Origin: Ignavibacteria bacterium
Lineage (GTDB): Bacteria > Bacteroidota > Ignavibacteria > Tepidaquicellales > OLB5
Assembly: GCA_017303675.1 (NCBI GenBank)
Contig: JAFLBX010000001.1
Span: 1,499,970-1,563,969 of the forward strand
Direction: 5' to 3'
DNA length: 64,000 nt
The notes below the pieces were generated by a model. The model was not told the origin of the DNA and ran no database searches. It saw only the letters and a list, made by a program, of their open reading frames with translations. A program made the position numbers and the translations under genes. Below, piece by piece: positions 1 through 64,000 of this stretch; the stretch's first letter is position 1, and each line of letters starts with the position of its first letter.

Positions 1-2787
1 TTTTGCCCTCTCATAGATATCTTTTCTAATATCATGATCAAGCCCAAGCTTTTGCGCAGAAAGGTATGAGTTAAGAACTCCGGACTTTGTTATTCTTTCT
101 GTGTTGAATTTCTGTACCAGATTATCCTTAGCGGAATTGAAAGTAATTTCTGAAACAGGCATTTCATTCAGCAGCCCGAAAAGTCCCGCCATTGCCTCAG
201 GCAGCTTATCGGATTGAGTTCCGATGTACGCGATGTTGTAATGCGAACGGTCCTTTTTCTGGGGGATTGAGTATGATGAAAATGTGCTGTAAGCCAGAGC
301 CTTTGATTCCCTTAACTCCTGGAACACTATACCTGCCATACCACCGCCGAAATATTCATTGTATAACGCAATGTATGGGATCTTTTCTTTATCATACAGA
401 TCTTTCTTTGTCATCATTAATATTTCTGCCTGTACCATATCAGGATAGTTTACCACGTAAACAGTATTTTCTCCTGTTGCCAGCTCTTCATATTTTACAG
501 GAACAGGTGCATCTTTCAGAGTACCGTTTGTCAGCGTGTATTCTGAATTTAATTTGGTGGAAATACTTTCTGATGAAAGCGGTCCGTAATACAGAATTTT
601 CTGTTTATAGTTCGGAAGATCCTTAATGATACTGATAAGCTCATCCGGGTTCAGAGATGCAAGCTCTGTTTCTGTAAATATATCCGTATAAGGTGATCTT
701 GCTCCGTACCTTCCGTAAGAATACATTGCATCCCACAATATAGTTTCTTTGTTAAGCTTGTTATCTGCCCGTACTTTAAGTACATCAGAAACCAGGTTTT
801 TTAAAGCTTCATTTTCAGCCTTCAGGTCTGTAATTACAGATTCAAGCAGTATAAATGCTTTATCAAAGTTTTCATTCAGTCCGCTTAAAGTGAGCACTGT
901 CTGGTCTTCACCGGTTGATATGCTGTATGAACATCCCAGCTTATAAAATTCTTCTTTAAGCTGAGAGGGTGAGTATTTGGAAGTGCCAAGGTATTCAAAA
1001 TATCCTGCTGCCAAAGGCAGCTTTTTATTGTTATAGCTTCCTATATCAAAAACAATACTCAGGTTAAACAGCTCATTTTCTTCGTTCTTTTTATAAAGCA
1101 GGGGAATATCATTTTTTACAGAAGTAACAAGCATATCATTATTATAATCCACAAAAACAGGCTGAATTTCCTCAGTAGTCATTTCCGATATCTCTGTTAA
1201 GAACTGTGATCTATCCTGACGGTTTACTTCAACAGGAGTTATCTGCGGCTTTTCAACTTTTTGAACGTTCTTATCTTCACCGGTTCTTTTATAAACCACA
1301 ACATAATTATCTTTATAGTTCTTTTGTGCAAAGTCTATAATTTCCTGCCTTGTTATTTTTTCAAGCCTTTGTATCCGGTTCACTTCATCTTCCCACGGAA
1401 TATCTTTAACAAATGCTTCTACAATATTCCCTGCCCTGGAGCGGTTTGATTCCTGTGATTTAATATCAGAAAGCTTAAGGTCATTTATAATTGCCTGCGG
1501 CAGCCATTCCGGGAATTCACCTTTTTTAACTTTTTCTACCTGCTCTAGTAATAATTCTTTAACGTCTTCAAGTTTCTGCTTTTCCCTTGGATTGCCGTAT
1601 AAAACGTGGGCTGAATAATCTTTATTAGTTACCACAAATGAACCTGATGCAAGTACTTTCTGGTTTTGGTTCAGGTTAAGGTCCAAAAGTCCTGCTGCGC
1701 TGTTAGCAAGTATCATATCAACCATTGTTGCCAGATCATTTTCTTTTGTATTCGCTCCCGGAAACCTGTAAGCCATCATGAGATACTCAGCTTCCTGACC
1801 GAATACATCTTTTTCAATTGGACCTTTTATTGGTTTTTCAACTGAAGGCTTGAATTCCGGTACTTCTTTTGAAGGCTTTGAGCCCCAGTATTTATCTATC
1901 AGCTCAATAGTTTTTTCAGGGTCCAGGTCACCTGAGAGCACAATTGCCATATTATTTGGCACATAATATGTATTATAGTACTCTATAACTTTTTTTATTG
2001 AGGGATTTTTAAGATGTTCTATTGTACCAATGGTGGTTTGTGTTCCGTATTGGTGGGTAGGGTACAGATTCAGGAATAATTCATCCCATACCTTATCATT
2101 ATCATCATCAAGGCTTATGTTCTTTTCCTCGTAAACTGCTTCAAGCTCAGTGTGGAAAAGCCTCATTACAGGATTGCGGAACCTTTCAGCCTCGATCTTG
2201 ATCCATTTCTCAAGTGAGTTTGAAGGAATATCGTTGGTATAAACAGTTTGCTCAACTGATGTATATGCATTGGTGCCGGTTGCGCCTATAATACTCATCA
2301 TTTTATCATATTCATTTGCTATTGCATACTTAGCCGCTAAACCTGAAACACTATCAATTTGCCTGTAGATCTGTTTACGCTTCTTTTCATCTTTTGTGCT
2401 TTTATATTTTTCATACAGAGAAATTATCTCATCAACCAGCGGCTTTTCTTTTTCATAATCTTTTGAACCGAACTTATCAGTACCTTTGAACAGCATATGT
2501 TCAAGATAATGAGCAAGGCCTGTAGCATCAGCCGGGTCCATTTTGCTTCCTGTCTTAACAGGGATGTATGTCTGAATCCTCGGCTGGTTCTTATAAACGG
2601 TTATATATACGGTAAGCCCGTTATCCAGCTTGTACATCCTGGTTTTTGTTGGATCATTTTCAACTATAGTATAAGTATAGCCGCCTTCGGTAATTTTTTT
2701 TACCTGGGCTGTTATATTTGATCCGAAAACTAAAGTGAAAAACAATAAAATATAAAAACAGGGAACTAACCTTTTTGATATCTTCAT
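1..2787 (-). CDS. M16 family zinc metalloprotease (insulinase/pitrilysin-like), C-terminus cut off by the window edge
   Basis: A periplasmic or cell-surface peptidase of the M16 family. The frame stays open from the ATG at 2787 to base 1 (929 codons). It starts with a hydrophobic signal segment (FYILLFFTLVFG) followed by a mature part ending in a long M16-like body. The inverted zinc motif HYLEH lies at residues 93-97 (bases 2497-2511): two His ligands and the catalytic Glu. Two-lobed M16 proteins of this type usually run to about 950-980 residues, so little is missing. It is the last gene of the minus-strand group that begins with the Mla genes, separated from the Fn3-like lipoprotein by about 100 bp. 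Substrate cannot be told from sequence. Confidence 0.9.
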   Translation of the reverse strand, partial: MKISKRLVPCFYILLFFTLVFGSNITAQVKKITEGGYTYTIVENDPTKTRMYKLDNGLTVYITVYKNQPRIQTYIPVKTGSKMDPADATGLAHYLEHMLFKGTDKFGSKDYEKEKPLVDEIISLYEKYKSTKDEKKRKQIYRQIDSVSGLAAKYAIANEYDKMMSIIGATGTNAYTSVEQTVYTNDIPSNSLEKWIKIEAERFRNPVMRLFHTELEAVYEEKNISLDDDNDKVWDELFLNLYPTHQYGTQTTIGTIEHLKNPSIKKVIEYYNTYYVPNNMAIVLSGDLDPEKTIELIDKYWGSKPSKEVPEFKPSVEKPIKGPIEKDVFGQEAEYLMMAYRFPGANTKENDLATMVDMILANSAAGLLDLNLNQNQKVLASGSFVVTNKDYSAHVLYGNPREKQKLEDVKELLLEQVEKVKKGEFPEWLPQAIINDLKLSDIKSQESNRSRAGNIVEAFVKDIPWEDEVNRIQRLEKITRQEIIDFAQKNYKDNYVVVYKRTGEDKNVQKVEKPQITPVEVNRQDRSQFLTEISEMTTEEIQPVFVDYNNDMLVTSVKNDIPLLYKKNEENELFNLSIVFDIGSYNNKKLPLAAGYFEYLGTSKYSPSQLKEEFYKLGCSYSISTGEDQTVLTLSGLNENFDKAFILLESVITDLKAENEALKNLVSDVLKVRADNKLNKETILWDAMYSYGRYGARSPYTDIFTETELASLNPDELISIIKDLPNYKQKILYYGPLSSESISTKLNSEYTLTNGTLKDAPVPVKYEELATGENTVYVVNYPDMVQAEILMMTKKDLYDKEKIPYIALYNEYFGGGMAGIVFQELRESKALAYSTFSSYSIPQKKDRSHYNIAYIGTQSDKLPEAMAGLFGLLNEMPVSEITFNSAKDNLVQKFNTERITKSGVLNSYLSAQKLGLDHDIRKDIYERAK

Positions 2788-2891
2788 ATAATGAAATTTT
2801 TAATTGTTATACTGCCAGAGGGTGCAGATTTAATCGCAGAAATTGATTTTTACAAAAATAATGAATTGTGACCAGTTATTCTACATAAAAA

Positions 2892-4019
2892 CTAAAAAAT
2901 TGCTTTACTTGAATCAGCCCAGGATAGTATATTTATATTATTTATTCCTGTGCCGTTTTGCATAATAACGGTTCCGGGAGCGGTGGAAGCGCAGTTTGAA
3001 AATAACACCCTTGCTGTATCGCAGCCAAAAACCGCTTTATAAGTAACTCCGATTGCAGTTGTCCGGCTGCGGGTGAAAACTGCCAAATGATAATTACCGT
3101 TGATAACCTGATCAAGGGTATATTCAGCCCTGAACTCATTATTTATAAATTGAATTTCAAGAGAATCACTGTAAACCGGTGTAAAAGTTACAGGCGGCCA
3201 GTTATTTACAGTAAAAGCTCCAATGACGTAATAATACGGGTTCTGAATAAAATTATTATCAGCGAATCTTACAGTTCCGCTGATCGTACCCGGGGTTAAT
3301 CCGGGTGCAGTTGAAAAATTAAAAACAGTAGACCAGTTTCCTGTGCTTGCGCCGTTGGAATTTGTTGCATTCACACGCCAGAAATAATTTGCTCCTGTTG
3401 TGAGTATAAAATACGGACATTGAAGCTGAGATACAGGAATATTGCCTGAATCAAGTAATATTGTTCCAAAAGAAGGGGCAGAAGAAACCTGCAGTCTGTA
3501 AATCTGGGCAGTTGGAGTATCGTCCCAGTCAAATAACGGAATGAATGATTGATCTACAGAGCCGTTTTGAGGCAATAACAAATTTGGCGGCGGGGGAGGC
3601 GAGAGAATAATATGAAATCTTCTCACTTCTGAATATGCTGTAAAGCTACCGCTGCCCAGCTCAGCTTTTACACGCCAGTAATAATAAACATTCGTCTGCA
3701 GTATACCTGTTGGTACATTAAATGAATTACCGGGTATTACAGTATCAAGAATTGCAGGGGTAATGAAATTTGCATCCTGTGAAATTTCTGCATAGTATCC
3801 GGAAGCATTCCCGTAATTTTCCCATTTTAACAGCGGTTCAAAAATTTCAATTGTCGCATTATTGCCCGGTTCTAATAATTTTACATTATTGATCTCCGGC
3901 TCATTATTTACAGGTACCTGAACTTCTTCATCCTTTTTACATCCGCTGATTAATAATAAACTGAAGATAACAGCACAGTAAAAAATTCCCTTATTTCCCG
4001 TTTTCAAGCTTTTGTTCAA
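2892..4019 (-). CDS. Lipoprotein with two fibronectin-III/Ig-like domains
   Basis: A 375-residue predicted lipoprotein. The signal peptide ends in a lipobox (LISGC, lipidated Cys near residue 27) followed by KKDEE. Two similar Fn3-like domains follow at about residues 45-138 and 143-238; both carry the WxNYG/WDDTP and YYWRVKA/YFWRVNA pattern of sugar-binding or adhesion Fn3 modules. The last 135 residues are a different domain starting at GTISGTVRFADN, resembling a carboxypeptidase-regulatory-like fold. Its first 29 bases overlap the end of mlaD, so the two are probably translationally coupled and it may be an envelope partner of the Mla system. That role is inferred from position only; no family function recognised. 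Confidence 0.75.
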   Translation of the reverse strand: MNKSLKTGNKGIFYCAVIFSLLLISGCKKDEEVQVPVNNEPEINNVKLLEPGNNATIEIFEPLLKWENYGNASGYYAEISQDANFITPAILDTVIPGNSFNVPTGILQTNVYYYWRVKAELGSGSFTAYSEVRRFHIILSPPPPPNLLLPQNGSVDQSFIPLFDWDDTPTAQIYRLQVSSAPSFGTILLDSGNIPVSQLQCPYFILTTGANYFWRVNATNSNGASTGNWSTVFNFSTAPGLTPGTISGTVRFADNNFIQNPYYYVIGAFTVNNWPPVTFTPVYSDSLEIQFINNEFRAEYTLDQVINGNYHLAVFTRSRTTAIGVTYKAVFGCDTARVLFSNCASTAPGTVIMQNGTGINNINILSWADSSKAIF

Positions 4020-5043
4020 GTTTTATTTTTTGCTCTAAATCTCTTAACTCTTTTTCCTTCTTAAGCAGTTCCTGTTCCTTTATCCTTAATTCCAGCGCTT
4101 TTTTATCCATATTTTTTTCCCAGTCGGGCTGGCTCCAGTAACCGATATCTTCAAAATATCCTTTAAATAAAAAGTTATGTTTTAGCGCTTCCATATTCTG
4201 CGCAAAACTGAATGATCCGTTTTCAAGGTTTTTGGTTGTCATATTTGCATTCAGCATCATTGCTTTCAGGTTATTTGCAAATGCTGTATCAGTTAAAAGT
4301 GTTCCAACTATACTTTCATTTGAGTTCATTTTGCGCACAATTTCACTTATATCAACAGTGATCCTGTTTATCTGTTTGGTTAACAGGTCAAGATCGCTCG
4401 ATACATTATCAACCGTGTTAGTTACTTTACCAAATACAACATTTAACTGTCCGGAATAATTGGCAAACGACCTGAATGTTGTATCAATACTTCTGTATAA
4501 AGTATCATTATTGACTAATTGACCCAGTGTTCCCTGTCCGAGATTTACTTTGCTTGTAATTTCAGAGAGGTCTTTGGTAATATCAGAAGCGTTATCACTT
4601 GATTCTTTCAGGCTGTTCATAATATCAGCAACTTCAACGGGTTTGATAGAACCCAGCATTTCTCCATCCTGCACTTCAGGGGTACCGGGAGTGCCCGGTG
4701 TTATATCAATAACCTTATTGCCTACAAGTCCATCTGAACCGATAGTTACCCTGGAATCTTTTTTAATGAATTTTTGGACACTGCTTTGAATTGTCATTGT
4801 AACAAGCACTTTGTTCGATGCCTCGATATCTACACCATCAACCTTGCCAACAACAATTCCGTTCAGCCTTACAGAGCTCCCGGTTTTCAGCCCGCCGACC
4901 GATTCAAATTCAGATTTAATATTAAATGTCGGTGTAAAAAGATTATCTTTACCGCCCAGAACAAAAATTGCAACCACAAATAATAAAAATCCCACAATGA
5001 TGAAGAAACCGACTTTTAATTTTTTTTCATTGCTTGTTTCCAT
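3991..5043 (-). CDS. mlaD: MlaD/MCE-domain lipid-transport substrate-binding protein
   Basis: Periplasmic, inner-membrane-anchored component of the Mla (maintenance of lipid asymmetry) ABC system. One N-terminal membrane segment (about residues 10-30, FFIIVGFLLFVVAIFVLGG) is followed by the MCE domain (about 37-115, SVRLNGIVVGKVDGV and GSDGLVGNKVIDI). The remainder to residue 350 is long and helical, ending in a charged coiled coil rich in K, E and L. That makes it about twice the length of E. coli MlaD and closer to longer MCE proteins of Bacteroidota. It follows mlaE and mlaF, the usual gene order, and ends inside the Fn3-like lipoprotein gene. Confidence 0.92.
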   Translation of the reverse strand: METSNEKKLKVGFFIIVGFLLFVVAIFVLGGKDNLFTPTFNIKSEFESVGGLKTGSSVRLNGIVVGKVDGVDIEASNKVLVTMTIQSSVQKFIKKDSRVTIGSDGLVGNKVIDITPGTPGTPEVQDGEMLGSIKPVEVADIMNSLKESSDNASDITKDLSEITSKVNLGQGTLGQLVNNDTLYRSIDTTFRSFANYSGQLNVVFGKVTNTVDNVSSDLDLLTKQINRITVDISEIVRKMNSNESIVGTLLTDTAFANNLKAMMLNANMTTKNLENGSFSFAQNMEALKHNFLFKGYFEDIGYWSQPDWEKNMDKKALELRIKEQELLKKEKELRDLEQKIKLEQKLENGK

Positions 5044-5100
5044 AATATAAATTATTTACTTTATAAACTTTTTTGACAGGCTGAATATTTTATCCTGTAT

Positions 5101-5898
5101 TTAACTTTTTTTATCTTCGCTGCCCGGGTAATTGCTCAGGCTGCTGTTATCATCAGATTTAACTTCTTCAAAGAATGAACGAACAAAATCATCATCAGAT
5201 CTTTCAAGCTCATCATATGTACCTGATTCAGTATAGGTGCCTTCTTTAAGTACAACTATCCTGTTGGCTACAATTTTGGCGCATATCATATCATGTGTAA
5301 CCACTATTGAAGAAACCTTATATTTTCGCTGCATTCTTACTATCAAATGGCTGATATCCCTGGTAGTTTCCGGATCAAGACCTGTTGTCGGTTCATCCCA
5401 CAGCATTATTTCAGGGTTCATTATTATAGTTCTGGCAACACCAATTCTCTTTTTCATTCCTCCTGATAGCTCAGAAGGCATTTTATCTATAGCCTGGCTA
5501 AGACCAACATCTTTTAAAACCTCTTCGACTTTTTTATCGATTTCATCTTTATTAAGATCGGTATTTCTCATCAGGGGGAACTGCAGGTTCTCCCTTACCG
5601 ACATTGAGTCATATAAAGCCCCGCTCTGGAATACAAATCCTATTTTTTTTCTCATATATTGCAGTTCTTCGTATGAAAGATCAGGAATATTTTTACCAAG
5701 TACTTTCACCGTCCCTGAATCAGGCTTAATTAGCCCTACAATACATTTTAATGTAACAGATTTACCGGTACCTGATTTACCAAGTGTCACTATTGTTTCA
5801 CCCTTGTTTATTTTCAGGTTAATATCTTTCAGAATAACATTCTTGCCGAATGATTTCTTAAGATGTTCAATATCTATTACAGTTTCTGTATTTTCCAA
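5101..5898 (-). CDS. mlaF: MlaF-type ABC transporter ATP-binding protein
   Basis: Cytoplasmic ATPase that powers the MlaE permease. Visible motifs: Walker A GKSGTGKS (about residues 37-44), Q-loop FVFQSGALYD, ABC signature LSGGMKKR with the GM variation typical of the MlaF/Ttg2A family, Walker B IMLWDEPTTGLDP, and the H-loop VVTHD. At 265 residues it has normal length. The C-terminal tail (about 30 residues, acidic and Ser-rich) is an extension over the catalytic core. It starts 9 bp after mlaE ends. No mlaB (STAS) or mlaC gene is seen nearby. Confidence 0.95.
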   Translation of the reverse strand: MENTETVIDIEHLKKSFGKNVILKDINLKINKGETIVTLGKSGTGKSVTLKCIVGLIKPDSGTVKVLGKNIPDLSYEELQYMRKKIGFVFQSGALYDSMSVRENLQFPLMRNTDLNKDEIDKKVEEVLKDVGLSQAIDKMPSELSGGMKKRIGVARTIIMNPEIMLWDEPTTGLDPETTRDISHLIVRMQRKYKVSSIVVTHDMICAKIVANRIVVLKEGTYTESGTYDELERSDDDFVRSFFEEVKSDDNSSLSNYPGSEDKKS

Positions 5899-5907
5899 AT
5901 TTCAGTT

Positions 5908-6681
5908 TTATAGAATAATATTTGTGATCTGAACAGCGATCATATCCCAGATAATTACCATCAATGACGAGATAACTACCGATGAGTTTGCCGCTATACC
6001 AACACTTTCTGTACCTTTATCCGCATTATAGCCTTTATAGCAGCCAACAATTCCGATTGTAAAGCCGAAGAAAAATGTTTTTATTGTAGGTCCAATAATA
6101 TCCCCAATACTTAAAGCATCAAAAACCTGGCTAAAATATAATCCAATTGATACATCACTCACAACATTTAACGCAAGATAGCCACCCAATAAAGCTATTA
6201 CATCTGCATATATGATAAGCAGAGGTATCATTAGGGTTGTTGAAACTACCCTGCTAATTACAAGAAAATTGAACGGATTGCATGCAGAAACTTCCATAGC
6301 ATCTATCTGTTCTGTTACTTTCATCGAGCCCAGCTCTGCCCCGATGCTTGATCCTATTTTACCTGCACATATCAAACCTGTTATAACAGGTCCAATTTCA
6401 AGTATTATTCCAAGACCCACCATTGAAGGAATAAGTGATGTGGCACCAAATGGCTGTAATGTCGGAATTGCCTGCAGAGCGAGAACAAATCCGATAATAA
6501 AGCCGGTAATACCAACTAAACCTAATGATTTGTTCCCGATCTGGAAAAATTGTTTAATTATTTCATTCAGATTAAAAGGAGGTTTAAATACTTCCCTGAA
6601 AAATCTCATTGAAAAATCAAAGATTCCCCATGTTTCCGTGAATATATCTTTTAGTGACCCGGGAAGTAAATTTTTTAACAA
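5908..6681 (-). CDS. mlaE: MlaE family ABC permease
   Basis: Integral inner-membrane permease of the Mla lipid transporter, 257 residues with about five membrane segments. The family signature region is clear: GFVLALQ, then VGLGIILEIGPVITGLICAGKIGSSIGAELGSMKVTEQIDAMEV around residues 90-130, then NPFNFLVISRVVS. The reading frame has no ATG upstream; the best start is a TTG at 6681 (MLKNLLPGSL), since an in-frame stop lies just before it. It lies 15 bp after the preceding outer-membrane-protein gene and 9 bp before mlaF. Confidence 0.94.
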   Translation of the reverse strand: MLKNLLPGSLKDIFTETWGIFDFSMRFFREVFKPPFNLNEIIKQFFQIGNKSLGLVGITGFIIGFVLALQAIPTLQPFGATSLIPSMVGLGIILEIGPVITGLICAGKIGSSIGAELGSMKVTEQIDAMEVSACNPFNFLVISRVVSTTLMIPLLIIYADVIALLGGYLALNVVSDVSIGLYFSQVFDALSIGDIIGPTIKTFFFGFTIGIVGCYKGYNADKGTESVGIAANSSVVISSLMVIIWDMIAVQITNIIL

Positions 6682-6696
6682 TTTAATTAAATTTAA

Positions 6697-7359
6697 TTAA
6701 TATTTTCTTCTTATGTTTACATCAATGAACGGGTTTGCAATACCCAGTATAACCCCGAATGAAAAATCAGTTATTGAAGGTTTATCTTTCGTCAGCATAA
6801 ATGTATGCCTGAGCTTTACATGCGGATAAAATAATAATTTGTGATTTCTTATTGAGTAACCATATGTTATTTCCGGAAAAATTCCTTTGCCTTTAAAATC
6901 TGTAAAATAACCTGCACCTACTGATACAACACTTGTTCCCTGAAGCATATGAGACGGCTCAATGCCATCTGCAAGCAGAATATCATATTTGTAAGATAAC
7001 CTGAGGTAATGCCTGATGTTTCCACCGAATATCATCGAGTATTCCGCAGCTGTTCTGTGCTCACCTAATTTCCCGAAGCCAATCGATACTTCCTTGGTTA
7101 AACCGGCATATACTTTTCTGTCAGTATATTCAACAAGCGGATTCAGTAGATAAATCGCGGTTAATACCCCTATAGAAACAGGAAGGACAGATGATGTTTT
7201 TCCTGAAAGCTCAGGAAGTTTTTTATTTTCAGCGGTATTTTTTAATTTAATTTTGGTAAGGGAAAAATTTTGCTGTTGGTTAACCTGTGAATAGGAATTT
7301 AATGCAATAAAGAGCAGAATAAATGCTGCAGATTTGTAGGTTATGCTCTTTAATCTCAT
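6697..7359 (-). CDS. Predicted outer-membrane protein encoded upstream of mlaEFD
   Basis: A 220-residue exported protein. The first 24 or so residues form a signal peptide (AAFILLFIALNSYSQ). The remainder alternates polar and hydrophobic residues with many Gly and aromatic residues (GGNIRHYLRLSYKYD, SVGAGYFTDFKG, ITYGYSIRNHKLLFYPHVKLRHTF), as in small beta barrels. I do not recognise a named family. It is the first gene of the Mla operon, so an outer-membrane function in lipid trafficking is plausible but is inference only. Confidence 0.65.
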   Translation of the reverse strand: MRLKSITYKSAAFILLFIALNSYSQVNQQQNFSLTKIKLKNTAENKKLPELSGKTSSVLPVSIGVLTAIYLLNPLVEYTDRKVYAGLTKEVSIGFGKLGEHRTAAEYSMIFGGNIRHYLRLSYKYDILLADGIEPSHMLQGTSVVSVGAGYFTDFKGKGIFPEITYGYSIRNHKLLFYPHVKLRHTFMLTKDKPSITDFSFGVILGIANPFIDVNIRRKY

Positions 7360-7442
7360 TAAACATCCATAGTTTATTTATTATTATCAGGAATAAATCA
7401 GGAAGTTTAAATTTTGCCGGTTTTAAGGCAATTTTACCTGAA

Positions 7443-9728
7443 TTAGTTTTCCATTATTTTAGATATCGAATTATAATATGCATCTTTTGCAATTTCAAGC
7501 GGTATATTTACCTCTTTATTTATAATTACAGCGTTTCCGCCGGTTTTGCCAATAATCAAAAATCCGATATTATTTTTTTCGCAGATATTTCTAACTGTAT
7601 CTTCATTACCCTTATCAAATGAAATTACGGCTCTGCCGTGCGATTCATTAAACAGGTAAAAATCAGGTCTTCCCTTGTATTCTATATTAACATTGCAGCC
7701 TATGGGTAAGGTTCTGTTTATCAGGGAGCACTCAGCAATACTTACGGCAAGTCCGCCATCAGCAACATCATGAGCTGAATTAATACTTTTTGCTTTTGCA
7801 AGCTCTACAAGTGTTTTTACCAGGTTGCTTTCTGTTTCAAGATCAATTTCAGGTGAATCACCCTTTACCAAACCGAAGTGATGCTGCATGTATTCACTTC
7901 CGCCAATTGAATTACTGCTGTTAATATTGCCTATTAACGCAATTATATCACCTTCATTCCTGAAGTATGATGTAACCATGCAGTCAACATCTTCAATTAA
8001 GCCTACCATACCTATCGTCGGAGTAGGATATACGGCATAGTCGGGTGATTCATTGTAAAAACTTACATTACCGCCGGTCACAGGAGTGTTTAATTTTTTG
8101 CATGCATCACCAATACCCCTGATAGCTTCCCTGAATTGATAATATACTTCCGGTTTATACGGATTCCCGAAATTGAGGCAGTTTGTTATAGCAAGCGGTA
8201 TAGCGCCCGTGCATGCAACATTCCTGGCTGATTCACACACAGCAGCCATAGCCCCTTTGTATGGATTCAGATAAACATACCTGCCGTTGCAATCTGTCTT
8301 CATTGCAAGCGCTTTTTTTGTTCCTTTTATCCTAACCACAGAAGCATCGCCTCCCGGCATTATTACTGTATTGGTCCTAACCTGTGTATCGTATTGTTCG
8401 TAAACCCAGTTCTTGTTGGTAATGTTGGGTGCAGAAAGCAAACTGATCAATACAGAATTCAGGTCCTTTGGCTCTGCAAGATGTGACTCGTCAAAATTCT
8501 GAACTTCTTTTAAATAAGCGGGTTCTTTTGATTCACGTACATAAACCGGGGCATCCCCTCCAAGTACAAGTGTATTGGCAGGTACTTCAGCCATTACTTT
8601 ACCCTGGTATGTAATTTTCACGTTGGGTCCCTGTGTTACTGTACCGATTTCTACACAATTCAGGTCCCATTTATCAAATATTTTTTTTGCAGTATCTTCT
8701 TTTCCTTTTTGGATAACAACCAGCATTCTTTCCTGTGATTCTGAAAGCATAAGCTCATAAGCTGACATATTTTCTTCTCGGGCAGGTACAAAATCCAGGT
8801 TGATATCCATACCCATGCCGTCCTTCGCGCTCATTTCACTGGTTGAGCAGGTTATTCCTGCTGCTCCCATATCCTGCATTCCAACAACAACACCGCTTTT
8901 TATCAATTCTAATGATGCCTCCAGCAGTAATTTTTCTGTAAACGGGTCGCCGACTTGTACTGAAGGTCTCTTGGCTTCCGATGCTTCGGAAATTTCTTCG
9001 GATGCGAAGGTTGCGCCGTGAATACCATCTCTACCGGTCGAAGAGCCGACTATGAATACCGGGTTGCCAACGCCTTTAGCTGTAGCTTTTGCAACTTCAT
9101 CCTGCTTAACAATACCAACAGCCATTGCATTTACCAGCGGATTATCGCGGTAGCTTTCATCAAAATAAATTTCACCGCCAACTGTAGGAACCCCAAAACA
9201 ATTGCCGTAATCACCAATACCCTTAACAACATTTTTGAATAGATATTTTGTACGGGTAAAATCGCCATTTGATATATCAGACGTCCCCACCTTGTTAAGG
9301 GGAGGATTAGGGGAGGTAGATATACTTCCAAATCTTAATGAATTCAGTGCAGCAATGGGTCTTGCGCCCATTGTGAATATATCGCGCAGAATGCCTCCAA
9401 CACCTGTTGCAGCGCCCTGGTAAGGCTCGACTGCCGATGGATGGTTGTGTGATTCAATTTTAAATGCTACTGCGAGCCCATCGCCGATATCTACAAGTCC
9501 TGCGTTTTCTTCACCTGCGCCAACAAGCAGCCTTCCGCCTGAGCGTGGAAGCTTTTTTATCTCAAGTATTGAGTTTTTGTATGAACAGTGTTCTGACCAC
9601 ATTACAGAATATATTCCAAGCTCAGTATAGCTCGGTTTTCTGCCGAGGATATCAAGTATCCTGTTATATTCTTCTTCCATCAAGCCAAATGTTTTGGCCA
9701 GCTCAAGTGTTACTTCCGGTTCCTGCAT
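7443..9728 (-). CDS. purL: Phosphoribosylformylglycinamidine synthase subunit PurL, with an inserted repeat peptide
   Basis: Catalyses the ATP- and glutamine-dependent FGAR to FGAM step of purine synthesis together with PurQ and PurS. 761 residues; family blocks are present: SEHCSYKNS (about 45-53), [18 protein letters not shown] (109-126), [15 protein letters not shown] (172-186) and GGNVSFYNE. Between LRFG (131-134) and KYLF (161-164) there are 26 residues where small-type PurL enzymes such as the B. subtilis one have about seven. The extra stretch is encoded by a palindromic repeat (see the repeat at 9281-9320). The frame is intact, so the enzyme is probably active. No other purine genes lie next to it. 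Confidence 0.96.
9281..9320 (-). repeat. Palindromic repeat inserted in frame within purL
   Basis: The minus strand reads a CCCCTT/AAGG(T)GGGG hairpin core preceded by CCTAATCCT, encoding residues 137-150 of PurL ([14 protein letters not shown]). The same core, CCCCTT-nnn-AAGGGG followed by a G/A-rich flank, occurs in intergenic DNA at 36988-37003 and 46166-46183. The resemblance and the length excess against known PurL enzymes indicate that a mobile short repeat landed in a surface loop without breaking the frame. Exact borders are uncertain; the whole excess region is 9249-9326. Confidence 0.7.
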
Positions 9729-9734
9729 ATTATT

Positions 9735-10214
9735 TTATGTTTTTTCGGATAAGATTCTAAATCGTTCAGCAAATAGATTTAAGTCCTTTTCATGAAAATC
9801 AGTTTTATAACAAAAATCGTTTAATATATAATGGTGTATTTCTTTTGCTAATTCTGTTGGAATATTTATCCTACCGCTGTCTAGATATGTGTCCATTGAT
9901 TTAGAAGCGCCTTCGATATAATCTTTAAGATATTCTTTATAATTTCTTTTCAACAATTCTTCTGCTAATATATTAAAATATTTTGGTGCACCAAATCCTT
10001 CTTTACCAAATTTAGACAATTCTATATATAGGTCTCTTATCAATATTATATTTATATCCTTTATATCAGAAGAAATATGCTCTAACAATTTCAAACGGAA
10101 TTCCAGGTTATTATCAATTAGCTCATCACCATGTTTTCCGTTTCAGTCAAATTTTATTTTATTAAAGGTTTCGGAGGAATAATTATCAATGAATGTTTGA
10201 ATTGAATCTTCCAT
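9735..10214 (-). pseudogene. Hypothetical protein gene with an internal TGA stop (about 160 codons)
   Basis: From the ATG at 10214 the frame reads MEDSIQTFIDNYSSETFNKI, then KFD, then TGA at 10143-10145, then continues NGKHGDELIDNNLEFRLKLL and stays open to the stop at 9735. The reading on both sides of the stop looks equally protein-like, and a one-base change (TGG to TGA) would restore it. The downstream 119 residues alone can start only at a TTG (10094). Either a point nonsense mutation, a base error in the assembly, or less likely recoding. Family not recognised. It starts one base after the stop of the small gene at 10216-10383 and ends 6 bp before purL. Confidence 0.6.
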
Positions 10215-10215
10215 T

Positions 10216-10383
10216 TTACTTAAGTTCTCTTGCTTTAATTTTAACTACTTTACCATTTCGTGAAACAACAAGATAATCATCATTTTTTTTGCGTTCTTCT
10301 ATTAGTTTCTTAATAGCTAACTTAGACCCTTTGCTGAATTTTTCTCGAATACTGTCTTTAGAGTTTTTATCCTTTGTTTTCAT
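10216..10383 (-). CDS. Small basic protein, 55 residues, paired with the following broken gene
   Basis: ATG at 10383 to TAA at 10216, below usual ORF cut-offs. The protein begins MKTKDKNSKDSIREKFSKGS and ends VVSRNGKVVKIKARELK; it is highly charged, Lys-rich and has no membrane segment. The stop codon is one base from the ATG of the next gene, so they are co-translated. The layout (tiny charged protein, then a 160-residue partner) is like a toxin-antitoxin unit, but neither family is recognised, so this is only a suggestion. Confidence 0.55.
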   Translation of the reverse strand: MKTKDKNSKDSIREKFSKGSKLAIKKLIEERKKNDDYLVVSRNGKVVKIKARELK

Positions 10384-10543
10384 TCAATTGAAACTTCTAA
10401 AAATGACATTTCTTGAAAATAGACCACTTATTGTAATAGTTATCAGTATTGAAGTGTCACCGAAATATTTATCCAATAAACAAAGATAAAAAAAACTATT
10501 CAGATAAATTATCCCAGAATTTACTCACAAATCTTACCGGATA

Positions 10544-11305
10544 TCAGGAATTTTTGAATAACTCCTGGCTGCTGTAGCCTTTTTCATAAAAAAGGCTTGT
10601 ACCTGCAACCACCAGTATCGGCTTCATAAATACATTTATTACAGGAAGAAACAGCAACAAAAATGAGATGAAGCCAAAACCATAAGTTATTAGCCTGCCT
10701 TTGCCTGTAACTTTCAGTTTATCACGGAACCGCATTTTTTTTCTAGTCATAGGGTAGTCAAGGAAATCCAATGCATTATAATAACTTGAAAATATAACGC
10801 CTAAAATACTTGAAAGTACTGATCCCGCAACAGGTATCAGGTTTAATGAGAATATCAATAATAGTATGATCAGGTAAAATGCAAGTTTTTGAATTTCACC
10901 TTTTATGCTGATATAAGCATCTTCCCAGAATCCCATTTTGTGCCCCTCTTTAGTGCCTGTTACGATCTCTTCAACGCGCTGAGAAATTTCTTCATTGAAC
11001 GGGGCAGTAATAATATTTCCGAGTATGGTAAATAACAGGTAACAGATAAATAACAGCAGAATAAAACCGATTATCAGCAGGGCAGTATGCAGAAATTTCA
11101 GCCAAAAGCCGGCTTCTGTGCCTTCAATTCCCAGCCAGCCTTCAATTGATGAAGTAAACCAGCTGTATGACAAAATAAAAACGCTCCCATAGATCAATAA
11201 ATTGATCAGCATGGGAGCGATTGAATATTTTATAAGAACGGAATGTGAAAAAAAGAATTTCAGGCTTCTGAACGGGTATGTAAATCCGAATAGAAAATCC
11301 TTCAT
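10544..11305 (-). CDS. EI24/CysZ-like integral membrane protein
   Basis: 253 residues with about five to six hydrophobic segments. The N-terminal FGFTYPFRSLKFFFSHSVL and the central FTILGNIITAPFNEEISQRVEE and YYNALDFLDYPMTRKKM blocks are those of the EI24 domain family, which includes the sulfate permease CysZ. No sulfate-assimilation gene is near, so transport of sulfate should not be assumed. Its ATG overlaps the TAA of the preceding nucleotidyltransferase gene (TAATG at 11303-11307). Confidence 0.8.
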   Translation of the reverse strand: MKDFLFGFTYPFRSLKFFFSHSVLIKYSIAPMLINLLIYGSVFILSYSWFTSSIEGWLGIEGTEAGFWLKFLHTALLIIGFILLLFICYLLFTILGNIITAPFNEEISQRVEEIVTGTKEGHKMGFWEDAYISIKGEIQKLAFYLIILLLIFSLNLIPVAGSVLSSILGVIFSSYYNALDFLDYPMTRKKMRFRDKLKVTGKGRLITYGFGFISFLLLFLPVINVFMKPILVVAGTSLFYEKGYSSQELFKNS

Positions 11306-11772
11306 TACTTACTTTTTTTATTGTTATATTTTTTTATCCAATCAATATCAAACAAGTCTTTTTTTCTTCCAATCAAGCTCTTATTTTTAATTAAATCATC
11401 ATATGATAGATATCTGACTTCAAAGTTCTGGAAAATTTTCCCTTTTTTACTTCTTTTGTATGCATCTTCAAACTTAAGCCCTTCAATTTCTGTCATAACA
11501 TCAATTCTGTTTGGAGGGTATCCTAATTGAAGAATGAATCCGGGTTTATTAAAGTCTTTCGCATCCAGCTCAATATTCCCGAAACCAAATTCAGTTAATA
11601 CTTTGAAAATCCTTATCGCATTTGACTTAGAGTTTTTTATCCATATATCTATATCATCTGTAAATTTTTCACGGGAGTGATATGTTACGGCAAATCCTCC
11701 AACTATGATATATTTAACTTTTTGATCTAGTAATAATTTTATAAACTCTTTTAAGTCTTGGTATTCTTCCAT
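11305..11772 (-). CDS. Nucleotidyltransferase-fold protein (AbiEii/DUF6036-like), possible TA partner
   Basis: 155 residues with a minimal nucleotidyltransferase fold: YIIVGGFAVTYHSR (residues 21-34) containing the GG motif, and FTDDIDIWI (38-45) with the acidic D-x-D pair. This GG..H.R...DxDxW pattern is common in small stand-alone nucleotidyltransferases found in toxin-antitoxin and abortive-infection loci. It overlaps the end of the 68-residue upstream gene by 59 bp. Which partner is toxic, or whether either is, cannot be decided here. Confidence 0.75.
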   Translation of the reverse strand: MEEYQDLKEFIKLLLDQKVKYIIVGGFAVTYHSREKFTDDIDIWIKNSKSNAIRIFKVLTEFGFGNIELDAKDFNKPGFILQLGYPPNRIDVMTEIEGLKFEDAYKRSKKGKIFQNFEVRYLSYDDLIKNKSLIGRKKDLFDIDWIKKYNNKKSK

Positions 11773-11920
11773 ACTTCATATGAAAATAATTGTTTCTCAT
11801 TTGAATCAGATTTTCTACTTTTTTATCAGGAGATAATCGTCTGTAATAAGTAATATCTGCTTTTTCCTGTTCAGCATGACTCGTGAAAACTCTAATTTTA
11901 AGTTTTCTTTTTTTTATCAT
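11714..11920 (-). CDS. Small 68-residue protein paired with the nucleotidyltransferase
   Basis: Basic N-terminus (MIKKRKLKIRVFTSHAEQEK) followed by ADITYYRRLSPDKKVENLIQMR. The pattern EQExAD..YYRxLSPxxK...L..MR is one I associate with short proteins encoded just before stand-alone nucleotidyltransferases; I know of no assigned function. It starts immediately after the metK stop and overlaps the next gene by 59 bp, so the pair is co-expressed with metK or reads from it. Likely the small partner of a two-gene module. Confidence 0.6.
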   Translation of the reverse strand: MIKKRKLKIRVFTSHAEQEKADITYYRRLSPDKKVENLIQMRNNYFHMKYGRIPRLKRVYKIITRSKS

Positions 11921-13063
11921 TTATTTTATTTTTTTGAAAAGATTTACGAGGTCAAGTTTTTCCCAAGTAAATTCTTTTTCATTCCTGCCAAAGTGTCCGT
12001 AAGCTGCTGTTTTCCTGTAAATCGGTCTGCGGAGCTTTAATCTTTCCATAATGCCCTTTGGTGTCAGGTTAACGTTTTTCTTAATGAATGCCGCGATCTT
12101 GTTATCAGCAACCCTGCCGGTACCGTTTGTATCAACATATATAGAAACAGGCTGCGCAACTCCAATTGCGTATGAAAGCTGTATCATACACTCTTTGGCT
12201 ACTTTTGCAGCAACTATGTTCTTTGCAAGATGCCTTGCAGCGTATGCCGCGCTTCTGTCAACCTTGCTGGGATCTTTACCTGAAAACGCGCCGCCGCCAT
12301 GGGGAGCCTTTCCGCCATATGTATCAACTATAATTTTTCTGCCGGTTAAGCCTGTATCGCCGTGAGGTCCGCCAATTTCAAACTTGCCTGTTGGATTAAC
12401 ATGTATCACCGTATTTTTATCAAGCAGCCTTGCCGGAATTACTTTCTTAATTACATTTTTAATTACATCAGATTTAATCTTAGACTGTGATACCCCCGGA
12501 TCATGCTGAGTTGAAATTACCACTGTATCAACTCTTAATGGCTTGTGGTCATCGCTGTATTCAATGGTTACCTGTGATTTTGAATCAGGACGTAAATAAG
12601 GCATAAGCTTCAGATTACGTTTTCTAATATCCGAAAGCCTTTTTACCAGCTTGTGTGCATATACCAAAGCCATTGGCATATATTCTGGTGTTTCATCTGA
12701 AGCATAACCGAACATCATGCCCTGGTCACCTGCGCCGCCTGTATCTACACCCATAGCGATATCGGGTGATTGTTTGTTTATAGCCGACATTACATTAATT
12801 GAATGGAAATCAAACCTGTAATCACCTTTTGTATAGCCGATATCTTTTACTACATTTCTGACAACTTTCTGTATATCTACATAATGTGTTGTTGTTATTT
12901 CTCCGCCAACAAGAACTAAACCTGTTGCACAGAATGTTTCGCACGCTACGCGGGCTTTCGGGTCGTTTGCAAGTATATCATCTAGTATCGCGTCAGATAT
13001 CTGGTCGCAAACTTTATCCGGATGTCCTTCACTGACTGATTCCGATGTGAAAAAATAAGACAT
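11921..13063 (-). CDS. metK: S-adenosylmethionine synthetase
   Basis: Makes SAM from methionine and ATP. Normal 380-residue length with all family blocks: [21 protein letters not shown] near the N-terminus (catalytic His in GHPDK), [10 protein letters not shown], the P-loop-like [20 protein letters not shown] and [19 protein letters not shown]. Only 20 bp separate it from the HEPN gene upstream, and the next gene starts directly at its stop, so it lacks an independent leader with room for a SAM riboswitch. A housekeeping gene lying inside a run of defence-like genes; it supplies the cofactor of the methyltransferase two genes upstream. Confidence 0.97.
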
Positions 13064-13083
13064 TTTTATCTCCTGTTGATTTG

Positions 13084-13554
13084 TTATTTTTTAATAATAT
13101 TTTCTAATTCCGAAATAATAATTTTTAAATCACTAAAGTATTTTGAAATTTGAGAGTATGTGATGTTACTGCCAGCTTCCTGCCCGTGTGCTATTAAGTG
13201 TCTTTGTGCTACTACAGAATTTAAAGACTCTATGATTTCTTTCGAAAATGAATTCAAGTAAGTTTCATCCCAATCTTTACTGAATGAATTTAATAAATCA
13301 GAAATTTGACCATATTTAATAGCAGAATAATTTTTTAACTTAATATTTATAAATCTAACAGTTTCATTCTTACATGTACGATCATGAAAATCAAATAATA
13401 GTTCTTTAATAACATTTTCTAAGAAGCCAGTTACTTGAACACAAAGATACTTTGACAAATGAGGTTTAAAGAAATCATCCTCATCAAGCTTTGAAACCTC
13501 GTTAAATAAAACATCTAGTTTTTTTTGTTGATTTTGCAATTTAAGTAAGCGCAT
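13084..13554 (-). CDS. HEPN-domain protein (RiboL-PSP-HEPN type), putative RNase of a defence module
   Basis: 156 residues, all-helical in appearance. The HEPN catalytic signature Rx4H is present as RHLIAH (Arg118, His123) in the context [15 protein letters not shown]. The earlier block [18 protein letters not shown] and the late [14 protein letters not shown] match the RiboL-PSP subclass of HEPN, whose members are predicted RNases or RNA binders in conflict systems. The start codon overlaps the stop of the DUF262 gene (TAATG), so the two are coupled, and I recall DUF262 and HEPN proteins being neighbours in other genomes. Activity is inferred from the motif. Confidence 0.72.
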
Positions 13555-15122
13555 TATTGAATGTCATTAAATTTATTTACTGCCATTTGTATTCTGCCTT
13601 TTAAAGTAGCATCATCAGAAGTGCCTTCTTTACACAATACAATATATTCATCATTACTTATTAAATCCCAGTAACGGTCTGAGAATTCTTCAATATTATT
13701 TATTGGTCCTCTACTTAACCTTTGTGAAAGGCCAATCATCATTGAATCAAATACTGCAGCATTTACACCCCTTCCAAGTCTAAATGCTAATTTACCTAAA
13801 GTTGCACTTATAAATGAAATACTAGGCAGTATTAAATTATCGAGCGTTAGAGAATTAAACCTTTCTAAATTCCTGTTAGATTTCATAAACGAATTTAAAA
13901 AGCTTTTGAGAGGTTTTTGGTAGCTATCTAAATCATAATACAAGGCAAAAAACCTTAGTAAAATCTCTTGCTCTTTTAAGCGTTCATTTTTCTTTCCGAA
14001 TATGTCTCTCCAACTAGTTTCGTTAACTATTCTATTAAGATATTCATTAAAATCACCATAATATACACATGCTCGGATTTCCTGAGCCGTCAATAATCTA
14101 CCACCAGTATTTAATCTTTCAAAAATCATATAAATGCTGCTTTCATTGTCATCAGGTCCATCTTGCTTAACTACAGTTGCATGTATAATTGAATCATCTA
14201 GTCGATTTTTATCACTTGAAGACAAATCCTCGTAACGCTTACCTTCTAAATCACTTTGGACATCTTTTAAGTAAAATTCTTTGCCTTTGAAATTATTCAT
14301 GTAATAGCTATATAAGCTAAACAATCTTTGCTGTCCATCAATAATTAACATTCTATTGGTTTCCTCTTCTTTGGATAGAAAAACACCAGGGACGGGTAGA
14401 CCTAAGATTAATGACTCAATAAATCTTGATGCTTCTTTTTGGTTCCAAACAAAATTTCTTTGAAATGGTGGAATAAATATTATATCACCTTCAATTCTTT
14501 TGACAATAGCGTCAACGGGGTAATCAGCTCCATAACTTGAAATCGAATATCGATATGGCAAAATTTCATTTTCAGTATCATCATCGATTGAAGTTTCTTC
14601 GTCAGTAGTTTGGGCATCTATAAAACGAGAAACATCTCCTACTCTATGTAGTTCCTCTAAATTATTTAAATATGTAATGAAATACGATGGTTTCAACGCA
14701 ATTGCAATTTCACCATTTTCCTTTGTGTAAGAAGACAATCCTTGTGATTCTGCTTGTTTCAGGTTTTCAAGTTTGATTTGCATCGAAGCGGACCAACCAG
14801 GTTTACCCATATGTTTACTTAAGTCAAAACCTGCAAAGATACTTCCTTCATCCCAATATCCTAGTATGAGAGTTTTTGAATGTGCTTCTTCATCAAATCT
14901 ATCAACTTTAACTTGTATTCTATATTCGTTTTCTGGTCTGCTTGCCCCGCCATGCGTCAAATTCCATATATAAAAGCGAATAAATTGTCTTTCAGAGTTT
15001 TTTTCGATTTCTAATCGAACAGGTTGTTGATTTTTATCTGAACTATTCACAATAGACCAACCATTGCTGGTTATTGCTTCGATCACTTTTTCAAACAGCT
15101 GTTCTTTGTTTAGTATTGCCAT
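13554..15122 (-). CDS. DUF262 (GmrSD-like/ParB-fold) protein with a methylase-associated N-terminal domain
   Basis: 522 residues in two parts. Residues 1-160 (IRFYIWNLTHGGASRPENEY at 48-67, ILGYWDEGSIFAGFD at 86-100, then SASMQIKLENL) resemble a domain I know from methylase-linked restriction-type proteins; I believe it is the methylase-associated X1 family, unverified. Residues 195-400 are DUF262: IPPFQRNFVW (217-226), LILGLPVPGVFL, the nucleotide-binding IDGQQRL (261-267) and FERLNTGG. DUF262 is the NTPase half of type IV GmrSD enzymes. No HNH (DUF1524) nuclease motif is seen at the C-terminus, so cleavage may be supplied by the N-terminal domain or the HEPN partner. The start overlaps the methyltransferase end by 32 bp. 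Confidence 0.8.
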   Translation of the reverse strand: MAILNKEQLFEKVIEAITSNGWSIVNSSDKNQQPVRLEIEKNSERQFIRFYIWNLTHGGASRPENEYRIQVKVDRFDEEAHSKTLILGYWDEGSIFAGFDLSKHMGKPGWSASMQIKLENLKQAESQGLSSYTKENGEIAIALKPSYFITYLNNLEELHRVGDVSRFIDAQTTDEETSIDDDTENEILPYRYSISSYGADYPVDAIVKRIEGDIIFIPPFQRNFVWNQKEASRFIESLILGLPVPGVFLSKEEETNRMLIIDGQQRLFSLYSYYMNNFKGKEFYLKDVQSDLEGKRYEDLSSSDKNRLDDSIIHATVVKQDGPDDNESSIYMIFERLNTGGRLLTAQEIRACVYYGDFNEYLNRIVNETSWRDIFGKKNERLKEQEILLRFFALYYDLDSYQKPLKSFLNSFMKSNRNLERFNSLTLDNLILPSISFISATLGKLAFRLGRGVNAAVFDSMMIGLSQRLSRGPINNIEEFSDRYWDLISNDEYIVLCKEGTSDDATLKGRIQMAVNKFNDIQ

Positions 15123-16044
15123 TGTCTATTTTTTTAGGTGTTTCAATTGAAAAACGTAATGCACTACCTTTAACATAATTCTCATCTAATTCGAAAGCTA
15201 ACCAATTGCGATTTAAGGTTTCAGCTACAAAACCAGTTGTATTAGAGCCTGCGAAAGGATCCAATACGTAGTCATTTTCATTGGTTAAAAATTTTATAAA
15301 AAATTCTGCAAATCTTCTGGGAAATTTTGCAGGATGTGGCTTTATTCCCTTTTCTTTACATAGTAACATATAAGCACTATTCGAGTCATTATTTCCTAGT
15401 TCTAATAAATTTGGTGGGATAGAACCTTCATTATCTCTTGAGAATTTATTTGTAATGTTATGTCCACTTGGCCTCATTTTCGCAACATATCCATGCTTTA
15501 GCAAATTTTTCATTGCTTGACTATATGGCTTCAAGACTTTCCGATTATCGGCCTTTGGCATTTCTGTTTTGGATAACCACCATACTACATTAACTGAATC
15601 TTTGACACGAATTCTCTTAACATTCACCCACTCAGCTGGTGCTGGCAATCTAGCCGGGTTATAATGAAAAAACTCTTGAGCCAGAAAAAAGCCAGTTTCT
15701 TTAACCAGACTAATTAATAATTCGTATTGATATATACTTCTTACTGGATGGCCCGGTAAATATGTACCACCTAAATCAAGTACAAACGAGCCATCGTTAG
15801 TCAATACTCGTTTAAATTCTTTTGCAAACTCTAAAAACCATTTATTATATTCGGTATAATTTTTATTTCCGTACTCTTTTTGGCTAGTTAAGGCAAATGG
15901 AGGTGAAGTGATTACTAAATTTACAGAATTGTCTGGTACTAATCTAATTAAATCAAGTCCATCGCCAAAATAGCATGCACCATGTTTAGTTCGGTAATAT
16001 GCTCTGATCTTTTTTGTGAGTTTCATTATAGTTTTTATTTTCAT
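15091..16044 (-). CDS. M.PvuII-like DNA (cytosine-N4) methyltransferase
   Basis: 317-residue beta-class DNA methyltransferase. The catalytic motif TSPPF is at residues 46-50 followed by ALTSQKEYGN, and the SAM-binding motif DPFAGSNTTG at 262-271 near the C-terminus; this order (IV before I) defines class beta. SPPF points to N4-cytosine. The blocks WVNVKRIRVKDSVNVVWWLS, MRPSGHNI, and NEGSIPPNLLELGN match M.PvuII as I remember it (target CAGCTG), so a similar target is possible. No PvuII endonuclease-like gene is adjacent; the next gene is the DUF262 fusion. It follows the MNT gene by 9 bp. Confidence 0.92.
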   Translation of the reverse strand: MKIKTIMKLTKKIRAYYRTKHGACYFGDGLDLIRLVPDNSVNLVITSPPFALTSQKEYGNKNYTEYNKWFLEFAKEFKRVLTNDGSFVLDLGGTYLPGHPVRSIYQYELLISLVKETGFFLAQEFFHYNPARLPAPAEWVNVKRIRVKDSVNVVWWLSKTEMPKADNRKVLKPYSQAMKNLLKHGYVAKMRPSGHNITNKFSRDNEGSIPPNLLELGNNDSNSAYMLLCKEKGIKPHPAKFPRRFAEFFIKFLTNENDYVLDPFAGSNTTGFVAETLNRNWLAFELDENYVKGSALRFSIETPKKIDNGNTKQRTAV

Positions 16045-16053
16045 TTAGTTCCA

Positions 16054-16347
16054 TCAATTTTCTCTTTCATAAATCATAATTTTATCTTTATCAATAGAAG
16101 GTTTAATATATTTTGAGAGTCCTCCGTTTGAAACAAGATCAACTTTTTGCCCCAGAATCTCTTCAAGTTCCATTTTCATAGTTATAAAATACAGTCCTAC
16201 TGGTGTAGTGTGATCCAGTTCAACTAAAATATCTATATCGCTTTTCTCATCCTGTTCATTTCTTGCATATGACCCAAAAAGATAAGCTTTTATTACAGGT
16301 TTATCTTTAAAGAATTTTCTTATTTTATTTACTGTTTCTTCCCTCAT
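16054..16347 (-). CDS. MNT-type (MntA-like) minimal nucleotidyltransferase
   Basis: 97 residues with the full minimal nucleotidyltransferase signature: LFGSYARNE at 23-31, SDIDILVE with Asp37 and Asp39, and a third acidic residue in QKVDLVS. In MntA-HepT systems such a protein AMPylates a HEPN toxin as the antitoxin. No HepT gene follows; instead the next genes are the methyltransferase, the DUF262 protein and the RiboL-PSP HEPN protein. It sits 15 bp after the Fe-S oxidoreductase gene and 9 bp before the methyltransferase gene. It may belong with either the defence cassette or be a solitary antitoxin. Confidence 0.85.
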   Translation of the reverse strand: MREETVNKIRKFFKDKPVIKAYLFGSYARNEQDEKSDIDILVELDHTTPVGLYFITMKMELEEILGQKVDLVSNGGLSKYIKPSIDKDKIMIYEREN

Positions 16348-16362
16348 TTAACACTTATATAT

Positions 16363-18360
16363 TTATTTACTTGATTCCAATACCAATTCCGCAAAATCTT
16401 TTACTTTTACTTCATCAGCCTTGCCTTTTTCTTTAACGCCATCGGTAAGCATTGTCATGCAGAACGGACAGGCGGTTGATATAACATCAGGGTTTGTTTC
16501 AAGCGCGTCTTCGGTTCTTTCGATATTAACCTTCTTGCCTATCTTCTCTTCCATCCACATTCTTCCGCCGCCTGCGCCGCAGCATAAGCCGCGGTCTTTG
16601 CTGCGTTTCATTTCAGCAAGCTCGCCATTGTTTGTTTTTTTGATAAGCTCACGGGGTTCCTCATAAATATCATTATACCTGCCAAGGTAGCATGAATCAT
16701 GGTACGTTATCTTTTGGTCGGTTTTCTTTGATTCGTCTATTTCTATTTTATTCTCTGCAACAAGTCCGTTTATGAACTCACTGTGATGCACAACTTCATA
16801 ATCTCCGCCGAATTCTTTGTATTCGTTGCCGATTGTCTGCAGGCAATGCGGACAGCTTACAAGTATCTTCTTGAAATTGTACTTCTTCATCGTTTCAACG
16901 TTTTCCTTTATCATCATTTGCGCTAAGAATTCATTGCCTAAACGGCGGGCGGAATCACCATTACATTTTTCTTCAGTGCCAAGCACGGCATAATTCACTT
17001 TAGCTTTATCCAGCAATGTTGCAACAGATCGTGTAACGTTCTGGTATCTTGCATCGAATGAGCCGGCGCAGCCTACCCAGTACAATACATCAAAATCATT
17101 CTTTTCAGCAGCAACAGGAACAGTAATATCTAAACCTTCTGTCCATTTCAGCCTGTCTGACTGCGGATAAGCCCACGGTGCGCCGTTATTTTCCATATTC
17201 CCGAAAACGGTCATCAGCTCATCGGGGAAGCGTGATTCGCTTTGCACCAGGAAACGCCTCATATCAACTATTGGATTTACATGCTCAATGTTTACGGGAC
17301 ACTCCTGTACGCAAGCCATACAGCTAGTGCATGCCCAAAGCTCGGCATCTGTAATATAGTGCTCTGAAACAAGCTTTTTGCTTTCAATATCTGCCGGTAT
17401 TTCACCGTCTGCAACAAGCAGGGGAGCTTTCTCGGAAGTGCGCTCCCTGATATCCATTATGATCTTACGCGGCGAAAGCGGTTTGCCTGTTAAATTTGCC
17501 GGACATACAGATGTACATCTGCCGCACTCCGTGCAGGCATAGCCATCAAACATTTCCTTCCATGTAAGCTGCTCTATATCACCCGAGCCAAGGAAAACAT
17601 TTTCCTTTTCAAAATCAATTTCTTCGGTGTCAAGTGTCTGTGGTCCTATCTTTGAAAGGTAAACATTAGGCAGTGATGTGACAATATGAAAATGTTTTGA
17701 ATAGGGAAGGTAATTCATAAAAGTGAGGATAATAATAATATGTCCCCACCAGAAAATATTATAGAATGTTAGTTCATTTCCTTTAAATAAAAAAGCAAGG
17801 TGGGAAGCTAAAAAATGTGCTTTGTAGTATGCTGCATACTCAGGGTGTACTATCTGCTTTGTTGCGTTAACACCATACATCGTAAGCATTACACCCATTA
17901 TCATACATAAAATAAAGGTTGCATCTGCGTTAGTATTGCCGTCACCGGTCAGGCGCTTTGGTTTTAATACATACCTGCGGAACAATGCATATATTACAGA
18001 AAGTATTACCAGCAAACCGAAAATATCCTGTGAGGCAAAAAATACCTGGGATATGGCACCAAGCATACCCAAAGAAAAAGGAGTATAAATACCCTGTATA
18101 AATGCTTCAAATACTGCTGTTATCAGCACTAAGAATCCCCAGAATATCAGTGCGTGCATGAGTCCAGCCACTGGGTCACGGAAAATTTTTGCCTGTCCTA
18201 TTCCGATACCCAGAACCTTCATAATGCGCTTTCCCGCATTGCTGAAGCGGTCTTCGCTTCTGCCCAGCATAAGGTATGTGCGTATTCTTAATAAATTGTA
18301 GGTAAACAGAGATAATGCAGCAAGAAAGAGTACTATAAATACAATGTTTTGTATATGCAT
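16363..18360 (-). CDS. Membrane Fe-S oxidoreductase, heterodisulfide-reductase (HdrDE)-like
   Basis: 665-residue fusion of a membrane cytochrome-b/NarI-like part and a soluble Fe-S part. About five to six membrane segments lie in residues 5-220. Two [4Fe-4S] ferredoxin motifs follow: CTECGRCTSVCP (Cys276, 279, 282, 286) and CTSCMACVQECP (344, 347, 350, 354). Two Cys-rich CCG-type regions come next, with YHDSCYLGRYN and GLCCGAGGGRMW near residue 600. Such proteins pass electrons between a soluble donor (often ETF) and the quinone pool. Exact partner unknown. First gene of the long minus-strand string and divergent from lon. Confidence 0.85.
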   Translation of the reverse strand: MHIQNIVFIVLFLAALSLFTYNLLRIRTYLMLGRSEDRFSNAGKRIMKVLGIGIGQAKIFRDPVAGLMHALIFWGFLVLITAVFEAFIQGIYTPFSLGMLGAISQVFFASQDIFGLLVILSVIYALFRRYVLKPKRLTGDGNTNADATFILCMIMGVMLTMYGVNATKQIVHPEYAAYYKAHFLASHLAFLFKGNELTFYNIFWWGHIIIILTFMNYLPYSKHFHIVTSLPNVYLSKIGPQTLDTEEIDFEKENVFLGSGDIEQLTWKEMFDGYACTECGRCTSVCPANLTGKPLSPRKIIMDIRERTSEKAPLLVADGEIPADIESKKLVSEHYITDAELWACTSCMACVQECPVNIEHVNPIVDMRRFLVQSESRFPDELMTVFGNMENNGAPWAYPQSDRLKWTEGLDITVPVAAEKNDFDVLYWVGCAGSFDARYQNVTRSVATLLDKAKVNYAVLGTEEKCNGDSARRLGNEFLAQMMIKENVETMKKYNFKKILVSCPHCLQTIGNEYKEFGGDYEVVHHSEFINGLVAENKIEIDESKKTDQKITYHDSCYLGRYNDIYEEPRELIKKTNNGELAEMKRSKDRGLCCGAGGGRMWMEEKIGKKVNIERTEDALETNPDVISTACPFCMTMLTDGVKEKGKADEVKVKDFAELVLESSK

Positions 18361-18503
18361 GGTGCAAAATTATTGAAAAATGAGGAAAATATAAAGGGAA
18401 TAGGTAATTTATTATTTATCCTTATTTAACTGAAATGAAACTATTATTTATGAAAAATGATTGAATTGAATGTCCCCGAAAATAAGAGTATTTTTGTTTT
18501 ATT

Positions 18504-21029
18504 ATGAATGACTTTAAAGATAACGAAGATTCACCCAGCACCCCCGATTTAAACGAAAATAACCCTGTAACCATTGATTCTGATCACTCATCTGCCGCAG
18601 AATTCAAAATAACAGAGGATAGCAAAATTGACAGTAAAAATGACCTTCCGGTTTTTTTACCTGTTGTACCTTTAAGGGATATTGTAATATTCCCTTATAT
18701 GATGTATCCTATTCTGGCCGGAAGAGAATCAACTATCAGTGCTATTAATTTTGCGCTGGAAAAAGATAAATATGTAATGCTTCTTACTCAGAAAGATCAC
18801 AAAGCTGAAGAAGCAGAAACATCTAATCTATACGAATTTGGTACTGTTGCCAAAATTCTCCAAGTAATTAAGCTCCCCAATAATCTCATTAAAGTTCTTG
18901 TTGATGGTATTGCGCAGGCAAAAGTAACATCGTTTCATAAAAATAAGTTTATCGAAGCTGATGTGGAGTATATTTTCCCCCCGATTGAAGAATCCACAGA
19001 GCTTAAAGCTCTGATAAGGCAGGCTTCGAAGCTGTTTAATGATTACGTCACCAATCACAGGGGCGTTGCGCAGGAGTCTCTCATGGCATATGAGAACATT
19101 AAAGAACCTGACAGGAAGCTTTATTACATAGCGTCAACAATTCTTGTTTCAATTCAGAGGAAGCAAAGGTTGCTTGAGATCTCCTCTCTGAAGGAACAGT
19201 ATTATGAGCTTATTGATATTTTAAGCTCTGAAATTGAGATCTTTAAAGTTGAAAAGGATATTGAAACCAAGATCAACCAAAGCATGCAGAAGAACCAGAG
19301 AAGGTTCATTGTACAGGAGCAGATCAGGATATTGCAGGAAGAATTGAACGATGAAGATGAGACAGATCCTGATTTCATGAAGCTTAAAGAAGCAATTCAG
19401 AAATCCAAAATGCCGCAGGATGTTAAGGATAAGGCTTTGGAAGAATTCCAGAAGCTGAAGAAAATTCCGCCGATGTCCCCTGAGGCTACTGTATCAAGGA
19501 ATTTCCTTGACTGGATGGTAAGCGTTCCCTGGAAAACTTACACAAAAGATAACCTGAATATTGAACATGCTAAGTCAATACTGGACGAAGATCATTTTGG
19601 GCTTGAAAAACCGAAGGAAAGAATACTTGAGCACATTGCAATACTAAATAACCTTGAAGCTATAAATAAGGGTAAGAAAAACAGCGCTGAGCTGAAAGCC
19701 AGGGCGCAGATACTTTGTCTTGTCGGACCGCCCGGCGTAGGTAAAACTTCACTCGGCAAATCAATTGCACGCGCGCTTAACAGAAAATTTGTAAGGATAT
19801 CGCTTGGCGGAGTAAGGGATGAAGCAGAGATCCGCGGACACCGCAGAACATATATAGGCTCAATGCCCGGCAAAATAATCCAGTCAATGCGCAAAGCAGG
19901 CACTAATAACCCGGTCATTTTAATGGATGAAATAGATAAAATGGGTATGGATTTCCGCGGGGATCCCGCAAGCGCGCTGCTTGAAGCGCTTGACCCTGAG
20001 CAGAATAATACATTTAATGACCATTACCTTGATGTTGATTATGATCTTTCTAGGGTCTTATTCATTACTACGGCAAATGTTCAGTACCAGATACCGCTTC
20101 CGCTGCAGGACAGGATGGAAATAATACAGATGCCTGGTTACCTTGAACATGAAAAGCTGGAAATTGCCAAACGCCACATTGTGGCAAAGCTTTTGACAGA
20201 GCACGGACTATCTGAAACAGAGGTTATTATTCCCGATACTTCGATCAAAAAAATAATCAATGAATATACCCGGGAAGCGGGCGTCAGAAATCTGGAACGT
20301 GAAATTGCTTCATTGATGAGAAAGATCACAAAGGAAATAGTACTCAACCGGATAAAATCCAACGGTTCAGCAAAAAGATCAAAAACCCCGTTAACTGTTA
20401 CATCAGAACTTGTTGAAAAATACCTTGGAGTTCCGAAATTTAAGGAAAAACAGGCGGATAAGGAAGATAAGGTAGGCACTGCAGTTGGACTCGCATGGAC
20501 ATCTATGGGCGGAGATATTCTTGATATTGAAGTATCAGTGATGCCCGGAAAAGAAAAGCTGACTTTAACAGGCCAGCTTGGCGATGTAATGAAGGAATCT
20601 GCGCTTGCAGGTTTTACTTTCATTCGGAGTAACTCAAAAAAATTCGGCCTCGCCGGAAATTTCTTCAATAATAAAGAAATACATATTCACATACCTGAAG
20701 GCGCCATACCAAAAGACGGACCCTCAGCCGGTATAACAATGACGGTAGCAATGATCTCGGCTCTCACAGGCAACCCTACACGGAGCGATGTTGCTATGAC
20801 CGGTGAGATAACCCTTCGCGGGGAGATCCTTCCAATAGGAGGGCTTAACGAAAAGCTTCTGGCCGCTCAGCGCAGCGGTATCAAAAAAGTACTGATACCA
20901 AAGGAAAACGAAAAAGACCTGAAGGAAATTTCAGATAAGATAAAAAAAGGGCTCGAAATTATAAGCGTTGAAAAGCTTGATGACGCTGTAAAACATATAT
21001 TCAAAAAGAAATTCGTAAAGAAAAAGTAA
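18504..21029 (+). CDS. lon: ATP-dependent Lon protease
   Basis: Cytosolic AAA+ serine protease that degrades misfolded and regulatory proteins. 841 residues: an acidic, Ser-rich tail of about 45 residues, the LON substrate-binding domain ([14 protein letters not shown] onward), a coiled-coil linker, the ATPase with Walker [10 protein letters not shown] (about 408-416) and Walker [11 protein letters not shown], then the S16 protease domain with the Ser741-Lys784 dyad (GPSAG and [10 protein letters not shown]). It is the only plus-strand gene in the first 28 kb, and ends in a strong terminator shared with the converging gene. Confidence 0.98.
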
Positions 21030-21074
21030 AACTTTAAAAATTATTTGTTGGTAATAAGTAATTTTATCACATTA

Positions 21075-21108
21075 AAAAAGGCTGTCAATTAATTGACAGC
21101 CTTTTTTT
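21075..21108. terminator. Bidirectional rho-independent terminator between lon and the converging barrel gene
   Basis: A near-perfect 13-bp stem (AAGGCTGTCAATT / AATTGACAGCCTT) with A-run on the left and T-run on the right, so it can stop transcription from both lon and the minus-strand barrel operon at 21126-23298. Confidence 0.9.
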
Positions 21109-21125
21109 ACAGCATAAAATTTAGT

Positions 21126-21980
21126 TTACGGAAGCTTATATCTTTTTTCTTTAACTCCAAAGAAATAACTGAAGCCTGCATTCAAATTAAAATATGCAAA
21201 TTGTTTCCAGCCGGCAAACTCTATAGGTTCAAAGGATGCGTCATCATTTAATCCGACAGTAGTAGTCGGGGTAGCAAGTGTTTCGTCCTGTTCCGGAAGC
21301 TCGGTTTTTTTCATCAGTAAGTTTGCATGCGTGAACTTAATGCCGATGTTAACTCCAAAGTTCTTTTCAAATGCGTACTCAATCCCAAGGAAAGCCTGGT
21401 AGCCAATTCTTAAGCTGTTTTTTATATTTATATCTACTCTGTTGTTATCCGGGTTAATGATCTCGGCTTTTCCTGATATCAGGCTTATTAGCGGGTTTGC
21501 ACCAAAGTAATATTTTACTTTATGTGAAGGCGTGATGTTATATTCAAGTCCCACTCCTCCGTTTATGGAATTATAGGATACCTTGCCTTCTTCTGTATTC
21601 TTTGCGAAAATATCGCTTTGGAATCGGTCAAATCCGGTAATGATATCAAGCCAGAAATTCCCTTTTTTATTCAGCGGCAGCTTTCCAACAAGGCTGAAGC
21701 CGAAACCGTTTCTTGCGCCAAAGCTTCTGCCAATAATAAAATTATCTCTGCTGAAACCACCGTTATGGCTGGTAAGCTCCATAGCGCCGGTGTTAAGCCC
21801 GCCGTTGAAGTGAAGTATGAATTTTGGAACTGTTCGTACTTTTACTATTGTAATGGTCTTGGTTTTCTGTATCTTAATTGTATCAACCTTAATTGTATAA
21901 GATGTATCCTGCGCCTTTAGCAATGTGCAGGATAATATTAAAGCAAAAACTGCTGATATTTTAAAAAGTTTATTTATCAT
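21126..21980 (-). CDS. Outer-membrane beta-barrel protein, paralog 4 of 4
   Basis: 284 residues with a signal peptide (FALILSCTLLKA). It shares with three nearby genes the layout FGARNGFGFSLVGKLPLNKKGN, GFDRF, GKVSYNSINGGVGLEYNITP, KVKYYFGANPLISLISGKAEI, IKNSLRIGYQAFLGIEYAF and a final AYFNLNAGFSYFFGVKEKRY. The regular alternation and the aromatic C-terminus fit a barrel of about 12-14 strands. Function unknown. Last gene of the unit SPOR lipoprotein (22852), barrel (22007), barrel (21126). Confidence 0.75.
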   Translation of the reverse strand: MINKLFKISAVFALILSCTLLKAQDTSYTIKVDTIKIQKTKTITIVKVRTVPKFILHFNGGLNTGAMELTSHNGGFSRDNFIIGRSFGARNGFGFSLVGKLPLNKKGNFWLDIITGFDRFQSDIFAKNTEEGKVSYNSINGGVGLEYNITPSHKVKYYFGANPLISLISGKAEIINPDNNRVDINIKNSLRIGYQAFLGIEYAFEKNFGVNIGIKFTHANLLMKKTELPEQDETLATPTTTVGLNDDASFEPIEFAGWKQFAYFNLNAGFSYFFGVKEKRYKLP

Positions 21981-22006
21981 TTGATCTTCTTTAAAAGACC
22001 TATAGC

Positions 22007-22840
22007 TTATTTTTTATTTTTCATACCGAAATAAAAATTTACCCCGGCGTAAAATGAGCTGTACATAAACTGCTTCCAGCCGGCATAAGGTATCGATTCC
22101 CCGGTTGTTACTTTATTATCATTAAGGTAGGTTTCGTTAAGTACAGTTGAAATTTTTGATTCCTTGCCAACGATATTTGCATGTGTTATCTTATATCCAA
22201 GGTTAACACCGACTTTATTGTTAAAAGCGTATTCAAATCCCATATTAAAAGTTAAGCCGAACCTTAAGGAATTCTTTATTTTCAGATCAAAATCTGTTGT
22301 ATCTGTTGTGAGAAATGCTTTACCGCCAATCATACTGGCAACAATTTCAAAGCCAATATAGGGTTTAAATTTTTTTGCGGGCGTAAAGCTGTTTTCTATA
22401 CCAATACCTCCTGAAAAAACATTATAGCTTACTTTGCCTTCCGGAGACTCAGATATCACGAAATTGCTCAAAAACCTGTTATATCCCGCTGTAACATTCA
22501 GCCTTATATTGCCTTCTTTGTGTAACGCTATTTTGCCGGTTAAAGAAGCTCCGTAACCATACCTTGTTCCGAAATTTGAACCCCCGATAAAATCTTCTTT
22601 GTGGAAAGTTGTATTTTCATTGGCAGCAAGATCAAGGTGGCCTATATTATAATTGAAGCTTAACTGTAATGTTACCTTTGGAGCTTTGCCCGGTTTAAGC
22701 ATATTAAGGATCTTTGTGGTGGCAATTGAATTATATGCTGTATCTTTTGAAGTTACACGCCTTGGTGTATCATCCTGCGCAGCAATATGCACAGAAGTTA
22801 ATATGAGAATCAGTATTAAATAAATTTTTTGTATTCTCAT
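22007..22840 (-). CDS. Outer-membrane beta-barrel protein, paralog 3 of 4
   Basis: 277 residues, signal peptide ending AAQDD. It shares the family blocks FGTRYGYGASLTGKIALHKEGN, YNRFLSNF, GKVSYNVFSGGIGIENSFTP, FEIVASMIGGKAFL, IKNSLRFGLTFNMGFEYAF and a final FYAGVNFYFGMKNKK. Its closest visible relative is the 24319 gene (both have EGNIRLNV/EGNVRLNI and FTP/FNP), which suggests the SPOR-barrel-barrel module was duplicated as a whole. It follows the SPOR gene by 11 bp and precedes the fourth paralog by 26 bp. Confidence 0.75.
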   Translation of the reverse strand: MRIQKIYLILILILTSVHIAAQDDTPRRVTSKDTAYNSIATTKILNMLKPGKAPKVTLQLSFNYNIGHLDLAANENTTFHKEDFIGGSNFGTRYGYGASLTGKIALHKEGNIRLNVTAGYNRFLSNFVISESPEGKVSYNVFSGGIGIENSFTPAKKFKPYIGFEIVASMIGGKAFLTTDTTDFDLKIKNSLRFGLTFNMGFEYAFNNKVGVNLGYKITHANIVGKESKISTVLNETYLNDNKVTTGESIPYAGWKQFMYSSFYAGVNFYFGMKNKK

Positions 22841-22851
22841 TATAAATAATT

Positions 22852-23298
22852 TCAGTTCTTTTTGGTTACAACAAATGCATCTGAATATCCTTTAGATCTT
22901 ACCATTTCAGAATATTTAATAGCTTCTGCCCTGGTATTGAACCTGCCAACTCTTACTTTATGAAGATTGCCTGATTCTTCAGAATATACTTCACCGCCTA
23001 ATATGATCTTTGCTTTTTCGATAAATCTGTCTGAATTATCGTGCATTGCAAATGCTCCTATCTGGACGGTATAATAATAGGATTCTTTTGTATCCTTAAT
23101 ATTATCCTTATTGTTTTTATCCTGTTTTATGCTTTCATCATTAAGGGTTATCTTTTTGATAGTATCAATTTTTACGGTTTTTTCAGTATAATCAACAGTA
23201 TAGGTTTCTGTTTCATACTCACCGGATGAACATGCTGAAAAATACATTACTGCCGAAACAGTAAAAGTTAAAATTAGTATTTTAGTAAATTTCTGCAT
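22852..23298 (-). CDS. SPOR-domain lipoprotein, copy 2
   Basis: 148 residues: signal peptide with lipobox (YFSAC, lipidated Cys near 23), a charged Lys/Asp-rich linker, and a C-terminal SPOR domain at about 72-148 (YYTVQIGAFAMHDNSDRFIEKA, LHKVRVGRFNTRAEAIKYSEMV). SPOR domains bind denuded glycan strands of peptidoglycan, often at division sites. It is first in a three-gene unit with two barrels, so it may tether an outer-membrane complex to the wall (inference). Paralog of the gene at 25386. Confidence 0.85.
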   Translation of the reverse strand: MQKFTKILILTFTVSAVMYFSACSSGEYETETYTVDYTEKTVKIDTIKKITLNDESIKQDKNNKDNIKDTKESYYYTVQIGAFAMHDNSDRFIEKAKIILGGEVYSEESGNLHKVRVGRFNTRAEAIKYSEMVRSKGYSDAFVVTKKN

Positions 23299-23438
23299 AA
23301 ATTACTAAGTCAATATAAGCCATAATCTTAAGAAAAACAAGACTAGTAAAGAGTTAATTTAAAATAAAACTGTAACCCTTTATAAATAATGCAGTTAGAA
23401 ATTGAAAATTTCCAGTAATTTTACTTATGGAAAATAAA

Positions 23439-23474
23439 AAAGGTTAGATGAAATAACAATTTCAGCTAACCTTT
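23439..23474 (-). terminator. Terminator after the first barrel pair
   Basis: Stem AAAGGTTAG (23439-23447) with CTAACCTTT (23466-23474), extended by an inner TGAAAT/ATTTCA stem. An A-run on the plus-strand left side gives a U-run for minus-strand transcripts from the gene ending at 23494. Confidence 0.8.
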
Positions 23475-23493
23475 ACTAAAAAACTGGATAAAA

Positions 23494-24309
23494 TTAGTTT
23501 AATTTATATCTTTTTTCCTTTACACCAAAATAAAAGTTAACACCTGCCATTATACTGTAGAATGAAAAATTCTTATTATTATCACCGGCAAGCTTTAAAT
23601 TAGGATCAGCTTTATCCCTTAACTGAAATTCAGTATCAGCATTTGTGCCTTTGGACTGCTTTAAAAATGCGTTAGCATTCAGTAACCTTGCGGCAATGTT
23701 CAGTCCGAATGATTCATTTACTACATATTCTGAACCAATAATTAAACCGTATCCCATTCTGAAAGAATTTGTGACTTTATATTCTTCATTATACGGAGTG
23801 CCTCCTCTGTTTTCAAACCAGATCTTAATATCCCCGTTTATCATGCTTGCATTCAGTTCGCCGCCGATATACAGCTTGAACCTGTGCGCAGGAGTAAAGT
23901 TATACTCCATTCCCAGTCCGCCGGTAAAACAGTTGTAGTTAGCATGACCGTTATCTGCAACGGTTTCTTTTGTTCCGAATGTGTATGAAAGTATCCTGTT
24001 GTAAGTTAAAGATTGTGTAAACCTGACGCTGCCTCTTTCATTTAAAACAATTTTGGAAAGAATGCTTGCCCCGTAACCTTTATCTGCCCCGAATGATTCA
24101 CCATCATAAACCACTTTGGACTGGTAGTCATCATTATAAGCTCCTGATAGCTCAAACACAGATTGGTTGTAGTCTAAATTGAGCTGCAGTGTATAGCTTG
24201 GTGAGCTTCTTACTATCATATACCTTTTTATCTGGGTATTTTGAGCAAACACACCGTTTGATAAAAGAACAGAAAATAATAATACAGTTAATAATATATT
24301 TCTTTTCAT
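23494..24309 (-). CDS. Outer-membrane beta-barrel protein, paralog 2 of 4
   Basis: 271 residues with a signal peptide (LLTVLLFSVLLSNGVFAQ). Family blocks: FGADKGYGASILSKIVLNERGS, YNRILSYTFG, GHANYNCFTGGLGMEYNFTP, FKLYIGGELNASMINGDI, VTNSFRMGYGLIIGSEYVV and a final IMAGVNFYFGVKEKRYKLN. The C-terminal KEKRYKL is shared almost exactly with paralog 4 (KEKRYKLP), so these two occupy equivalent second-barrel positions in the two modules. It starts 9 bp after paralog 1. Confidence 0.75.
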   Translation of the reverse strand: MKRNILLTVLLFSVLLSNGVFAQNTQIKRYMIVRSSPSYTLQLNLDYNQSVFELSGAYNDDYQSKVVYDGESFGADKGYGASILSKIVLNERGSVRFTQSLTYNRILSYTFGTKETVADNGHANYNCFTGGLGMEYNFTPAHRFKLYIGGELNASMINGDIKIWFENRGGTPYNEEYKVTNSFRMGYGLIIGSEYVVNESFGLNIAARLLNANAFLKQSKGTNADTEFQLRDKADPNLKLAGDNNKNFSFYSIMAGVNFYFGVKEKRYKLN

Positions 24310-24318
24310 AGCGGCTTT

Positions 24319-25176
24319 TTATTTTTTAAACTTATAAATAATATCGTTTACGCCAAAATACAGATTAACACCCATATAAAATGTAGTGAAAATGAAATTT
24401 TTGAAACCGCCGAATTCTATTTCACCGGTATCATCTTTTTTATCTCTTAAAGGAACCTCATCAGGATTATCGCTTGTTTTTGTAGATTTTAATACCTGGT
24501 TTGAGTTTGTCAGCTTTATTCCGAAATTTCCTCCGACCTGGTTGCTGAACATATACTCAAAACCCGTATATATCATATAGCCTATCCTGAATGAATTTTT
24601 GATTGTTACATTTCGGGTTTGACCTGTGGTTTGGCTGGTGATATTGGCTTTGCCTGATATCATATTTGCCTGGACTTCTCCTGCGATATACGGCTTTAAA
24701 CGGAAAGTAGGATTGAATGAATTTTCTATACCAACTCCGAATGCTAATACATTATAACTTACATCTCCGTATTTTGATGCCGAAGAAAGAAAGCTGCTTG
24801 TGAACCTGTTGAAGTTTGCTGAAATATTCAGCCTGACATTACCTTCTTTATGAAGCGGTATTTTACCGATTATCATTGCTCCGTAACCGTTCTTTACGCC
24901 AAAGTTAAGTCCTTTGGAAAACTGTGCAGAGTCAAATATAGTATTGAAGTTAGAGGAAAGTTCTGCCATTCCTAAGTTGATACCGCCTGAGATCTGAAGT
25001 GTAAAACGCGGGGGAGTCTGGATCTTATAAGCATTTTTCAGCTTTGCTCCGGTTTGCTTATACTTGGTTGTATCCTGTTTATCAGAGTTTTCTATTTTAT
25101 ATGAACCTGATCCGCAGCCTATTAAATAGGGGAGTATAGTAAATAGTATTGCTATACAGAAATATCGTAATTTCAT
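24319..25176 (-). CDS. Outer-membrane beta-barrel lipoprotein-like protein, paralog 1 of 4
   Basis: 285 residues. Unlike the other three copies its signal peptide carries a Cys in LPYLIGCGSGSYKIEN, which looks like a lipobox. The GCGSGSYKIEN stretch also resembles the post-lipobox segment of the neighbouring SPOR lipoproteins (CSSGEYETE), so a gene-conversion or fusion of leader sequences is possible. The barrel part has FGVKNGYGAMIIGKIPLHKEGN, NRFTSSFLS, GDVSYNVLAFGVGIENSFNP and a final FYMGVNLYFGVNDIIYKF. Function unknown. Confidence 0.72.
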   Translation of the reverse strand: MKLRYFCIAILFTILPYLIGCGSGSYKIENSDKQDTTKYKQTGAKLKNAYKIQTPPRFTLQISGGINLGMAELSSNFNTIFDSAQFSKGLNFGVKNGYGAMIIGKIPLHKEGNVRLNISANFNRFTSSFLSSASKYGDVSYNVLAFGVGIENSFNPTFRLKPYIAGEVQANMISGKANITSQTTGQTRNVTIKNSFRIGYMIYTGFEYMFSNQVGGNFGIKLTNSNQVLKSTKTSDNPDEVPLRDKKDDTGEIEFGGFKNFIFTTFYMGVNLYFGVNDIIYKFKK

Positions 25177-25346
25177 AGCTGGTTTATTCCCTACTAAATT
25201 TAAAATGTAAAATTTTACTCTATATATATGATTTTAATAAATGTAAATTATTTATAAAAAACAATAAATTCAAGTAATAATAATTACTTATTTTATATAA
25301 TTGAATAAAATTATTTAATTAAATAGGGTTAATTTTGTATAAATTT

Positions 25347-25375
25347 AAAAAGCAGAATAAAGTTATTCTGCTTTT
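25347..25375 (-). terminator. Terminator after the first SPOR gene
   Basis: Stem AAAAGCAGAATAA with TTATTCTGCTTTT and a 3-nt loop region, 11 bp beyond the stop of the SPOR gene. The 170 bp beyond it, up to the barrel start at 25176, is very AT-rich and presumably holds the barrel promoter. Confidence 0.75.
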
Positions 25376-25385
25376 CTGATTATTT

Positions 25386-25838
25386 CTATTTATTTTCTGT
25401 TTTTACCAGGGTAAGCTCAACTACAAAGGAGTCACTAAAACCGGCATCCTTTGCTTTTTGCAGAAACGAAATAGCCTCATCCCTGGAACTAAAGCCTGCA
25501 AGCCTTATCTTGTAAAGTCCTTCAATGTTCTTTACTGAAAGGTCCATACCTTCAAAGCTCTGCTTTGCTTTATTATAATACCTGTCGGCGTTTTTTTCAT
25601 CATTAAAAGCGCCAATCTGAATAATATACGATTTTGAAATTACATTTTTTTCACTGAACTTGTTTTCCGAAGGCCTTGTATCTTCTTTGATATCACTGAC
25701 CGGCGGAGTTTCCTGTTTTGGCTCTTCTTTAATCTCTATCGGCTCTTCAATTTCTACTATCTCATATATAGGGGAGTTACAGCCTGTATAAACAAGCCCG
25801 GTGATAAATGCTAATATTGTAAATATTTTTTTAACCAT
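25386..25838 (-). CDS. SPOR-domain lipoprotein, copy 1
   Basis: 150 residues: lipobox VYTGC (Cys near 19), a Glu/Pro-rich linker (EIVEIEEPIEIKEEPKQETP), and a C-terminal SPOR domain at about 70-146 (SYIIQIGAFNDEKNADRYYN, LYKIRLAGFSSRDEAISFLQ). Paralog of the gene at 22852 with the same position ahead of two barrels, but here its own terminator separates it from them. Likely periplasmic, outer-membrane-anchored, peptidoglycan-binding. Confidence 0.85.
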   Translation of the reverse strand: MVKKIFTILAFITGLVYTGCNSPIYEIVEIEEPIEIKEEPKQETPPVSDIKEDTRPSENKFSEKNVISKSYIIQIGAFNDEKNADRYYNKAKQSFEGMDLSVKNIEGLYKIRLAGFSSRDEAISFLQKAKDAGFSDSFVVELTLVKTENK

Positions 25839-25946
25839 TCCCTTACCCTCTGCTGAAATTGAATGCTTTTGTTCTTCAATAATAGCAAAATATAGTAATT
25901 AATGGCACTATTCAATAACGTAAAAAGGGTAGATGAAAATTAACTG

Positions 25947-28109
25947 CTATTTTAATAGTATCAGTTTTTTGGTTACTTTATATTCGCCTGAATTAAATCT
26001 GTAAAAATATACCCCTGAAGACAAGCCTGTTGCATCCCACGTAATTTCATATTCGCCGGGTGCAAGGATCTCATTTACCGGCATGGCAATTTCTTTCCCG
26101 AGGATATCGTATATTTTCAGCGAAGTAAGCTCATTTCTTCCGTTTGTGCTGTTCGGAATAGAAAACTTAATTTTAGTAACGGGATTAAACGGGTTCGGAA
26201 AATTCTGGTACAGCTCAAAACTTTCAGGAATATTGCTGCTGATGGGTTCAATGCCGATTGGATCTCCGCAGCCATTGGTGGTTTTAATAATTACGCCACT
26301 GTTGCTAACAAAAAAACCGGTGTTAACATCAGTGAAGTACAAATCATATAAACCAAAATTTGTAATTGAATTATGAATATTCCAAGTACTCCCTGTATCT
26401 GTAGTTTTTAAAACTTTTCCTCCAATTGATGCGTATCCGACTGATTGATTTACAAAATGAATAGACAAAATATCAAGATAAATACCGGATTGTTGTTCAA
26501 AAACTTTTAACCAGTTACTACCGGAATTAGTGGTTTTGAAAATCCGGCCGGCTGTAGTATAAAATCCTGTAGATGAATTTATAAAATCAAAATCCCAAAT
26601 AAAATAATCATATTCAGGTACAGGTTGAAAGTCCCAGTTCAACCCGCCGTTGGTAGTTCTGCTTACTCCCCAGCCTAGCGAGTAATCATTTCTCCCAATG
26701 AAACCTAGGTTTTCATTTACAAAATACATAGTTTCCTGATATCCGCCGCCATAACCCGTAATTTGATTCCATGAATTTCCGCCATCAGTTGTTTTTTTCA
26801 GAACGTTGTACTTGCCAATATAAAAACCTGTATAATTGTTAACGAAGCTGATTTCATTAATTTGTCCGGGTTGGCCATAATTCAAGTTGATCCAGTTCAT
26901 ACCGCAATTTGTTGTTTTATACATTGTGTCAACGTTAGCTGCGTAACCTGTATTAGCATCAGTAAATTCAATCTGATCTCCCGGGATACGCGGAATATAA
27001 AACCAGTTATTGCCGCCATTTGTTGTTTTTATTAACGAGTTCGAACCCCCTGCAAAACCGGTTGTATTGTTAATAAATTCTACGGACCAGAAATAACTAT
27101 TAAAGAAAGAAGTTGTTGTACTTATCCAGTTAATACCTGAGTTTGTTGTTTTGTGTACCTGGCCGGTACCGCCAACACTTATCCCTGTTGTAGGATTAAT
27201 GAATTCAATTTCATTAGATTTGATATCACTTCCTATATTACTCCAGTTTACACCATTATTTGTGGATTTATACAAAAACACCCCGCTGTTTGTTGCTGTT
27301 GCATATAAATTTGCCGGATCAATGTAACAAATATCCCTGACTGTTTTATGCAAATCAGATGGAATCCAGCTTTGACCGGAGTTAGTGGAATAAAAGAACC
27401 CGCATATATATGGCAATCCAGTTCCTCCATAAATGGCGATGATATTATTTTTAATCTCTATACCTTCTAGTGTAATTTCGAATCCGGTATATAATGAATC
27501 AAAGCTCAATCCTCCGTTATTCGTTTTATAAAATTTTGTATAATAATTATTATTAGAATGAAAATTTAAGTTACCTCCAAAATATCCTGTTTGTAAATCA
27601 GAAAATTTAATATCGTTTAAATCAATTGTTGAATCATTTAATAATTCACTCCATGATAAACCGCTGTTTGAAGTTCTGTATAACACTGTCCCACTATAGT
27701 TATAATTGTTATATCTCAGCAGGTAACCAGTATTAACATCGCTAAAGTATACTTTATGAAATTTTGCTTGATGAAAATCATAAACAATATTCCAGTTTAC
27801 TCCGCCGTTTACAGTTTTTAATACTATACCTGTATCACTTACTATAAACCCTGTAGTTTCATTAATGAAATGAAGTGAAGTATTGTTCTGGCTGTGATTA
27901 GTATAATAAATGCTCCAGTTGCTTCCTGTATTGGTTGTTTTCATTACGCTGTTAAAACACATAGCATACGCAGTTGTTGAGTTAACAGACTGAAGATTGC
28001 TCATATTGTTACCCTGCGGCAGTGGATTCTGCCAAATCCATCCGTTTTGAGAAATTATTACATTATTAATTCCAAATATCAGGGCTAAAGTGAATAATAT
28101 TTTAGGCAA
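25947..28109 (-). CDS. Secreted YCF48/BNR-like beta-propeller protein with T9SS type A sorting domain
   Basis: 720 residues. After a signal peptide there are about ten to twelve repeats of roughly 45-50 residues with the pattern KTTNxGxNWxxx....FxNxxTGFxxG, typical of the photosystem-II stability factor (YCF48-like) and sortilin/BNR propeller repeats. The last 85 or so residues are a T9SS C-terminal domain: YQNFPNPFNPVTKIKFSIPN, LKIYDILGKEI, GVYFYRF and a terminal KKLILLK. The protein should be exported by type IX secretion and released or anchored at the cell surface. Ligand unknown. Divergent from the PfkB gene. Confidence 0.88.
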   Translation of the reverse strand: MPKILFTLALIFGINNVIISQNGWIWQNPLPQGNNMSNLQSVNSTTAYAMCFNSVMKTTNTGSNWSIYYTNHSQNNTSLHFINETTGFIVSDTGIVLKTVNGGVNWNIVYDFHQAKFHKVYFSDVNTGYLLRYNNYNYSGTVLYRTSNSGLSWSELLNDSTIDLNDIKFSDLQTGYFGGNLNFHSNNNYYTKFYKTNNGGLSFDSLYTGFEITLEGIEIKNNIIAIYGGTGLPYICGFFYSTNSGQSWIPSDLHKTVRDICYIDPANLYATATNSGVFLYKSTNNGVNWSNIGSDIKSNEIEFINPTTGISVGGTGQVHKTTNSGINWISTTTSFFNSYFWSVEFINNTTGFAGGSNSLIKTTNGGNNWFYIPRIPGDQIEFTDANTGYAANVDTMYKTTNCGMNWINLNYGQPGQINEISFVNNYTGFYIGKYNVLKKTTDGGNSWNQITGYGGGYQETMYFVNENLGFIGRNDYSLGWGVSRTTNGGLNWDFQPVPEYDYFIWDFDFINSSTGFYTTAGRIFKTTNSGSNWLKVFEQQSGIYLDILSIHFVNQSVGYASIGGKVLKTTDTGSTWNIHNSITNFGLYDLYFTDVNTGFFVSNSGVIIKTTNGCGDPIGIEPISSNIPESFELYQNFPNPFNPVTKIKFSIPNSTNGRNELTSLKIYDILGKEIAMPVNEILAPGEYEITWDATGLSSGVYFYRFNSGEYKVTKKLILLK

Positions 28110-28278
28110 AGGACCTCCTTATTACTTATTACAAAATTAACTGTTTAATCAGGCTAAATCAATCAATTTTACGGCAAAAATTAATTTCTTTCATTTCAAT
28201 AAACTGAATGCTATTTTTGCTGAATACAGAATTTCACTTTGTAATTTAGGGATAGCTTTTAAAAATTAAGGAGAATTA

Positions 28279-29199
28279 ATGTCATTACTGGTAGTTGGCT
28301 CACTTGCGCTTGATACAATAGAAACCCCTTTTGGGAAGGCAGAAAGAACTTTAGGAGGCTCAGCAACTTTTATTTCAGTGGCTGCGTCATATTTCACACA
28401 GCCGGTAAGGCTTGTTGGTGTTGTTGGCGGCGACTTCCCGAAAAAAGAACTGGAATATTTTGAAGAACGGGAAATTGATCTCGAAGGTCTGCAGATAAAA
28501 GAAGATGGAAAAACTTTCCACTGGCACGGTAAATATGATTATGACCTCAACACCAGAGAGAGCCTTGTTACCGAGCTGAACGTATTCGCGGATTTTGACC
28601 CGATCGTTCCTGAAACATTTCAGAAAAGCCAGTACCTGTGCCTTGGCAACATTCACCCCGCGCTGCAGAAAAAAGTTTACGAGCAGATGCAGAATCCAAA
28701 GCTTGTAGTTGCAGATACAATGAACTTCTGGATAGACGGCGCCTATGATGCTCTGGTAGATGTTCTTCAGCATATAAATGTTTTTATAATTAACGATTCT
28801 GAAGCAAGAGAAATATCGCATGAGGCAAATCTTTTTAAAGCAGCCAAAAAGATCCAGGCATTAGGTCCCAAAATAGTTATCATTAAAAAAGGTGAGCACG
28901 GCGCATTATTATTCCACGAAAACGAGCTTTTCAGCGCTCCTGCATACCCGCTTGAATCAATATATGACCCGACAGGCGCCGGTGACAGCTTCGCAGGCGG
29001 ATTTATAGGCTATCTTGCAAAAACGGATGATATTTCTTTTGAGAATATGAAACGTGCAGTGATATTTGGCAGCACAATAGCTTCATTTTGTGTAGAAAAA
29101 TTTTCACTCGAAGGTACACGTGAGCTTTCTCACCTGAAAATTAAAGACAGGTTCAATGAGTTCACAAGGTTCTCAACTTTCGAGCCTGCTGATCTGTAA
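28279..29199 (+). CDS. PfkB-family sugar or nucleoside kinase
   Basis: 306 residues with the ribokinase/PfkB fold. The N-terminal GGSATFISVAASYF gives the substrate-lid region, and DPTGAGDSFAGGF (about 233-245) is the PfkB signature 2, with the catalytic Asp in GAGD. Unusually good Shine-Dalgarno (AAGGAG 7 bp before ATG). Substrate is not readable, but the next gene is mtnA, so a kinase acting on a ribose derivative from nucleoside or methylthioadenosine salvage is a fair guess. 62 bp separate the two genes. Confidence 0.88.
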   Translation: MSLLVVGSLALDTIETPFGKAERTLGGSATFISVAASYFTQPVRLVGVVGGDFPKKELEYFEEREIDLEGLQIKEDGKTFHWHGKYDYDLNTRESLVTELNVFADFDPIVPETFQKSQYLCLGNIHPALQKKVYEQMQNPKLVVADTMNFWIDGAYDALVDVLQHINVFIINDSEAREISHEANLFKAAKKIQALGPKIVIIKKGEHGALLFHENELFSAPAYPLESIYDPTGAGDSFAGGFIGYLAKTDDISFENMKRAVIFGSTIASFCVEKFSLEGTRELSHLKIKDRFNEFTRFSTFEPADL

Positions 29200-29261
29200 C
29201 AATTGCTGTAAAAAGTTTTTAAAGATTATATAAATTAATTTTATGGTATAAGGGTATAGGA

Positions 29262-30338
29262 ATGACAGATAAGCTTGAATATACAAATAAACACGAGCTT
29301 ATTTTCTTAGACCAGACACTTCTTCCACTTAAAGAGAAGTATCAAAAGACCAAAAGCTATAAAGATGTAGCCGAAGCAATTCAAAAGCTGAAAATAAGAG
29401 GCGCACCTCTTATCGGCATTGCCGCCGCTTACGGCGTTGTAATGGGTGTTCACCATTATGATACAGATAACAGGAAAAATTTTGAGATACATTTTTATAA
29501 AGTAACTGAAACCCTTCGAACTTCACGCCCGACTGCTAAAAACCTTTTCTACGCCCTCGATAGAATGACAAAGGTTTTTGAAGAGAACATAGATAAAGAT
29601 TTTATTGAAATAGAAGACCTTCTCTTAAGAGAAGCTGATGCAATATTTGATGAAGACGCTGAAATGTGCAAACGTATCGGCGTAAACGGCGCTGAGCTTA
29701 TCACTGATAAAATGACGATTTTAACTCACTGTAATGCAGGTGAGCTGGCTACCGGCGGCATTGGTACAGCCCTTGGAATTATTTATACAGCTAAACAGCA
29801 GGGTAAGGACCTGTTTGTGTATGCAGATGAAACCCGTCCGCTGCTGCAGGGCTCAAGGTTAACAGCTTACGAGCTGGCGCAGAATGAAATTGATTTCGAT
29901 ATAATAATTGATTCAATGGCTGCCAACTTGATGAAAGATGAAATGATAGATTGTGTAATTGTCGGCGCAGACAGGATAGCTTCAAACGGTGATGTTGTAA
30001 ATAAAGTAGGAAGCTACTCACTTGCTGTTAACTGCGCGTTTCATAAAATTCCATTTTATGTAGCTGCGCCGGGCAGTACCATTGATTTTGAAATTCCGGA
30101 CGGCTCAAAAATAGAAATTGAAGAACGTGACCCCGAAGAAGTTACCAGGGTGAACGGAGAAAAGATAACATTATCAGATTACAGTGTTATGAATCCCGCA
30201 TTTGATCTTGTTCCTAATGAGCTTGTTACTGCTATCATAACCGAATATAAAGTGCATTACCCGCCGTATAATTTCGGCAGTTTGAAACAAATGTTCAGTT
30301 CATACATTCAAACTCTCAGAAACGAAGAAGAAAGTTAA
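29262..30338 (+). CDS. mtnA: S-methyl-5-thioribose-1-phosphate isomerase
   Basis: 358 residues of the eIF2B-alpha/MtnA family, which convert aldose-1-phosphates to ketoses, here probably methylthioribose-1-phosphate to methylthioribulose-1-phosphate. Family blocks: IRGAPLIGIAAAYG, THCNAGELATGGIGTALG with the catalytic Cys, VYADETRPLLQGSRLTAYEL, and VGADRIASNGDVVNKVGSYSLA with the catalytic Asp. No mtnBCD-like genes lie in this window, so the fate of the product is unknown. The stop overlaps the recO start (TAATG). Confidence 0.94.
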   Translation: MTDKLEYTNKHELIFLDQTLLPLKEKYQKTKSYKDVAEAIQKLKIRGAPLIGIAAAYGVVMGVHHYDTDNRKNFEIHFYKVTETLRTSRPTAKNLFYALDRMTKVFEENIDKDFIEIEDLLLREADAIFDEDAEMCKRIGVNGAELITDKMTILTHCNAGELATGGIGTALGIIYTAKQQGKDLFVYADETRPLLQGSRLTAYELAQNEIDFDIIIDSMAANLMKDEMIDCVIVGADRIASNGDVVNKVGSYSLAVNCAFHKIPFYVAAPGSTIDFEIPDGSKIEIEERDPEEVTRVNGEKITLSDYSVMNPAFDLVPNELVTAIITEYKVHYPPYNFGSLKQMFSSYIQTLRNEEES

Positions 30339-31051
30339 TGCCAATAGTCCAAACAGAAGCAGTGATATTAAAGTGTGATAATTACAGGGAAACCAGCAAG
30401 ATCATCACTTTTTTTACGCTTTCACACGGTAAATTAAAATGTATCGCCAAAGGTGTCCGCAATTCCAGGTCACGCTGGGGCGGCGCTCTGCAAACTATGG
30501 CTCTTGTAAAAATAATGTTTTATTACAAAGAAACCAGGACACTGCATCTAATTTCAGGCGCCGAGCATCTAATTACTTTAAACAGTATTTATGATGATTT
30601 TGATAAAATGCAGTTCGGGTACAGAATGATAGAGCTTGTTAACAAAACTACTGCAGAATACCAGGAAAATACAAAAATTTACAATTTACTTGCAAATTCG
30701 CTGCAGATCCTGGAAAGTGCAACTAAAAACTATGTTAATGTGTTATTTAACTTTGAGCTTAGGCTGCTTGAGCTCTTAGGCTATAATATCAATATAGATG
30801 TATTACCCGGTGAGAATGTTGATTTTAAGGCTCAAAATAAATATTTTTACGAAAACAGGTTTTCACCAGGAGAGCAGAAAACCCTCGAGGTTTTAAGCGG
30901 GGGGAACTTTAATAGTATGATGGCTCTTAATATATCAAAGCAACAGGTATTTGCGCTTGAAAAATTTTTCGAAAATTACCTTCGTGATCATTTTGAACAT
31001 GCGGGATTTTCAAATGCGAAAAAAGTTTTTAATTCACTTAAATTATTTTAG
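30338..31051 (+). CDS. recO: DNA repair protein RecO
   Basis: 237 residues. RecO helps load RecA at SSB-coated single-stranded DNA with RecR. The N-terminal OB domain is clear: TEAVILKCDNYRETSKIITFFTLSHGKLKCIAKGVRNSRSRWG. The all-helical C-terminal part has LRLLELLGYN. The zinc-finger cysteines of some RecO proteins are absent after this LGY block, as in several Bacteroidota. Translationally coupled to mtnA. Confidence 0.92.
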   Translation: MPIVQTEAVILKCDNYRETSKIITFFTLSHGKLKCIAKGVRNSRSRWGGALQTMALVKIMFYYKETRTLHLISGAEHLITLNSIYDDFDKMQFGYRMIELVNKTTAEYQENTKIYNLLANSLQILESATKNYVNVLFNFELRLLELLGYNINIDVLPGENVDFKAQNKYFYENRFSPGEQKTLEVLSGGNFNSMMALNISKQQVFALEKFFENYLRDHFEHAGFSNAKKVFNSLKLF

Positions 31052-31143
31052 TTTTCAGTTCAATTAAGGAGAGAATAATATAAGTAATACATTCTTACTG
31101 TTTTTAACGCTGTTATCAAAAAGAAATAAGGAGAAAAAATAAT

Positions 31144-32664
31144 ATGCCAAGAAAATCAATAATAGCGGCAGGTTTTGTAGTGCTGCTTTCAATAATCTTC
31201 GGAGCTGTACTTATCGCTAATTTCAGCGGTGTAAAAGTGGTACACTCAGATACACAGGTTGAGTTTAATACAACTCCGCCAATTACTGTTAACCCGAATG
31301 TTAAAAGTCTTAACGATGCTTTTATAGAGATCAGCAAAACTGTTACACCAACAGTTGTATATATTGAAGTGAAATCAAAACCCGGAAAAAATGAGAACAA
31401 TGAAACTCCGGGTGATCCCAACGATCCGTTCAGGTTCTTCTTCGGTCCCGATGGACAAATGCCGGATCCGGGCCCGCAAATGGGAAGCGGTTCAGGCGTT
31501 ATCATTTCAAAAGATGGTTACATTGTTACCAACAACCACGTTGTTAAAGGTGCCGGCGAGCATGGTATAAAGGTAGTTTTGACCGATAAACGCGAATTTG
31601 ATGCAAAAGTTATCGGGCTTGATGAAAATACTGATCTTGCTGTAATAAAGATCGAAGCAAATGACCTTCCTGTTATGTCACTGGGTAACTCCGATAATAT
31701 CCAGGTAGGTGAGTGGGTTCTTGCTATCGGTAATCCGCTTGGTCTCAATTATACAGTTACAGCAGGTATCGTAAGTGCATTGGGCCGTAATATTGGTGTT
31801 AACGGCGGCGGTTATGCTATCGAAAATTTTATACAGACAGACGCTGCAATTAACCCGGGAAATTCCGGCGGAGCATTAGTTGATGTAAATGGCCAGTTAG
31901 TCGGTATCAATTCTGCAATTAAAACCAATACCGGTTATTACCAGGGCTACGGTTTTGCAATTCCAGTTAACATCGTTAAATCAGTTACACAGGAGCTTAT
32001 TAAATCAGGTAAAGTTGTACGCGGTTATATCGGTGTGCAGATACAGACAGTTGATGAAACCATGGCAAAGGGTCTTGGATTAGATAAAGCCAGGGGAGTA
32101 CTTGTACAGAGCGTTCAAAAAGGCGGCGGCGGTGATGAAGCCGGTCTCCAGGCGGGCGACGTGATCCTTTCAGTTGACGGGAAAGAAGTAAATGCTTCCA
32201 ATGAGCTTCAGGTAATTATCAACAGTAAACGCCCCGGTGATATTGCCAAGCTTACAGTATTCAGAGATGGCAAAACAATTGAAAAAGATGTTACTTTAAA
32301 GCCAAGGGCTGAAGAAGAAAAACAGACTGCGCTTAACAATAAAGAAGATGAAGGCAGTAATAAAGGCGTAAATTCCACTACCGTTAAAGGTCTCGGTATC
32401 AGCGTACAGGATGTTTCTTCATCACTGAAGGAAAAGTATAATATTTCCGGCGGTGTGGTAGTGACCTCAGTTGATAAGTTCTCTGAGACTTTCTACCGCG
32501 GCCTTCAGGAAGGTTCAGTTATAATTGAAGCCAATAAGAAAAAGATCAATAATGCAGGTGACCTTGCCGATGCTTTAAGCGGCAAAACTTCAGGTGACCC
32601 TGTATTGTTAAAAATAGTAGATAAAAGCGGTTCAGAAAGAATTGTAGCTTTAAAAATGCAGTAA
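31144..32664 (+). CDS. htrA: HtrA/DegP-family periplasmic serine protease with two PDZ domains
   Basis: 506 residues: N-terminal signal anchor (IIAAGFVVLLSIIFGAVLI), trypsin-like domain with triad His132 (TNNHVVKG), Asp164 (NTDLAVIK) and Ser241 (NPGNSGGALVD), then two PDZ domains at about 290-390 and 415-505. It acts in envelope protein quality control. The start has a strong ribosome site (AAGGAG, 12 bp before ATG). A second, similar AAGGAGAGAATAATATAAG stretch at about 31065-31084 has no start codon and looks like a decayed copy of the same leader. Confidence 0.94.
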   Translation: MPRKSIIAAGFVVLLSIIFGAVLIANFSGVKVVHSDTQVEFNTTPPITVNPNVKSLNDAFIEISKTVTPTVVYIEVKSKPGKNENNETPGDPNDPFRFFFGPDGQMPDPGPQMGSGSGVIISKDGYIVTNNHVVKGAGEHGIKVVLTDKREFDAKVIGLDENTDLAVIKIEANDLPVMSLGNSDNIQVGEWVLAIGNPLGLNYTVTAGIVSALGRNIGVNGGGYAIENFIQTDAAINPGNSGGALVDVNGQLVGINSAIKTNTGYYQGYGFAIPVNIVKSVTQELIKSGKVVRGYIGVQIQTVDETMAKGLGLDKARGVLVQSVQKGGGGDEAGLQAGDVILSVDGKEVNASNELQVIINSKRPGDIAKLTVFRDGKTIEKDVTLKPRAEEEKQTALNNKEDEGSNKGVNSTTVKGLGISVQDVSSSLKEKYNISGGVVVTSVDKFSETFYRGLQEGSVIIEANKKKINNAGDLADALSGKTSGDPVLLKIVDKSGSERIVALKMQ

Positions 32665-32674
32665 AACAGTTTTT

Positions 32675-32711
32675 GATGAGAAAACAGTACGTAAAGTGCT
32701 GTTTTCTCATC
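32675..32711 (+). terminator. Hairpin downstream of htrA, probable terminator
   Basis: A 16-bp stem (starting GATGAGAAAACAG at 32675, ending CTCATC at 32711) with loop GTAAA and one wobble pair. It lies 10 bp after the stop codon but lacks a clear T-run after it, so it could instead protect the mRNA 3' end. Confidence 0.6.
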
Positions 32712-32805
32712 TTCTAAATATCACGGGTTTACAGTATATGTTGTATTGACATTAAAAACATTTATAATTAACTTTGCATAAGTATTTTAGAGATAAATCC
32801 AGTAA

Positions 32806-33174
32806 ATGACGAAAGTTTACATACTAATATTAAGCCTATTCTTTGTCTTCGGCACTTTAAAAGTGAGCGCCGATAATAAAGAACAGCTTGTGGATCTTAA
32901 GGGTAATCCTGATAAGTTCGAACTCAATCAAAATTATCCCAATCCATTCAACCCATCTACACAGCTTTCGTATGATCTGAAGACCGATGGCAACGTTAAA
33001 TTAACAGTTTTTAACCTTGTCGGACAGTCTGTGCGGGTTTTAGTAGACGGCTATCAAACAGCCGGATACTATGAAGTTACATTTGATGCTAACGATCTTC
33101 CCGCAGGCATTTACCTCTATAAACTGCAGGTCGGTGATTATTCTTCTGTAAAAAGAATGACACTGGTTAAGTAG
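32806..33174 (+). CDS. Minimal T9SS protein: signal peptide plus sorting domain with almost no cargo
   Basis: 122 residues. A signal peptide (ILILSLFFVFGTLKVSA) is followed by only about 15 residues (DNKEQLVDLKGNPDKF) before the type A sorting domain begins at ELNQNYPNPFNPSTQLSYDL. The domain is complete: VKLTVFNLVGQSVRVLV, GIYLYKLQVGD and a final KRMTLVK. It has no passenger domain, so the mature product would be little more than the secretion tag itself. The gene has its own upstream region (about 140 bp) and sits 62 bp before another T9SS protein. Confidence 0.85.
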   Translation: MTKVYILILSLFFVFGTLKVSADNKEQLVDLKGNPDKFELNQNYPNPFNPSTQLSYDLKTDGNVKLTVFNLVGQSVRVLVDGYQTAGYYEVTFDANDLPAGIYLYKLQVGDYSSVKRMTLVK

Positions 33175-33236
33175 TTTACCCGTAATACTTATCATTTAAT
33201 AACATTTTCAAAAAACTTACCATTGGGGGTAATTTA

Positions 33237-34157
33237 ATGATCAAATTCATTACGAGATTTGTATTTACCATTTTTGCAGTTTTACTTTCAGCGTCAGCAG
33301 TCCTTGCACAAAATTCAAACTTATATGTTATCGATAGTTTCGGTGATCACACAATGCCCGGCTGGTATTCAGGCGGCGATCTTACCATGAAATATTCTCA
33401 CAAAGAGGATAACCTCGAAAACGGCTACGGTGTAATTTCCTCACAAAACAAGAATATCACACCGAATTCGTTCGCAGGTATCATCAGAAAAGAAGAAAAG
33501 CTGCAGGTTGCTGAAAATAACATTCTTTCAGTTATGCTTCAGGGTATCAATAACGATATGTCAGCTACTATCCAGATCTTATTCGATAAGAATAATGACG
33601 GCAAGTATGATGAAAACACTGATGTCAGGCTTGAATCAAAACCGCTCGGCATGAACTTTTCAGGATGGAAGGAAGTCCATTTCAATATCACACCTTCTGA
33701 ATTTAAGGTTATTTCAAAAAGCAAAGATGACGATTTTTCGATTTTAGAGCAGGAAGCGCTGGGAATCCAGTTCTCATTCCAGACCGGTAAAGAATTCGTT
33801 GCCGGACCTGTTGAAACAGGCGTTGCGATGATCTCTGAGCGTTACAGCAAAGAGCTTAAACAGGAAACCGCTCAGACAGATATGAATAACGGTGAATCAT
33901 ATTTTACCGCAAGGAACTATCCTAACCCGTTTAACCCCGAAACAAAAATTACATACACATTAAAGAATTCAACCAGCGTTAAAATTACAGTTTATGACCG
34001 TTTAGGCCGTGAAGTTGTGGTTTTAGTTGATGAATCACAGAATGAAGGCGAACATTCAGTTACATTCAATGCCGCTAACCTTCCTTCAGGTGTTTACTTC
34101 TACAGGATCAAAACCCCTGAAATGGTTGAAGTTCAGAAGATGGTATTCACAAAATAA
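33237..34157 (+). CDS. T9SS type A sorting-domain protein, unknown cargo
   Basis: 306 residues. Signal peptide (VFTIFAVLLSASAVLAQ); cargo of about 190 residues with no recognised family, containing IDSFGDHTMPGWYSGGDLTM and a calcium-site-like DKNNDGKYDENTD; then a sorting domain with YFTARNYPNPFNPETKITYT, VKITVYDRLGREVVVLVDES, GVYFYRI and a final KMVFTK. Likely secreted through the type IX system. A ribosome site (GGGGGTAAT) precedes the ATG. It ends 53 bp before a terminator hairpin. Confidence 0.85.
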   Translation: MIKFITRFVFTIFAVLLSASAVLAQNSNLYVIDSFGDHTMPGWYSGGDLTMKYSHKEDNLENGYGVISSQNKNITPNSFAGIIRKEEKLQVAENNILSVMLQGINNDMSATIQILFDKNNDGKYDENTDVRLESKPLGMNFSGWKEVHFNITPSEFKVISKSKDDDFSILEQEALGIQFSFQTGKEFVAGPVETGVAMISERYSKELKQETAQTDMNNGESYFTARNYPNPFNPETKITYTLKNSTSVKITVYDRLGREVVVLVDESQNEGEHSVTFNAANLPSGVYFYRIKTPEMVEVQKMVFTK

Positions 34158-34210
34158 TTTTCTCAATCCTGAGCGCAAGCGAAGGATCTCATAAATAGTG
34201 CAAGAATTTT

Positions 34211-34236
34211 AAAGCCGCTCAAATTTGAGCGGCTTT
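34211..34236 (+). terminator. Rho-independent terminator
   Basis: A perfect 26-base palindrome (AAAGCCGCTCAAA and its complement) followed by a T-run, 53 bp after the T9SS gene. Confidence 0.9.
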
Positions 34237-34249
34237 TTTGTTTTACTGC

Positions 34250-34433
34250 TTGTCATACCCGCGAAAGCGGGTATCTTGTGGTAAATTTTAGAAAGTACTT
34301 TATTGACGGATATACAAAACTTCAAATTTAACATACAAATGTTTTATTAGCTCAAATAGGAAAATTATATTTCCATACATTATAGTCCAATCCTTCATTT
34401 TCGTCTGGATACCCGCTTTCGCGGGTATGACAA
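34250..34433. repeat. Inverted-repeat element, MITE- or paired-REP-like, 184 bp
   Basis: A perfect 26-bp inverted repeat at 34250-34275 and 34408-34433. Each arm begins (T)TGTCATA and contains its own hairpin ACCCGC-GAAA-GCGGGT. The 130 bp between them are AT-rich with no ORF. No target duplication is evident at the ends. Arms have the same TGTCA-hairpin-TC plan as the element at 45829-45964. It fills most of the 343-bp gap between the T9SS gene and the PhzF gene. Confidence 0.8.
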
Positions 34434-34500
34434 ATATACATATTGCTTAATCACAAACTTCCGATTATTTTTACCTGCATTTAAAAATTATCTTATCAAA

Positions 34501-35301
34501 ATGAAACTACCAATATTCACAGTTGATGCTTTCACCAACGAACCCTTCAAAGGTAATCCCGCAGCAGTATGTTTACTAAAAGAAGATATCCCGACAAGCC
34601 TCATGCAGGAAATTGCATTCGAGCTTAATCTTGCTGAAACCGCATTCATACTTAAAGAACCTGAAAGCGATGTTTACAGCCTCCGCTGGATGACACCTGT
34701 CAGCGAAGTTGATCTCTGCGGCCACGCTACGCTTGCATCATCGCACATAATGTGGCAGGAAGGCATTGCTAAAAAGGATGAAACCATAAAGTTCAATACC
34801 CGAAGCGGACTGCTTACTTGCAAATATAACAACGGAAAAATTACTCTCGATTTTCCCGCGATACCACAGAAGGAAATTTCATACCCGCCTGAGCTTATCG
34901 ATGCAATTGGCGGGGTACAGCCAAAGTATGTTGGAATGACAAAATGGAATTATATCATTGAGCTTGGCAGCGAATCAGATATCATAAATCTGAAACCTGA
35001 TTTTAATGTGATGCTTAAGCTTCCGGGATGGGGAACCATCATTACCGCAGAAGCTAATATGCCGGGTTATGATTTCATCTCCCGCTTCTTCGCGCCTGAA
35101 AAAGGCATCCAGGAAGACCCCGTAACAGGTTCAGCGCACTGCGCACTTGCTCCCTATTGGCAGGGCAGGCTCGGCAAGAACACGTTCAAAGCCTACCAGG
35201 CATCAGAACGAGGCGGTACACTTGATATAGTTATTGAAGGCGAGAGAGTTATGCTAACCGGCGAAGCTGTTACTGTAATAAGAGGTGAGATAGAAGTATG
35301 A
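34501..35301 (+). CDS. PhzF-family isomerase-like protein
   Basis: 266 residues of the PhzF/diaminopimelate-epimerase-fold family. The N-terminal FTVDAFTNEPFKGNPAAVCLL, the LNLAETAFIL block with the catalytic Glu, the DLCGHATLASSH block and the late FFAPEKGIQEDPVTGSAHCAL block are all present. Most bacterial members are not in phenazine pathways, and no such genes are seen here, so the substrate is unknown. Its stop overlaps the start of the next gene by 4 bp (ATGA). Confidence 0.93.
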   Translation: MKLPIFTVDAFTNEPFKGNPAAVCLLKEDIPTSLMQEIAFELNLAETAFILKEPESDVYSLRWMTPVSEVDLCGHATLASSHIMWQEGIAKKDETIKFNTRSGLLTCKYNNGKITLDFPAIPQKEISYPPELIDAIGGVQPKYVGMTKWNYIIELGSESDIINLKPDFNVMLKLPGWGTIITAEANMPGYDFISRFFAPEKGIQEDPVTGSAHCALAPYWQGRLGKNTFKAYQASERGGTLDIVIEGERVMLTGEAVTVIRGEIEV

Positions 35302-36599
35302 ATTTTAAAATTATCGAATATTTAATAGGATTAATCGATGATTGGAAAACCCTAAAAGGTTTTTTAGTGATATCGCTAATATTTATTATAATTTCCATTT
35401 GGATTTTAAGTGACACATTTAATTCAACTATATTATTATTAATAATAATTCTTTTCATAATCTGGATATTTTTATGGCTATTTTTTTCACGTATATTCAT
35501 AATAGGAAATAATAATAAGAAAATAATTGCTATTGCTATATCTATCGACCCGGAAGTAAAAAGAAATTTTAAAAGAATAATAACTAGGGTATATAACTAT
35601 TTATCAGAAGAAAATTTAAGTAATGATATTAAATTTATTTTAATACCAAATGATTTGATTACAAATATCTTTAAAGCAAATAAATATCTAATAGAAAATA
35701 AATTAGATTTGATCTTGTGGGGTAATGGATTCTACGGAAATTTAAATAATGAAAAAGTATATCAATTTAAAATACAATATACACTTAAGATAAATGAATA
35801 TATAAAAGATAATTTTGAATTTTTATTAAATGATATTTCAAAAATTCTTTTTAACAGAGCATGGAATGTCAAAGAAGCAAACGAATTAGATGAAATAATT
35901 ACTGTATCGGATAATCTATTTGAAGTATGCTTATATATTATAGGTATATATTTTATATCGGATGATAAATCCGAACAAGCAATAAAATTGTTTAATAATT
36001 TAAAAATTTTCATCATAAAAGGGAATGCAGACAATTTATTAAAATCAGCAAGATTAGAGAAAATAGATAAAATGTTAGCTGAAGCATATTTTGTAACTGG
36101 TTTAAATGCACATCTTATTGGCGAAATGGAGAAGAGTAGGGATGCATTATTAAAAATTCCTGACTTAGTGATAAATAAAATTCCAATATACATCACATTA
36201 GCAAGAACATATTATTTTTTAGGCGATTTAAAACAAGCTAAATATTTTACTGATGAAATACGTTTATTAGATAAAAATCATTCGGTAGTATTCTTAAATA
36301 ATGCTTTTTTTAGTATTCTTAATAAAAATTACAAAAAAGTCAGATACTGGTATGAAGAATTTCGAAAATTACATCAAATTAAAGATTTAGATTTATATTC
36401 AGTTATTGAATTTTTAGAAAATGAGTTTAATAAAAATAAAAGCGAATTTGCTTACATTTATGGTTTAGCAATAGTAAATGGGTTTATCGATATAATTATT
36501 ATGAAAAGGGAGTTAAAAAAATTTATTACTAAAGCCAAGAAAAATAGGAATTATAGAACTTTAATTGAATCAGCAAACAATATCCTAAAGGAATTATAA
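35298..36599 (+). CDS. Very AT-rich membrane protein with TPR-like C-terminal half
   Basis: 433 residues, family not recognised. Two membrane segments near the N-terminus (about residues 22-42 and 48-70, both Ile/Leu/Phe-rich). A soluble part follows (IAIAISIDPEVKRNFKRIIT, then KLDLILWGNGFYGNLNNEKV) that could be a small alpha/beta domain. The second half has helix pairs like TPR repeats (AEAYFVTGLNAHLIGEMEKSRDALL, YITLARTYYFLGDLKQAKYFTDEI). Codon use is far more A/T-rich than all neighbours (many AAT, ATA, TTA), which suggests recent transfer, although it overlaps the PhzF stop by 4 bp. Confidence 0.7.
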   Translation: MNFKIIEYLIGLIDDWKTLKGFLVISLIFIIISIWILSDTFNSTILLLIIILFIIWIFLWLFFSRIFIIGNNNKKIIAIAISIDPEVKRNFKRIITRVYNYLSEENLSNDIKFILIPNDLITNIFKANKYLIENKLDLILWGNGFYGNLNNEKVYQFKIQYTLKINEYIKDNFEFLLNDISKILFNRAWNVKEANELDEIITVSDNLFEVCLYIIGIYFISDDKSEQAIKLFNNLKIFIIKGNADNLLKSARLEKIDKMLAEAYFVTGLNAHLIGEMEKSRDALLKIPDLVINKIPIYITLARTYYFLGDLKQAKYFTDEIRLLDKNHSVVFLNNAFFSILNKNYKKVRYWYEEFRKLHQIKDLDLYSVIEFLENEFNKNKSEFAYIYGLAIVNGFIDIIIMKRELKKFITKAKKNRNYRTLIESANNILKEL

Positions 36600-36670
36600 T
36601 ATACATTCAATTGAATTTTTTAATTTATGATTTATATCCACCATTTTTAAAAATTTATTTTCAAATTTTC

Positions 36671-36701
36671 TTGACACTAATTTAAAAAATTTGTAAGTTT
36701 G
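36671..36701 (+). promoter_or_regulatory. Bacteroidota-type promoter ahead of a putative small RNA
   Basis: TTG at 36671-36673 (within TTGACA) and TAAGTTTG at 36694-36701, matching the -33 TTG and -7 TAnnTTTG pattern with a 20-nt spacer. It points to the transcribed-looking segment that ends in the strong terminator at 36931-36967, not to an annotated gene. Confidence 0.6.
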
Positions 36702-36708
36702 TAATAAC

Positions 36709-36967
36709 ACAATTTAGAAGCAAATTTTAACTCACAAATATTTATAACTAACCAGAGCTTGTAAAAGGACTCTAAAACCAAAAAAAAATAAAATGAGAAA
36801 CGGCATTAAAATATATATGATCCAGAATACAGCACCTATTACAGGTCTCTTTGTGGACATTTTATGCCCGCTGGTTAGCGATAAACGGAGGTTTTTAGGA
36901 TAGAACCTCATAAAATACAAAAGTTTAAGCAAACCGCGGGTCATAAATAAGACTCGCGGTTTTTTTT
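36709..36967 (+). ncRNA. Candidate small RNA (or leader with a 36-codon ORF)
   Basis: A segment of about 260 nt between a good promoter and a strong terminator with no long ORF. It can form hairpins: GAG..CTC near 36756-36773, ACCT-ATTAC-AGGT near 36836-36846, and GAGGTT..AACCTC near 36889-36909. It is not a tmRNA, RNase P RNA or SRP RNA by any motif I know. A short ORF at 36793-36903 (starts MRNGIKIYM, ends KRRFLG, 36 residues) lies within it; it lacks a ribosome site and could be chance. A 450-bp intergenic region otherwise lacks genes. Confidence 0.45.
36931..36967 (+). terminator. Strong rho-independent terminator
   Basis: A 12-bp stem (AAACCGCGGGTC at 36931-36942 paired with 36951-36962, one G-T pair), loop ATAAATAA, then an unbroken run of eight or nine T. 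There is no plus-strand protein gene between the AT-rich gene's stop at 36599 and here. Confidence 0.9.
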
Positions 36968-36980
36968 TGTACAATAATTA

Positions 36981-37037
36981 TCCCGTCTTCCCCTTTACAA
37001 GGGGAGTGTCCCGCTGAAAGCGGGACGAGGGGGTCTA
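36981..37037. repeat. Composite palindromic repeat just upstream of the ABC exporter
   Basis: Two nested hairpins: CCCCTT-TAC-AAGGGG (about 36988-37003) and GTCCCGC-TGAA-GCGGGAC-type (about 37008-37026), inside an outer pair of CCCGTC.. and ..GAGGGGGTC flanks. It ends 12 bp before the start codon at 37050. Related to the repeat inside purL and to 46166-46183. Confidence 0.7.
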
Positions 37038-37049
37038 AATAATAATGAA

Positions 37050-38939
37050 ATGAAAAGTCTAAAGAAATTATTCGAAATATTAGGAAAATGGAAATATGAG
37101 TACATTGCAGCATCACTGCTGCTCATTGTTTCCGTTGGATTCAGATTGCTGGAGCCTAAAATACTCCAGATGACAGTAGATAAGATCATAGCTTTTTTTG
37201 TAACGGGCAAAGGCAACACCATTTCAGCAGATGACAGGATTACGAATTTCTTTTATTCCATACTGCCTGAGCTTAAAATAGAAAATTCCGGGATGATACT
37301 TGTTTATCTTGGGGTGATCTTTCTGATAATTGCACTGATGCGCGGAATAACAATGCTTTCATCAAGCGTAATTTCAGCAGCATCCACTGAAAAAGCTATG
37401 AAGAAGCTTCGTGACAGGCTTTTCAGCCACCTGCAGCATCTGCCTATGAAGTATTTCGGCAAAACACCAACAGGTGAGCTGATCCAGCGCTGCACAGGTG
37501 ATGTTGAAACGGTGCGTAAATTTGCAACCATGCAGGTAACGGAATCAATAAGACTTGCAACTATTTTCATAGGCGCATTTATTATGATGTTTTTGGTAAG
37601 CCCCTCTTATGCGTTTATCGCTATCACTTTGTTTCCTGTAATGCTTCTGGCATCAGTATTCTTTTTCAAAAAAGAAGGTGAAATATGGACAAGGCATGAA
37701 GCTGAGCAGGATAAGCTTACTGCGATGGTACAGGAAAATCTTTCCGGTATCCGTGTTGTGAAGGCTTTCGCGAAGGAAAATTATGAAATTGAAAAATTCA
37801 CAAAACAGAACGCCGAAAAACGAAGATGGGGAATGAAGCTGCTTAAGCTGCACTCAATTTATTGGCCGGGAAGCGATGTGCTTGTGTATACTCAGCTTGC
37901 GATATCAATTTTTGCAGGCGGGTATTACGTTCTTTCTAATCAGATAACTATTGGTGAATTCACCGCATTTTTTACATATGCTTCTTATGTAACCTGGCCA
38001 ATGCGAAGGCTTGCCCAGCTAGTTAGTGAAATGGGTATGACGCGTGTTGCTATCGAGAGAATTTATTCGATCCTTGATCATCCGGGCGAAGATTATTCAG
38101 GTTTTGATAATGATAATAAAGAATTAAGCGGACTGATTGAATTTGATAATGTGTTCTTTAAATATGAAGATGAAGAAGCCAATATCCTCAACGGTGTTTC
38201 GATGAAGATAAAACCGGGTGAAAAAGTGGCTTTACTTGGACCTACAGGTGCAGGTAAATCAACCATCATTTCTCTGCTTATGAAATTCTATGAGCCCGAT
38301 AGCGGCACAATAAAGATCGACGGAAGGAATATCAATGAATATTCCAGGCCGTATTTAAGAAGCAAAATAGGTGTGGTACTGCAGAAAGCATTTTTGTTCT
38401 CAACTTCAATTAAGGAAAATATCGCGTATTCAAATCCGGATACACATATCGAAGAGATTGTGGAATCAGCCAAGGTTGCAAATATTCATGATATAATAAG
38501 CGATCATTTCCCAAATTCATACGATACTGTGATTGGCGAAAAAGGAGTGACGCTTTCAGGGGGACAAAAACAGCGTGTAACGCTTGCCAGAACTCTGCTG
38601 AAAAATCCGGATATACTTGTGCTTGATGATTCAACATCTGCAATAGATACTGAAACGGAATTCGAAATTCAAAAAGCGCTTCGCGGAATAACAGCTGCCA
38701 AAACTACTATTGTTATTGCGCACAGGATAACATCTGTCCAGGATTGTGACAGGATCATTGTCCTTGATAAAGGCAGGGTTATTGAACAGGGAACTCATGA
38801 AGAGCTGATTGAAAATAACGGGTTCTACAAAAAAATATTCGATATCCAGGTTTCGATAGAAGATGAGATAAACGAGGATCTTGATAATGCAAAAGGCAAA
38901 AGTGAAAAGGAAAAAATTGAATCAGGTATATTAATATAA
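37050..38939 (+). CDS. ABC exporter half-transporter, subunit 1 (degenerate Walker B)
   Basis: 629 residues: an N-terminal six-helix export domain (residues 1-330) and a nucleotide-binding domain. Walker A LGPTGAGKST, Q-loop VVLQKAFLFSTSIKEN, signature LSGGQKQR, Walker B ILVLDDSTSAID and H-loop VIAHRIT. The residue after the Walker B Asp is Asp, not the catalytic Glu. This is the hallmark of the degenerate half of heterodimeric exporters such as TM287/288. The C-terminus has a 25-residue acidic/Lys tail. Pairs with the next gene. Substrate unknown (multidrug or lipid type). Confidence 0.92.
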   Translation: MKSLKKLFEILGKWKYEYIAASLLLIVSVGFRLLEPKILQMTVDKIIAFFVTGKGNTISADDRITNFFYSILPELKIENSGMILVYLGVIFLIIALMRGITMLSSSVISAASTEKAMKKLRDRLFSHLQHLPMKYFGKTPTGELIQRCTGDVETVRKFATMQVTESIRLATIFIGAFIMMFLVSPSYAFIAITLFPVMLLASVFFFKKEGEIWTRHEAEQDKLTAMVQENLSGIRVVKAFAKENYEIEKFTKQNAEKRRWGMKLLKLHSIYWPGSDVLVYTQLAISIFAGGYYVLSNQITIGEFTAFFTYASYVTWPMRRLAQLVSEMGMTRVAIERIYSILDHPGEDYSGFDNDNKELSGLIEFDNVFFKYEDEEANILNGVSMKIKPGEKVALLGPTGAGKSTIISLLMKFYEPDSGTIKIDGRNINEYSRPYLRSKIGVVLQKAFLFSTSIKENIAYSNPDTHIEEIVESAKVANIHDIISDHFPNSYDTVIGEKGVTLSGGQKQRVTLARTLLKNPDILVLDDSTSAIDTETEFEIQKALRGITAAKTTIVIAHRITSVQDCDRIIVLDKGRVIEQGTHEELIENNGFYKKIFDIQVSIEDEINEDLDNAKGKSEKEKIESGILI

Positions 38940-38970
38940 TAAATATATTTTGATTTGTGTTTCATAATAG

Positions 38971-39025
38971 CCCCGCCCTTTAGGGCGGGGGATTAATTAC
39001 ACCACAATACAGGGACTTTTGTCCC
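38971..39025. repeat. Two intergenic hairpin repeats between the ABC exporter genes
   Basis: CCCCGCCC-TTTA-GGGCGGGG at 38971-38990, an almost perfect 20-base palindrome, and GGGAC-TTTT-GTCCC at 39012-39025. The first is G/C-rich against an AT-rich background and not followed by a T-run, so it is more likely a dispersed repeat than a terminator. Confidence 0.65.
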
Positions 39026-39062
39026 AATTTATAAACAACAACGATTTTTAATTGCATATACA

Positions 39063-40892
39063 ATGTCAAAACTAAAAGATAAACAATTTAAAACTAAAGG
39101 CGCTTTATGGCCGTTCCTGCGGAGGCTGCTGAAATACAGCTTTCGGTATCCCAAATGGGTAGCAGGTTTTACGGGATTCGTATTGCTGGTTGCGCTTGTA
39201 GAAGCGGTTTACCCGCTTGTATGGCTTAGCCTGCTTGATAATATCATAGTGCCTGCTGTTGATACATACAAAAATACCGGTGTAATGCCTGAAGTTGATT
39301 CCACCGGACTCAGAAATTACGGGCTTATTTTTCTTGGACTTGGATTAACGCTTTCTCTCGGTGTATTCTGTTTCATTAACTTTGCCGGCAGGATCCAGGA
39401 ATATGTAATGTATGATATCCGCCAGGAGCTTTTTATCAAGCTGCAGGAATTATCGTTCTCATTCTTTGATAAATCCGCAGTAGGCTGGCTGCTCTCAAGG
39501 ATATCTTCTGATACCGGGAAAGTAACTGAGCTTATATCCTGGTCAATGATAGAAGTTGTATGGGGCGGCGGAATGATAATCTTCTGTGTTACATCTATGT
39601 TCATTTACAACTGGAAGCTTGCGCTTATTGTTACTTTAACAATTCCAGTTTTAACGCTGATTTCCTTCAAATTGCGTATGCTTATCCTTAAATACTCCCG
39701 TGAAGCGCGCAAGTATAACAGCGAAATGACAGCAAGGTTCAATGAACATATCAACGGTGTTGAAGTCAACAAAAGCCTCGTCCAGGAAGAAAGAGTAAGT
39801 GATGATTTTAAGGACCTGAGCACAAAAATGAAAGTATCATCTTATAAAGCTGCGTATTACCAGGCTATTTTTATGCCTCTGATAATCTTCGGTGGCTCAA
39901 TAGCTGCTGCATTTGTGATTTATTACGGCGGTTCGATGGCTATTACAATTCCTGCTGCAATTACAGTAGGTACGCTTGCTGCGTTTTTCGGTTATGCTAC
40001 TATGATATTTGAGCCTATCCTGGATATTTCAAGGTTCTATTCACAGGCGCAGAACAGTATTTCAGCAGGTGAAAGGATATTTTCACTTATTGATACCGGG
40101 GCATTGATAGTAAATAAGCCGAATGCCGGAAATTACGGAAGAATAAACGGTGATATCGATTTTGAAAATGTTTCTTTCCATTATGAAGAAGGCAAACAGG
40201 TATTGACTGATATGAACCTGCATATTGATGCCGGAACTTCAGTTGCATTGGTTGGTGAAACCGGCGGCGGCAAGTCAACTATAATCAATCTCATCTGCAG
40301 GTTCTATGAGCCGACAGGCGGAGTAATAAAGATTGACGGTTTGGATTATAAGGATAACACTATGGAAAGCTTAAGAAGCCAGCTTGGTGTTGTACTTCAG
40401 AGCCCGCATCTTTTCAGCGGTACTGTTAAAGAAAATATCAGTTACGGAAGGGAAGATGCAAGCGATATAGAAATTTTGAACGCATTGAGTGTTGTTGGAG
40501 CAAATGATTTCATTGAAAGGCTTGATGAACAGGTTGGTGAAGGCGGCGAACATCTTTCTATGGGTGAAAAACAGCTCATTTCATTCGCTCGAGCTGTACT
40601 TGCTGATCCCAGGATATTTATAATGGATGAAGCTACATCTTCAGTTGATACTTTAACTGAAGCAAAAATTCAGCACGGCATTGCCGGAATTATGGAAGGG
40701 CGTACATCGCTTATAATAGCTCACAGGCTTTCTACTATTAAACATTGCGACAGGATACTTGTAATAAATAAAGGTCGAATTGTTGAAGACGGAAGCCATT
40801 CAGACCTGATTAAAAAGCAGGGCGCATATTTCAGGCTGTATACCAGGCAGCTTAGAGAGCAAAGAGAAAAAGAAGTGATGAATGTGGCGTAA
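39063..40892 (+). CDS. ABC exporter half-transporter, subunit 2 (non-canonical signature)
   Basis: 609 residues, same six-helix plus ATPase plan. Walker A GETGGGKST, Q-loop VVLQSPHLFSGTVKEN, Walker B FIMDEATSSVD with the catalytic Glu present, and H-loop IIAHRLS. The ABC signature is LSMGEKQL in place of LSGGQ. In heterodimeric exporters the degenerate site is made of the Walker B-altered half and the partner's altered signature; exactly that pair is seen here. Separated from subunit 1 by 123 bp holding two hairpin repeats. Confidence 0.92.
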   Translation: MSKLKDKQFKTKGALWPFLRRLLKYSFRYPKWVAGFTGFVLLVALVEAVYPLVWLSLLDNIIVPAVDTYKNTGVMPEVDSTGLRNYGLIFLGLGLTLSLGVFCFINFAGRIQEYVMYDIRQELFIKLQELSFSFFDKSAVGWLLSRISSDTGKVTELISWSMIEVVWGGGMIIFCVTSMFIYNWKLALIVTLTIPVLTLISFKLRMLILKYSREARKYNSEMTARFNEHINGVEVNKSLVQEERVSDDFKDLSTKMKVSSYKAAYYQAIFMPLIIFGGSIAAAFVIYYGGSMAITIPAAITVGTLAAFFGYATMIFEPILDISRFYSQAQNSISAGERIFSLIDTGALIVNKPNAGNYGRINGDIDFENVSFHYEEGKQVLTDMNLHIDAGTSVALVGETGGGKSTIINLICRFYEPTGGVIKIDGLDYKDNTMESLRSQLGVVLQSPHLFSGTVKENISYGREDASDIEILNALSVVGANDFIERLDEQVGEGGEHLSMGEKQLISFARAVLADPRIFIMDEATSSVDTLTEAKIQHGIAGIMEGRTSLIIAHRLSTIKHCDRILVINKGRIVEDGSHSDLIKKQGAYFRLYTRQLREQREKEVMNVA

Positions 40893-40920
40893 CAACTTTC
40901 AATTAACTATGATCAATGAA

Positions 40921-40949
40921 CAATTAGCAATTAACAATTAACAATTAAC
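40921..40949. repeat. Short tandem repeat of AATTAAC-like 7-mers
   Basis: Three to four units of a 7-base motif (CAATTAA with small variations) at the start of the 233-bp gap after the ABC exporter. Repeats of this length can vary by slippage. Function not evident. Confidence 0.5.
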
Positions 40950-40982
40950 GGCGAGCTAATTTTTCAAGAATTTATAATTCTT

Positions 40983-41131
40983 AGCTCCGTAGGAGCGAAA
41001 TGTTTGCCTGCCTTATTGAGCGAAGCGAAAGAAGGTAGTAAAATAAGCCATTTGTTATCAGCTCCGTAGGAGCGGTATGTTTGTAGAAAAAACAAATTTA
41101 GTTTTTAGAGCTCCGTAGGAGCGAAATGTTT
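40983..41131. repeat. Three copies of a 23-24-bp palindromic repeat (AGCTCCGTAGGAGCG...)
   Basis: Copies at 40983-41006, 41060-41083 and 41109-41131, all in the same orientation: AGCTCC-GTA-GGAGC hairpin followed by GAAATGTTTG or GGTATGTTTG. Centre spacing is 77 and 49 bp, so it is not a CRISPR. The third copy carries the ATG at 41126, the most upstream start codon of the next gene. Confidence 0.8.
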
Positions 41132-41692
41132 AAAAGAAAAATGGAAATGAATAATAATTTAATACAATGTTACGGCTGCAAAGCTGTAATTAAAAATATA
41201 AACGGACCCAAACATTCATACATTGGTTCTGACGCCGGCTGCTGGGATATTTTCTGCACTGTGCTTGCCAAAGAATATACTGAATATAACGAGCTTTGGC
41301 AGACCCATAGGCTGACTGTAGATACATATGCAGCCCAGCATCCCGGAAACCCCGGCAGAAAAGAAATACAATCTGTATTTATACATTTAACAAGGCTTTA
41401 CCTGCAGCTGGAAAAAGGATTAACCGGTAAACACGCAAACGATGTTATGCTTAATATTTCAAAATTCAAAGAGCAGTTTGTATGGCTTGATCCTCTGCCG
41501 GATTTTTCCGGAACTATGAATATCACTGATATTGCTGCGGCGAAAAATATAGCTGAACATAAAAAAGCTGTAGAGGGCTGGGCAATTGATGTTTGGAATG
41601 CATGGAAACGTCATCATGATACTATCAGGTATTTTGTTGAATACAACAATATATTATCGCAAAACTTAAAGGAACGCATTTATGGAAAATGA
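41126..41692 (+). CDS. DUF5946 family protein
   Basis: 188 residues. The N-terminal LIQCYGCKAVI plus GPKHSYIGSDAGCWDIFCTVL and the central YAAQHPGNPGRKEIQSVFIHLTRLYL are the DUF5946 pattern; Cys and His residues suggest a possible metal site. Function unknown. The first ATG lies inside a repeat copy; ATGs at 41141 and 41147 are more likely true starts (protein beginning MNNNLIQCYG). It overlaps the following methyltransferase gene by 11 bp. Confidence 0.85.
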   Translation: MFKRKMEMNNNLIQCYGCKAVIKNINGPKHSYIGSDAGCWDIFCTVLAKEYTEYNELWQTHRLTVDTYAAQHPGNPGRKEIQSVFIHLTRLYLQLEKGLTGKHANDVMLNISKFKEQFVWLDPLPDFSGTMNITDIAAAKNIAEHKKAVEGWAIDVWNAWKRHHDTIRYFVEYNNILSQNLKERIYGK

Positions 41693-42443
41693 ATATTATT
41701 ACAATGAAGCGGTTTCAAGATTCTATGACCCCGTTTATGATACACTTGAATTTCTGAAACCTGCTCAAAAATTCTACCAGGAAGAAATTAAAAACGCCGG
41801 TGGAACTGTTCTTGAAGCAGGTGTAGGTACCGGCAGGATCTTTCTTCCTGCTTTAAACAGCGGGGCTGATATATACGGAGTAGATTTCAGCGAAAGGATG
41901 CTTGCAAGGCTTAAAGAAAAGCTGCCCGCTGATATGCATTACCGTATCTGGCAGGAAGACCTTAGAAGGTTTGATTCAGGTAAATCATTCAAACTGGTAA
42001 TTATGCCTTTCAGGGTTTTTCAGCATATGCTTACAATTGATGACCAGCTTAATACATTGAACCGGATATATAATGTTCTGGATGAAGGCGGAAGATTGAT
42101 ATTTGATGTTTTCAATCCCGATCTGAAAAGGCTGATAAATCCTGTAGATAACCTGCTGGAATTTGACGGAGAATACAAGCCGGGAGCCCGGCTTCAGAGG
42201 TATGTTTCTGTAAGTTATAAAAATGAGCTGCAGATGCTCGATCTTAAATTCCGTTTTGTTTGGGATGAGAACGATAAGGAATTGACCGATGAATTTATCG
42301 CGCCAATGCGGTATTTCTTCCGCTATGAGCTTGAGAATTTGGTCGGAAGGACAAAGTTCAGGCTGGAAAAATTTTTCGGTAATTTTGACCGTGAAGATTG
42401 TAACAGTTCTTCAAAAGAACAAATATTGATCCTGAAGAAATGA
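41682..42443 (+). CDS. Class I SAM-dependent methyltransferase
   Basis: 253 residues, Rossmann-fold. Motif I VLEAGVGTGRIFLPAL (about 45-60), motif II DIYGVDFSERMLARL, and RIYNVLDEGGRLIFDVFNP (the post-motif IV region) are present. N-terminal AVSRFYDPVYDTLEF is common in small-molecule or ubiquinone/tellurite-type methyltransferases. Substrate unknown. Coupled to the DUF5946 gene. Confidence 0.88.
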   Translation: MENEYYYNEAVSRFYDPVYDTLEFLKPAQKFYQEEIKNAGGTVLEAGVGTGRIFLPALNSGADIYGVDFSERMLARLKEKLPADMHYRIWQEDLRRFDSGKSFKLVIMPFRVFQHMLTIDDQLNTLNRIYNVLDEGGRLIFDVFNPDLKRLINPVDNLLEFDGEYKPGARLQRYVSVSYKNELQMLDLKFRFVWDENDKELTDEFIAPMRYFFRYELENLVGRTKFRLEKFFGNFDREDCNSSSKEQILILKK

Positions 42444-42513
42444 ATCGATTGCACCAAATAAAAGACGATGAAAGTTATTGAATTCTGTATAAATACTGAA
42501 TTATAATCAACAA

Positions 42514-42541
42514 ACTTTGCGAGCCGCAGGCGAAGCAATCT
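42514..42541. repeat. Dispersed repeat copy (ACTTTGCGAG...CGAAGCAATCT)
   Basis: The same 28-base pattern (ACTTTGCGAG, variable middle, CGAAGCAATCT) occurs at 46046-46071 and, inverted and partly diverged, at about 46088-46115. Located 25 bp before the TTG start of the first GNAT gene. Confidence 0.65.
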
Positions 42542-42565
42542 TTAAAAATAATATAGAAAAATATT

Positions 42566-43543
42566 TTGTTTGAATTTATATCTCTGAAATATCCGGATGA
42601 AATCCTTCTGGAAAAGTACTTCCATCTTTCTGAAGAAATTAACAGAAAATATTATCCTGATACTCATTCTACGGTGATTTCAATTTCTGAATTTAAAAAG
42701 CAGCTCTTTGCGGGTACTTCTGCTGATGAAAATGAACTGATTATTTTAATTACATATAACAATGTTTCTTATGCATGGCTTGAGTGCAGCGTGTGGGATA
42801 ACATACTTTATTGTAAGTTTGAATACATATCAGGCGATTATGATGAAGTTTTATTTAAATCAGTTTTGGCGAAAATTTCTGAAATAAAAAAAGATAAAAA
42901 TTGTTTATCTGCTGAGCTTATAATATACAGGGAACCACTTATAAAATGGATGCAAAAAATGAATGTCCCGGTATCGGAAAAAATTCTTTTTTCCAAACTC
43001 GATCGCAAAGATATGAATATTGTTTTATATAATGAAATTATAAACTCAAGCGGACTTAATGACCTGAAACTGAGCTGTTATAATATTGTTCCTGAAGAGC
43101 TTATAGTTAAGTTTGTAGAAACAGTAAATTCCTGTATTAAAGATAAAGAGGCTTTGAATGAATTTCAGCATGATTATCCGCCGTTGACTCCGGATGAATG
43201 GTATAAAGATAAACAGGAGCTAACTGCCATGGGAATAAAGCTTGAAATTTTGGTTTTATCTGATAATACCGGTAACATTGCAGGAATATGCTGGGTATGT
43301 ATAGATTCCGGCAGCAAAAACGTAGTTCGTCATAATGGAGGATTTACCGCAGTAAATCGTTCATTTAGGGGAAGAGGAATTGTAAGATTTTTAAAAGCAA
43401 AATTGTATTTAAAATTACTGAATGAAAACAAGGATTTTAGTTATATAACTACAGATACAATGCCATGGAATAAATATATGTACAAGATCAACGAAGAATT
43501 CGGGTTTAAGCCATACCGGAACGGCTGCGTTTTTACTTTTTAA
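42566..43543 (+). CDS. GNAT-domain acetyltransferase-like protein, tandem copy 1
   Basis: 325 residues. Best start is TTG at 42566, since an in-frame TAG lies at 42554. The C-terminal half is a GNAT fold: GICWVCIDSGSKNVVRHNGGFTAV followed by the acetyl-CoA-binding RSFRGRGIVRFLKAKLYLKL and the late NEEFGFKP. The N-terminal half is a divergent, probably degenerate GNAT repeat. It shares with copy 2 the block TDTMPWN.YMY.INEEFGFKP. Substrate unknown. Confidence 0.78.
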   Translation: MFEFISLKYPDEILLEKYFHLSEEINRKYYPDTHSTVISISEFKKQLFAGTSADENELIILITYNNVSYAWLECSVWDNILYCKFEYISGDYDEVLFKSVLAKISEIKKDKNCLSAELIIYREPLIKWMQKMNVPVSEKILFSKLDRKDMNIVLYNEIINSSGLNDLKLSCYNIVPEELIVKFVETVNSCIKDKEALNEFQHDYPPLTPDEWYKDKQELTAMGIKLEILVLSDNTGNIAGICWVCIDSGSKNVVRHNGGFTAVNRSFRGRGIVRFLKAKLYLKLLNENKDFSYITTDTMPWNKYMYKINEEFGFKPYRNGCVFTF

Positions 43544-43644
43544 TAATTTAAAATATAAAAATTAACAAATGCTTCATGAAAATATTAAGTTCGTTCCTGC
43601 AGCAGAATTTATACTGCTCTTAAATAAAATGATCTGTTGAAAAT

Positions 43645-44661
43645 ATGACCAAAGCTAAATTGCTAAATGATCTCTCACCGGATGAGCTTGAGAGCCATTT
43701 CGAAATGGTACAAAGAATCCAAAAGAAATACAACCCCGGATCCTTTGAACCTGATGAAACTCCGGAGGATTGGAAAAAAGAGTGGGATAAATTATATGAG
43801 GCTTACAAAAGTAAATCGTTTGAACAGTATTCAATATTTATTGATGATGTTTCTGTGGGCTGGGTGGGATTTATGCTTGATAGCCGCTCCGCCAGCTTTA
43901 ATTTTAATTTCGATGGCGACAGCATCAGCCAATTATTGCTTAGGGTAATGCTTGGCAAAGTTCATGAATACATGCTTAAATATGATATCAAAGAGATTTA
44001 TCACTGGACTTTTGAAAGCAGGAATATTGCGGCTTTAAAAGGTATTGGTGCGGAAATTCATGAAGAGATGATAAATACAAAAATTCTGAGAAATGAAATG
44101 AATAGTGAATTTTATAATAACATCATTTCCAATACAGATATATCAGGATATAATCTTTTGTTTTATGAAGAACTGCCTGATGAGCTGTATGATAACTTTA
44201 CATTATTGATGTATGATATTCTAGATGACTACCGTAACTTAAACCCGGTGAAACAACAAAGAAAACGTATGGAAAAGGAAGATTGGAAACTAAGAGATAA
44301 CTCAGAAAAACTAACAGGCGCGAAAATGCAAATGTATGCGCTTTTAACTCCGGAAAATGATATAGCCGCATATTGTTCCTTATATATTGATAAGGATAAT
44401 AAAGAAACCATAAGGCATAGTGGTGGTTTCACCGCAGTGGCAAGGAATCACAGGGGCAAAGGTTTTGCAAAGTTTCTGAAAGCTAAAATGTATCTGAAGC
44501 TGCTTGAAGAAAATAAGGATTTTATAGATATTGAAACAGATACTATGCCATGGAATACATATATGTACCGCATAAATGAAGAATTCGGATTTAAACCGGT
44601 TAAATACGGTTACGATTTCAAACTAACCAGAGAATTCATTAAAAACTACTTAAATTTGTAA
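43645..44661 (+). CDS. GNAT-domain acetyltransferase-like protein, tandem copy 2
   Basis: 338 residues, paralog of the preceding gene. It shares the C-terminal GNAT core (RHSGGFTAVARNHRGKGFAKFLKAKMYLKLLEENKDF, then ETDTMPWNTYMYRINEEFGFKP) and has an equivalent divergent N-terminal half with HFEMVQRIQKKYNPG. The acetyl-CoA loop is R-x-x-G-K-G, closer to the GNAT consensus than copy 1. Separated from copy 1 by about 100 bp. Confidence 0.8.
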   Translation: MTKAKLLNDLSPDELESHFEMVQRIQKKYNPGSFEPDETPEDWKKEWDKLYEAYKSKSFEQYSIFIDDVSVGWVGFMLDSRSASFNFNFDGDSISQLLLRVMLGKVHEYMLKYDIKEIYHWTFESRNIAALKGIGAEIHEEMINTKILRNEMNSEFYNNIISNTDISGYNLLFYEELPDELYDNFTLLMYDILDDYRNLNPVKQQRKRMEKEDWKLRDNSEKLTGAKMQMYALLTPENDIAAYCSLYIDKDNKETIRHSGGFTAVARNHRGKGFAKFLKAKMYLKLLEENKDFIDIETDTMPWNTYMYRINEEFGFKPVKYGYDFKLTREFIKNYLNL

Positions 44662-44687
44662 TATTGATAAATATAAATAAACTCCTC

Positions 44688-44711
44688 GTTGTTGGTGTTG
44701 TCACCAACAAC
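44688..44711. repeat. Hairpin repeat GTTGTTGGTG / CACCAACAAC
   Basis: A perfect 10-bp stem with a TTGT loop in the 77-bp gap before rsgA. Not followed by a T-run. It may be a dispersed repeat or a weak terminator for the GNAT gene. Confidence 0.55.
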
Positions 44712-44738
44712 AGAAATTAAGTTAAAATCAAATTATTA

Positions 44739-45821
44739 TTGAATAAAAAACAAGATTTAAAACAATACGGATGGAATGATTTTTTTGAAGCATATTTTGC
44801 AGAATATGCTGCTAAAGGATTATATGCCGCAAGAGTAGCGGTTGAACACAGAAATTATTACGAGCTGTACTCTGAATTCGGCGAGCTTACAGCGGAAAAA
44901 TCAGGTAAGCTGTTTTACAGCACCGATGATTCCAACTTACTGCCCGCAGTGGGTGATTGGGTTGTTTTTAAACACATTCCGGATGAAAATAAAGCGTTCA
45001 TAACAGATGTGCTGCCGAGGAAAACGAAGTTTTCCAGGAAGAAAGCTGGCTCAACCACAGAAGAGCAGATCGTCGCGGCGAATGTTGATACGGTATTCAT
45101 AATCAGCTCGCTGAACCAGGACCTCAACATGCGGCGTATGGAGCGTTACATGGCTCTTGCATGGGATAATAATGTAAAACCTGTCATACTGCTCAGCAAA
45201 GCTGATCTGTGTGATGATGTTTTTGCTAAGCTTGTTGAAGTTCAGCAGCGTTTCCAGGGAGTTGATGTGCATATTGTAAGCGCTTTGCAAAAAGCGGGTA
45301 TTGATGAGCTGTTGAAATACTTCGAAGGCAATCAGACGATTGCCGTTATAGGTTCATCGGGTGTGGGTAAATCAACCCTGATAAACAGCATGCTTGACTG
45401 GGAAAAGATGAATGTATCAGAAATTGGGCTGTACAAAGATAAAGGCAGGCATACTACAACTCACCGTGAATTAACACTTGTGCCGGGCGGGGGACTCATA
45501 ATAGATACACCCGGAATGCGTGAAATACAGATGTGGGAGGGCGCTGAGGGTTTGAGCGAACTATTTGAGGATATCGAAAAGCTTATTGTGGAGTGTAAGT
45601 TCTCGGATTGTAAGCATGAATCAGAGCCAGGCTGTGCCGTAAAAGGCGCTATTGAACGGGGAGAGCTTGATGAGGCCAGGTTTAAAAGCTACAAAAAACT
45701 GCTGAACGAAGTAAGTTATTTTGAGCGCAAACAGGATAAAAAAGCGCAGCTTGAAGAAAAGAAAAAATGGAAGAAGATCTCACAGCTTGGTAAACAGATA
45801 GGGAAGGAAAAGAGAGAGTGA
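44739..45821 (+). CDS. rsgA: Ribosome small-subunit-dependent GTPase RsgA
   Basis: 360 residues, TTG start (MNKKQDLKQYGWNDFFEAYF). RsgA helps the last steps of 30S assembly. An N-terminal OB domain is followed by a circularly permuted GTPase: AKADL-type G4 (LLSKADL), then G1 GSSGVGKSTLINSML (about 203-217), TTTHRELTLVPGG and the G3 DTPGMRE. The zinc motif CKFSDCKHESEPGC is present. The C-terminal tail is basic and rich in Lys. Followed by a 500-bp gap packed with hairpin repeats. Confidence 0.96.
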   Translation: MNKKQDLKQYGWNDFFEAYFAEYAAKGLYAARVAVEHRNYYELYSEFGELTAEKSGKLFYSTDDSNLLPAVGDWVVFKHIPDENKAFITDVLPRKTKFSRKKAGSTTEEQIVAANVDTVFIISSLNQDLNMRRMERYMALAWDNNVKPVILLSKADLCDDVFAKLVEVQQRFQGVDVHIVSALQKAGIDELLKYFEGNQTIAVIGSSGVGKSTLINSMLDWEKMNVSEIGLYKDKGRHTTTHRELTLVPGGGLIIDTPGMREIQMWEGAEGLSELFEDIEKLIVECKFSDCKHESEPGCAVKGAIERGELDEARFKSYKKLLNEVSYFERKQDKKAQLEEKKKWKKISQLGKQIGKEKRE

Positions 45822-45828
45822 GTCTTTT

Positions 45829-45964
45829 TGTCACCCTGAACTTGTTTCAGGGTCTGCCTGCATACTTTAAAATTTAAGATTTAAAGTAAGATTTTTTTAA
45901 CTTAAGATAAGCATTCTAAAAAATACTTTTTCCAAATAGATGCTGAAAGGAGTTCAGCATGACA
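45829..45964. repeat. Inverted-repeat element with TGTCA-hairpin-TCT arms, 136 bp
   Basis: Left arm 45829-45855 (TGTCA, hairpin CCCTGAA-CTTG-TTTCAGGG, TCT) and right arm 45938-45964, which is its imperfect inverse (TGTCA, hairpin TGCTGAA..TTCAGCA, TCT when read on the minus strand). Arms are related to those at 34250-34433 in their outer bases but not in stem sequence. The 82-bp middle is AT-rich. Starts 8 bp after the rsgA stop. Confidence 0.7.
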
Positions 45965-45990
45965 AGGTTTCAGTATTGAGCAGTAATGCT

Positions 45991-46183
45991 CGTCAGGTCT
46001 GAGGACCTGACGGTAACTTAAAAAAGAGAGAATAAATAAGGTCTTACTTTGCGAGCGTAGCGAAGCAATCTCGTCAATTATTCATAAGACTGCTTCGTCA
46101 CTTTGTTCCTCGTAGAGTATCAGCATCTGGTGGTGTCGGGTCTTTCGACCCGACACGATAAAAATCCCCCTTAGAAAAGGGGG
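45991..46183. repeat. Cluster of four different hairpin repeats
   Basis: In order: CGTCAGGTC/GACCTGACG with a 4-nt loop (45991-46012); an inverted pair of the ACTTTGCGAG..GAAGCAATCT repeat (46046-46071 and about 46088-46115); a 10-bp stem GTGTCGGGTC/GACCCGACAC with loop TTTC (46133-46156); and CCCCCTT/AAGGGGG (46166-46183). None has a proper T-run in either direction, so they are repeats and not terminators. No gene visible in the gap. Confidence 0.7.
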
Positions 46184-46266
46184 ACTTGATCTACTAACAT
46201 GAGATTTGCTTCAATTAATCTTAAATTTTGAGTATCTATTAATCTGCGATGGGGATTTTCTTCTCC

Positions 46267-46316
46267 GGAGTGCATCAACTGTGTTGATGCATGCATTGAC
46301 GCAGCCAATGCACTCC
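46267..46316. repeat. Nested cruciform-like palindrome before the S41 protease stop
   Basis: An outer 9-bp stem GGAGTGCAT (46267-46275) with ATGCACTCC (46308-46316) encloses two smaller hairpins, TGCATCAAC-TGT-GTTGATGCA (46271-46291) and TGCATTG..CAATGCA (46292-46312). Alternative pairings share bases. It lies 7 bp beyond the S41 protease stop and may act in 3'-end formation. Confidence 0.65.
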
Positions 46317-46323
46317 AGAAATT

Positions 46324-47664
46324 TTAATTCGTCCTCTTCGATTTATCTACATGCCCGTCATTATACAACCCGTTTACTTCATATACCACACCAAGCGCAT
46401 CTTTTACAAATTTCAGCCTGAAGAATTCAAGATCTTTAAACATAAATGTATCTTCAGTCATTGGGGTCATAGCGTATTTCTGTCTGCCTTTGCGCTGGTA
46501 ATAAAGTTTGCCGCCTTCATACGTAATTGTTCTGTCATCATATGTGCCTGCGTAGCTTTTTAACATAGTTTCATCAATTACCGGTGCATTAAGAAGAGCA
46601 TTCAGTGATTCCACCATCCAGTTATATGTCATTATTTCCTGCTCATCTTTTGAGCTTTCTGCAAGCTTTTTTAAGGCAAGTATCTGCGCCTGTTCAAGGG
46701 CAAGCTCTGATTTTACATCAACATCAGGTGAAACTCCTGTACCTTCCCAGTTGGTATTTGTGATCGGATTAATAGCTCGTCCTGTCGGAACAAACATTGA
46801 AAATCCTTCATTAATTGCCATAGCACCGCCCGGATGTGCACCGCCGCCTGTTGTTTCTCCCACTATGGTCGCGCGCTTCAGGTTCTTTAGATTATATGAA
46901 AATTCTTCTGCTCCTGAAAAAGTGAATTTGCTTGTAAGTACATAAACCGGAACATCCAGCATTCTTTTCCCTTCAATTTTACGCAGCGTCCAGTATTCTT
47001 TGGTTTCGTCAGTTGGTCTGTAATATAAAGAATTCAGGTGAACAGGGGTTTCATTAAATAAATAGCTGCACATTAACTGTACGCCGGCGGGGTCTCCGCC
47101 CCCGTTGAGACGCAGATCAAAGATTATCGCATCGGTGTTCTCTAAGAATTTCATAACTGATGCTACTGTTTCTCTGGAGTAATCAGGTGATGCAAAATTC
47201 CTGAAATCAACATAACCGATATTTCCCGGCAACCTTTCAACTTTTTTGAAACCGTAATTTTCTTTTTTCATCATTTCATTCCAGTGTTTCTCATCATTTT
47301 TATCATTGCCGTTTTTTTCCTTTTCAATAAGCCGCTTAGAATCTTCAGGTGAAAATCTAACCCTGATATGTTTATCTTTGCTGACTGACTGAAGGTCCTC
47401 GGTCAGTTTCTCAGCAAACTTCATAGGATCATCTATTTTTTCATAAGTGCCGGCTGTGAGGTTTTGCTTTATTAGTTCTCCCATTTTTTTAGCCATATCA
47501 GGGAAAATGTAATTCTCATCCAGCAGCCTGGAAATTTTTTTAATTGTTTGCTCTTTTACTTTTGAATCAAGATTAAAATTTACAAATCCATCCTGCTGCG
47601 CAAATGATATTTTTGCGGCAATCATAAAGCCTACGAATAGTATTAAAATCTTTAATTTAAGCAT
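46324..47664 (-). CDS. S41-family peptidase (C-terminal-processing/retinoid-binding-protein-like)
   Basis: 446 residues. Signal peptide (ILILFVGFMIAAKISFAQ). An N-terminal helical domain (KEQTIKKISRLLDENYIFPDMA) is typical of the IRBP-like branch, which lacks a PDZ domain. The catalytic core includes IIFDLRLNGGGDPAGV and the nucleophile region SKFTFSGAEEF (Ser in FSGAEE), then GETTGGGAHPGG. After residue 350 a small C-terminal domain (YAGTYDDRTITYEGGKLYYQRKGR) follows. Secreted peptidase; substrate unknown. Confidence 0.92.
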   Translation of the reverse strand: MLKLKILILFVGFMIAAKISFAQQDGFVNFNLDSKVKEQTIKKISRLLDENYIFPDMAKKMGELIKQNLTAGTYEKIDDPMKFAEKLTEDLQSVSKDKHIRVRFSPEDSKRLIEKEKNGNDKNDEKHWNEMMKKENYGFKKVERLPGNIGYVDFRNFASPDYSRETVASVMKFLENTDAIIFDLRLNGGGDPAGVQLMCSYLFNETPVHLNSLYYRPTDETKEYWTLRKIEGKRMLDVPVYVLTSKFTFSGAEEFSYNLKNLKRATIVGETTGGGAHPGGAMAINEGFSMFVPTGRAINPITNTNWEGTGVSPDVDVKSELALEQAQILALKKLAESSKDEQEIMTYNWMVESLNALLNAPVIDETMLKSYAGTYDDRTITYEGGKLYYQRKGRQKYAMTPMTEDTFMFKDLEFFRLKFVKDALGVVYEVNGLYNDGHVDKSKRTN

Positions 47665-47733
47665 TTATATAACTCCTTATGTATAATTTATATTTAATAA
47701 GACGCTTCAAATAGGAAAATAGTTTCATTCAGT

Positions 47734-48681
47734 TTATATTACTTTTAATTCCATTTTTATAGTTGACCGGGCATATTTGGAATTATGGTTTTCGGTGAGG
47801 GTAAAACCAAGTTTTTTATACAATTTCATTGCTGCAATAAGTTTAACGTTGGTTTCAAGGAATAGTACATCAGCGTTTTTTTGCCCGGCAAGGCGGATTA
47901 TTTCTTCAGCAAGTTTTTTGCCTATCTGTTTGCCCTGAACATTTTCTGTGACAGCCATTTTGGCAAGTTCAAATTCTTTATCTGTGAATTTTATCAATGC
48001 AGCAGTTCCTACGATCTCACCTTTATATTTGGCAAAAATTACTTCACCGCCTTTATTAATTATTTCTTCCCTTGGATTCCCGAGTAGCTTTTCATCTTCG
48101 GGTTCAACTTTAAAATATTTTTCAAGCCATTCGTAGTTAAGGGTCTTGAATAATTCTTTGTATTCATCGCTATAGCCTAATATCTCAATTCTGTCAAGCT
48201 GCTTTTCCTTTATTTTTTCACTAACCCTCGAGTACATATCTTTATCATCCAGCGCGCTTTCAATTTTATTTACTACAAACATTAGATCAAATCCTGTTTC
48301 TTTGAAAATATCTCTGATCGCATCTTCGAATCCCTGCCAAACAGGTTTTAATTCATCAAGCATTACCAGCCCTTTGGGCGATAAAGCAAGCAGCTTTTTG
48401 CGTGTATCTGATTTATCTTTTACAACCTTTACCAGCCCTTTTTTGATCAACACATTAGCTATCTGTGTAACAGCCGGCTGAGTGTAGCCAAGCTCTGTTG
48501 TTATTTCAGAAATGTTCAGCGGAGATTTTTGGCTAAGCAGGCTGAACATTGTAAACCAGCGCGGCTCAAAATCTATATTTTGTGTCTCGTAGATTTTCGC
48601 TCCATCCTGCATGAACCTGTCAGTTAAAAGCCTTAATCTTGTTCCAAATGCAACTTCACCTAATTGTTTAATGAATTCCAT
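47734..48681 (-). CDS. MarR-type regulator fused to a GNAT acetyltransferase
   Basis: 315 residues. Residues 1-150 form a winged helix-turn-helix of the MarR family (LSQKSPLNISEITTELGYTQPAVTQIANVLIKKGLVKVVKDKSDTRKKLLALSPKG). Residues 165-315 form a GNAT domain with VTENVQGKQIGKKLAEEIIRLA as the acetyl-CoA loop and a late LYKKLGFTLTENHNSKYARSTIKMEL. This fusion type is common. A palindrome 18-35 bp upstream of its start is a likely operator. Divergent from typA. Confidence 0.93.
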   Translation of the reverse strand: MEFIKQLGEVAFGTRLRLLTDRFMQDGAKIYETQNIDFEPRWFTMFSLLSQKSPLNISEITTELGYTQPAVTQIANVLIKKGLVKVVKDKSDTRKKLLALSPKGLVMLDELKPVWQGFEDAIRDIFKETGFDLMFVVNKIESALDDKDMYSRVSEKIKEKQLDRIEILGYSDEYKELFKTLNYEWLEKYFKVEPEDEKLLGNPREEIINKGGEVIFAKYKGEIVGTAALIKFTDKEFELAKMAVTENVQGKQIGKKLAEEIIRLAGQKNADVLFLETNVKLIAAMKLYKKLGFTLTENHNSKYARSTIKMELKVI

Positions 48682-48698
48682 GTTTTTATAAATTAATA

Positions 48699-48716
48699 TA
48701 TATAAGCACTTATATA
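48699..48716. promoter_or_regulatory. Palindromic operator candidate for the MarR-GNAT protein
   Basis: TATATAAG-CA-CTTATATA, perfect 8-bp arms with a 2-base centre, located 18-35 bp upstream of the MarR-GNAT start codon. Size and placement fit a MarR dimer site for autorepression. The 230-bp divergent region otherwise holds the typA promoter. Confidence 0.5.
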
Positions 48717-48911
48717 AATATAGTTGTAAAAAATTTAAAATGCAAGTTAATGTTTAAAAATCTATCAATTATAGGGCATTTTGACTATTATTTAATGAAA
48801 ATTTTACCTATCTTGTGATGTCAAAATTATAGATTTTCATTCTCAAAATCCCTCAATTTAGACACTTAAATCACTTAAAACTCTCAATTAATCAAAGAAA
48901 CAGGATATATT

Positions 48912-50735
48912 TTGAAGAAACTTGTTCATAATGATAAGATACGTAATATTGCAATTATTGCTCATGTTGATCATGGTAAAACTACACTCGTTGACCATAT
49001 GTTCAGGCAAAGCGGTATGTTCCGCGAAAACCAGGAAGTGGCTGAACGAGTTATGGATAATATGGACCTTGAGCGTGAACGCGGCATCACAATTGCAGCC
49101 AAGAACTGCTCGGTTTTATGGAACGGTGTCAAAATAAATATTTTGGATACCCCCGGTCACGCTGATTTTGGCGGAGAAGTTGAACGCGCATTAATGATGG
49201 TTGACGGAGCGATACTTCTTGTTGATGCTTCTGAAGGTCCGCTGCCGCAAACCAGGTTTGTTTTAAAGAAAGCTTTAACTTCAGATAAAAAAATTATTGT
49301 TCTCATAAATAAGATTGACAGAAAAGACGCTCGAGCTAAAGAAGTACTTGACGAAATTTATAACCTGTTCATTGATCTCGACGCTACTGAAGAACAGATC
49401 GAGTTTCCCATACTCTACGCAATCGGCAGAGAAGGTATTGCCCAGCATACGCTTGATGGCAGGGGAACAGATCTGGCGCCGTTATTCGATAAGATACTGG
49501 AAGTAATTCCAGGTCCGGCATACGATGTTGAGGAACCGCTGCAGATCCTTGTCTCTGATCTTGATTACTCAGATTACATAGGCAGGCTGGCTATTGGAAG
49601 AGTTGCAAACGGCAATGCTCATATTAATGATTCACTTGTATGCATTGGCGAAGATGGCACTCAAAAGCCGCTGAAGATCACAAAGCTCCAGGTTTATGAA
49701 GGCTTGAAGCTGAAGGAAGTAGAAAATGCTGAACCCGGCGAAATCGCGATCTTATCGGGAATTGAAGATGTTCATATAGGTGATACGATCTGCAGTAAAG
49801 ATAATCCTAAAGCATTGAAAAGAATTGTTGTTGATGAACCTACTATTTCTATGGTGTTCGGAATAAACACCTCGCCTTTTTCAGGAAAGGACGGAAAGTA
49901 TGTTCAGTCAGCAAAGCTTAAAGAAAGATTAATAAAGGAAACTCTGCGAAATGTTGCTTTAAAGGTTGAAGAATCAGATAATGCGGACTCATTTATTGTA
50001 AAAGGCAGAGGCGAGTTCCAGATGGTCATACTTATTGAAACGCTGCGCCGGGAAGGATACGAAATGTCGGTAGGAAGGCCGCATGTTATTTACAAAGAAA
50101 AGGACGGTAAAAAAGTTGAGCCAATCGAACATTTGTTCATTGATTGCGAAGAAAGCTTTGTGGGTATAGTTACTGATAAGTTATCCCAGCGTAAAGGCAG
50201 AATGGTTAACCTGGTTAATCACGGAACAGGCAGGGTAAGGCTTGAATTCACGATTCCTTCACGCGGGCTGATAGGTTACAGGAATGAATTCCTTACCGAT
50301 ACCAAAGGTACCGGGATAATGAATTCTTACCTCGAAAGCTATGAAGAATACCGCGGAGATTTCCCGGTCAGAAACACCGGCTCACTTATCTCAGACAGGC
50401 AGGGAGAAACTACCGGTTATGCGCTGTTTAATCTTGAGCCGCGCGGAACGCTATTCTGCTCACCCGGCGAAGCTGTTTATGAAGGCATGATTGTTGGCGA
50501 GCATAACAGGGATAATGACCTTAACGTGAATGCATGCAAACCCAAGAAGCTTTCTAATATGAGGGCATCAAGTAAAGATGAAAGTATAATCTTAACGCCT
50601 GTTGCGCCTATGACCCTTGAAAAAGCTATAGAATTCATCAATGATGATGAAATTGTTGAAGTTACACCTAAAAATATAAGGTTAAGAAAGACAGTTCTTT
50701 CGGCGCAGAAAAGACAATCAGGCGGAAAGAGCTAA
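48912..50735 (+). CDS. typA: Translational GTPase TypA/BipA
   Basis: 607 residues, TTG start (MKKLVHNDKIRNIAIIAHVD). BipA is a ribosome-binding GTPase involved in assembly and stress growth. The G1 motif AHVDHGKTTL (about residues 17-26), switch ERGITI, G3 DTPGHADFGGE, G4 NKIDR, the EF-Tu-like domain 2, and the BipA-specific C-terminal region (RLEFTIPSRGLIGYRNEFLTDT, then MTLEKAIEFINDDE) are all present. Normal length. Confidence 0.97.
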   Translation: MKKLVHNDKIRNIAIIAHVDHGKTTLVDHMFRQSGMFRENQEVAERVMDNMDLERERGITIAAKNCSVLWNGVKINILDTPGHADFGGEVERALMMVDGAILLVDASEGPLPQTRFVLKKALTSDKKIIVLINKIDRKDARAKEVLDEIYNLFIDLDATEEQIEFPILYAIGREGIAQHTLDGRGTDLAPLFDKILEVIPGPAYDVEEPLQILVSDLDYSDYIGRLAIGRVANGNAHINDSLVCIGEDGTQKPLKITKLQVYEGLKLKEVENAEPGEIAILSGIEDVHIGDTICSKDNPKALKRIVVDEPTISMVFGINTSPFSGKDGKYVQSAKLKERLIKETLRNVALKVEESDNADSFIVKGRGEFQMVILIETLRREGYEMSVGRPHVIYKEKDGKKVEPIEHLFIDCEESFVGIVTDKLSQRKGRMVNLVNHGTGRVRLEFTIPSRGLIGYRNEFLTDTKGTGIMNSYLESYEEYRGDFPVRNTGSLISDRQGETTGYALFNLEPRGTLFCSPGEAVYEGMIVGEHNRDNDLNVNACKPKKLSNMRASSKDESIILTPVAPMTLEKAIEFINDDEIVEVTPKNIRLRKTVLSAQKRQSGGKS

Positions 50736-50901
50736 ATCACAGTTCAGCAAGATATGGTTCAGCATTCATCTAAACTAATAAGCTGAATTAACGCTAACTG
50801 AATATGTTACAAATAATCTTAACTTTTCTGTATAAATTAATTGTAAACTTTATTAAATTACGTGATTATTATTTTGAATAAATTAAAATCTAATTAAACA
50901 A

Positions 50902-52599
50902 ATGAAATTCAGTGAAATAGAATACAAACGCCCGAACGTATCAGATATATCAGAAAAATTTGAGCACCTGGTGAATTTATTTCAAAAAGCTGAAAGCTTT
51001 GATGAACAGGATGCATTGATAAGAAATATAAACGACCTGCGCATGGAATTCCAGACACTTGGAACGATTGCCAGCATAAAATATTCAATTGATACAAATG
51101 ATAAGGAGTTTGAAGAAGAGCAGAATTTTTATGACGCGAATTCTCCTGTATTTGACGGGCTTGTTCACAAATACTATACTGCAATTGTTAATTCAAAATT
51201 CCGCCCTGAGCTTGAAAAAAAATGGGGCAAACAGCTTTTTGATGTTGCGGAAGTGACCCTCAGGACGTTTTCACCTGAAATACTCGAAGACCTGAAAAAG
51301 GAAAATGAATTAAGAACAGATTACTCCAAGCTACTGGCTTCAGCTAAAATATTTTTTGACGGCGAAGAAAGAAATCTGCAGGGACTGATCCCCTACATGG
51401 AATCCACTGACAGGGAAATGAGAAAAGCTGCTAACGAAGCCAAATGGAAGTTCTTTTCTGATAATGAAGAAGAGTTTGACAGGCTTTATGATGAGCTTGT
51501 AAAAATTAGAGCAAAGATGGCAACCAAGCTGGGATATAAAAATTTTGTGCAGATGGGTTATGACAGAATGGGAAGAACAGACTATAATGCTGAAATGGTT
51601 AAGAATTTCCGCGACCAGGTACTGGAAACAATTGTACCCATTGCTGTAAAGCTTAAACAGAAACAGCAGAAAAGACTCGGGCTGGATTCATTTAAATATT
51701 ACGATCAGCCGCTTGACTATAAATCTGGCAACGCAAAGCCTCACGGCTCACCTGACTGGATCGTAAGCTGCGCTAAAAATATGTATTCAGAGCTTTCGCC
51801 TGAAACTAATGAGTTCTTCAACTTCATGCTTGATAATGAAATGATGGATCTTGTTAACAAAAAGGGGAAAGATACCGGCGGTTACTGCACATTCATAGAA
51901 AAGTATAAATCACCGTTCATATTTTCAAATTTCAACGGAACAATGGGTGATATTGAAGTATTGACCCATGAAGCCGGGCATGCCTTCCAGGCATATTCAA
52001 GCCGTAATTTTGAAATTCCTGAATATTTCTTCCCGACATCAGAAGCCTGTGAAATACATTCCATGAGCATGGAATTCTTAACATGGCCTTGGATGAACTG
52101 CTTCTTTAAAGACCAGACCGATATGTTTAAGTACTCGCATTTAAAAGGCTCGGTAATATTTATTCCATACGGAGTATCTGTTGATGAATTTCAGCACTGG
52201 GTTTATGATAACCCTGAAGCTACACCGGCTGAAAGAAAACAGGCATGGCTTGATATTGAAAAGAAATACCTGCCTTATATTGATTATGATGATAACGAAT
52301 TCCTTGAAAAAGGCGGCAGATGGCAGCAGCAGAGACATATCTATTTAAGCCCGTTCTATTATATAGATTACTGTCTTGCACAGATATGCGCTTTCCAGTT
52401 CTGGAAAAAATCCAATGAGAACAGGGAGCAGGCTCTTGAAGATTATTTAAGGCTTTGCAAAGCAGGCGGTAGCCAGTCATTTTTAGGACTTGTTAAAACC
52501 GCAGGTCTCATTTCACCTTTTGAAGACGGCTGCCTTAAATCATTTATGGGCGTTATAGATAACTGGCTTGAAAATTTTGACGATGCCAGCGTAAACTAA
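50902..52599 (+). CDS. M3-family oligoendopeptidase (PepF-like)
   Basis: 565 residues. The zinc motif HEAGHAFQAY (HExxH) is at about residues 356-365 with the downstream Glu in SEACEIHSMSMEFL, as in M3B oligoendopeptidases. The helical N-terminus and the EAKWKFFSDNEEEFDRLYDELVKIRAKMATKLGYKNFVQMGYDRM block also match. No signal peptide, so a cytosolic enzyme that cuts short peptides. Terminates 30 bp before the next gene. Confidence 0.94.
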   Translation: MKFSEIEYKRPNVSDISEKFEHLVNLFQKAESFDEQDALIRNINDLRMEFQTLGTIASIKYSIDTNDKEFEEEQNFYDANSPVFDGLVHKYYTAIVNSKFRPELEKKWGKQLFDVAEVTLRTFSPEILEDLKKENELRTDYSKLLASAKIFFDGEERNLQGLIPYMESTDREMRKAANEAKWKFFSDNEEEFDRLYDELVKIRAKMATKLGYKNFVQMGYDRMGRTDYNAEMVKNFRDQVLETIVPIAVKLKQKQQKRLGLDSFKYYDQPLDYKSGNAKPHGSPDWIVSCAKNMYSELSPETNEFFNFMLDNEMMDLVNKKGKDTGGYCTFIEKYKSPFIFSNFNGTMGDIEVLTHEAGHAFQAYSSRNFEIPEYFFPTSEACEIHSMSMEFLTWPWMNCFFKDQTDMFKYSHLKGSVIFIPYGVSVDEFQHWVYDNPEATPAERKQAWLDIEKKYLPYIDYDDNEFLEKGGRWQQQRHIYLSPFYYIDYCLAQICAFQFWKKSNENREQALEDYLRLCKAGGSQSFLGLVKTAGLISPFEDGCLKSFMGVIDNWLENFDDASVN

Positions 52600-52629
52600 A
52601 ATTTTATTTCCTGGTTTGAAGGAGGGAAA

Positions 52630-53292
52630 ATGAACAATTTAATTATTGCAATTTTGGCTTTGTTTATTTTTAGTTCTGCAGTAAATGCAGACCTCCTTCC
52701 CGAAGGAAAGAAAAAAATACAATACAGCTTTTCTGTTACCAATACCGATTCCTTTCCCGGCTATACTTTTATAGCTTTCCCTATTAATTCCTCAAACGGA
52801 AGACCAATGATATTCGCTTCTGTGATCAATAAAGATATCAATATAAGCCTTTCCTGCAGATTTGGTGTGCCTGTTTTATATGCTGTTAAAACCGTTGATT
52901 TTGATCAGCGTAAATTTGATTCTTTAAATCTTCTGGATAATGATGATATAAGGGCTAAAGAGCTTGAAAGCTTTATTTTAAGCAGCAAATTTATTCCTTC
53001 TATAAAAATAGTATGCAGCTCTTATGCTGATAAAGATGCCGGATATTATTACGTTGAAGAATTATTCAGGATCGAAAAGATAGATACCGATACTATGAAT
53101 GTAAGGTCAGTGAAAACAATATATAAAGATAAAAATAATAACATCATCGATGCAAAAGATTCCAAAAGTAATATAAAAGATGATATAGTTTCTCCGGCTG
53201 AAAAATATTCACCTTATTTGTTCATAATAATTCCGGTACTTGCCTTAATTGCAGTAGTTTCCATCCTTCTTATCAGGAAAATGAAGAAGTAA
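52630..53292 (+). CDS. Hypothetical exported protein with a C-terminal membrane anchor
   Basis: 220 residues, no family recognised. A signal peptide (IIAILALFIFSSAVNADL), a soluble part of about 170 residues (KIQYSFSVTNTDSFPGYTFIAFPINSSNGRP), then one membrane helix at the end (LFIIIPVLALIAVVSILLIRKMKK). Starts behind a strong ribosome site (GGAGGGAAA). Adjacent to a small membrane protein at 53294 and to the MFS gene, with which it appears to form an operon. Confidence 0.65.
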   Translation: MNNLIIAILALFIFSSAVNADLLPEGKKKIQYSFSVTNTDSFPGYTFIAFPINSSNGRPMIFASVINKDINISLSCRFGVPVLYAVKTVDFDQRKFDSLNLLDNDDIRAKELESFILSSKFIPSIKIVCSSYADKDAGYYYVEELFRIEKIDTDTMNVRSVKTIYKDKNNNIIDAKDSKSNIKDDIVSPAEKYSPYLFIIIPVLALIAVVSILLIRKMKK

Positions 53293-53293
53293 T

Positions 53294-53626
53294 ATGCAGC
53301 TATATTTTACAGCTTTGATAATTACCATAGCTGTTGAATTTCTGGTTTATATATTTTATATCCGCTCAAAGTTAGCTGCAGTTTTTTTATTTTCTGTTAT
53401 CATAAACTGTTTTACACATCCTGCAGCATTTTATATATATTCTGTATTTACTGAGAAATTTGCACTGTATGATAATTTCAATATATATTTTTTAATTATT
53501 GAATCAATTGTATTTTTAACTGAAACTGTTTTGATAAGAATGCTTTTTAATTTCACTTTCAAAAAAGCAATGCTGATATCTTTTACAGCGAATCTTGTGA
53601 CAGCACTTTTAAGTTTTATTCTATGA
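53294..53626 (+). CDS. Small hypothetical integral membrane protein
   Basis: 110 residues with four hydrophobic segments (YFTALIITIAVEFLVYIFYI, LAAVFLFSVIINCF, NIYFLIIESIVFLTETVLI, AMLISFTANLVTALLSFIL). No family recognised. It begins 1 bp after the preceding gene and its end overlaps the MFS gene start by 4 bp (ATGA), so the three are co-translated. Confidence 0.65.
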   Translation: MQLYFTALIITIAVEFLVYIFYIRSKLAAVFLFSVIINCFTHPAAFYIYSVFTEKFALYDNFNIYFLIIESIVFLTETVLIRMLFNFTFKKAMLISFTANLVTALLSFIL

Positions 53627-54663
53627 AAAAATTAGCATTACCTGTATCTCTTGGGTTAGCGCACGGTGTATCTGATTGTTCAGCTGGTTTGATCCTGGGC
53701 AGTCTGAGCAATTCTGTATCCATATACGGAGTTGGCTCTATGGTATTATTATACAACGTTCTTGCATTTGGCGCACAGCCGCTGGCAGGTCTGTTGACAG
53801 ATAAGCTAAAGAACCCAAAACTCGCTGTGCTTACCGGACTCTTCCTGATGGCAGCAGCTATCATAATGTATTTCATTCATCCTTTTTCCGCTGTTTTGTT
53901 TGCCGGCTTAGCATCCGCCGTGTTCCATGTAGGCGGGGGAGCACTTGCACTCTGTTCAACTCCTGATAGATCATCAGGGGCAGGATTATTTTCAGCTCCT
54001 GGCGTTGCCGGACTTGCAATTGGTGGTTACCTTGCAATAAGTGATATTTTCCCCGCAGCAATTATGATAACACTGCTTTCTGCCCTGGCTGTATTCATTT
54101 TCGCGCTGAAAATCCCGGTGTTGCCTTATAATTCAATTAAAGAAGAAAATGAATTTGATAAGCACGATTTCATTATGCTGATCTTACTTCTGGCAATAGC
54201 ATTACGTTCTGCAGTATGGAATATATTTCAGCATATCGAACAGGGTGAAATTACCAATATTATTTTAATATCAATTTCAGCAGCAGGCGGAAAAATTTTA
54301 GGCGGGTATGCAGGTGATTTTTTCGGGTGGAGGAGATATTCATTTTCTGCTATAATTCTAGCAATCCCCTTGTTGATCCTCGGCGAAACAAGCATATATT
54401 TCCTGCTTCCGGGTATTGCCTTGCTGCAATCGGTTACCCCAATAATGGTGACTGCAATTTATAAAAATATGAAAAAACTTCCGGCTACATCTGCGGGACT
54501 TTCATTTGGACTCGCTATCGCTGCCGGCGGTTTGCCGTTTATTCAGGGGGATATTGCCGCTGAAGAATTTTCTTCACCGCTTATAATCGGGGGAGTATTG
54601 ATACTGACTGCTATATTGATTTTTGTAAGTATTCAAAGGAAAGTAAAAAAAGTTAATGCTTGA
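53623..54663 (+). CDS. MFS-type transporter
   Basis: 346 residues with about ten to eleven membrane helices. The N-terminal LGLAHGVSDCSAGLILGSL and AFGAQPLAGLLTDKLKNPKLAVLTGL (an MFS loop 2-3-like motif with the D-x-K pattern) and the central KILGGYAGDFFGWRRYSF support major facilitator membership. Shorter than the usual 400 residues. Similar in general look to small fosmidomycin-resistance-like MFS proteins. Substrate unknown. Confidence 0.72.
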   Translation: MKKLALPVSLGLAHGVSDCSAGLILGSLSNSVSIYGVGSMVLLYNVLAFGAQPLAGLLTDKLKNPKLAVLTGLFLMAAAIIMYFIHPFSAVLFAGLASAVFHVGGGALALCSTPDRSSGAGLFSAPGVAGLAIGGYLAISDIFPAAIMITLLSALAVFIFALKIPVLPYNSIKEENEFDKHDFIMLILLLAIALRSAVWNIFQHIEQGEITNIILISISAAGGKILGGYAGDFFGWRRYSFSAIILAIPLLILGETSIYFLLPGIALLQSVTPIMVTAIYKNMKKLPATSAGLSFGLAIAAGGLPFIQGDIAAEEFSSPLIIGGVLILTAILIFVSIQRKVKKVNA

Positions 54664-55120
54664 TAAACTGCTTAATTACAATAATATTTACCAGCAATGG
54701 ATAAATAAAGGTTCTACCAAAGAAGCTGCCATAGAGCTAACAATTCAGCAATTAGACGGGCTGGAAGATATTATAAGTAATGAAGATAGCTGGTATGAGC
54801 TTCTGGAAATTTCAGCACGGGGCAGAAACTATGATGCCTGGCTGGCTATGGATTGGCCCGAAGGATTTGATGAGCTGCTGCTTTGCGTTCCATTATGCAA
54901 GCTGGTTGATTGGGAGTGCGGCAAATGTACCGTGGGGATGAGGCAGGAAAACAATTCATGCGCACATGATTATTCATTGTTCGGGTATATTGGTGAACTG
55001 GTGAAAAACGGAATGAGAAATGAACTGCTGCAGCATGTTAAAAATTCAAGAAAATTTTTAAAAAATGAAGGTTTTACCTGGAATATTCATAAATGTGAAT
55101 TCGAAGTAACCAATATCTGA
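54656..55120 (+). CDS. Hypothetical cytosolic protein with several Cys
   Basis: 154 residues, no family recognised. It has no signal peptide and contains VDWECGKCTVGMRQENNSC, a Cys-x2-Cys pair plus two more Cys and His residues that could bind zinc. Its ATG overlaps the MFS stop by 8 bp. Followed at 15 bp by the CPxC small-protein gene. Confidence 0.6.
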   Translation: MLDKLLNYNNIYQQWINKGSTKEAAIELTIQQLDGLEDIISNEDSWYELLEISARGRNYDAWLAMDWPEGFDELLLCVPLCKLVDWECGKCTVGMRQENNSCAHDYSLFGYIGELVKNGMRNELLQHVKNSRKFLKNEGFTWNIHKCEFEVTNI

Positions 55121-55134
55121 ATTTATAATTTTAA

Positions 55135-55311
55135 ATGGAATATTTTTATACATGTCCGTATTGCTGGCAGGAAGTTTCAATAATTTTGGATGTAAGTATT
55201 AACCGGCAAACAATGATAGAGGATTGTGAAGTGTGCTGTAATCCTGTTGAATTCCGTTATGAAGTGAAGGATTCTGAAATTATCAATTTTGAAGTAATTA
55301 AAATTCAATAA
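55135..55311 (+). CDS. CPXCG-motif cysteine-rich small protein
   Basis: 58 residues, too short for standard ORF tracks. Protein begins MEYFYTCPYCWQEVSIILD and has a second pair in EDCEVCCNPVEFRYEV, giving a four-Cys zinc-ribbon pattern of the CPXCG small protein family (function unknown). The stop at 55309-55311 is 2 bp before the next ATG. Part of the plus-strand operon. Confidence 0.8.
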   Translation: MEYFYTCPYCWQEVSIILDVSINRQTMIEDCEVCCNPVEFRYEVKDSEIINFEVIKIQ

Positions 55312-55313
55312 AT

Positions 55314-55613
55314 ATGTCAGATAACAGTGATCAGGTTTATGATATTATTTCAGGCAGTTTTGAACTTGAAAAAGTTAACGAGATCACAATAGAACAAATT
55401 CAAAAAGTTCTTACTGCAAGGATCCGTGAAATGCTTGATAAAAACCTGGAAAAATTACTCCATGTATTATACAGAATAGATGTAAGCCAGAAGAAAACCG
55501 ATAAGATATTTAACAGTCCGTTTAAAGATGAAATTGCTGAAAATTTAGCTGCTGCTGTTATTGAACGGCAGCTTGAAAAAATTGAAACCCGCAAAAAATA
55601 CAGCAGGAAATAA
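55314..55613 (+). CDS. Small hypothetical protein
   Basis: 99 residues, acidic and helical, with no signal peptide or membrane segment (VNEITIEQIQKVLTARIREMLDKNLEKLLHVLYRID). Family not recognised. Starts 2 bp after the CPXCG-protein gene. Frame and codon use look coding, and its position in the tight operon supports it. Confidence 0.6.
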   Translation: MSDNSDQVYDIISGSFELEKVNEITIEQIQKVLTARIREMLDKNLEKLLHVLYRIDVSQKKTDKIFNSPFKDEIAENLAAAVIERQLEKIETRKKYSRK

Positions 55614-55692
55614 TTTTACAAATTAAGCATTAACATCAACTTGCAGTAAGCCAATTACTGTCACAGCCCTCATTTAAAACAGTCTAATTAAT

Positions 55693-56586
55693 ATGACAGA
55701 AAATCCATTTATTGAAAAAGTATCTGCCGGCGAGAAAGATGAGCAGCTGATAGATGAAGCGCTTACAGGCAGCCGCCATGCGCTTGAAAGGCTTATTTAC
55801 AGGCACCAGGCGTGGATTTACAACATTGCTTTAAGAATGGTCTTTTACCCGCAGGAAGCCGAGGATGTTACACAGGAAGTACTTATAAAGATAATTACCA
55901 AGCTTTCCACATTCCGGAAAGAAAGCAGTTTCAGAACCTGGGCTTACCGTATTGTTATTAACCAGGTACTTAATATGAAAAAATCCATGGGTGAAAAAAA
56001 TCACGCATCTGATTTTGATGAATACTGGAAGATAATTGAAAATACTCCTGATAACGAACTGCCTGCCCAGGAAAATTATAAAGTTGAGATGCAAACGCTT
56101 GTTAATGAAGTTAAAGTAAGCTGTATGTCAGGTATGCTGTTATGTATGGATAGGGAACAGAGGCTAATTTTTATACTTGGCAGCATTTTTCAGGTGACTG
56201 ATAAAATTGGCGCTGAGATCATGGATATGACCCGTGATAACTTCAGGCAGAAGCTTTCAAGGGCAAGGAAACAAATGCATAATTTTATGCATGATAAATG
56301 CGGCCTCATGAACAAAAATAATCCCTGCAGCTGTGAAAAGAAAACAAAAGCTCTAATAGATTGCGGTTATGTGGACCCCGAAAAATTACTATTCAATATT
56401 AATTATGTACACTCTGTTGAAAGTACTGCGGGGCTCAGGGCAGAAAAGCTTGATGAATTGCTTGAAGACCGTTCACAAAAACTATTTAGGGAAAATCCCT
56501 TTCAGGAACCTCCAGATTTTGTAAAATCGTTAAGAGTAATTTTAGACCACAAAGAATTCAGAGAAATATTCAATTTTACAAATTAA
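55693..56586 (+). CDS. ECF-type sigma factor with Cys-rich C-terminal extension
   Basis: 297 residues. Sigma region 2 (ALERLIYRHQAWIYNIALRMVFYPQEAEDVTQEVLIKIITKLSTFRKESSFRTWAYRIVINQ, about 30-95) and region 4 (REQRLIFILGSIFQVTDKIGAEIMDMTRDNFRQKLSRARKQM, about 155-196) are both present. A 100-residue extension follows, opening with a Cys cluster (CGLMNKNNPCSCEKKTKALIDCG), perhaps a zinc or redox sensor. No anti-sigma gene is seen next to it. Probably controls secreted-protein genes such as the following one (inference). Confidence 0.88.
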   Translation: MTENPFIEKVSAGEKDEQLIDEALTGSRHALERLIYRHQAWIYNIALRMVFYPQEAEDVTQEVLIKIITKLSTFRKESSFRTWAYRIVINQVLNMKKSMGEKNHASDFDEYWKIIENTPDNELPAQENYKVEMQTLVNEVKVSCMSGMLLCMDREQRLIFILGSIFQVTDKIGAEIMDMTRDNFRQKLSRARKQMHNFMHDKCGLMNKNNPCSCEKKTKALIDCGYVDPEKLLFNINYVHSVESTAGLRAEKLDELLEDRSQKLFRENPFQEPPDFVKSLRVILDHKEFREIFNFTN

Positions 56587-56594
56587 TTCGATAA

Positions 56595-57989
56595 ATGATA
56601 AAATACTATATTCTGCTCTTAGCCCTCTTTGTTTCATGTATTAATGTAAATTCTGTAACCAGGAATGTTCCTGCGCAATATTCCACAATACAGGCTGCAA
56701 TTAATGCAGCGGTAAATGGCGATACTGTTCTGGTAGCGCCCGGTACTTACCTTGAAAATATTAACTTCAGAGGTAAAAATATTGTCGTTACAAGCACTTT
56801 TTTTTTAACAAATGATCCTTCAATAATTTCTTCGACTATAATTGATGGCAGCAATCCTTCGCAGCCTGATTCAGGTAGCTGTGTTATAATATGCAGGGGA
56901 GAAGATTCAACGGCAGTTCTGCAGGGATTTTCCATTACCCGCGGGACAGGTACAAAATGGAATGATGAACACTTTGCAGGACTTTACCGTGAAGGCGGTG
57001 GTATTCTGGTTGCATTATCATCTCCTGTTATTCAATTCAATATTATTCATAATAACGTAATTACAAACCTGTCAGGTGTGATCAGCACAGGCGGCGGTGG
57101 TGTTAGAATGGGTGACGGATATCCAAGATTTTTTAATAATATAGTTATGAATAATTCAGCCCGATATGGAGCGGGGATAGTATTAAATTATACAGCCGGT
57201 CAGCTAAAGAATAATATAATTTGTTCAAATTATGGATCATTGCAATATGGTGCTGGTTCTGGAGTGTGGATAAACGGAAATAATCCAAGACAAATTATCT
57301 TTATTAATAATACAGTTGCAGGAAATTCCTGTGTATCAGGTTACAGCGGGATCTATGGAGGAGCTTCAGCACTATTCAAAAATAATATAATTTGGGGAAA
57401 TCCTTCTCCTGCAAATACACAGGTTTCATATTCCGCTGGTATGACTTATTCATTGATACAGGGGGTAAATTCGGGAATTGGAAATATCAATTCAGATCCC
57501 TTATTCGCTGATACTAATTATATATTGCAAAATGCTTCACCCTGTATTGATAAAGGGGATTCCGGTACAGTTTATAATGATATTCCTGACCCGGTTAATC
57601 CATTAAATGCAAAATATCCCTCTAAAGGTACTTTGCGGAATGATATAGGGGCATACGGCGGGCCGCTGGCAGCGCTCCTTACCAACCAGTTAATCGGCGT
57701 ACAGATCAATTCAGCCGAAATACCGCAGAACTATAGACTTTACCAGAACTATCCAAACCCTTTTAACCCGGTCACAAAAATAAAGTTTGATCTGCCCAAA
57801 AGCGGTTTTGTTAAGCTTGCTGTTTATGATATTCTTGGTAAGCAAGTATCAATACTTGTTTATGAACATCTAAGCAGCGGAAGTTACACTGCAGATCTGA
57901 ATGCTTCAGTGCTGAGTTCAGGAATTTATTTCTATACACTGCAAAGCGGCGATTTTATTACGACTAAAAAAATGATATTGACAAAATAA
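56595..57989 (+). CDS. Secreted right-handed beta-helix (pectin-lyase-like) protein with T9SS type A sorting domain
   Basis: 464 residues. Signal peptide, then VPAQYSTIQAAINAAVNGDTVLVAPGTYLENI, the classic N-cap of parallel beta-helix proteins, followed by helix rungs rich in Asn and Gly (NNIVMNNSARYGAGIVLN, NNTVAGNSC, NNIIWGNPSP). The last 80 residues are a T9SS domain: YQNYPNPFNPVTKIKFDLPK, LAVYDILGKQVSILV, GIYFYTLQSGD and KKMILTK. A cell-surface or released polysaccharide-binding protein is likely, not necessarily an enzyme. Confidence 0.9.
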   Translation: MIKYYILLLALFVSCINVNSVTRNVPAQYSTIQAAINAAVNGDTVLVAPGTYLENINFRGKNIVVTSTFFLTNDPSIISSTIIDGSNPSQPDSGSCVIICRGEDSTAVLQGFSITRGTGTKWNDEHFAGLYREGGGILVALSSPVIQFNIIHNNVITNLSGVISTGGGGVRMGDGYPRFFNNIVMNNSARYGAGIVLNYTAGQLKNNIICSNYGSLQYGAGSGVWINGNNPRQIIFINNTVAGNSCVSGYSGIYGGASALFKNNIIWGNPSPANTQVSYSAGMTYSLIQGVNSGIGNINSDPLFADTNYILQNASPCIDKGDSGTVYNDIPDPVNPLNAKYPSKGTLRNDIGAYGGPLAALLTNQLIGVQINSAEIPQNYRLYQNYPNPFNPVTKIKFDLPKSGFVKLAVYDILGKQVSILVYEHLSSGSYTADLNASVLSSGIYFYTLQSGDFITTKKMILTK

Positions 57990-58003
57990 TTCTTAATGGA
58001 ATT

Positions 58004-58030
58004 AAAAAAGCCCGGTTAATCCGGGCTTTT
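58004..58030. terminator. Bidirectional rho-independent terminator
   Basis: Stem AAAAAGCCCGG (58004-58014) with CCGGGCTTTT (58021-58030), loop TTAAT region, followed by a T-run on the right and preceded by an A-run on the left. It stops both the beta-helix gene and the converging YIP1 gene. Confidence 0.9.
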
Positions 58031-58057
58031 CTTTTTTACATATAAACTGATGGAGGT

Positions 58058-58864
58058 CTACCTTCCCATAAACATACTGAAGGGACCGTATGTTGAAAGC
58101 AGTACCCAGGCTATCCAAAGAATAAATACAAAAGGTATTGTCTGAGAATTTTTTAGGTTTGAAACTTTTGCAAGTCCAATACCCGCAATGATTAAATACC
58201 AAATATTTATCAGGTCAAAATTTGCAAGCAGTGTGAACATATCTTTACCAACTGCTTCTTTTGAAACAAGAAGTACCGGTCCAATATTCATCATCAGCTT
58301 ACCCATTAATACTGCAAGAACTGTATCAACAACCATCTGTATGGCTGTAATAATGGCTGTTAGCCCCAATACATTCATTATATCTACATAACCGGCTGAG
58401 CCCTTGAATATTTTCAGTCCTCCCCAGTATATCAATGCTTTTAAAAAGAAAATTATTAATACACCAAAAACTGAGCCGACTATTCCGAAAATTACGAACA
58501 TAGAACCGCCGAACATTTTATCAGTATTTTCAAGCTGTTCATCTGCAGCTTCACGGGTCATTTTTCCTTCTTTAACAGCTTCATCAAACCGTTTTTTCAT
58601 AGCCTCACGCTGCTGCGTTTTTATCTCAGAAACCAGCTCTTCATCGCGTGTCACCAGAATACTTGAAAGAATACTCACAACAATAAGTATCAGCAGGGGA
58701 ACAAGCCAATAATTCCTTTTTGCTGAACGTTTTACAGCTTCAAATGTTTCCCCGGGTTCTGTAAATATTCCCGCCATAGCATCTCCAAGCGAAATGCTTT
58801 CCTGTGGTGCCGGCAGCTCAGTTGTTTCAACCGTATTATTTTCAGGTGATTTATTCTCTTCCAT
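58058..58864 (-). CDS. YIP1-family membrane protein
   Basis: 268 residues. A polar N-terminus (about 55 residues), five membrane helices (about residues 52-70, 122-145, 155-180, 195-220 and 235-262), and a soluble, charged loop after the first (EELVSEIKTQQREAMKKRFDEA). The ISLGDAMAGIFTEPGETFEAVKR motif and AYVDIMNVLGLTAIITAIQMVVD block are typical of bacterial YIP1 proteins. Function unknown. Starts 20 bp after dapB. Confidence 0.8.
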   Translation of the reverse strand: MEENKSPENNTVETTELPAPQESISLGDAMAGIFTEPGETFEAVKRSAKRNYWLVPLLILIVVSILSSILVTRDEELVSEIKTQQREAMKKRFDEAVKEGKMTREAADEQLENTDKMFGGSMFVIFGIVGSVFGVLIIFFLKALIYWGGLKIFKGSAGYVDIMNVLGLTAIITAIQMVVDTVLAVLMGKLMMNIGPVLLVSKEAVGKDMFTLLANFDLINIWYLIIAGIGLAKVSNLKNSQTIPFVFILWIAWVLLSTYGPFSMFMGR

Positions 58865-58884
58865 TGTTTTAAATGTTGAATTTG

Positions 58885-59613
58885 TTATTTTATTAATTCA
58901 TTAAAAACATCTTCAAACTTGTAAAATCCTTTTTTGCCTTTTATGAATTTCGCCGCAATCAAAGCGCCTTCAGCAAAGCCCCGCCTTGATTTGGCATTGT
59001 GAACAAGAGTAATAGTATCAGCTTCGCTGTCAAATTCCACTTCATGCCTGCCAACTACATCGGTTATCCTGTGAGATCTTATATTGATCTCATTTTTTGC
59101 CGGGGAATCAGAATCACTTGCAAATGCCGACTTCCTGTTTATATTTTCCGTTAAATATTCTGCAGTCCTTAAGCTTGTTCCGCTTGGCTTATCCAGCTTT
59201 TGCGTGTGATGAGTTTCACTTACACTTATATCATATTGCGGATATTTGTCTATCAGTTTGCCGGCATTTTTTATTATCTGGAAAAATATATTCACACCAA
59301 TTGAAAAATTGCTTGCATATATAAAGCCTGTCCCGCTTTTTTTGATTATATCCTTAACAACATCTGCTTTGTTGTACCAGCCGGTTGTGCCGCATACAAT
59401 ATCTATACCTTTTGATGAAAGATATTCAATGTTCTCTATCACGCTTGCCGGAGTAGAAAATTCAATAGCTACATCTGTGTTAACATTTAGATGTTCCTTC
59501 ACCGGATTTATTACATCATATTTACCTGAAATAGTAAATTCTTCTTTCGGGGCAATTTCTTCTATTATTTTACCCATTTTTCCGTAACCAACCAAAGCTA
59601 GATTTATCATCAT
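58885..59613 (-). CDS. dapB: 4-hydroxy-tetrahydrodipicolinate reductase
   Basis: 242 residues. It performs the NAD(P)H-dependent DapB step of lysine and diaminopimelate synthesis. N-terminal Rossmann GYGKMGKIIEE replaces the longer GxxGxMG form seen in E. coli, the VCGTTGWYN block replaces GTTG, and HHTQKLDKPSGTSLRTAE contains the catalytic His pair and Lys-Pro-Ser-Gly-Thr signature. Overlaps the aspartate kinase gene by 4 bp (ATGA). Consistent with peptidoglycan that needs DAP. Confidence 0.93.
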   Translation of the reverse strand: MMINLALVGYGKMGKIIEEIAPKEEFTISGKYDVINPVKEHLNVNTDVAIEFSTPASVIENIEYLSSKGIDIVCGTTGWYNKADVVKDIIKKSGTGFIYASNFSIGVNIFFQIIKNAGKLIDKYPQYDISVSETHHTQKLDKPSGTSLRTAEYLTENINRKSAFASDSDSPAKNEINIRSHRITDVVGRHEVEFDSEADTITLVHNAKSRRGFAEGALIAAKFIKGKKGFYKFEDVFNELIK

Positions 59614-61046
59614 GCAATACTCTTTTCTTCTTTTTTTATGATTTTTTCAAATAAACCTGAATCAGAAGCCCGGTTTTCAAAAAATTCTTTGTGCAGATTC
59701 TTCAATATTGTATTGCAGTTATCAATATTCACTAAAATTGAAAAACTATGCGGATTAAAGCCAAATATAACCGATTCAGCTTTCATTCCCGGGTTGCACA
59801 TAAATACACTTTGTTCAAAGTTCTCAATTGAATTCAGGTCAGACCCAACCAGTGTTATCAGTACCTTATCTTTCACAATCTCGCACTCAGAAATTTCATC
59901 GAACTCATTTTTCAGCTCATCATAATGTATCTTTGTATAAGCATTTTCGGCAATGACAATTATCAATGCGTTATTGGATGAAAGCAGAATATCAATTTGC
60001 GGCTTATGTTTAGAAAGTATGTTGAGCATCATTTCCCAGAAAATGAACTGGCTTAATGTTTCCTTTGGTTTGACCCTGAGAACTATAATGTTTTTTTTGT
60101 AGGTAACTGATTTTATGTGCTCGTTGAATTTTAGCTGAGAATTTACTGTGGTTCCCGTTGAAGCCGTGTTCTTAGAATTTAATATTTTTATTGGAATATC
60201 TTTTTTCAGTGCGGGTTTAACGGAGTTCTTATGAAGTACTTTTGCGCCGAAATTGGAAAGTTCTTCCATTTCCCTGAATGATATTTCTGTCAGTTTTAAT
60301 GCATCGGGAATAATGTTCGGATCACACGTCAAAACCCCGTCAACATCTGTCCAGATCTGTATCTCATCAGCATCTGTTAAAGAACCGTAAATTGCAGCCG
60401 AAAAATCAGAGCTTTCTCTTCCCATTGTCGTGGGAATACCGTCTTCTGTCGAGCCCATAAATCCCTGTGCCAGAACAATTTTATTTTTTTCAAGCAGCGG
60501 TTTCACTATTCTATCGGCGTTTATTTGTGAAAGCTCAAAATTAGGGTACGCCCTCGAAAAATCATTGTTGGTCTTAATTACATCCTGAGAGTTTATAAGC
60601 TCAACCTCAAGCCCTTCATTTAACATTGCGTAGTATATAACATTCGATGACATAAGCTCGCCAAAAACCCTGAAAGCATCAAGTATTCTGAGTGAAAGCT
60701 CGTTTATAATTGAAAGTCCTTTTATAAGCTCAGCTATTTGCCTGTGATAATTTATTATCTTTTCTGCCGCTGCTGCTTTTAATGAGCTTTCTTTCACCAG
60801 CTCATTAATAATTACATGATGCCTGTTAATAATTTCTTCAAGCTGTTTTTCTGCTTCTTTAACATCTTTGGCAGCAGCAGCTCTGGCAATAATTTCCAGG
60901 GTTGTTGTAGCCCTGGAAATGGCTGAAACTACAACAACTTTCCTGCCGGAAGTATTTCTTACTATATTAATTACATTCCTGATAGAATCGCTATCCTGGA
61001 CAGAAGTTCCGCCGAACTTCATTACTATTGTTCCTTTTTTGTTCAT
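59610..61046 (-). CDS. lysC: Aspartate kinase
   Basis: 478 residues. First step of the lysine, threonine and methionine pathway. N-terminal VMKFGGTSVQDSDSIRNVI is the aspartokinase signature, GRESSDFSAAIYGSLTDADEIQIWTDVDGV gives the substrate region. The C-terminal part has ACT-like regulatory domains (from about residue 320), so feedback control by lysine or threonine is likely. No homoserine dehydrogenase fusion is present. Gene symbol is by function and family, and other aspartokinases may exist elsewhere. Confidence 0.92.
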   Translation of the reverse strand: MNKKGTIVMKFGGTSVQDSDSIRNVINIVRNTSGRKVVVVSAISRATTTLEIIARAAAAKDVKEAEKQLEEIINRHHVIINELVKESSLKAAAAEKIINYHRQIAELIKGLSIINELSLRILDAFRVFGELMSSNVIYYAMLNEGLEVELINSQDVIKTNNDFSRAYPNFELSQINADRIVKPLLEKNKIVLAQGFMGSTEDGIPTTMGRESSDFSAAIYGSLTDADEIQIWTDVDGVLTCDPNIIPDALKLTEISFREMEELSNFGAKVLHKNSVKPALKKDIPIKILNSKNTASTGTTVNSQLKFNEHIKSVTYKKNIIVLRVKPKETLSQFIFWEMMLNILSKHKPQIDILLSSNNALIIVIAENAYTKIHYDELKNEFDEISECEIVKDKVLITLVGSDLNSIENFEQSVFMCNPGMKAESVIFGFNPHSFSILVNIDNCNTILKNLHKEFFENRASDSGLFEKIIKKEEKSIA

Positions 61047-61061
61047 TAAAATGTTAAGTTT

Positions 61062-61655
61062 TTATTTATACAGTTCATTTTCATATATGTAATCTTCAAC
61101 TTTTGAAGGTACCAGGTATTTTATTGAGCGTTTTTCCTTTATCCTGTATCGTATATCGGTTGCTGATATATCGATATTGGGAACGGGGACAAAAATTCCG
61201 CGTCTTGCATATTCATTTTCTACCTGTTGAATAAGGTAACCCGGCCTGTTTATTATTACAACTTCAGTTAAAGCGAATAATTTACCCGGGTCTTTCCATT
61301 TATGAAGATTAATAAGCTGGTCCATTCCTATAACCAGGTAAAATTTAACCTGATCATTTGAATAGCTTTCACGCAGATTTAAAAGAGTGTTTACTGTGTA
61401 ATTGGGTTCTTCACCGGGCATTTTAAGCTCAATATCATTTATAATAAAATTATCATTTCCTTCAATTGCCAGTTTTAACATATTTAACCTGTGTTCACTG
61501 CCTGTTATTGCTGCTGAATTTTTAAGAGGAGGAATGCGGGATGGAATGAACATAACTTCATCCAGGTGCATCTGGTCTTTTACATTTTCTGCCATGATCA
61601 AGTGGCCGTTATGTACCGGGTCAAAGGTTCCGCCGAAAATACCTATTCTTTTCAT
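61062..61655 (-). CDS. nadD: Nicotinate-nucleotide adenylyltransferase
   Basis: 197 residues. NAD synthesis: nicotinate mononucleotide plus ATP. N-terminal IGIFGGTFDPVHNGHLIMAE holds the nucleotide-binding HxGH motif (residues about 15-18), and the C-terminal IDISATDIRYRIKEKRSI has the ISST-R-type signature. Normal length. Its stop is 15 bp before the aspartate kinase start, and its start overlaps the glycosyltransferase stop (TAATG). Confidence 0.95.
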   Translation of the reverse strand: MKRIGIFGGTFDPVHNGHLIMAENVKDQMHLDEVMFIPSRIPPLKNSAAITGSEHRLNMLKLAIEGNDNFIINDIELKMPGEEPNYTVNTLLNLRESYSNDQVKFYLVIGMDQLINLHKWKDPGKLFALTEVVIINRPGYLIQQVENEYARRGIFVPVPNIDISATDIRYRIKEKRSIKYLVPSKVEDYIYENELYK

Positions 61656-62797
61656 TACTTTAACAGCTCCGAATAAATATTTTCTATCTGCGGCACAGTT
61701 TCTGAAACATCATATTGTGTTGAGTCTATCATAGCATTTTGAGCGATCTCAGCCCTAAGGTCAGCATTTTGATATAAAGCAGAAATTTTTCTGAACAGGT
61801 CATCCATATCCCTGGGATCAATTGTCAAAGCTGAATGATCCGGCTTGATCACTTCAAGCAGGTTCGGCAGCCTGCTGCATATTATCGGCAACCTTGAAGC
61901 CATCGCTTCAAGAAGTACATACGGCATACCTTCCCAAAATGAAGGAAAAACAAAAATATCAAATATTGAATAATAATCTGTCAGATTTTCCTGTTCCCCG
62001 GTAAAGATCACAAAATCCTCTAATTGAGATTCGCGGGCTAGATCCTGCATGTTTCTCAGGGTTTTGCCGTCACCTACGAAAATAAATCTCATCCGCGGGT
62101 ATTTTTTTACAAGGAAGTATGCTGTTTGCAGTATTAATTTCTGGTTTTTTTGTTCATCAAATCTGGAAATATTACCAACTATAAAATTGTTTTCATCAAG
62201 CCCAAGTGATTTCATGAGCTGAGTGTTTTTCTTCAGGTTTGCAAATTTACCTGTATTTATTCCGTTTGGAATAATATCGGTTTTTGTTCTGTCAGCTATC
62301 CTGTTCTTTACAGCGGTAAGAAAATCATTGTGGGTTTCGCATATAGTTCTATCCGTAAACTGAACAAGATATTGTTCAATTGATCTGGATACCTTCTTCC
62401 GCAGTAAATTACCGCTGTTTATGTAATGTATGCCATGAATTGTATGAACGCACTTCAGTTCAGGGTTATGCTTCTTTAATATCCTTCCGTAAAATCCTGC
62501 AACACCGCCATGTGTATGAATAAGGTCATATTTATTTACATCGTACAGTTCCTGTAATGGTTTCAGATATTTTGTGCGCATTATTTTGGGAAGTTCTAAA
62601 GGGTGAAATTTTGTAATACATTTTTTGACTTCCTCTTCAAATTTCCCGCCGCCTGCGGCAGCTATGGAAATATCAAAAATGGATTTATCTGCGTATTTGG
62701 CGATAGAAAGTACATTCGTCTGCCCGCCGCCTAAAAATCCGCCATCTATCAGCTGTAATATCTTGAATTTTGCCAAAATTTTCCTGTTAGATAACAA
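61655..62797 (-). CDS. Glycosyltransferase family 4 protein
   Basis: 380 residues of the GT-B fold. N-terminal ILQLIDGGFLGGGQTNVLSIA, the HGGVAGFYGRILK block, and the C-terminal FGFP-like IFVFPSFWEGMPYVLLEAMASRLPIICS nucleotide-sugar region with E-x7-E are typical of GT4. The first possible start is TTG at 62797; a TTG at 62776 (protein starting MAKFKILQLI) fits the family better. Probably cell-surface polysaccharide or lipid glycosylation together with the GT2 gene next door. Confidence 0.9.
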   Translation of the reverse strand: MLSNRKILAKFKILQLIDGGFLGGGQTNVLSIAKYADKSIFDISIAAAGGGKFEEEVKKCITKFHPLELPKIMRTKYLKPLQELYDVNKYDLIHTHGGVAGFYGRILKKHNPELKCVHTIHGIHYINSGNLLRKKVSRSIEQYLVQFTDRTICETHNDFLTAVKNRIADRTKTDIIPNGINTGKFANLKKNTQLMKSLGLDENNFIVGNISRFDEQKNQKLILQTAYFLVKKYPRMRFIFVGDGKTLRNMQDLARESQLEDFVIFTGEQENLTDYYSIFDIFVFPSFWEGMPYVLLEAMASRLPIICSRLPNLLEVIKPDHSALTIDPRDMDDLFRKISALYQNADLRAEIAQNAMIDSTQYDVSETVPQIENIYSELLK

Positions 62798-62844
62798 AAA
62801 TAAGCATTAAAATTGATTGTAGTAAGTGAAATGCGGAGTATAAT

Positions 62845-63876
62845 TTAAAGGGATTTTTCTTTTTTTTGATAATATTCAACAGGTTTTATACCTGTTAACC
62901 TTGAATAAAAGTAGGAAACAGAATTTAACAGGCCGGCAAATGGTGAATCAACATTTAATACTTTACTGGACATATATTTGATGATCTCATTTTCATTCTT
63001 CAATTTAAATTCTTTTAATGCTCTTCTTTTTTTAAGCACAGCCGGAAGATTAAAATAAAACCACAAATATGCCTTTATCACTCCCGTGAAAGAAAGCTCT
63101 TTGGAAAAAACTGCCTGTATAGTTCTGAGTGTATGGTTAAAAGTAATATAAGGTATCATTTTTATTAAAAATGTTGCGCTGAAAAATGTATAGAGGTTCA
63201 GGAATCTGTTCCTTTCCCTGCAGAATGTTCGGAATGAATTAGCACTATGGGTTGATGAACCTTTATGGTCTACCACAGAATCCTTCACGAATTTTATCTT
63301 CATTCCTTTAAAACGGGCTTTCAGCCCCAAATAAACATCTTCCCCATAAAAGAAATAATCGCTGTCAAACGGTACACCTATTTCACTCTGCCTGAATATA
63401 ACCGAGCAACCATTTGGATAAAATTCATCCTCAATATCCGGAAAAATATTCATAATATTATACATCATATATGAAACCGAGCCATTAGTTTTGTAATACT
63501 TTTCGGGAATTCCTTCAGTAATTACAAATGATGATGCAACTGTATTTCTATCTTTAACCGCATTTACAAGGCTTTCCAGCCAGCCCGTGCGGGTGATCGT
63601 ATCATTATTTAGCAGCACAACCAGATCGCCGCTGCAATGTTTAAGAGCTTCATTGTTGCCGCCGGCAAAACCCAGGTTTTTATCAGAGCGTACTATCTTA
63701 ATTCTGCCGTCAGAAAAGGTTTCTTTTACATACTCGCAGCTTCCGTCAGTGGAATTATTATCAAACAGAATAATTTCAAAGCTGCTGTATTGCTGTTTCA
63801 GCACAGAGCTTAAACACTCGCCAAGGAACTCTTTGCCGTTATAATTTAATATTATTATAGATACAAGCTCGTTCAT
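62845..63876 (-). CDS. Glycosyltransferase family 2 protein
   Basis: 343 residues of the GT-A fold. N-terminal VSIIILNYNGKEFLGECLSSVLKQQYSSFEIILFDNNSTDGS, RSDKNLGFAGGNNEALKHCSGDLVVLLNNDT with the metal-binding DxD-like region, and FFYGEDVYLGLKARFKGMKI are classic GT2 (rhamnosyl-type) features. The C-terminal part has a basic and hydrophobic tail. Its start overlaps the preceding partial gene (ATGA), so it belongs to the same transcript. Confidence 0.92.
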   Translation of the reverse strand: MNELVSIIILNYNGKEFLGECLSSVLKQQYSSFEIILFDNNSTDGSCEYVKETFSDGRIKIVRSDKNLGFAGGNNEALKHCSGDLVVLLNNDTITRTGWLESLVNAVKDRNTVASSFVITEGIPEKYYKTNGSVSYMMYNIMNIFPDIEDEFYPNGCSVIFRQSEIGVPFDSDYFFYGEDVYLGLKARFKGMKIKFVKDSVVDHKGSSTHSANSFRTFCRERNRFLNLYTFFSATFLIKMIPYITFNHTLRTIQAVFSKELSFTGVIKAYLWFYFNLPAVLKKRRALKEFKLKNENEIIKYMSSKVLNVDSPFAGLLNSVSYFYSRLTGIKPVEYYQKKEKSL

Positions 63877-64000
63877 TTAACAAATAAACTTTTTATATAC
63901 TTTGCGGAAACTTTCCTGTTTCTCTGAATTTCAAACCTTTCAGGCAGCTTTGTAATTGCAAGTAACGACCCTCTGATATAACCCCTCAATGCCCTGAAAA
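63873..64000 (-). CDS. C-terminal end of a probable glycosyltransferase, cut by the window edge
   Basis: One frame is open from base 64000 to the TGA at 63873-63875 and reads FRALRGYIRGSLLAITKLPE, then RFEIQRNRKVSAKYIKSLFVK. RGYxRG...L..LPxRFxxQRxRKVS is how many GT2 proteins end. The TGA overlaps the start of the 63876 gene by 4 bp. Other frames contain stops. Only 41 residues are visible, so the family call is tentative. Confidence 0.55.
   Translation of the reverse strand, partial: FRALRGYIRGSLLAITKLPERFEIQRNRKVSAKYIKSLFVK

What the first reader, a model, noticed from the sequence alone, without database searches (positions are those of the whole stretch)
36671..36967. Promoter and strong terminator bracket a segment with no long ORF: possible new small RNA
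TTG-20-TAAGTTTG promoter at 36671-36701 and a 12-bp GC-rich terminator with a long U-run at 36931-36967 enclose about 260 nt with several possible hairpins. It fits none of tmRNA, RNase P, SRP or 6S patterns that I know. A 36-codon ORF (36793-36903) inside could be a small protein instead.
Basis: partly seen in the sequence, partly recalled or inferred. Interest (0 to 1): 0.55.

Follow-up and report, generated by a model that had tools for sequence, protein, structure and literature searches.

The report
Leader-peptide switch before exporter genes
The stretch is probably not a free-standing small RNA but a conserved on/off leader in front of a drug-exporter-type gene pair, in which translation of a tiny peptide would decide whether transcription stops early or runs on into the exporter genes.

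Summary
In detail: promoter-like TTG-20-TAAGTTTG, 12-bp terminator with U-run, 36-codon ORF. Comparison changes the reading. In 28 of 28 genomes of the order that hold an ortholog of the ABC exporter gene at 37050 (31 gene copies), and in one Candidatus Kapaibacterium contig, a leader of this design lies just upstream of that gene (32 leaders). Each has an ORF of 33-43 codons ending 25-32 nt before the terminator core, and a segment inside the ORF (B) complementary to the terminator's 5' arm (C), in the same codon phase in 32 of 32. B:C would be an antiterminator. Three of six core pairs show two-sided changes, and pairing beats slid and shuffled controls, though one stricter permutation is only borderline. 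A 5'-UTR segment (A) that can pair with B beats shuffles in 22 of 32. Best explanation: a ribosome-mediated transcription attenuator with leader peptide that works like Bacillus bmrB-bmrCD but shows no sign of being the same sequence family. It would turn on a heterodimeric ABC exporter when leader translation is slowed, probably by ribosome-targeting antibiotics. The switch in cells, the antibiotic signal and the stall site are inferred. No Rfam family reached its threshold.

The parts
36671..36701 (+). promoter-like element, TTG-20 nt-TAAGTTTG
   Evidence: similar -7 element in 29 of 32 leaders with a permissive pattern; promoter type recalled
36748..36755 (+). segment A, CUAACCAG, can pair with 36871-36878 (possible anti-antiterminator)
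   Evidence: A:B reached by at most 11 of 400 shuffles in 22 of 32 leaders
36793..36903 (+). leader ORF, 36 codons
   Evidence: ORF in the same phase relative to B in 32 of 32, 33-43 codons; pN/pS 0.57 in frame against 1.17 and 1.06 in the other frames
36835..36837 (+). Pro codon 15 of A-P, candidate stall point (proposal)
   Evidence: Pro 6-17 codons before B in 27 of 32, preceded by Ala or Ser in 19 of 32
36866..36876 (+). segment B, GCCCGC(U)GGUU, antiterminator strand inside the ORF
36886..36891 (+). CGGAGG (Arg-Arg codons); GGAGG ends 9 nt before the stop codon
   Evidence: GGAGG 7-12 nt before the stop in 25 of 32; no null run
36888..36909 (+). small hairpin holding the leader stop codon
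   Evidence: clearly better than shuffles in only 10 of 32
36932..36941 (+). segment C, AACCGCGGGU, 5' arm of the terminator and partner of B
36951..36968 (+). segment D, 3' arm of the terminator, and U-run
37050..38939 (+). ABC exporter half 1 (LSGGQ; LDDSTS, degenerate Walker B)
39063..40892 (+). ABC exporter half 2 (LSMGE; MDEATS)
   Evidence: follows half 1 in 12 of 13 loci L087-L099, the locus of the other (L088) ending about at the end of half 1

Best explanation
36671-36968 is the 5' leader of the ABC exporter genes 37050-40892 and works as a ribosome-mediated transcription attenuator. RNA polymerase makes segment A, the leader ORF with segment B inside it, then C and D. When ribosomes translate the leader ORF without trouble they cover B while C and D are made; C pairs with D, the terminator forms and transcription stops (off). 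When a ribosome is held earlier in the ORF, B is free as C emerges, B pairs with C, the terminator cannot form and the polymerase runs on into the exporter genes (on). A can pair with B and may lower background read-through. Shown from sequence: the parts, their conservation, the mutually exclusive complementarities, the ORF, the tie to the exporter. Inferred: that the switch happens in cells, that the signal is translation slowed by ribosome-targeting antibiotics, that the exporter removes such drugs. The [A/S]-P at codons 14-15 is a proposed stall point.
For: Leader directly upstream of the exporter in 31 of 31 gene copies (28 genomes) and one Kapaibacterium. ORF in all 32, constant place, same phase to B; in-frame pN/pS 0.57. 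B:C best duplex -12.6 to -21.0 kcal/mol in 31 leaders; at most 10 of 500 shuffles as good in 25 of 32. Core pairs formed in 95.2% of 186 cells against 25-51% when slid; two-sided changes at 3 of 6 pairs, covariation score reached by 0 of 500 shuffles. The terminator string occurs 27 times in 43 genomes of the order, 25 at this leader. Masking a ribosome over B abolishes B:C in 10 of 11 leaders folded. Exporter halves have the complementary degenerate motifs of heterodimeric exporters. Precedent: bmrB-bmrCD (PMC4191407).
Against: B and C cores hardly vary; with the 19 distinct B/C combinations 329 of 5000 permutations pair as well, and the number of pair types is not above shuffles. B:C is not clearly better than shuffles in 7 of 32. 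G010 joins one type of B to the other type of C with a mismatch. A:B is not clear in 10 of 32. At equilibrium B:C already forms without a ribosome in the window (0.96) and in most of the 11 folded, so 'off without translation' is not predicted. With a ribosome held early, B:C is 0.9 or more at all codons 0-18 in 5 of 11 leaders, between about 0.4 and 0.97 in 4, 0.33-0.45 in G009, near 0 in the Kapaibacterium, where the script chose another B. A ribosome at the stop codon leaves B:C at 0.94-0.97 in the window if it only masks its footprint, 0 if it also blocks pairing across it. No transcript, ribosome or drug data exist here.
Confidence: 0.8

Rival explanations
1. A free-standing small RNA of about 265 nt acting in trans.
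For: Promoter and strong terminator enclose a well-folding RNA; a terminated short RNA should exist under any reading.
Against: It always lies before the same gene (31 of 31 copies), holds a conserved ORF, and its terminator arm stays complementary to the ORF.
Confidence: 0.05
2. A riboswitch: a small molecule bound by the leader RNA decides between B:C and C:D, and the ORF is incidental.
For: A terminator with a competing pairing before a transporter is also riboswitch anatomy; B:C can form without a ribosome.
Against: No conserved aptamer-like block is seen between A and B beyond the ORF (read by eye), no Rfam riboswitch match, and the ORF is under coding constraint and in fixed phase.
Confidence: 0.05
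3. A functional microprotein (for example acting on the exporter) encoded before a plain terminator.
For: Conserved length and in-frame pN/pS of 0.57.
Against: Between genera the residues vary except largely where the RNA pairs: P over B, R-R over the stop-codon hairpin. The terminator sequence is conserved beyond what a plain terminator needs and stays complementary to the ORF.
Confidence: 0.06

Closest known systems
bmrB-bmrCD leader of Bacillus subtilis (PMC4191407)
   Same: Leader ORF, terminator, antiterminator and anti-antiterminator before a two-gene multidrug ABC exporter; translation of the ORF needed for drug-induced read-through there (abstract, sections 14, 15 and part 1 of 17 read). 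YheH chains, recalled to be BmrD, are among the solved-structure hits of half 2.
   Different: There the ORF has 53 amino acids and the terminator lies inside it; here the ORF of 36 codons stops before the terminator, and B lies inside the ORF. Other phylum. The two leader sequences were not aligned. Drug response here untested.
msrDL-msrD leader of streptococci (PMC10314930)
   Same: Drug-sensing leader ORF followed by an intrinsic terminator; read-through on stalling (abstract and section 7 seen).
   Different: There the stalled ribosome itself obstructs the terminator, the peptide is very short (recalled) and the output is an ABC-F ribosome protector, not an exporter.
trp-operon type attenuators
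   Same: 1:2, 2:3, 3:4 logic (here A:B, B:C, C:D) read by a translating ribosome (recalled; outlined in PMC4191407).
   Different: No run of one regulatory codon in the leader peptides; segment 1 lies before the ORF and segment 2 inside it; output is an exporter.
ABC-leaders of a survey of premature terminators (PMC2965389)
   Same: Attenuators before ABC transporter genes, one before a multidrug export operon of lactobacilli (passages only).
   Different: The passages seen do not mention this lineage; sequences were not compared.

Membership tests
Ribosome-mediated transcription attenuator | Intrinsic terminator between promoter and first structural gene | tested here: met
   terminator present in 32 of 32 leaders
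Ribosome-mediated transcription attenuator | Translatable leader ORF in a constant place before the terminator | tested here: met
   (32 of 32); coding constraint in 15 copies of the window's family; translation itself not shown
Ribosome-mediated transcription attenuator | Antiterminator mutually exclusive with the terminator, supported by comparison | tested here: met
   the strictest permutation is only borderline (329 of 5000)
Ribosome-mediated transcription attenuator | Anti-antiterminator (A:B) | tested here: inconclusive
   better than shuffles in 22 of 32, not in 10; does not outcompete B:C at equilibrium in most leaders folded
Ribosome-mediated transcription attenuator | Read-through depends on ribosome position on the leader ORF | not testable with these tools
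   only folding with masked footprints
bmrB-bmrCD type | Output is a heterodimeric multidrug ABC exporter | tested here: inconclusive
   two adjacent half-transporters with complementary degenerate motifs; substrate unknown
bmrB-bmrCD type | Induction by ribosome-targeting antibiotics | not testable with these tools
   needs a reporter experiment
bmrB-bmrCD type | Sequence homology of the leader to bmrB | not tested
   bmrB sequence not fetched; upstream regions of five Firmicutes homologs were only read by eye and no such leader was seen
Rfam families (tmRNA, RNase P, SRP, 6S, riboswitches and others) | Match at gathering score | tested here: not met
   0 matches in the window

The most novel reading that the evidence does not exclude
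The leader carries a ribosome 'brake' and a second sensor. A Shine-Dalgarno-like GGAGG ends exactly 9 nt before the leader stop codon in 21 of 32 leaders (7-12 nt in 25 of 32), in a genome whose 16S rRNA keeps the anti-SD while SD-like tetramers precede only 9 of 36 starts checked. It would park the terminating ribosome over the switch and keep it off. Many leaders also have a 1-8-codon ORF just before the leader ORF (MKTRK, MRIRH, MKI) whose stalled ribosome would mask A, so that two ORFs sense different drugs. No null was run for either feature; the window itself has at most a start-stop TTG-TAA there; and a ribosome at the stop blocks B:C only if it blocks pairing across itself.
Probability: 0.12. 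Interest if true: 0.7.

Novelty: new member of a known kind. Interest (0 to 1): 0.42.

Why it matters
If true, it extends leader-peptide attenuation of a multidrug-type ABC exporter, worked out in Bacillus bmrBCD, to Ignavibacteria-type bacteria and one Kapaibacterium, with 32 aligned examples that make the mechanism directly testable. It would also give a likely role (drug-induced export) to exporters known here only from genome and metagenome assemblies, and it shows how a seeming small RNA next to a terminator can be a translation sensor.

Tried and rejected
Stand-alone RNA, riboswitch and microprotein readings were weighed (see rivals). A B-C-D pattern over 395 genomes of the phylum found nothing; it requires TCCGTGG, which the window itself does not match, and the sample held only 3 genomes of the order, so it says little. 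The CGGAGG-based pattern matched 17 of 391 genomes of the class, all in the order. A search with the Kapaibacterium exporter over 395 genomes of the phylum found orthologs at E 1e-40 in 2, the own genome and one of its genus; no further Kapaibacterium was examined. The mini-ORFs are a lead only: A-rich leaders give short ORFs with K, R, I and T by chance. The stop-codon hairpin beats shuffles at 10 of 200 or fewer in 10 of 32; '30 of 32 enclosed' has no null and is not used. The start codon of each leader ORF was my choice; for G031 a longer in-frame ORF (56 codons) is also open. In some searches B was located by a CCG-GG type motif or by eye (G014, Kapaibacterium), which favours pairing; one search is the test free of that. 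In one search the motif picked a wrong place in some rows; one search replaced it. No covariance model and no structure prediction were run.

Full report
What was checked. The RNA 36703-36970 folds better than 200 of 200 dinucleotide shuffles (z -4.3). Rfam has no match in the window at gathering score and 13 sub-threshold ones in 36600-37100, taken as chance.

Where it is. The window lies on contig C1 of a 3.65-Mb genome. The nearest named relatives found through the exporter gene are assemblies called Ignavibacteria, Ignavibacteriae, Chlorobi or Chlorobiota. Downstream of the finding are two ABC half-transporters, 37050-38939 and 39063-40892, each with ABC_membrane and ABC_tran domains. Half 1 has LSGGQ and LDDSTS, half 2 has LSMGE and MDEATS; that one degenerate Walker B and one degenerate signature mark heterodimeric exporters is recalled. 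Half 2 follows half 1 in 12 of the 13 loci L087-L099; the locus of the thirteenth ends about there.

Conservation and position. DNA search matches 16 of 99 genomes, own included. The exporter's first 170 residues find orthologs in 28 of 43 genomes of the order, own included. In these 28, counting four copies in G006 and so 31 of 31 gene copies, the region upstream holds a terminator of this type and an ORF ending shortly before it. Two genomes of the genus, G011 (94% complete) and G007 (64%), match neither search. A Candidatus Kapaibacterium contig with a 52%-identical exporter has the leader too, which makes 32 leaders. In a sample of 395 genomes of the phylum only the own genome and one of its genus hold an ortholog at E 1e-40.

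The terminator arm. The string AACCGCGG-(6-30)-CGCGGTTTTT occurs 27 times in 43 genomes of the order, the reversed control never; 25 of the 27 are at this leader. The other two (G025, G024) follow ordinary coding sequence and show no such leader by eye. A plain terminator needs pairing, not this sequence, so a second partner is likely.

The second partner. Segment B inside the ORF is complementary to C. The best duplex is -12.6 to -21.0 kcal/mol in the 31 leaders. In 25 of 32 leaders at most 10 of 500 shuffles of the region do as well; above that line are G006a, b, c, G009, G016, G028 and the Kapaibacterium. By hand register 8 to 11 of 11 positions pair in each of the 32, 310 of 352 cells in all. 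In an alignment of 31 leaders six core pairs are formed in 95.2% of 186 cells, against 25-51% when the partner is slid by 1-3 columns; three pairs have two-sided changes, and the covariation score is reached by 0 of 500 shuffles, while the number of pair types is not above shuffles. Such shuffles do not correct for relatedness. C:D pairs are formed in 96.8% of 340 cells. G014 has a different C arm and a B that pairs with it at 9 of 11 positions. Against: with all 32 rows 1 of 5000 permutations reaches the observed pairing, but with the 19 distinct B/C combinations 329 of 5000 do, and G010 combines one type of B with the other type of C at the cost of one mismatch.

Segment A. The 5' leader holds a stretch complementary to B, CUAACCAG in the window. 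A:B is reached by at most 11 of 400 shuffles in 22 of 32 leaders and by more in G008, G009, G014, G016, G018, G031, G033, G042, G006d and the Kapaibacterium. A is common, not universal.

The ORF. All 32 leaders have an ORF of 33-43 codons whose stop lies 25-32 nt before the C core, with the CCG position of B in the same codon phase in 32 of 32; starts were my choice. In 15 copies from the window's family (14 of its genus) pN/pS over codons 1-24 is 0.57, while the two other frames give 1.17 and 1.06. The residues most alike between genera (P over B, R-R after it) sit where the RNA pairs, so they may reflect RNA constraint. A proline 6-17 codons before B occurs in 27 of 32, preceded by Ala or Ser in 19 of 32.

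How it most likely works. Eleven leaders were folded up to the end of C with a masked ribosome footprint. In 10 of 11 B:C falls to about zero while the ribosome covers B (P-site codons 22-30 in the window, a few codons later in some). With the ribosome earlier, codons 0-18, B:C is 0.9 or more in G000, G005, G001, G027 and G042, about 0.4-0.97 in G013, G030, G021 and G034, 0.33-0.45 in G009, and near zero in the Kapaibacterium, where the script had chosen another stretch as B. So a freely moving ribosome would cover B while C and D are made and the terminator forms; a ribosome held early would leave B free for C. Two points do not follow from this folding. First, without any ribosome B:C is already 0.96 in the window and 0.35-0.98 in the other nine, so an untranslated leader is not predicted to be off, although in bmrB loss of the start codon lowered read-through (PMC4191407). 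Second, a ribosome at the stop codon blocks B:C only if it also hinders pairing across itself. A:B and the speed of folding may settle both; that is inference. The [A/S]-P at codons 14-15 is a reasonable stall point: chloramphenicol and linezolid arrest best with alanine, less with serine or threonine, in the penultimate position (PMC8987054, passages seen), and a ribosome there leaves B free. This is a proposal, not a result.

Comparison. bmrB-bmrCD (PMC4191407; abstract, sections 14, 15 and part 1 of 17 read) is closest in logic and output. msrDL-msrD (PMC10314930; abstract and section 7) and toiL (PMC12121999; abstract and section 13) are other antibiotic-sensing leader ORFs. A survey of premature terminators (PMC2965389; passages) reports many attenuated ABC transporter genes. 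In the held open-access library five searches (titles and abstract starts of the papers listed) showed no paper on this leader; one search listed 12 of 17 papers, and nothing outside that library was searched.

Verdict. A conserved cis-acting attenuator with leader peptide: not covered by Rfam, known as a kind. Shown: the anatomy and its conservation. Inferred: the switch in the cell, the drug signal and the stall site.

Noticed in passing
35298-36599: 433-aa AT-rich ORF with no Pfam match, between the PhzF-like gene (34501-35301) and the leader. In L007, L010 and L013 what reads by eye as the end of the PhzF-like gene lies directly before the leader, so the ORF may be an insertion in the window's genome.
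   Followed up: partly
36975-37040: Palindromic stretches (CCCCTTTACAAGGGG, TCCCGCTGAAAGCGGGA) between terminator and exporter start; similar ones read by eye before the exporter in G005 and G010.
   Followed up: no
L010, L019, L021, L022: Genome G006 holds four leader-exporter copies on four contigs; it is listed at 6% contamination, so strain mixture or true paralogs.
   Followed up: no
L006 and L018: In G010 the leader is found at the ends of two contigs, so probably one leader split by the assembly.
   Followed up: no
36 ATG starts of window ORFs of at least 200 aa: SD-like tetramers precede 9 of 36 starts (11% in random places) although the 16S rRNA end GGATCACCTCCTTT is intact; 8 ORFs with TTG or GTG starts were left out.
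   Followed up: partly
36886-36891: The Arg-Arg pair is written CGG AGG, although CGG is 4% of 498 Arg codons in the window genes counted.
   Followed up: partly
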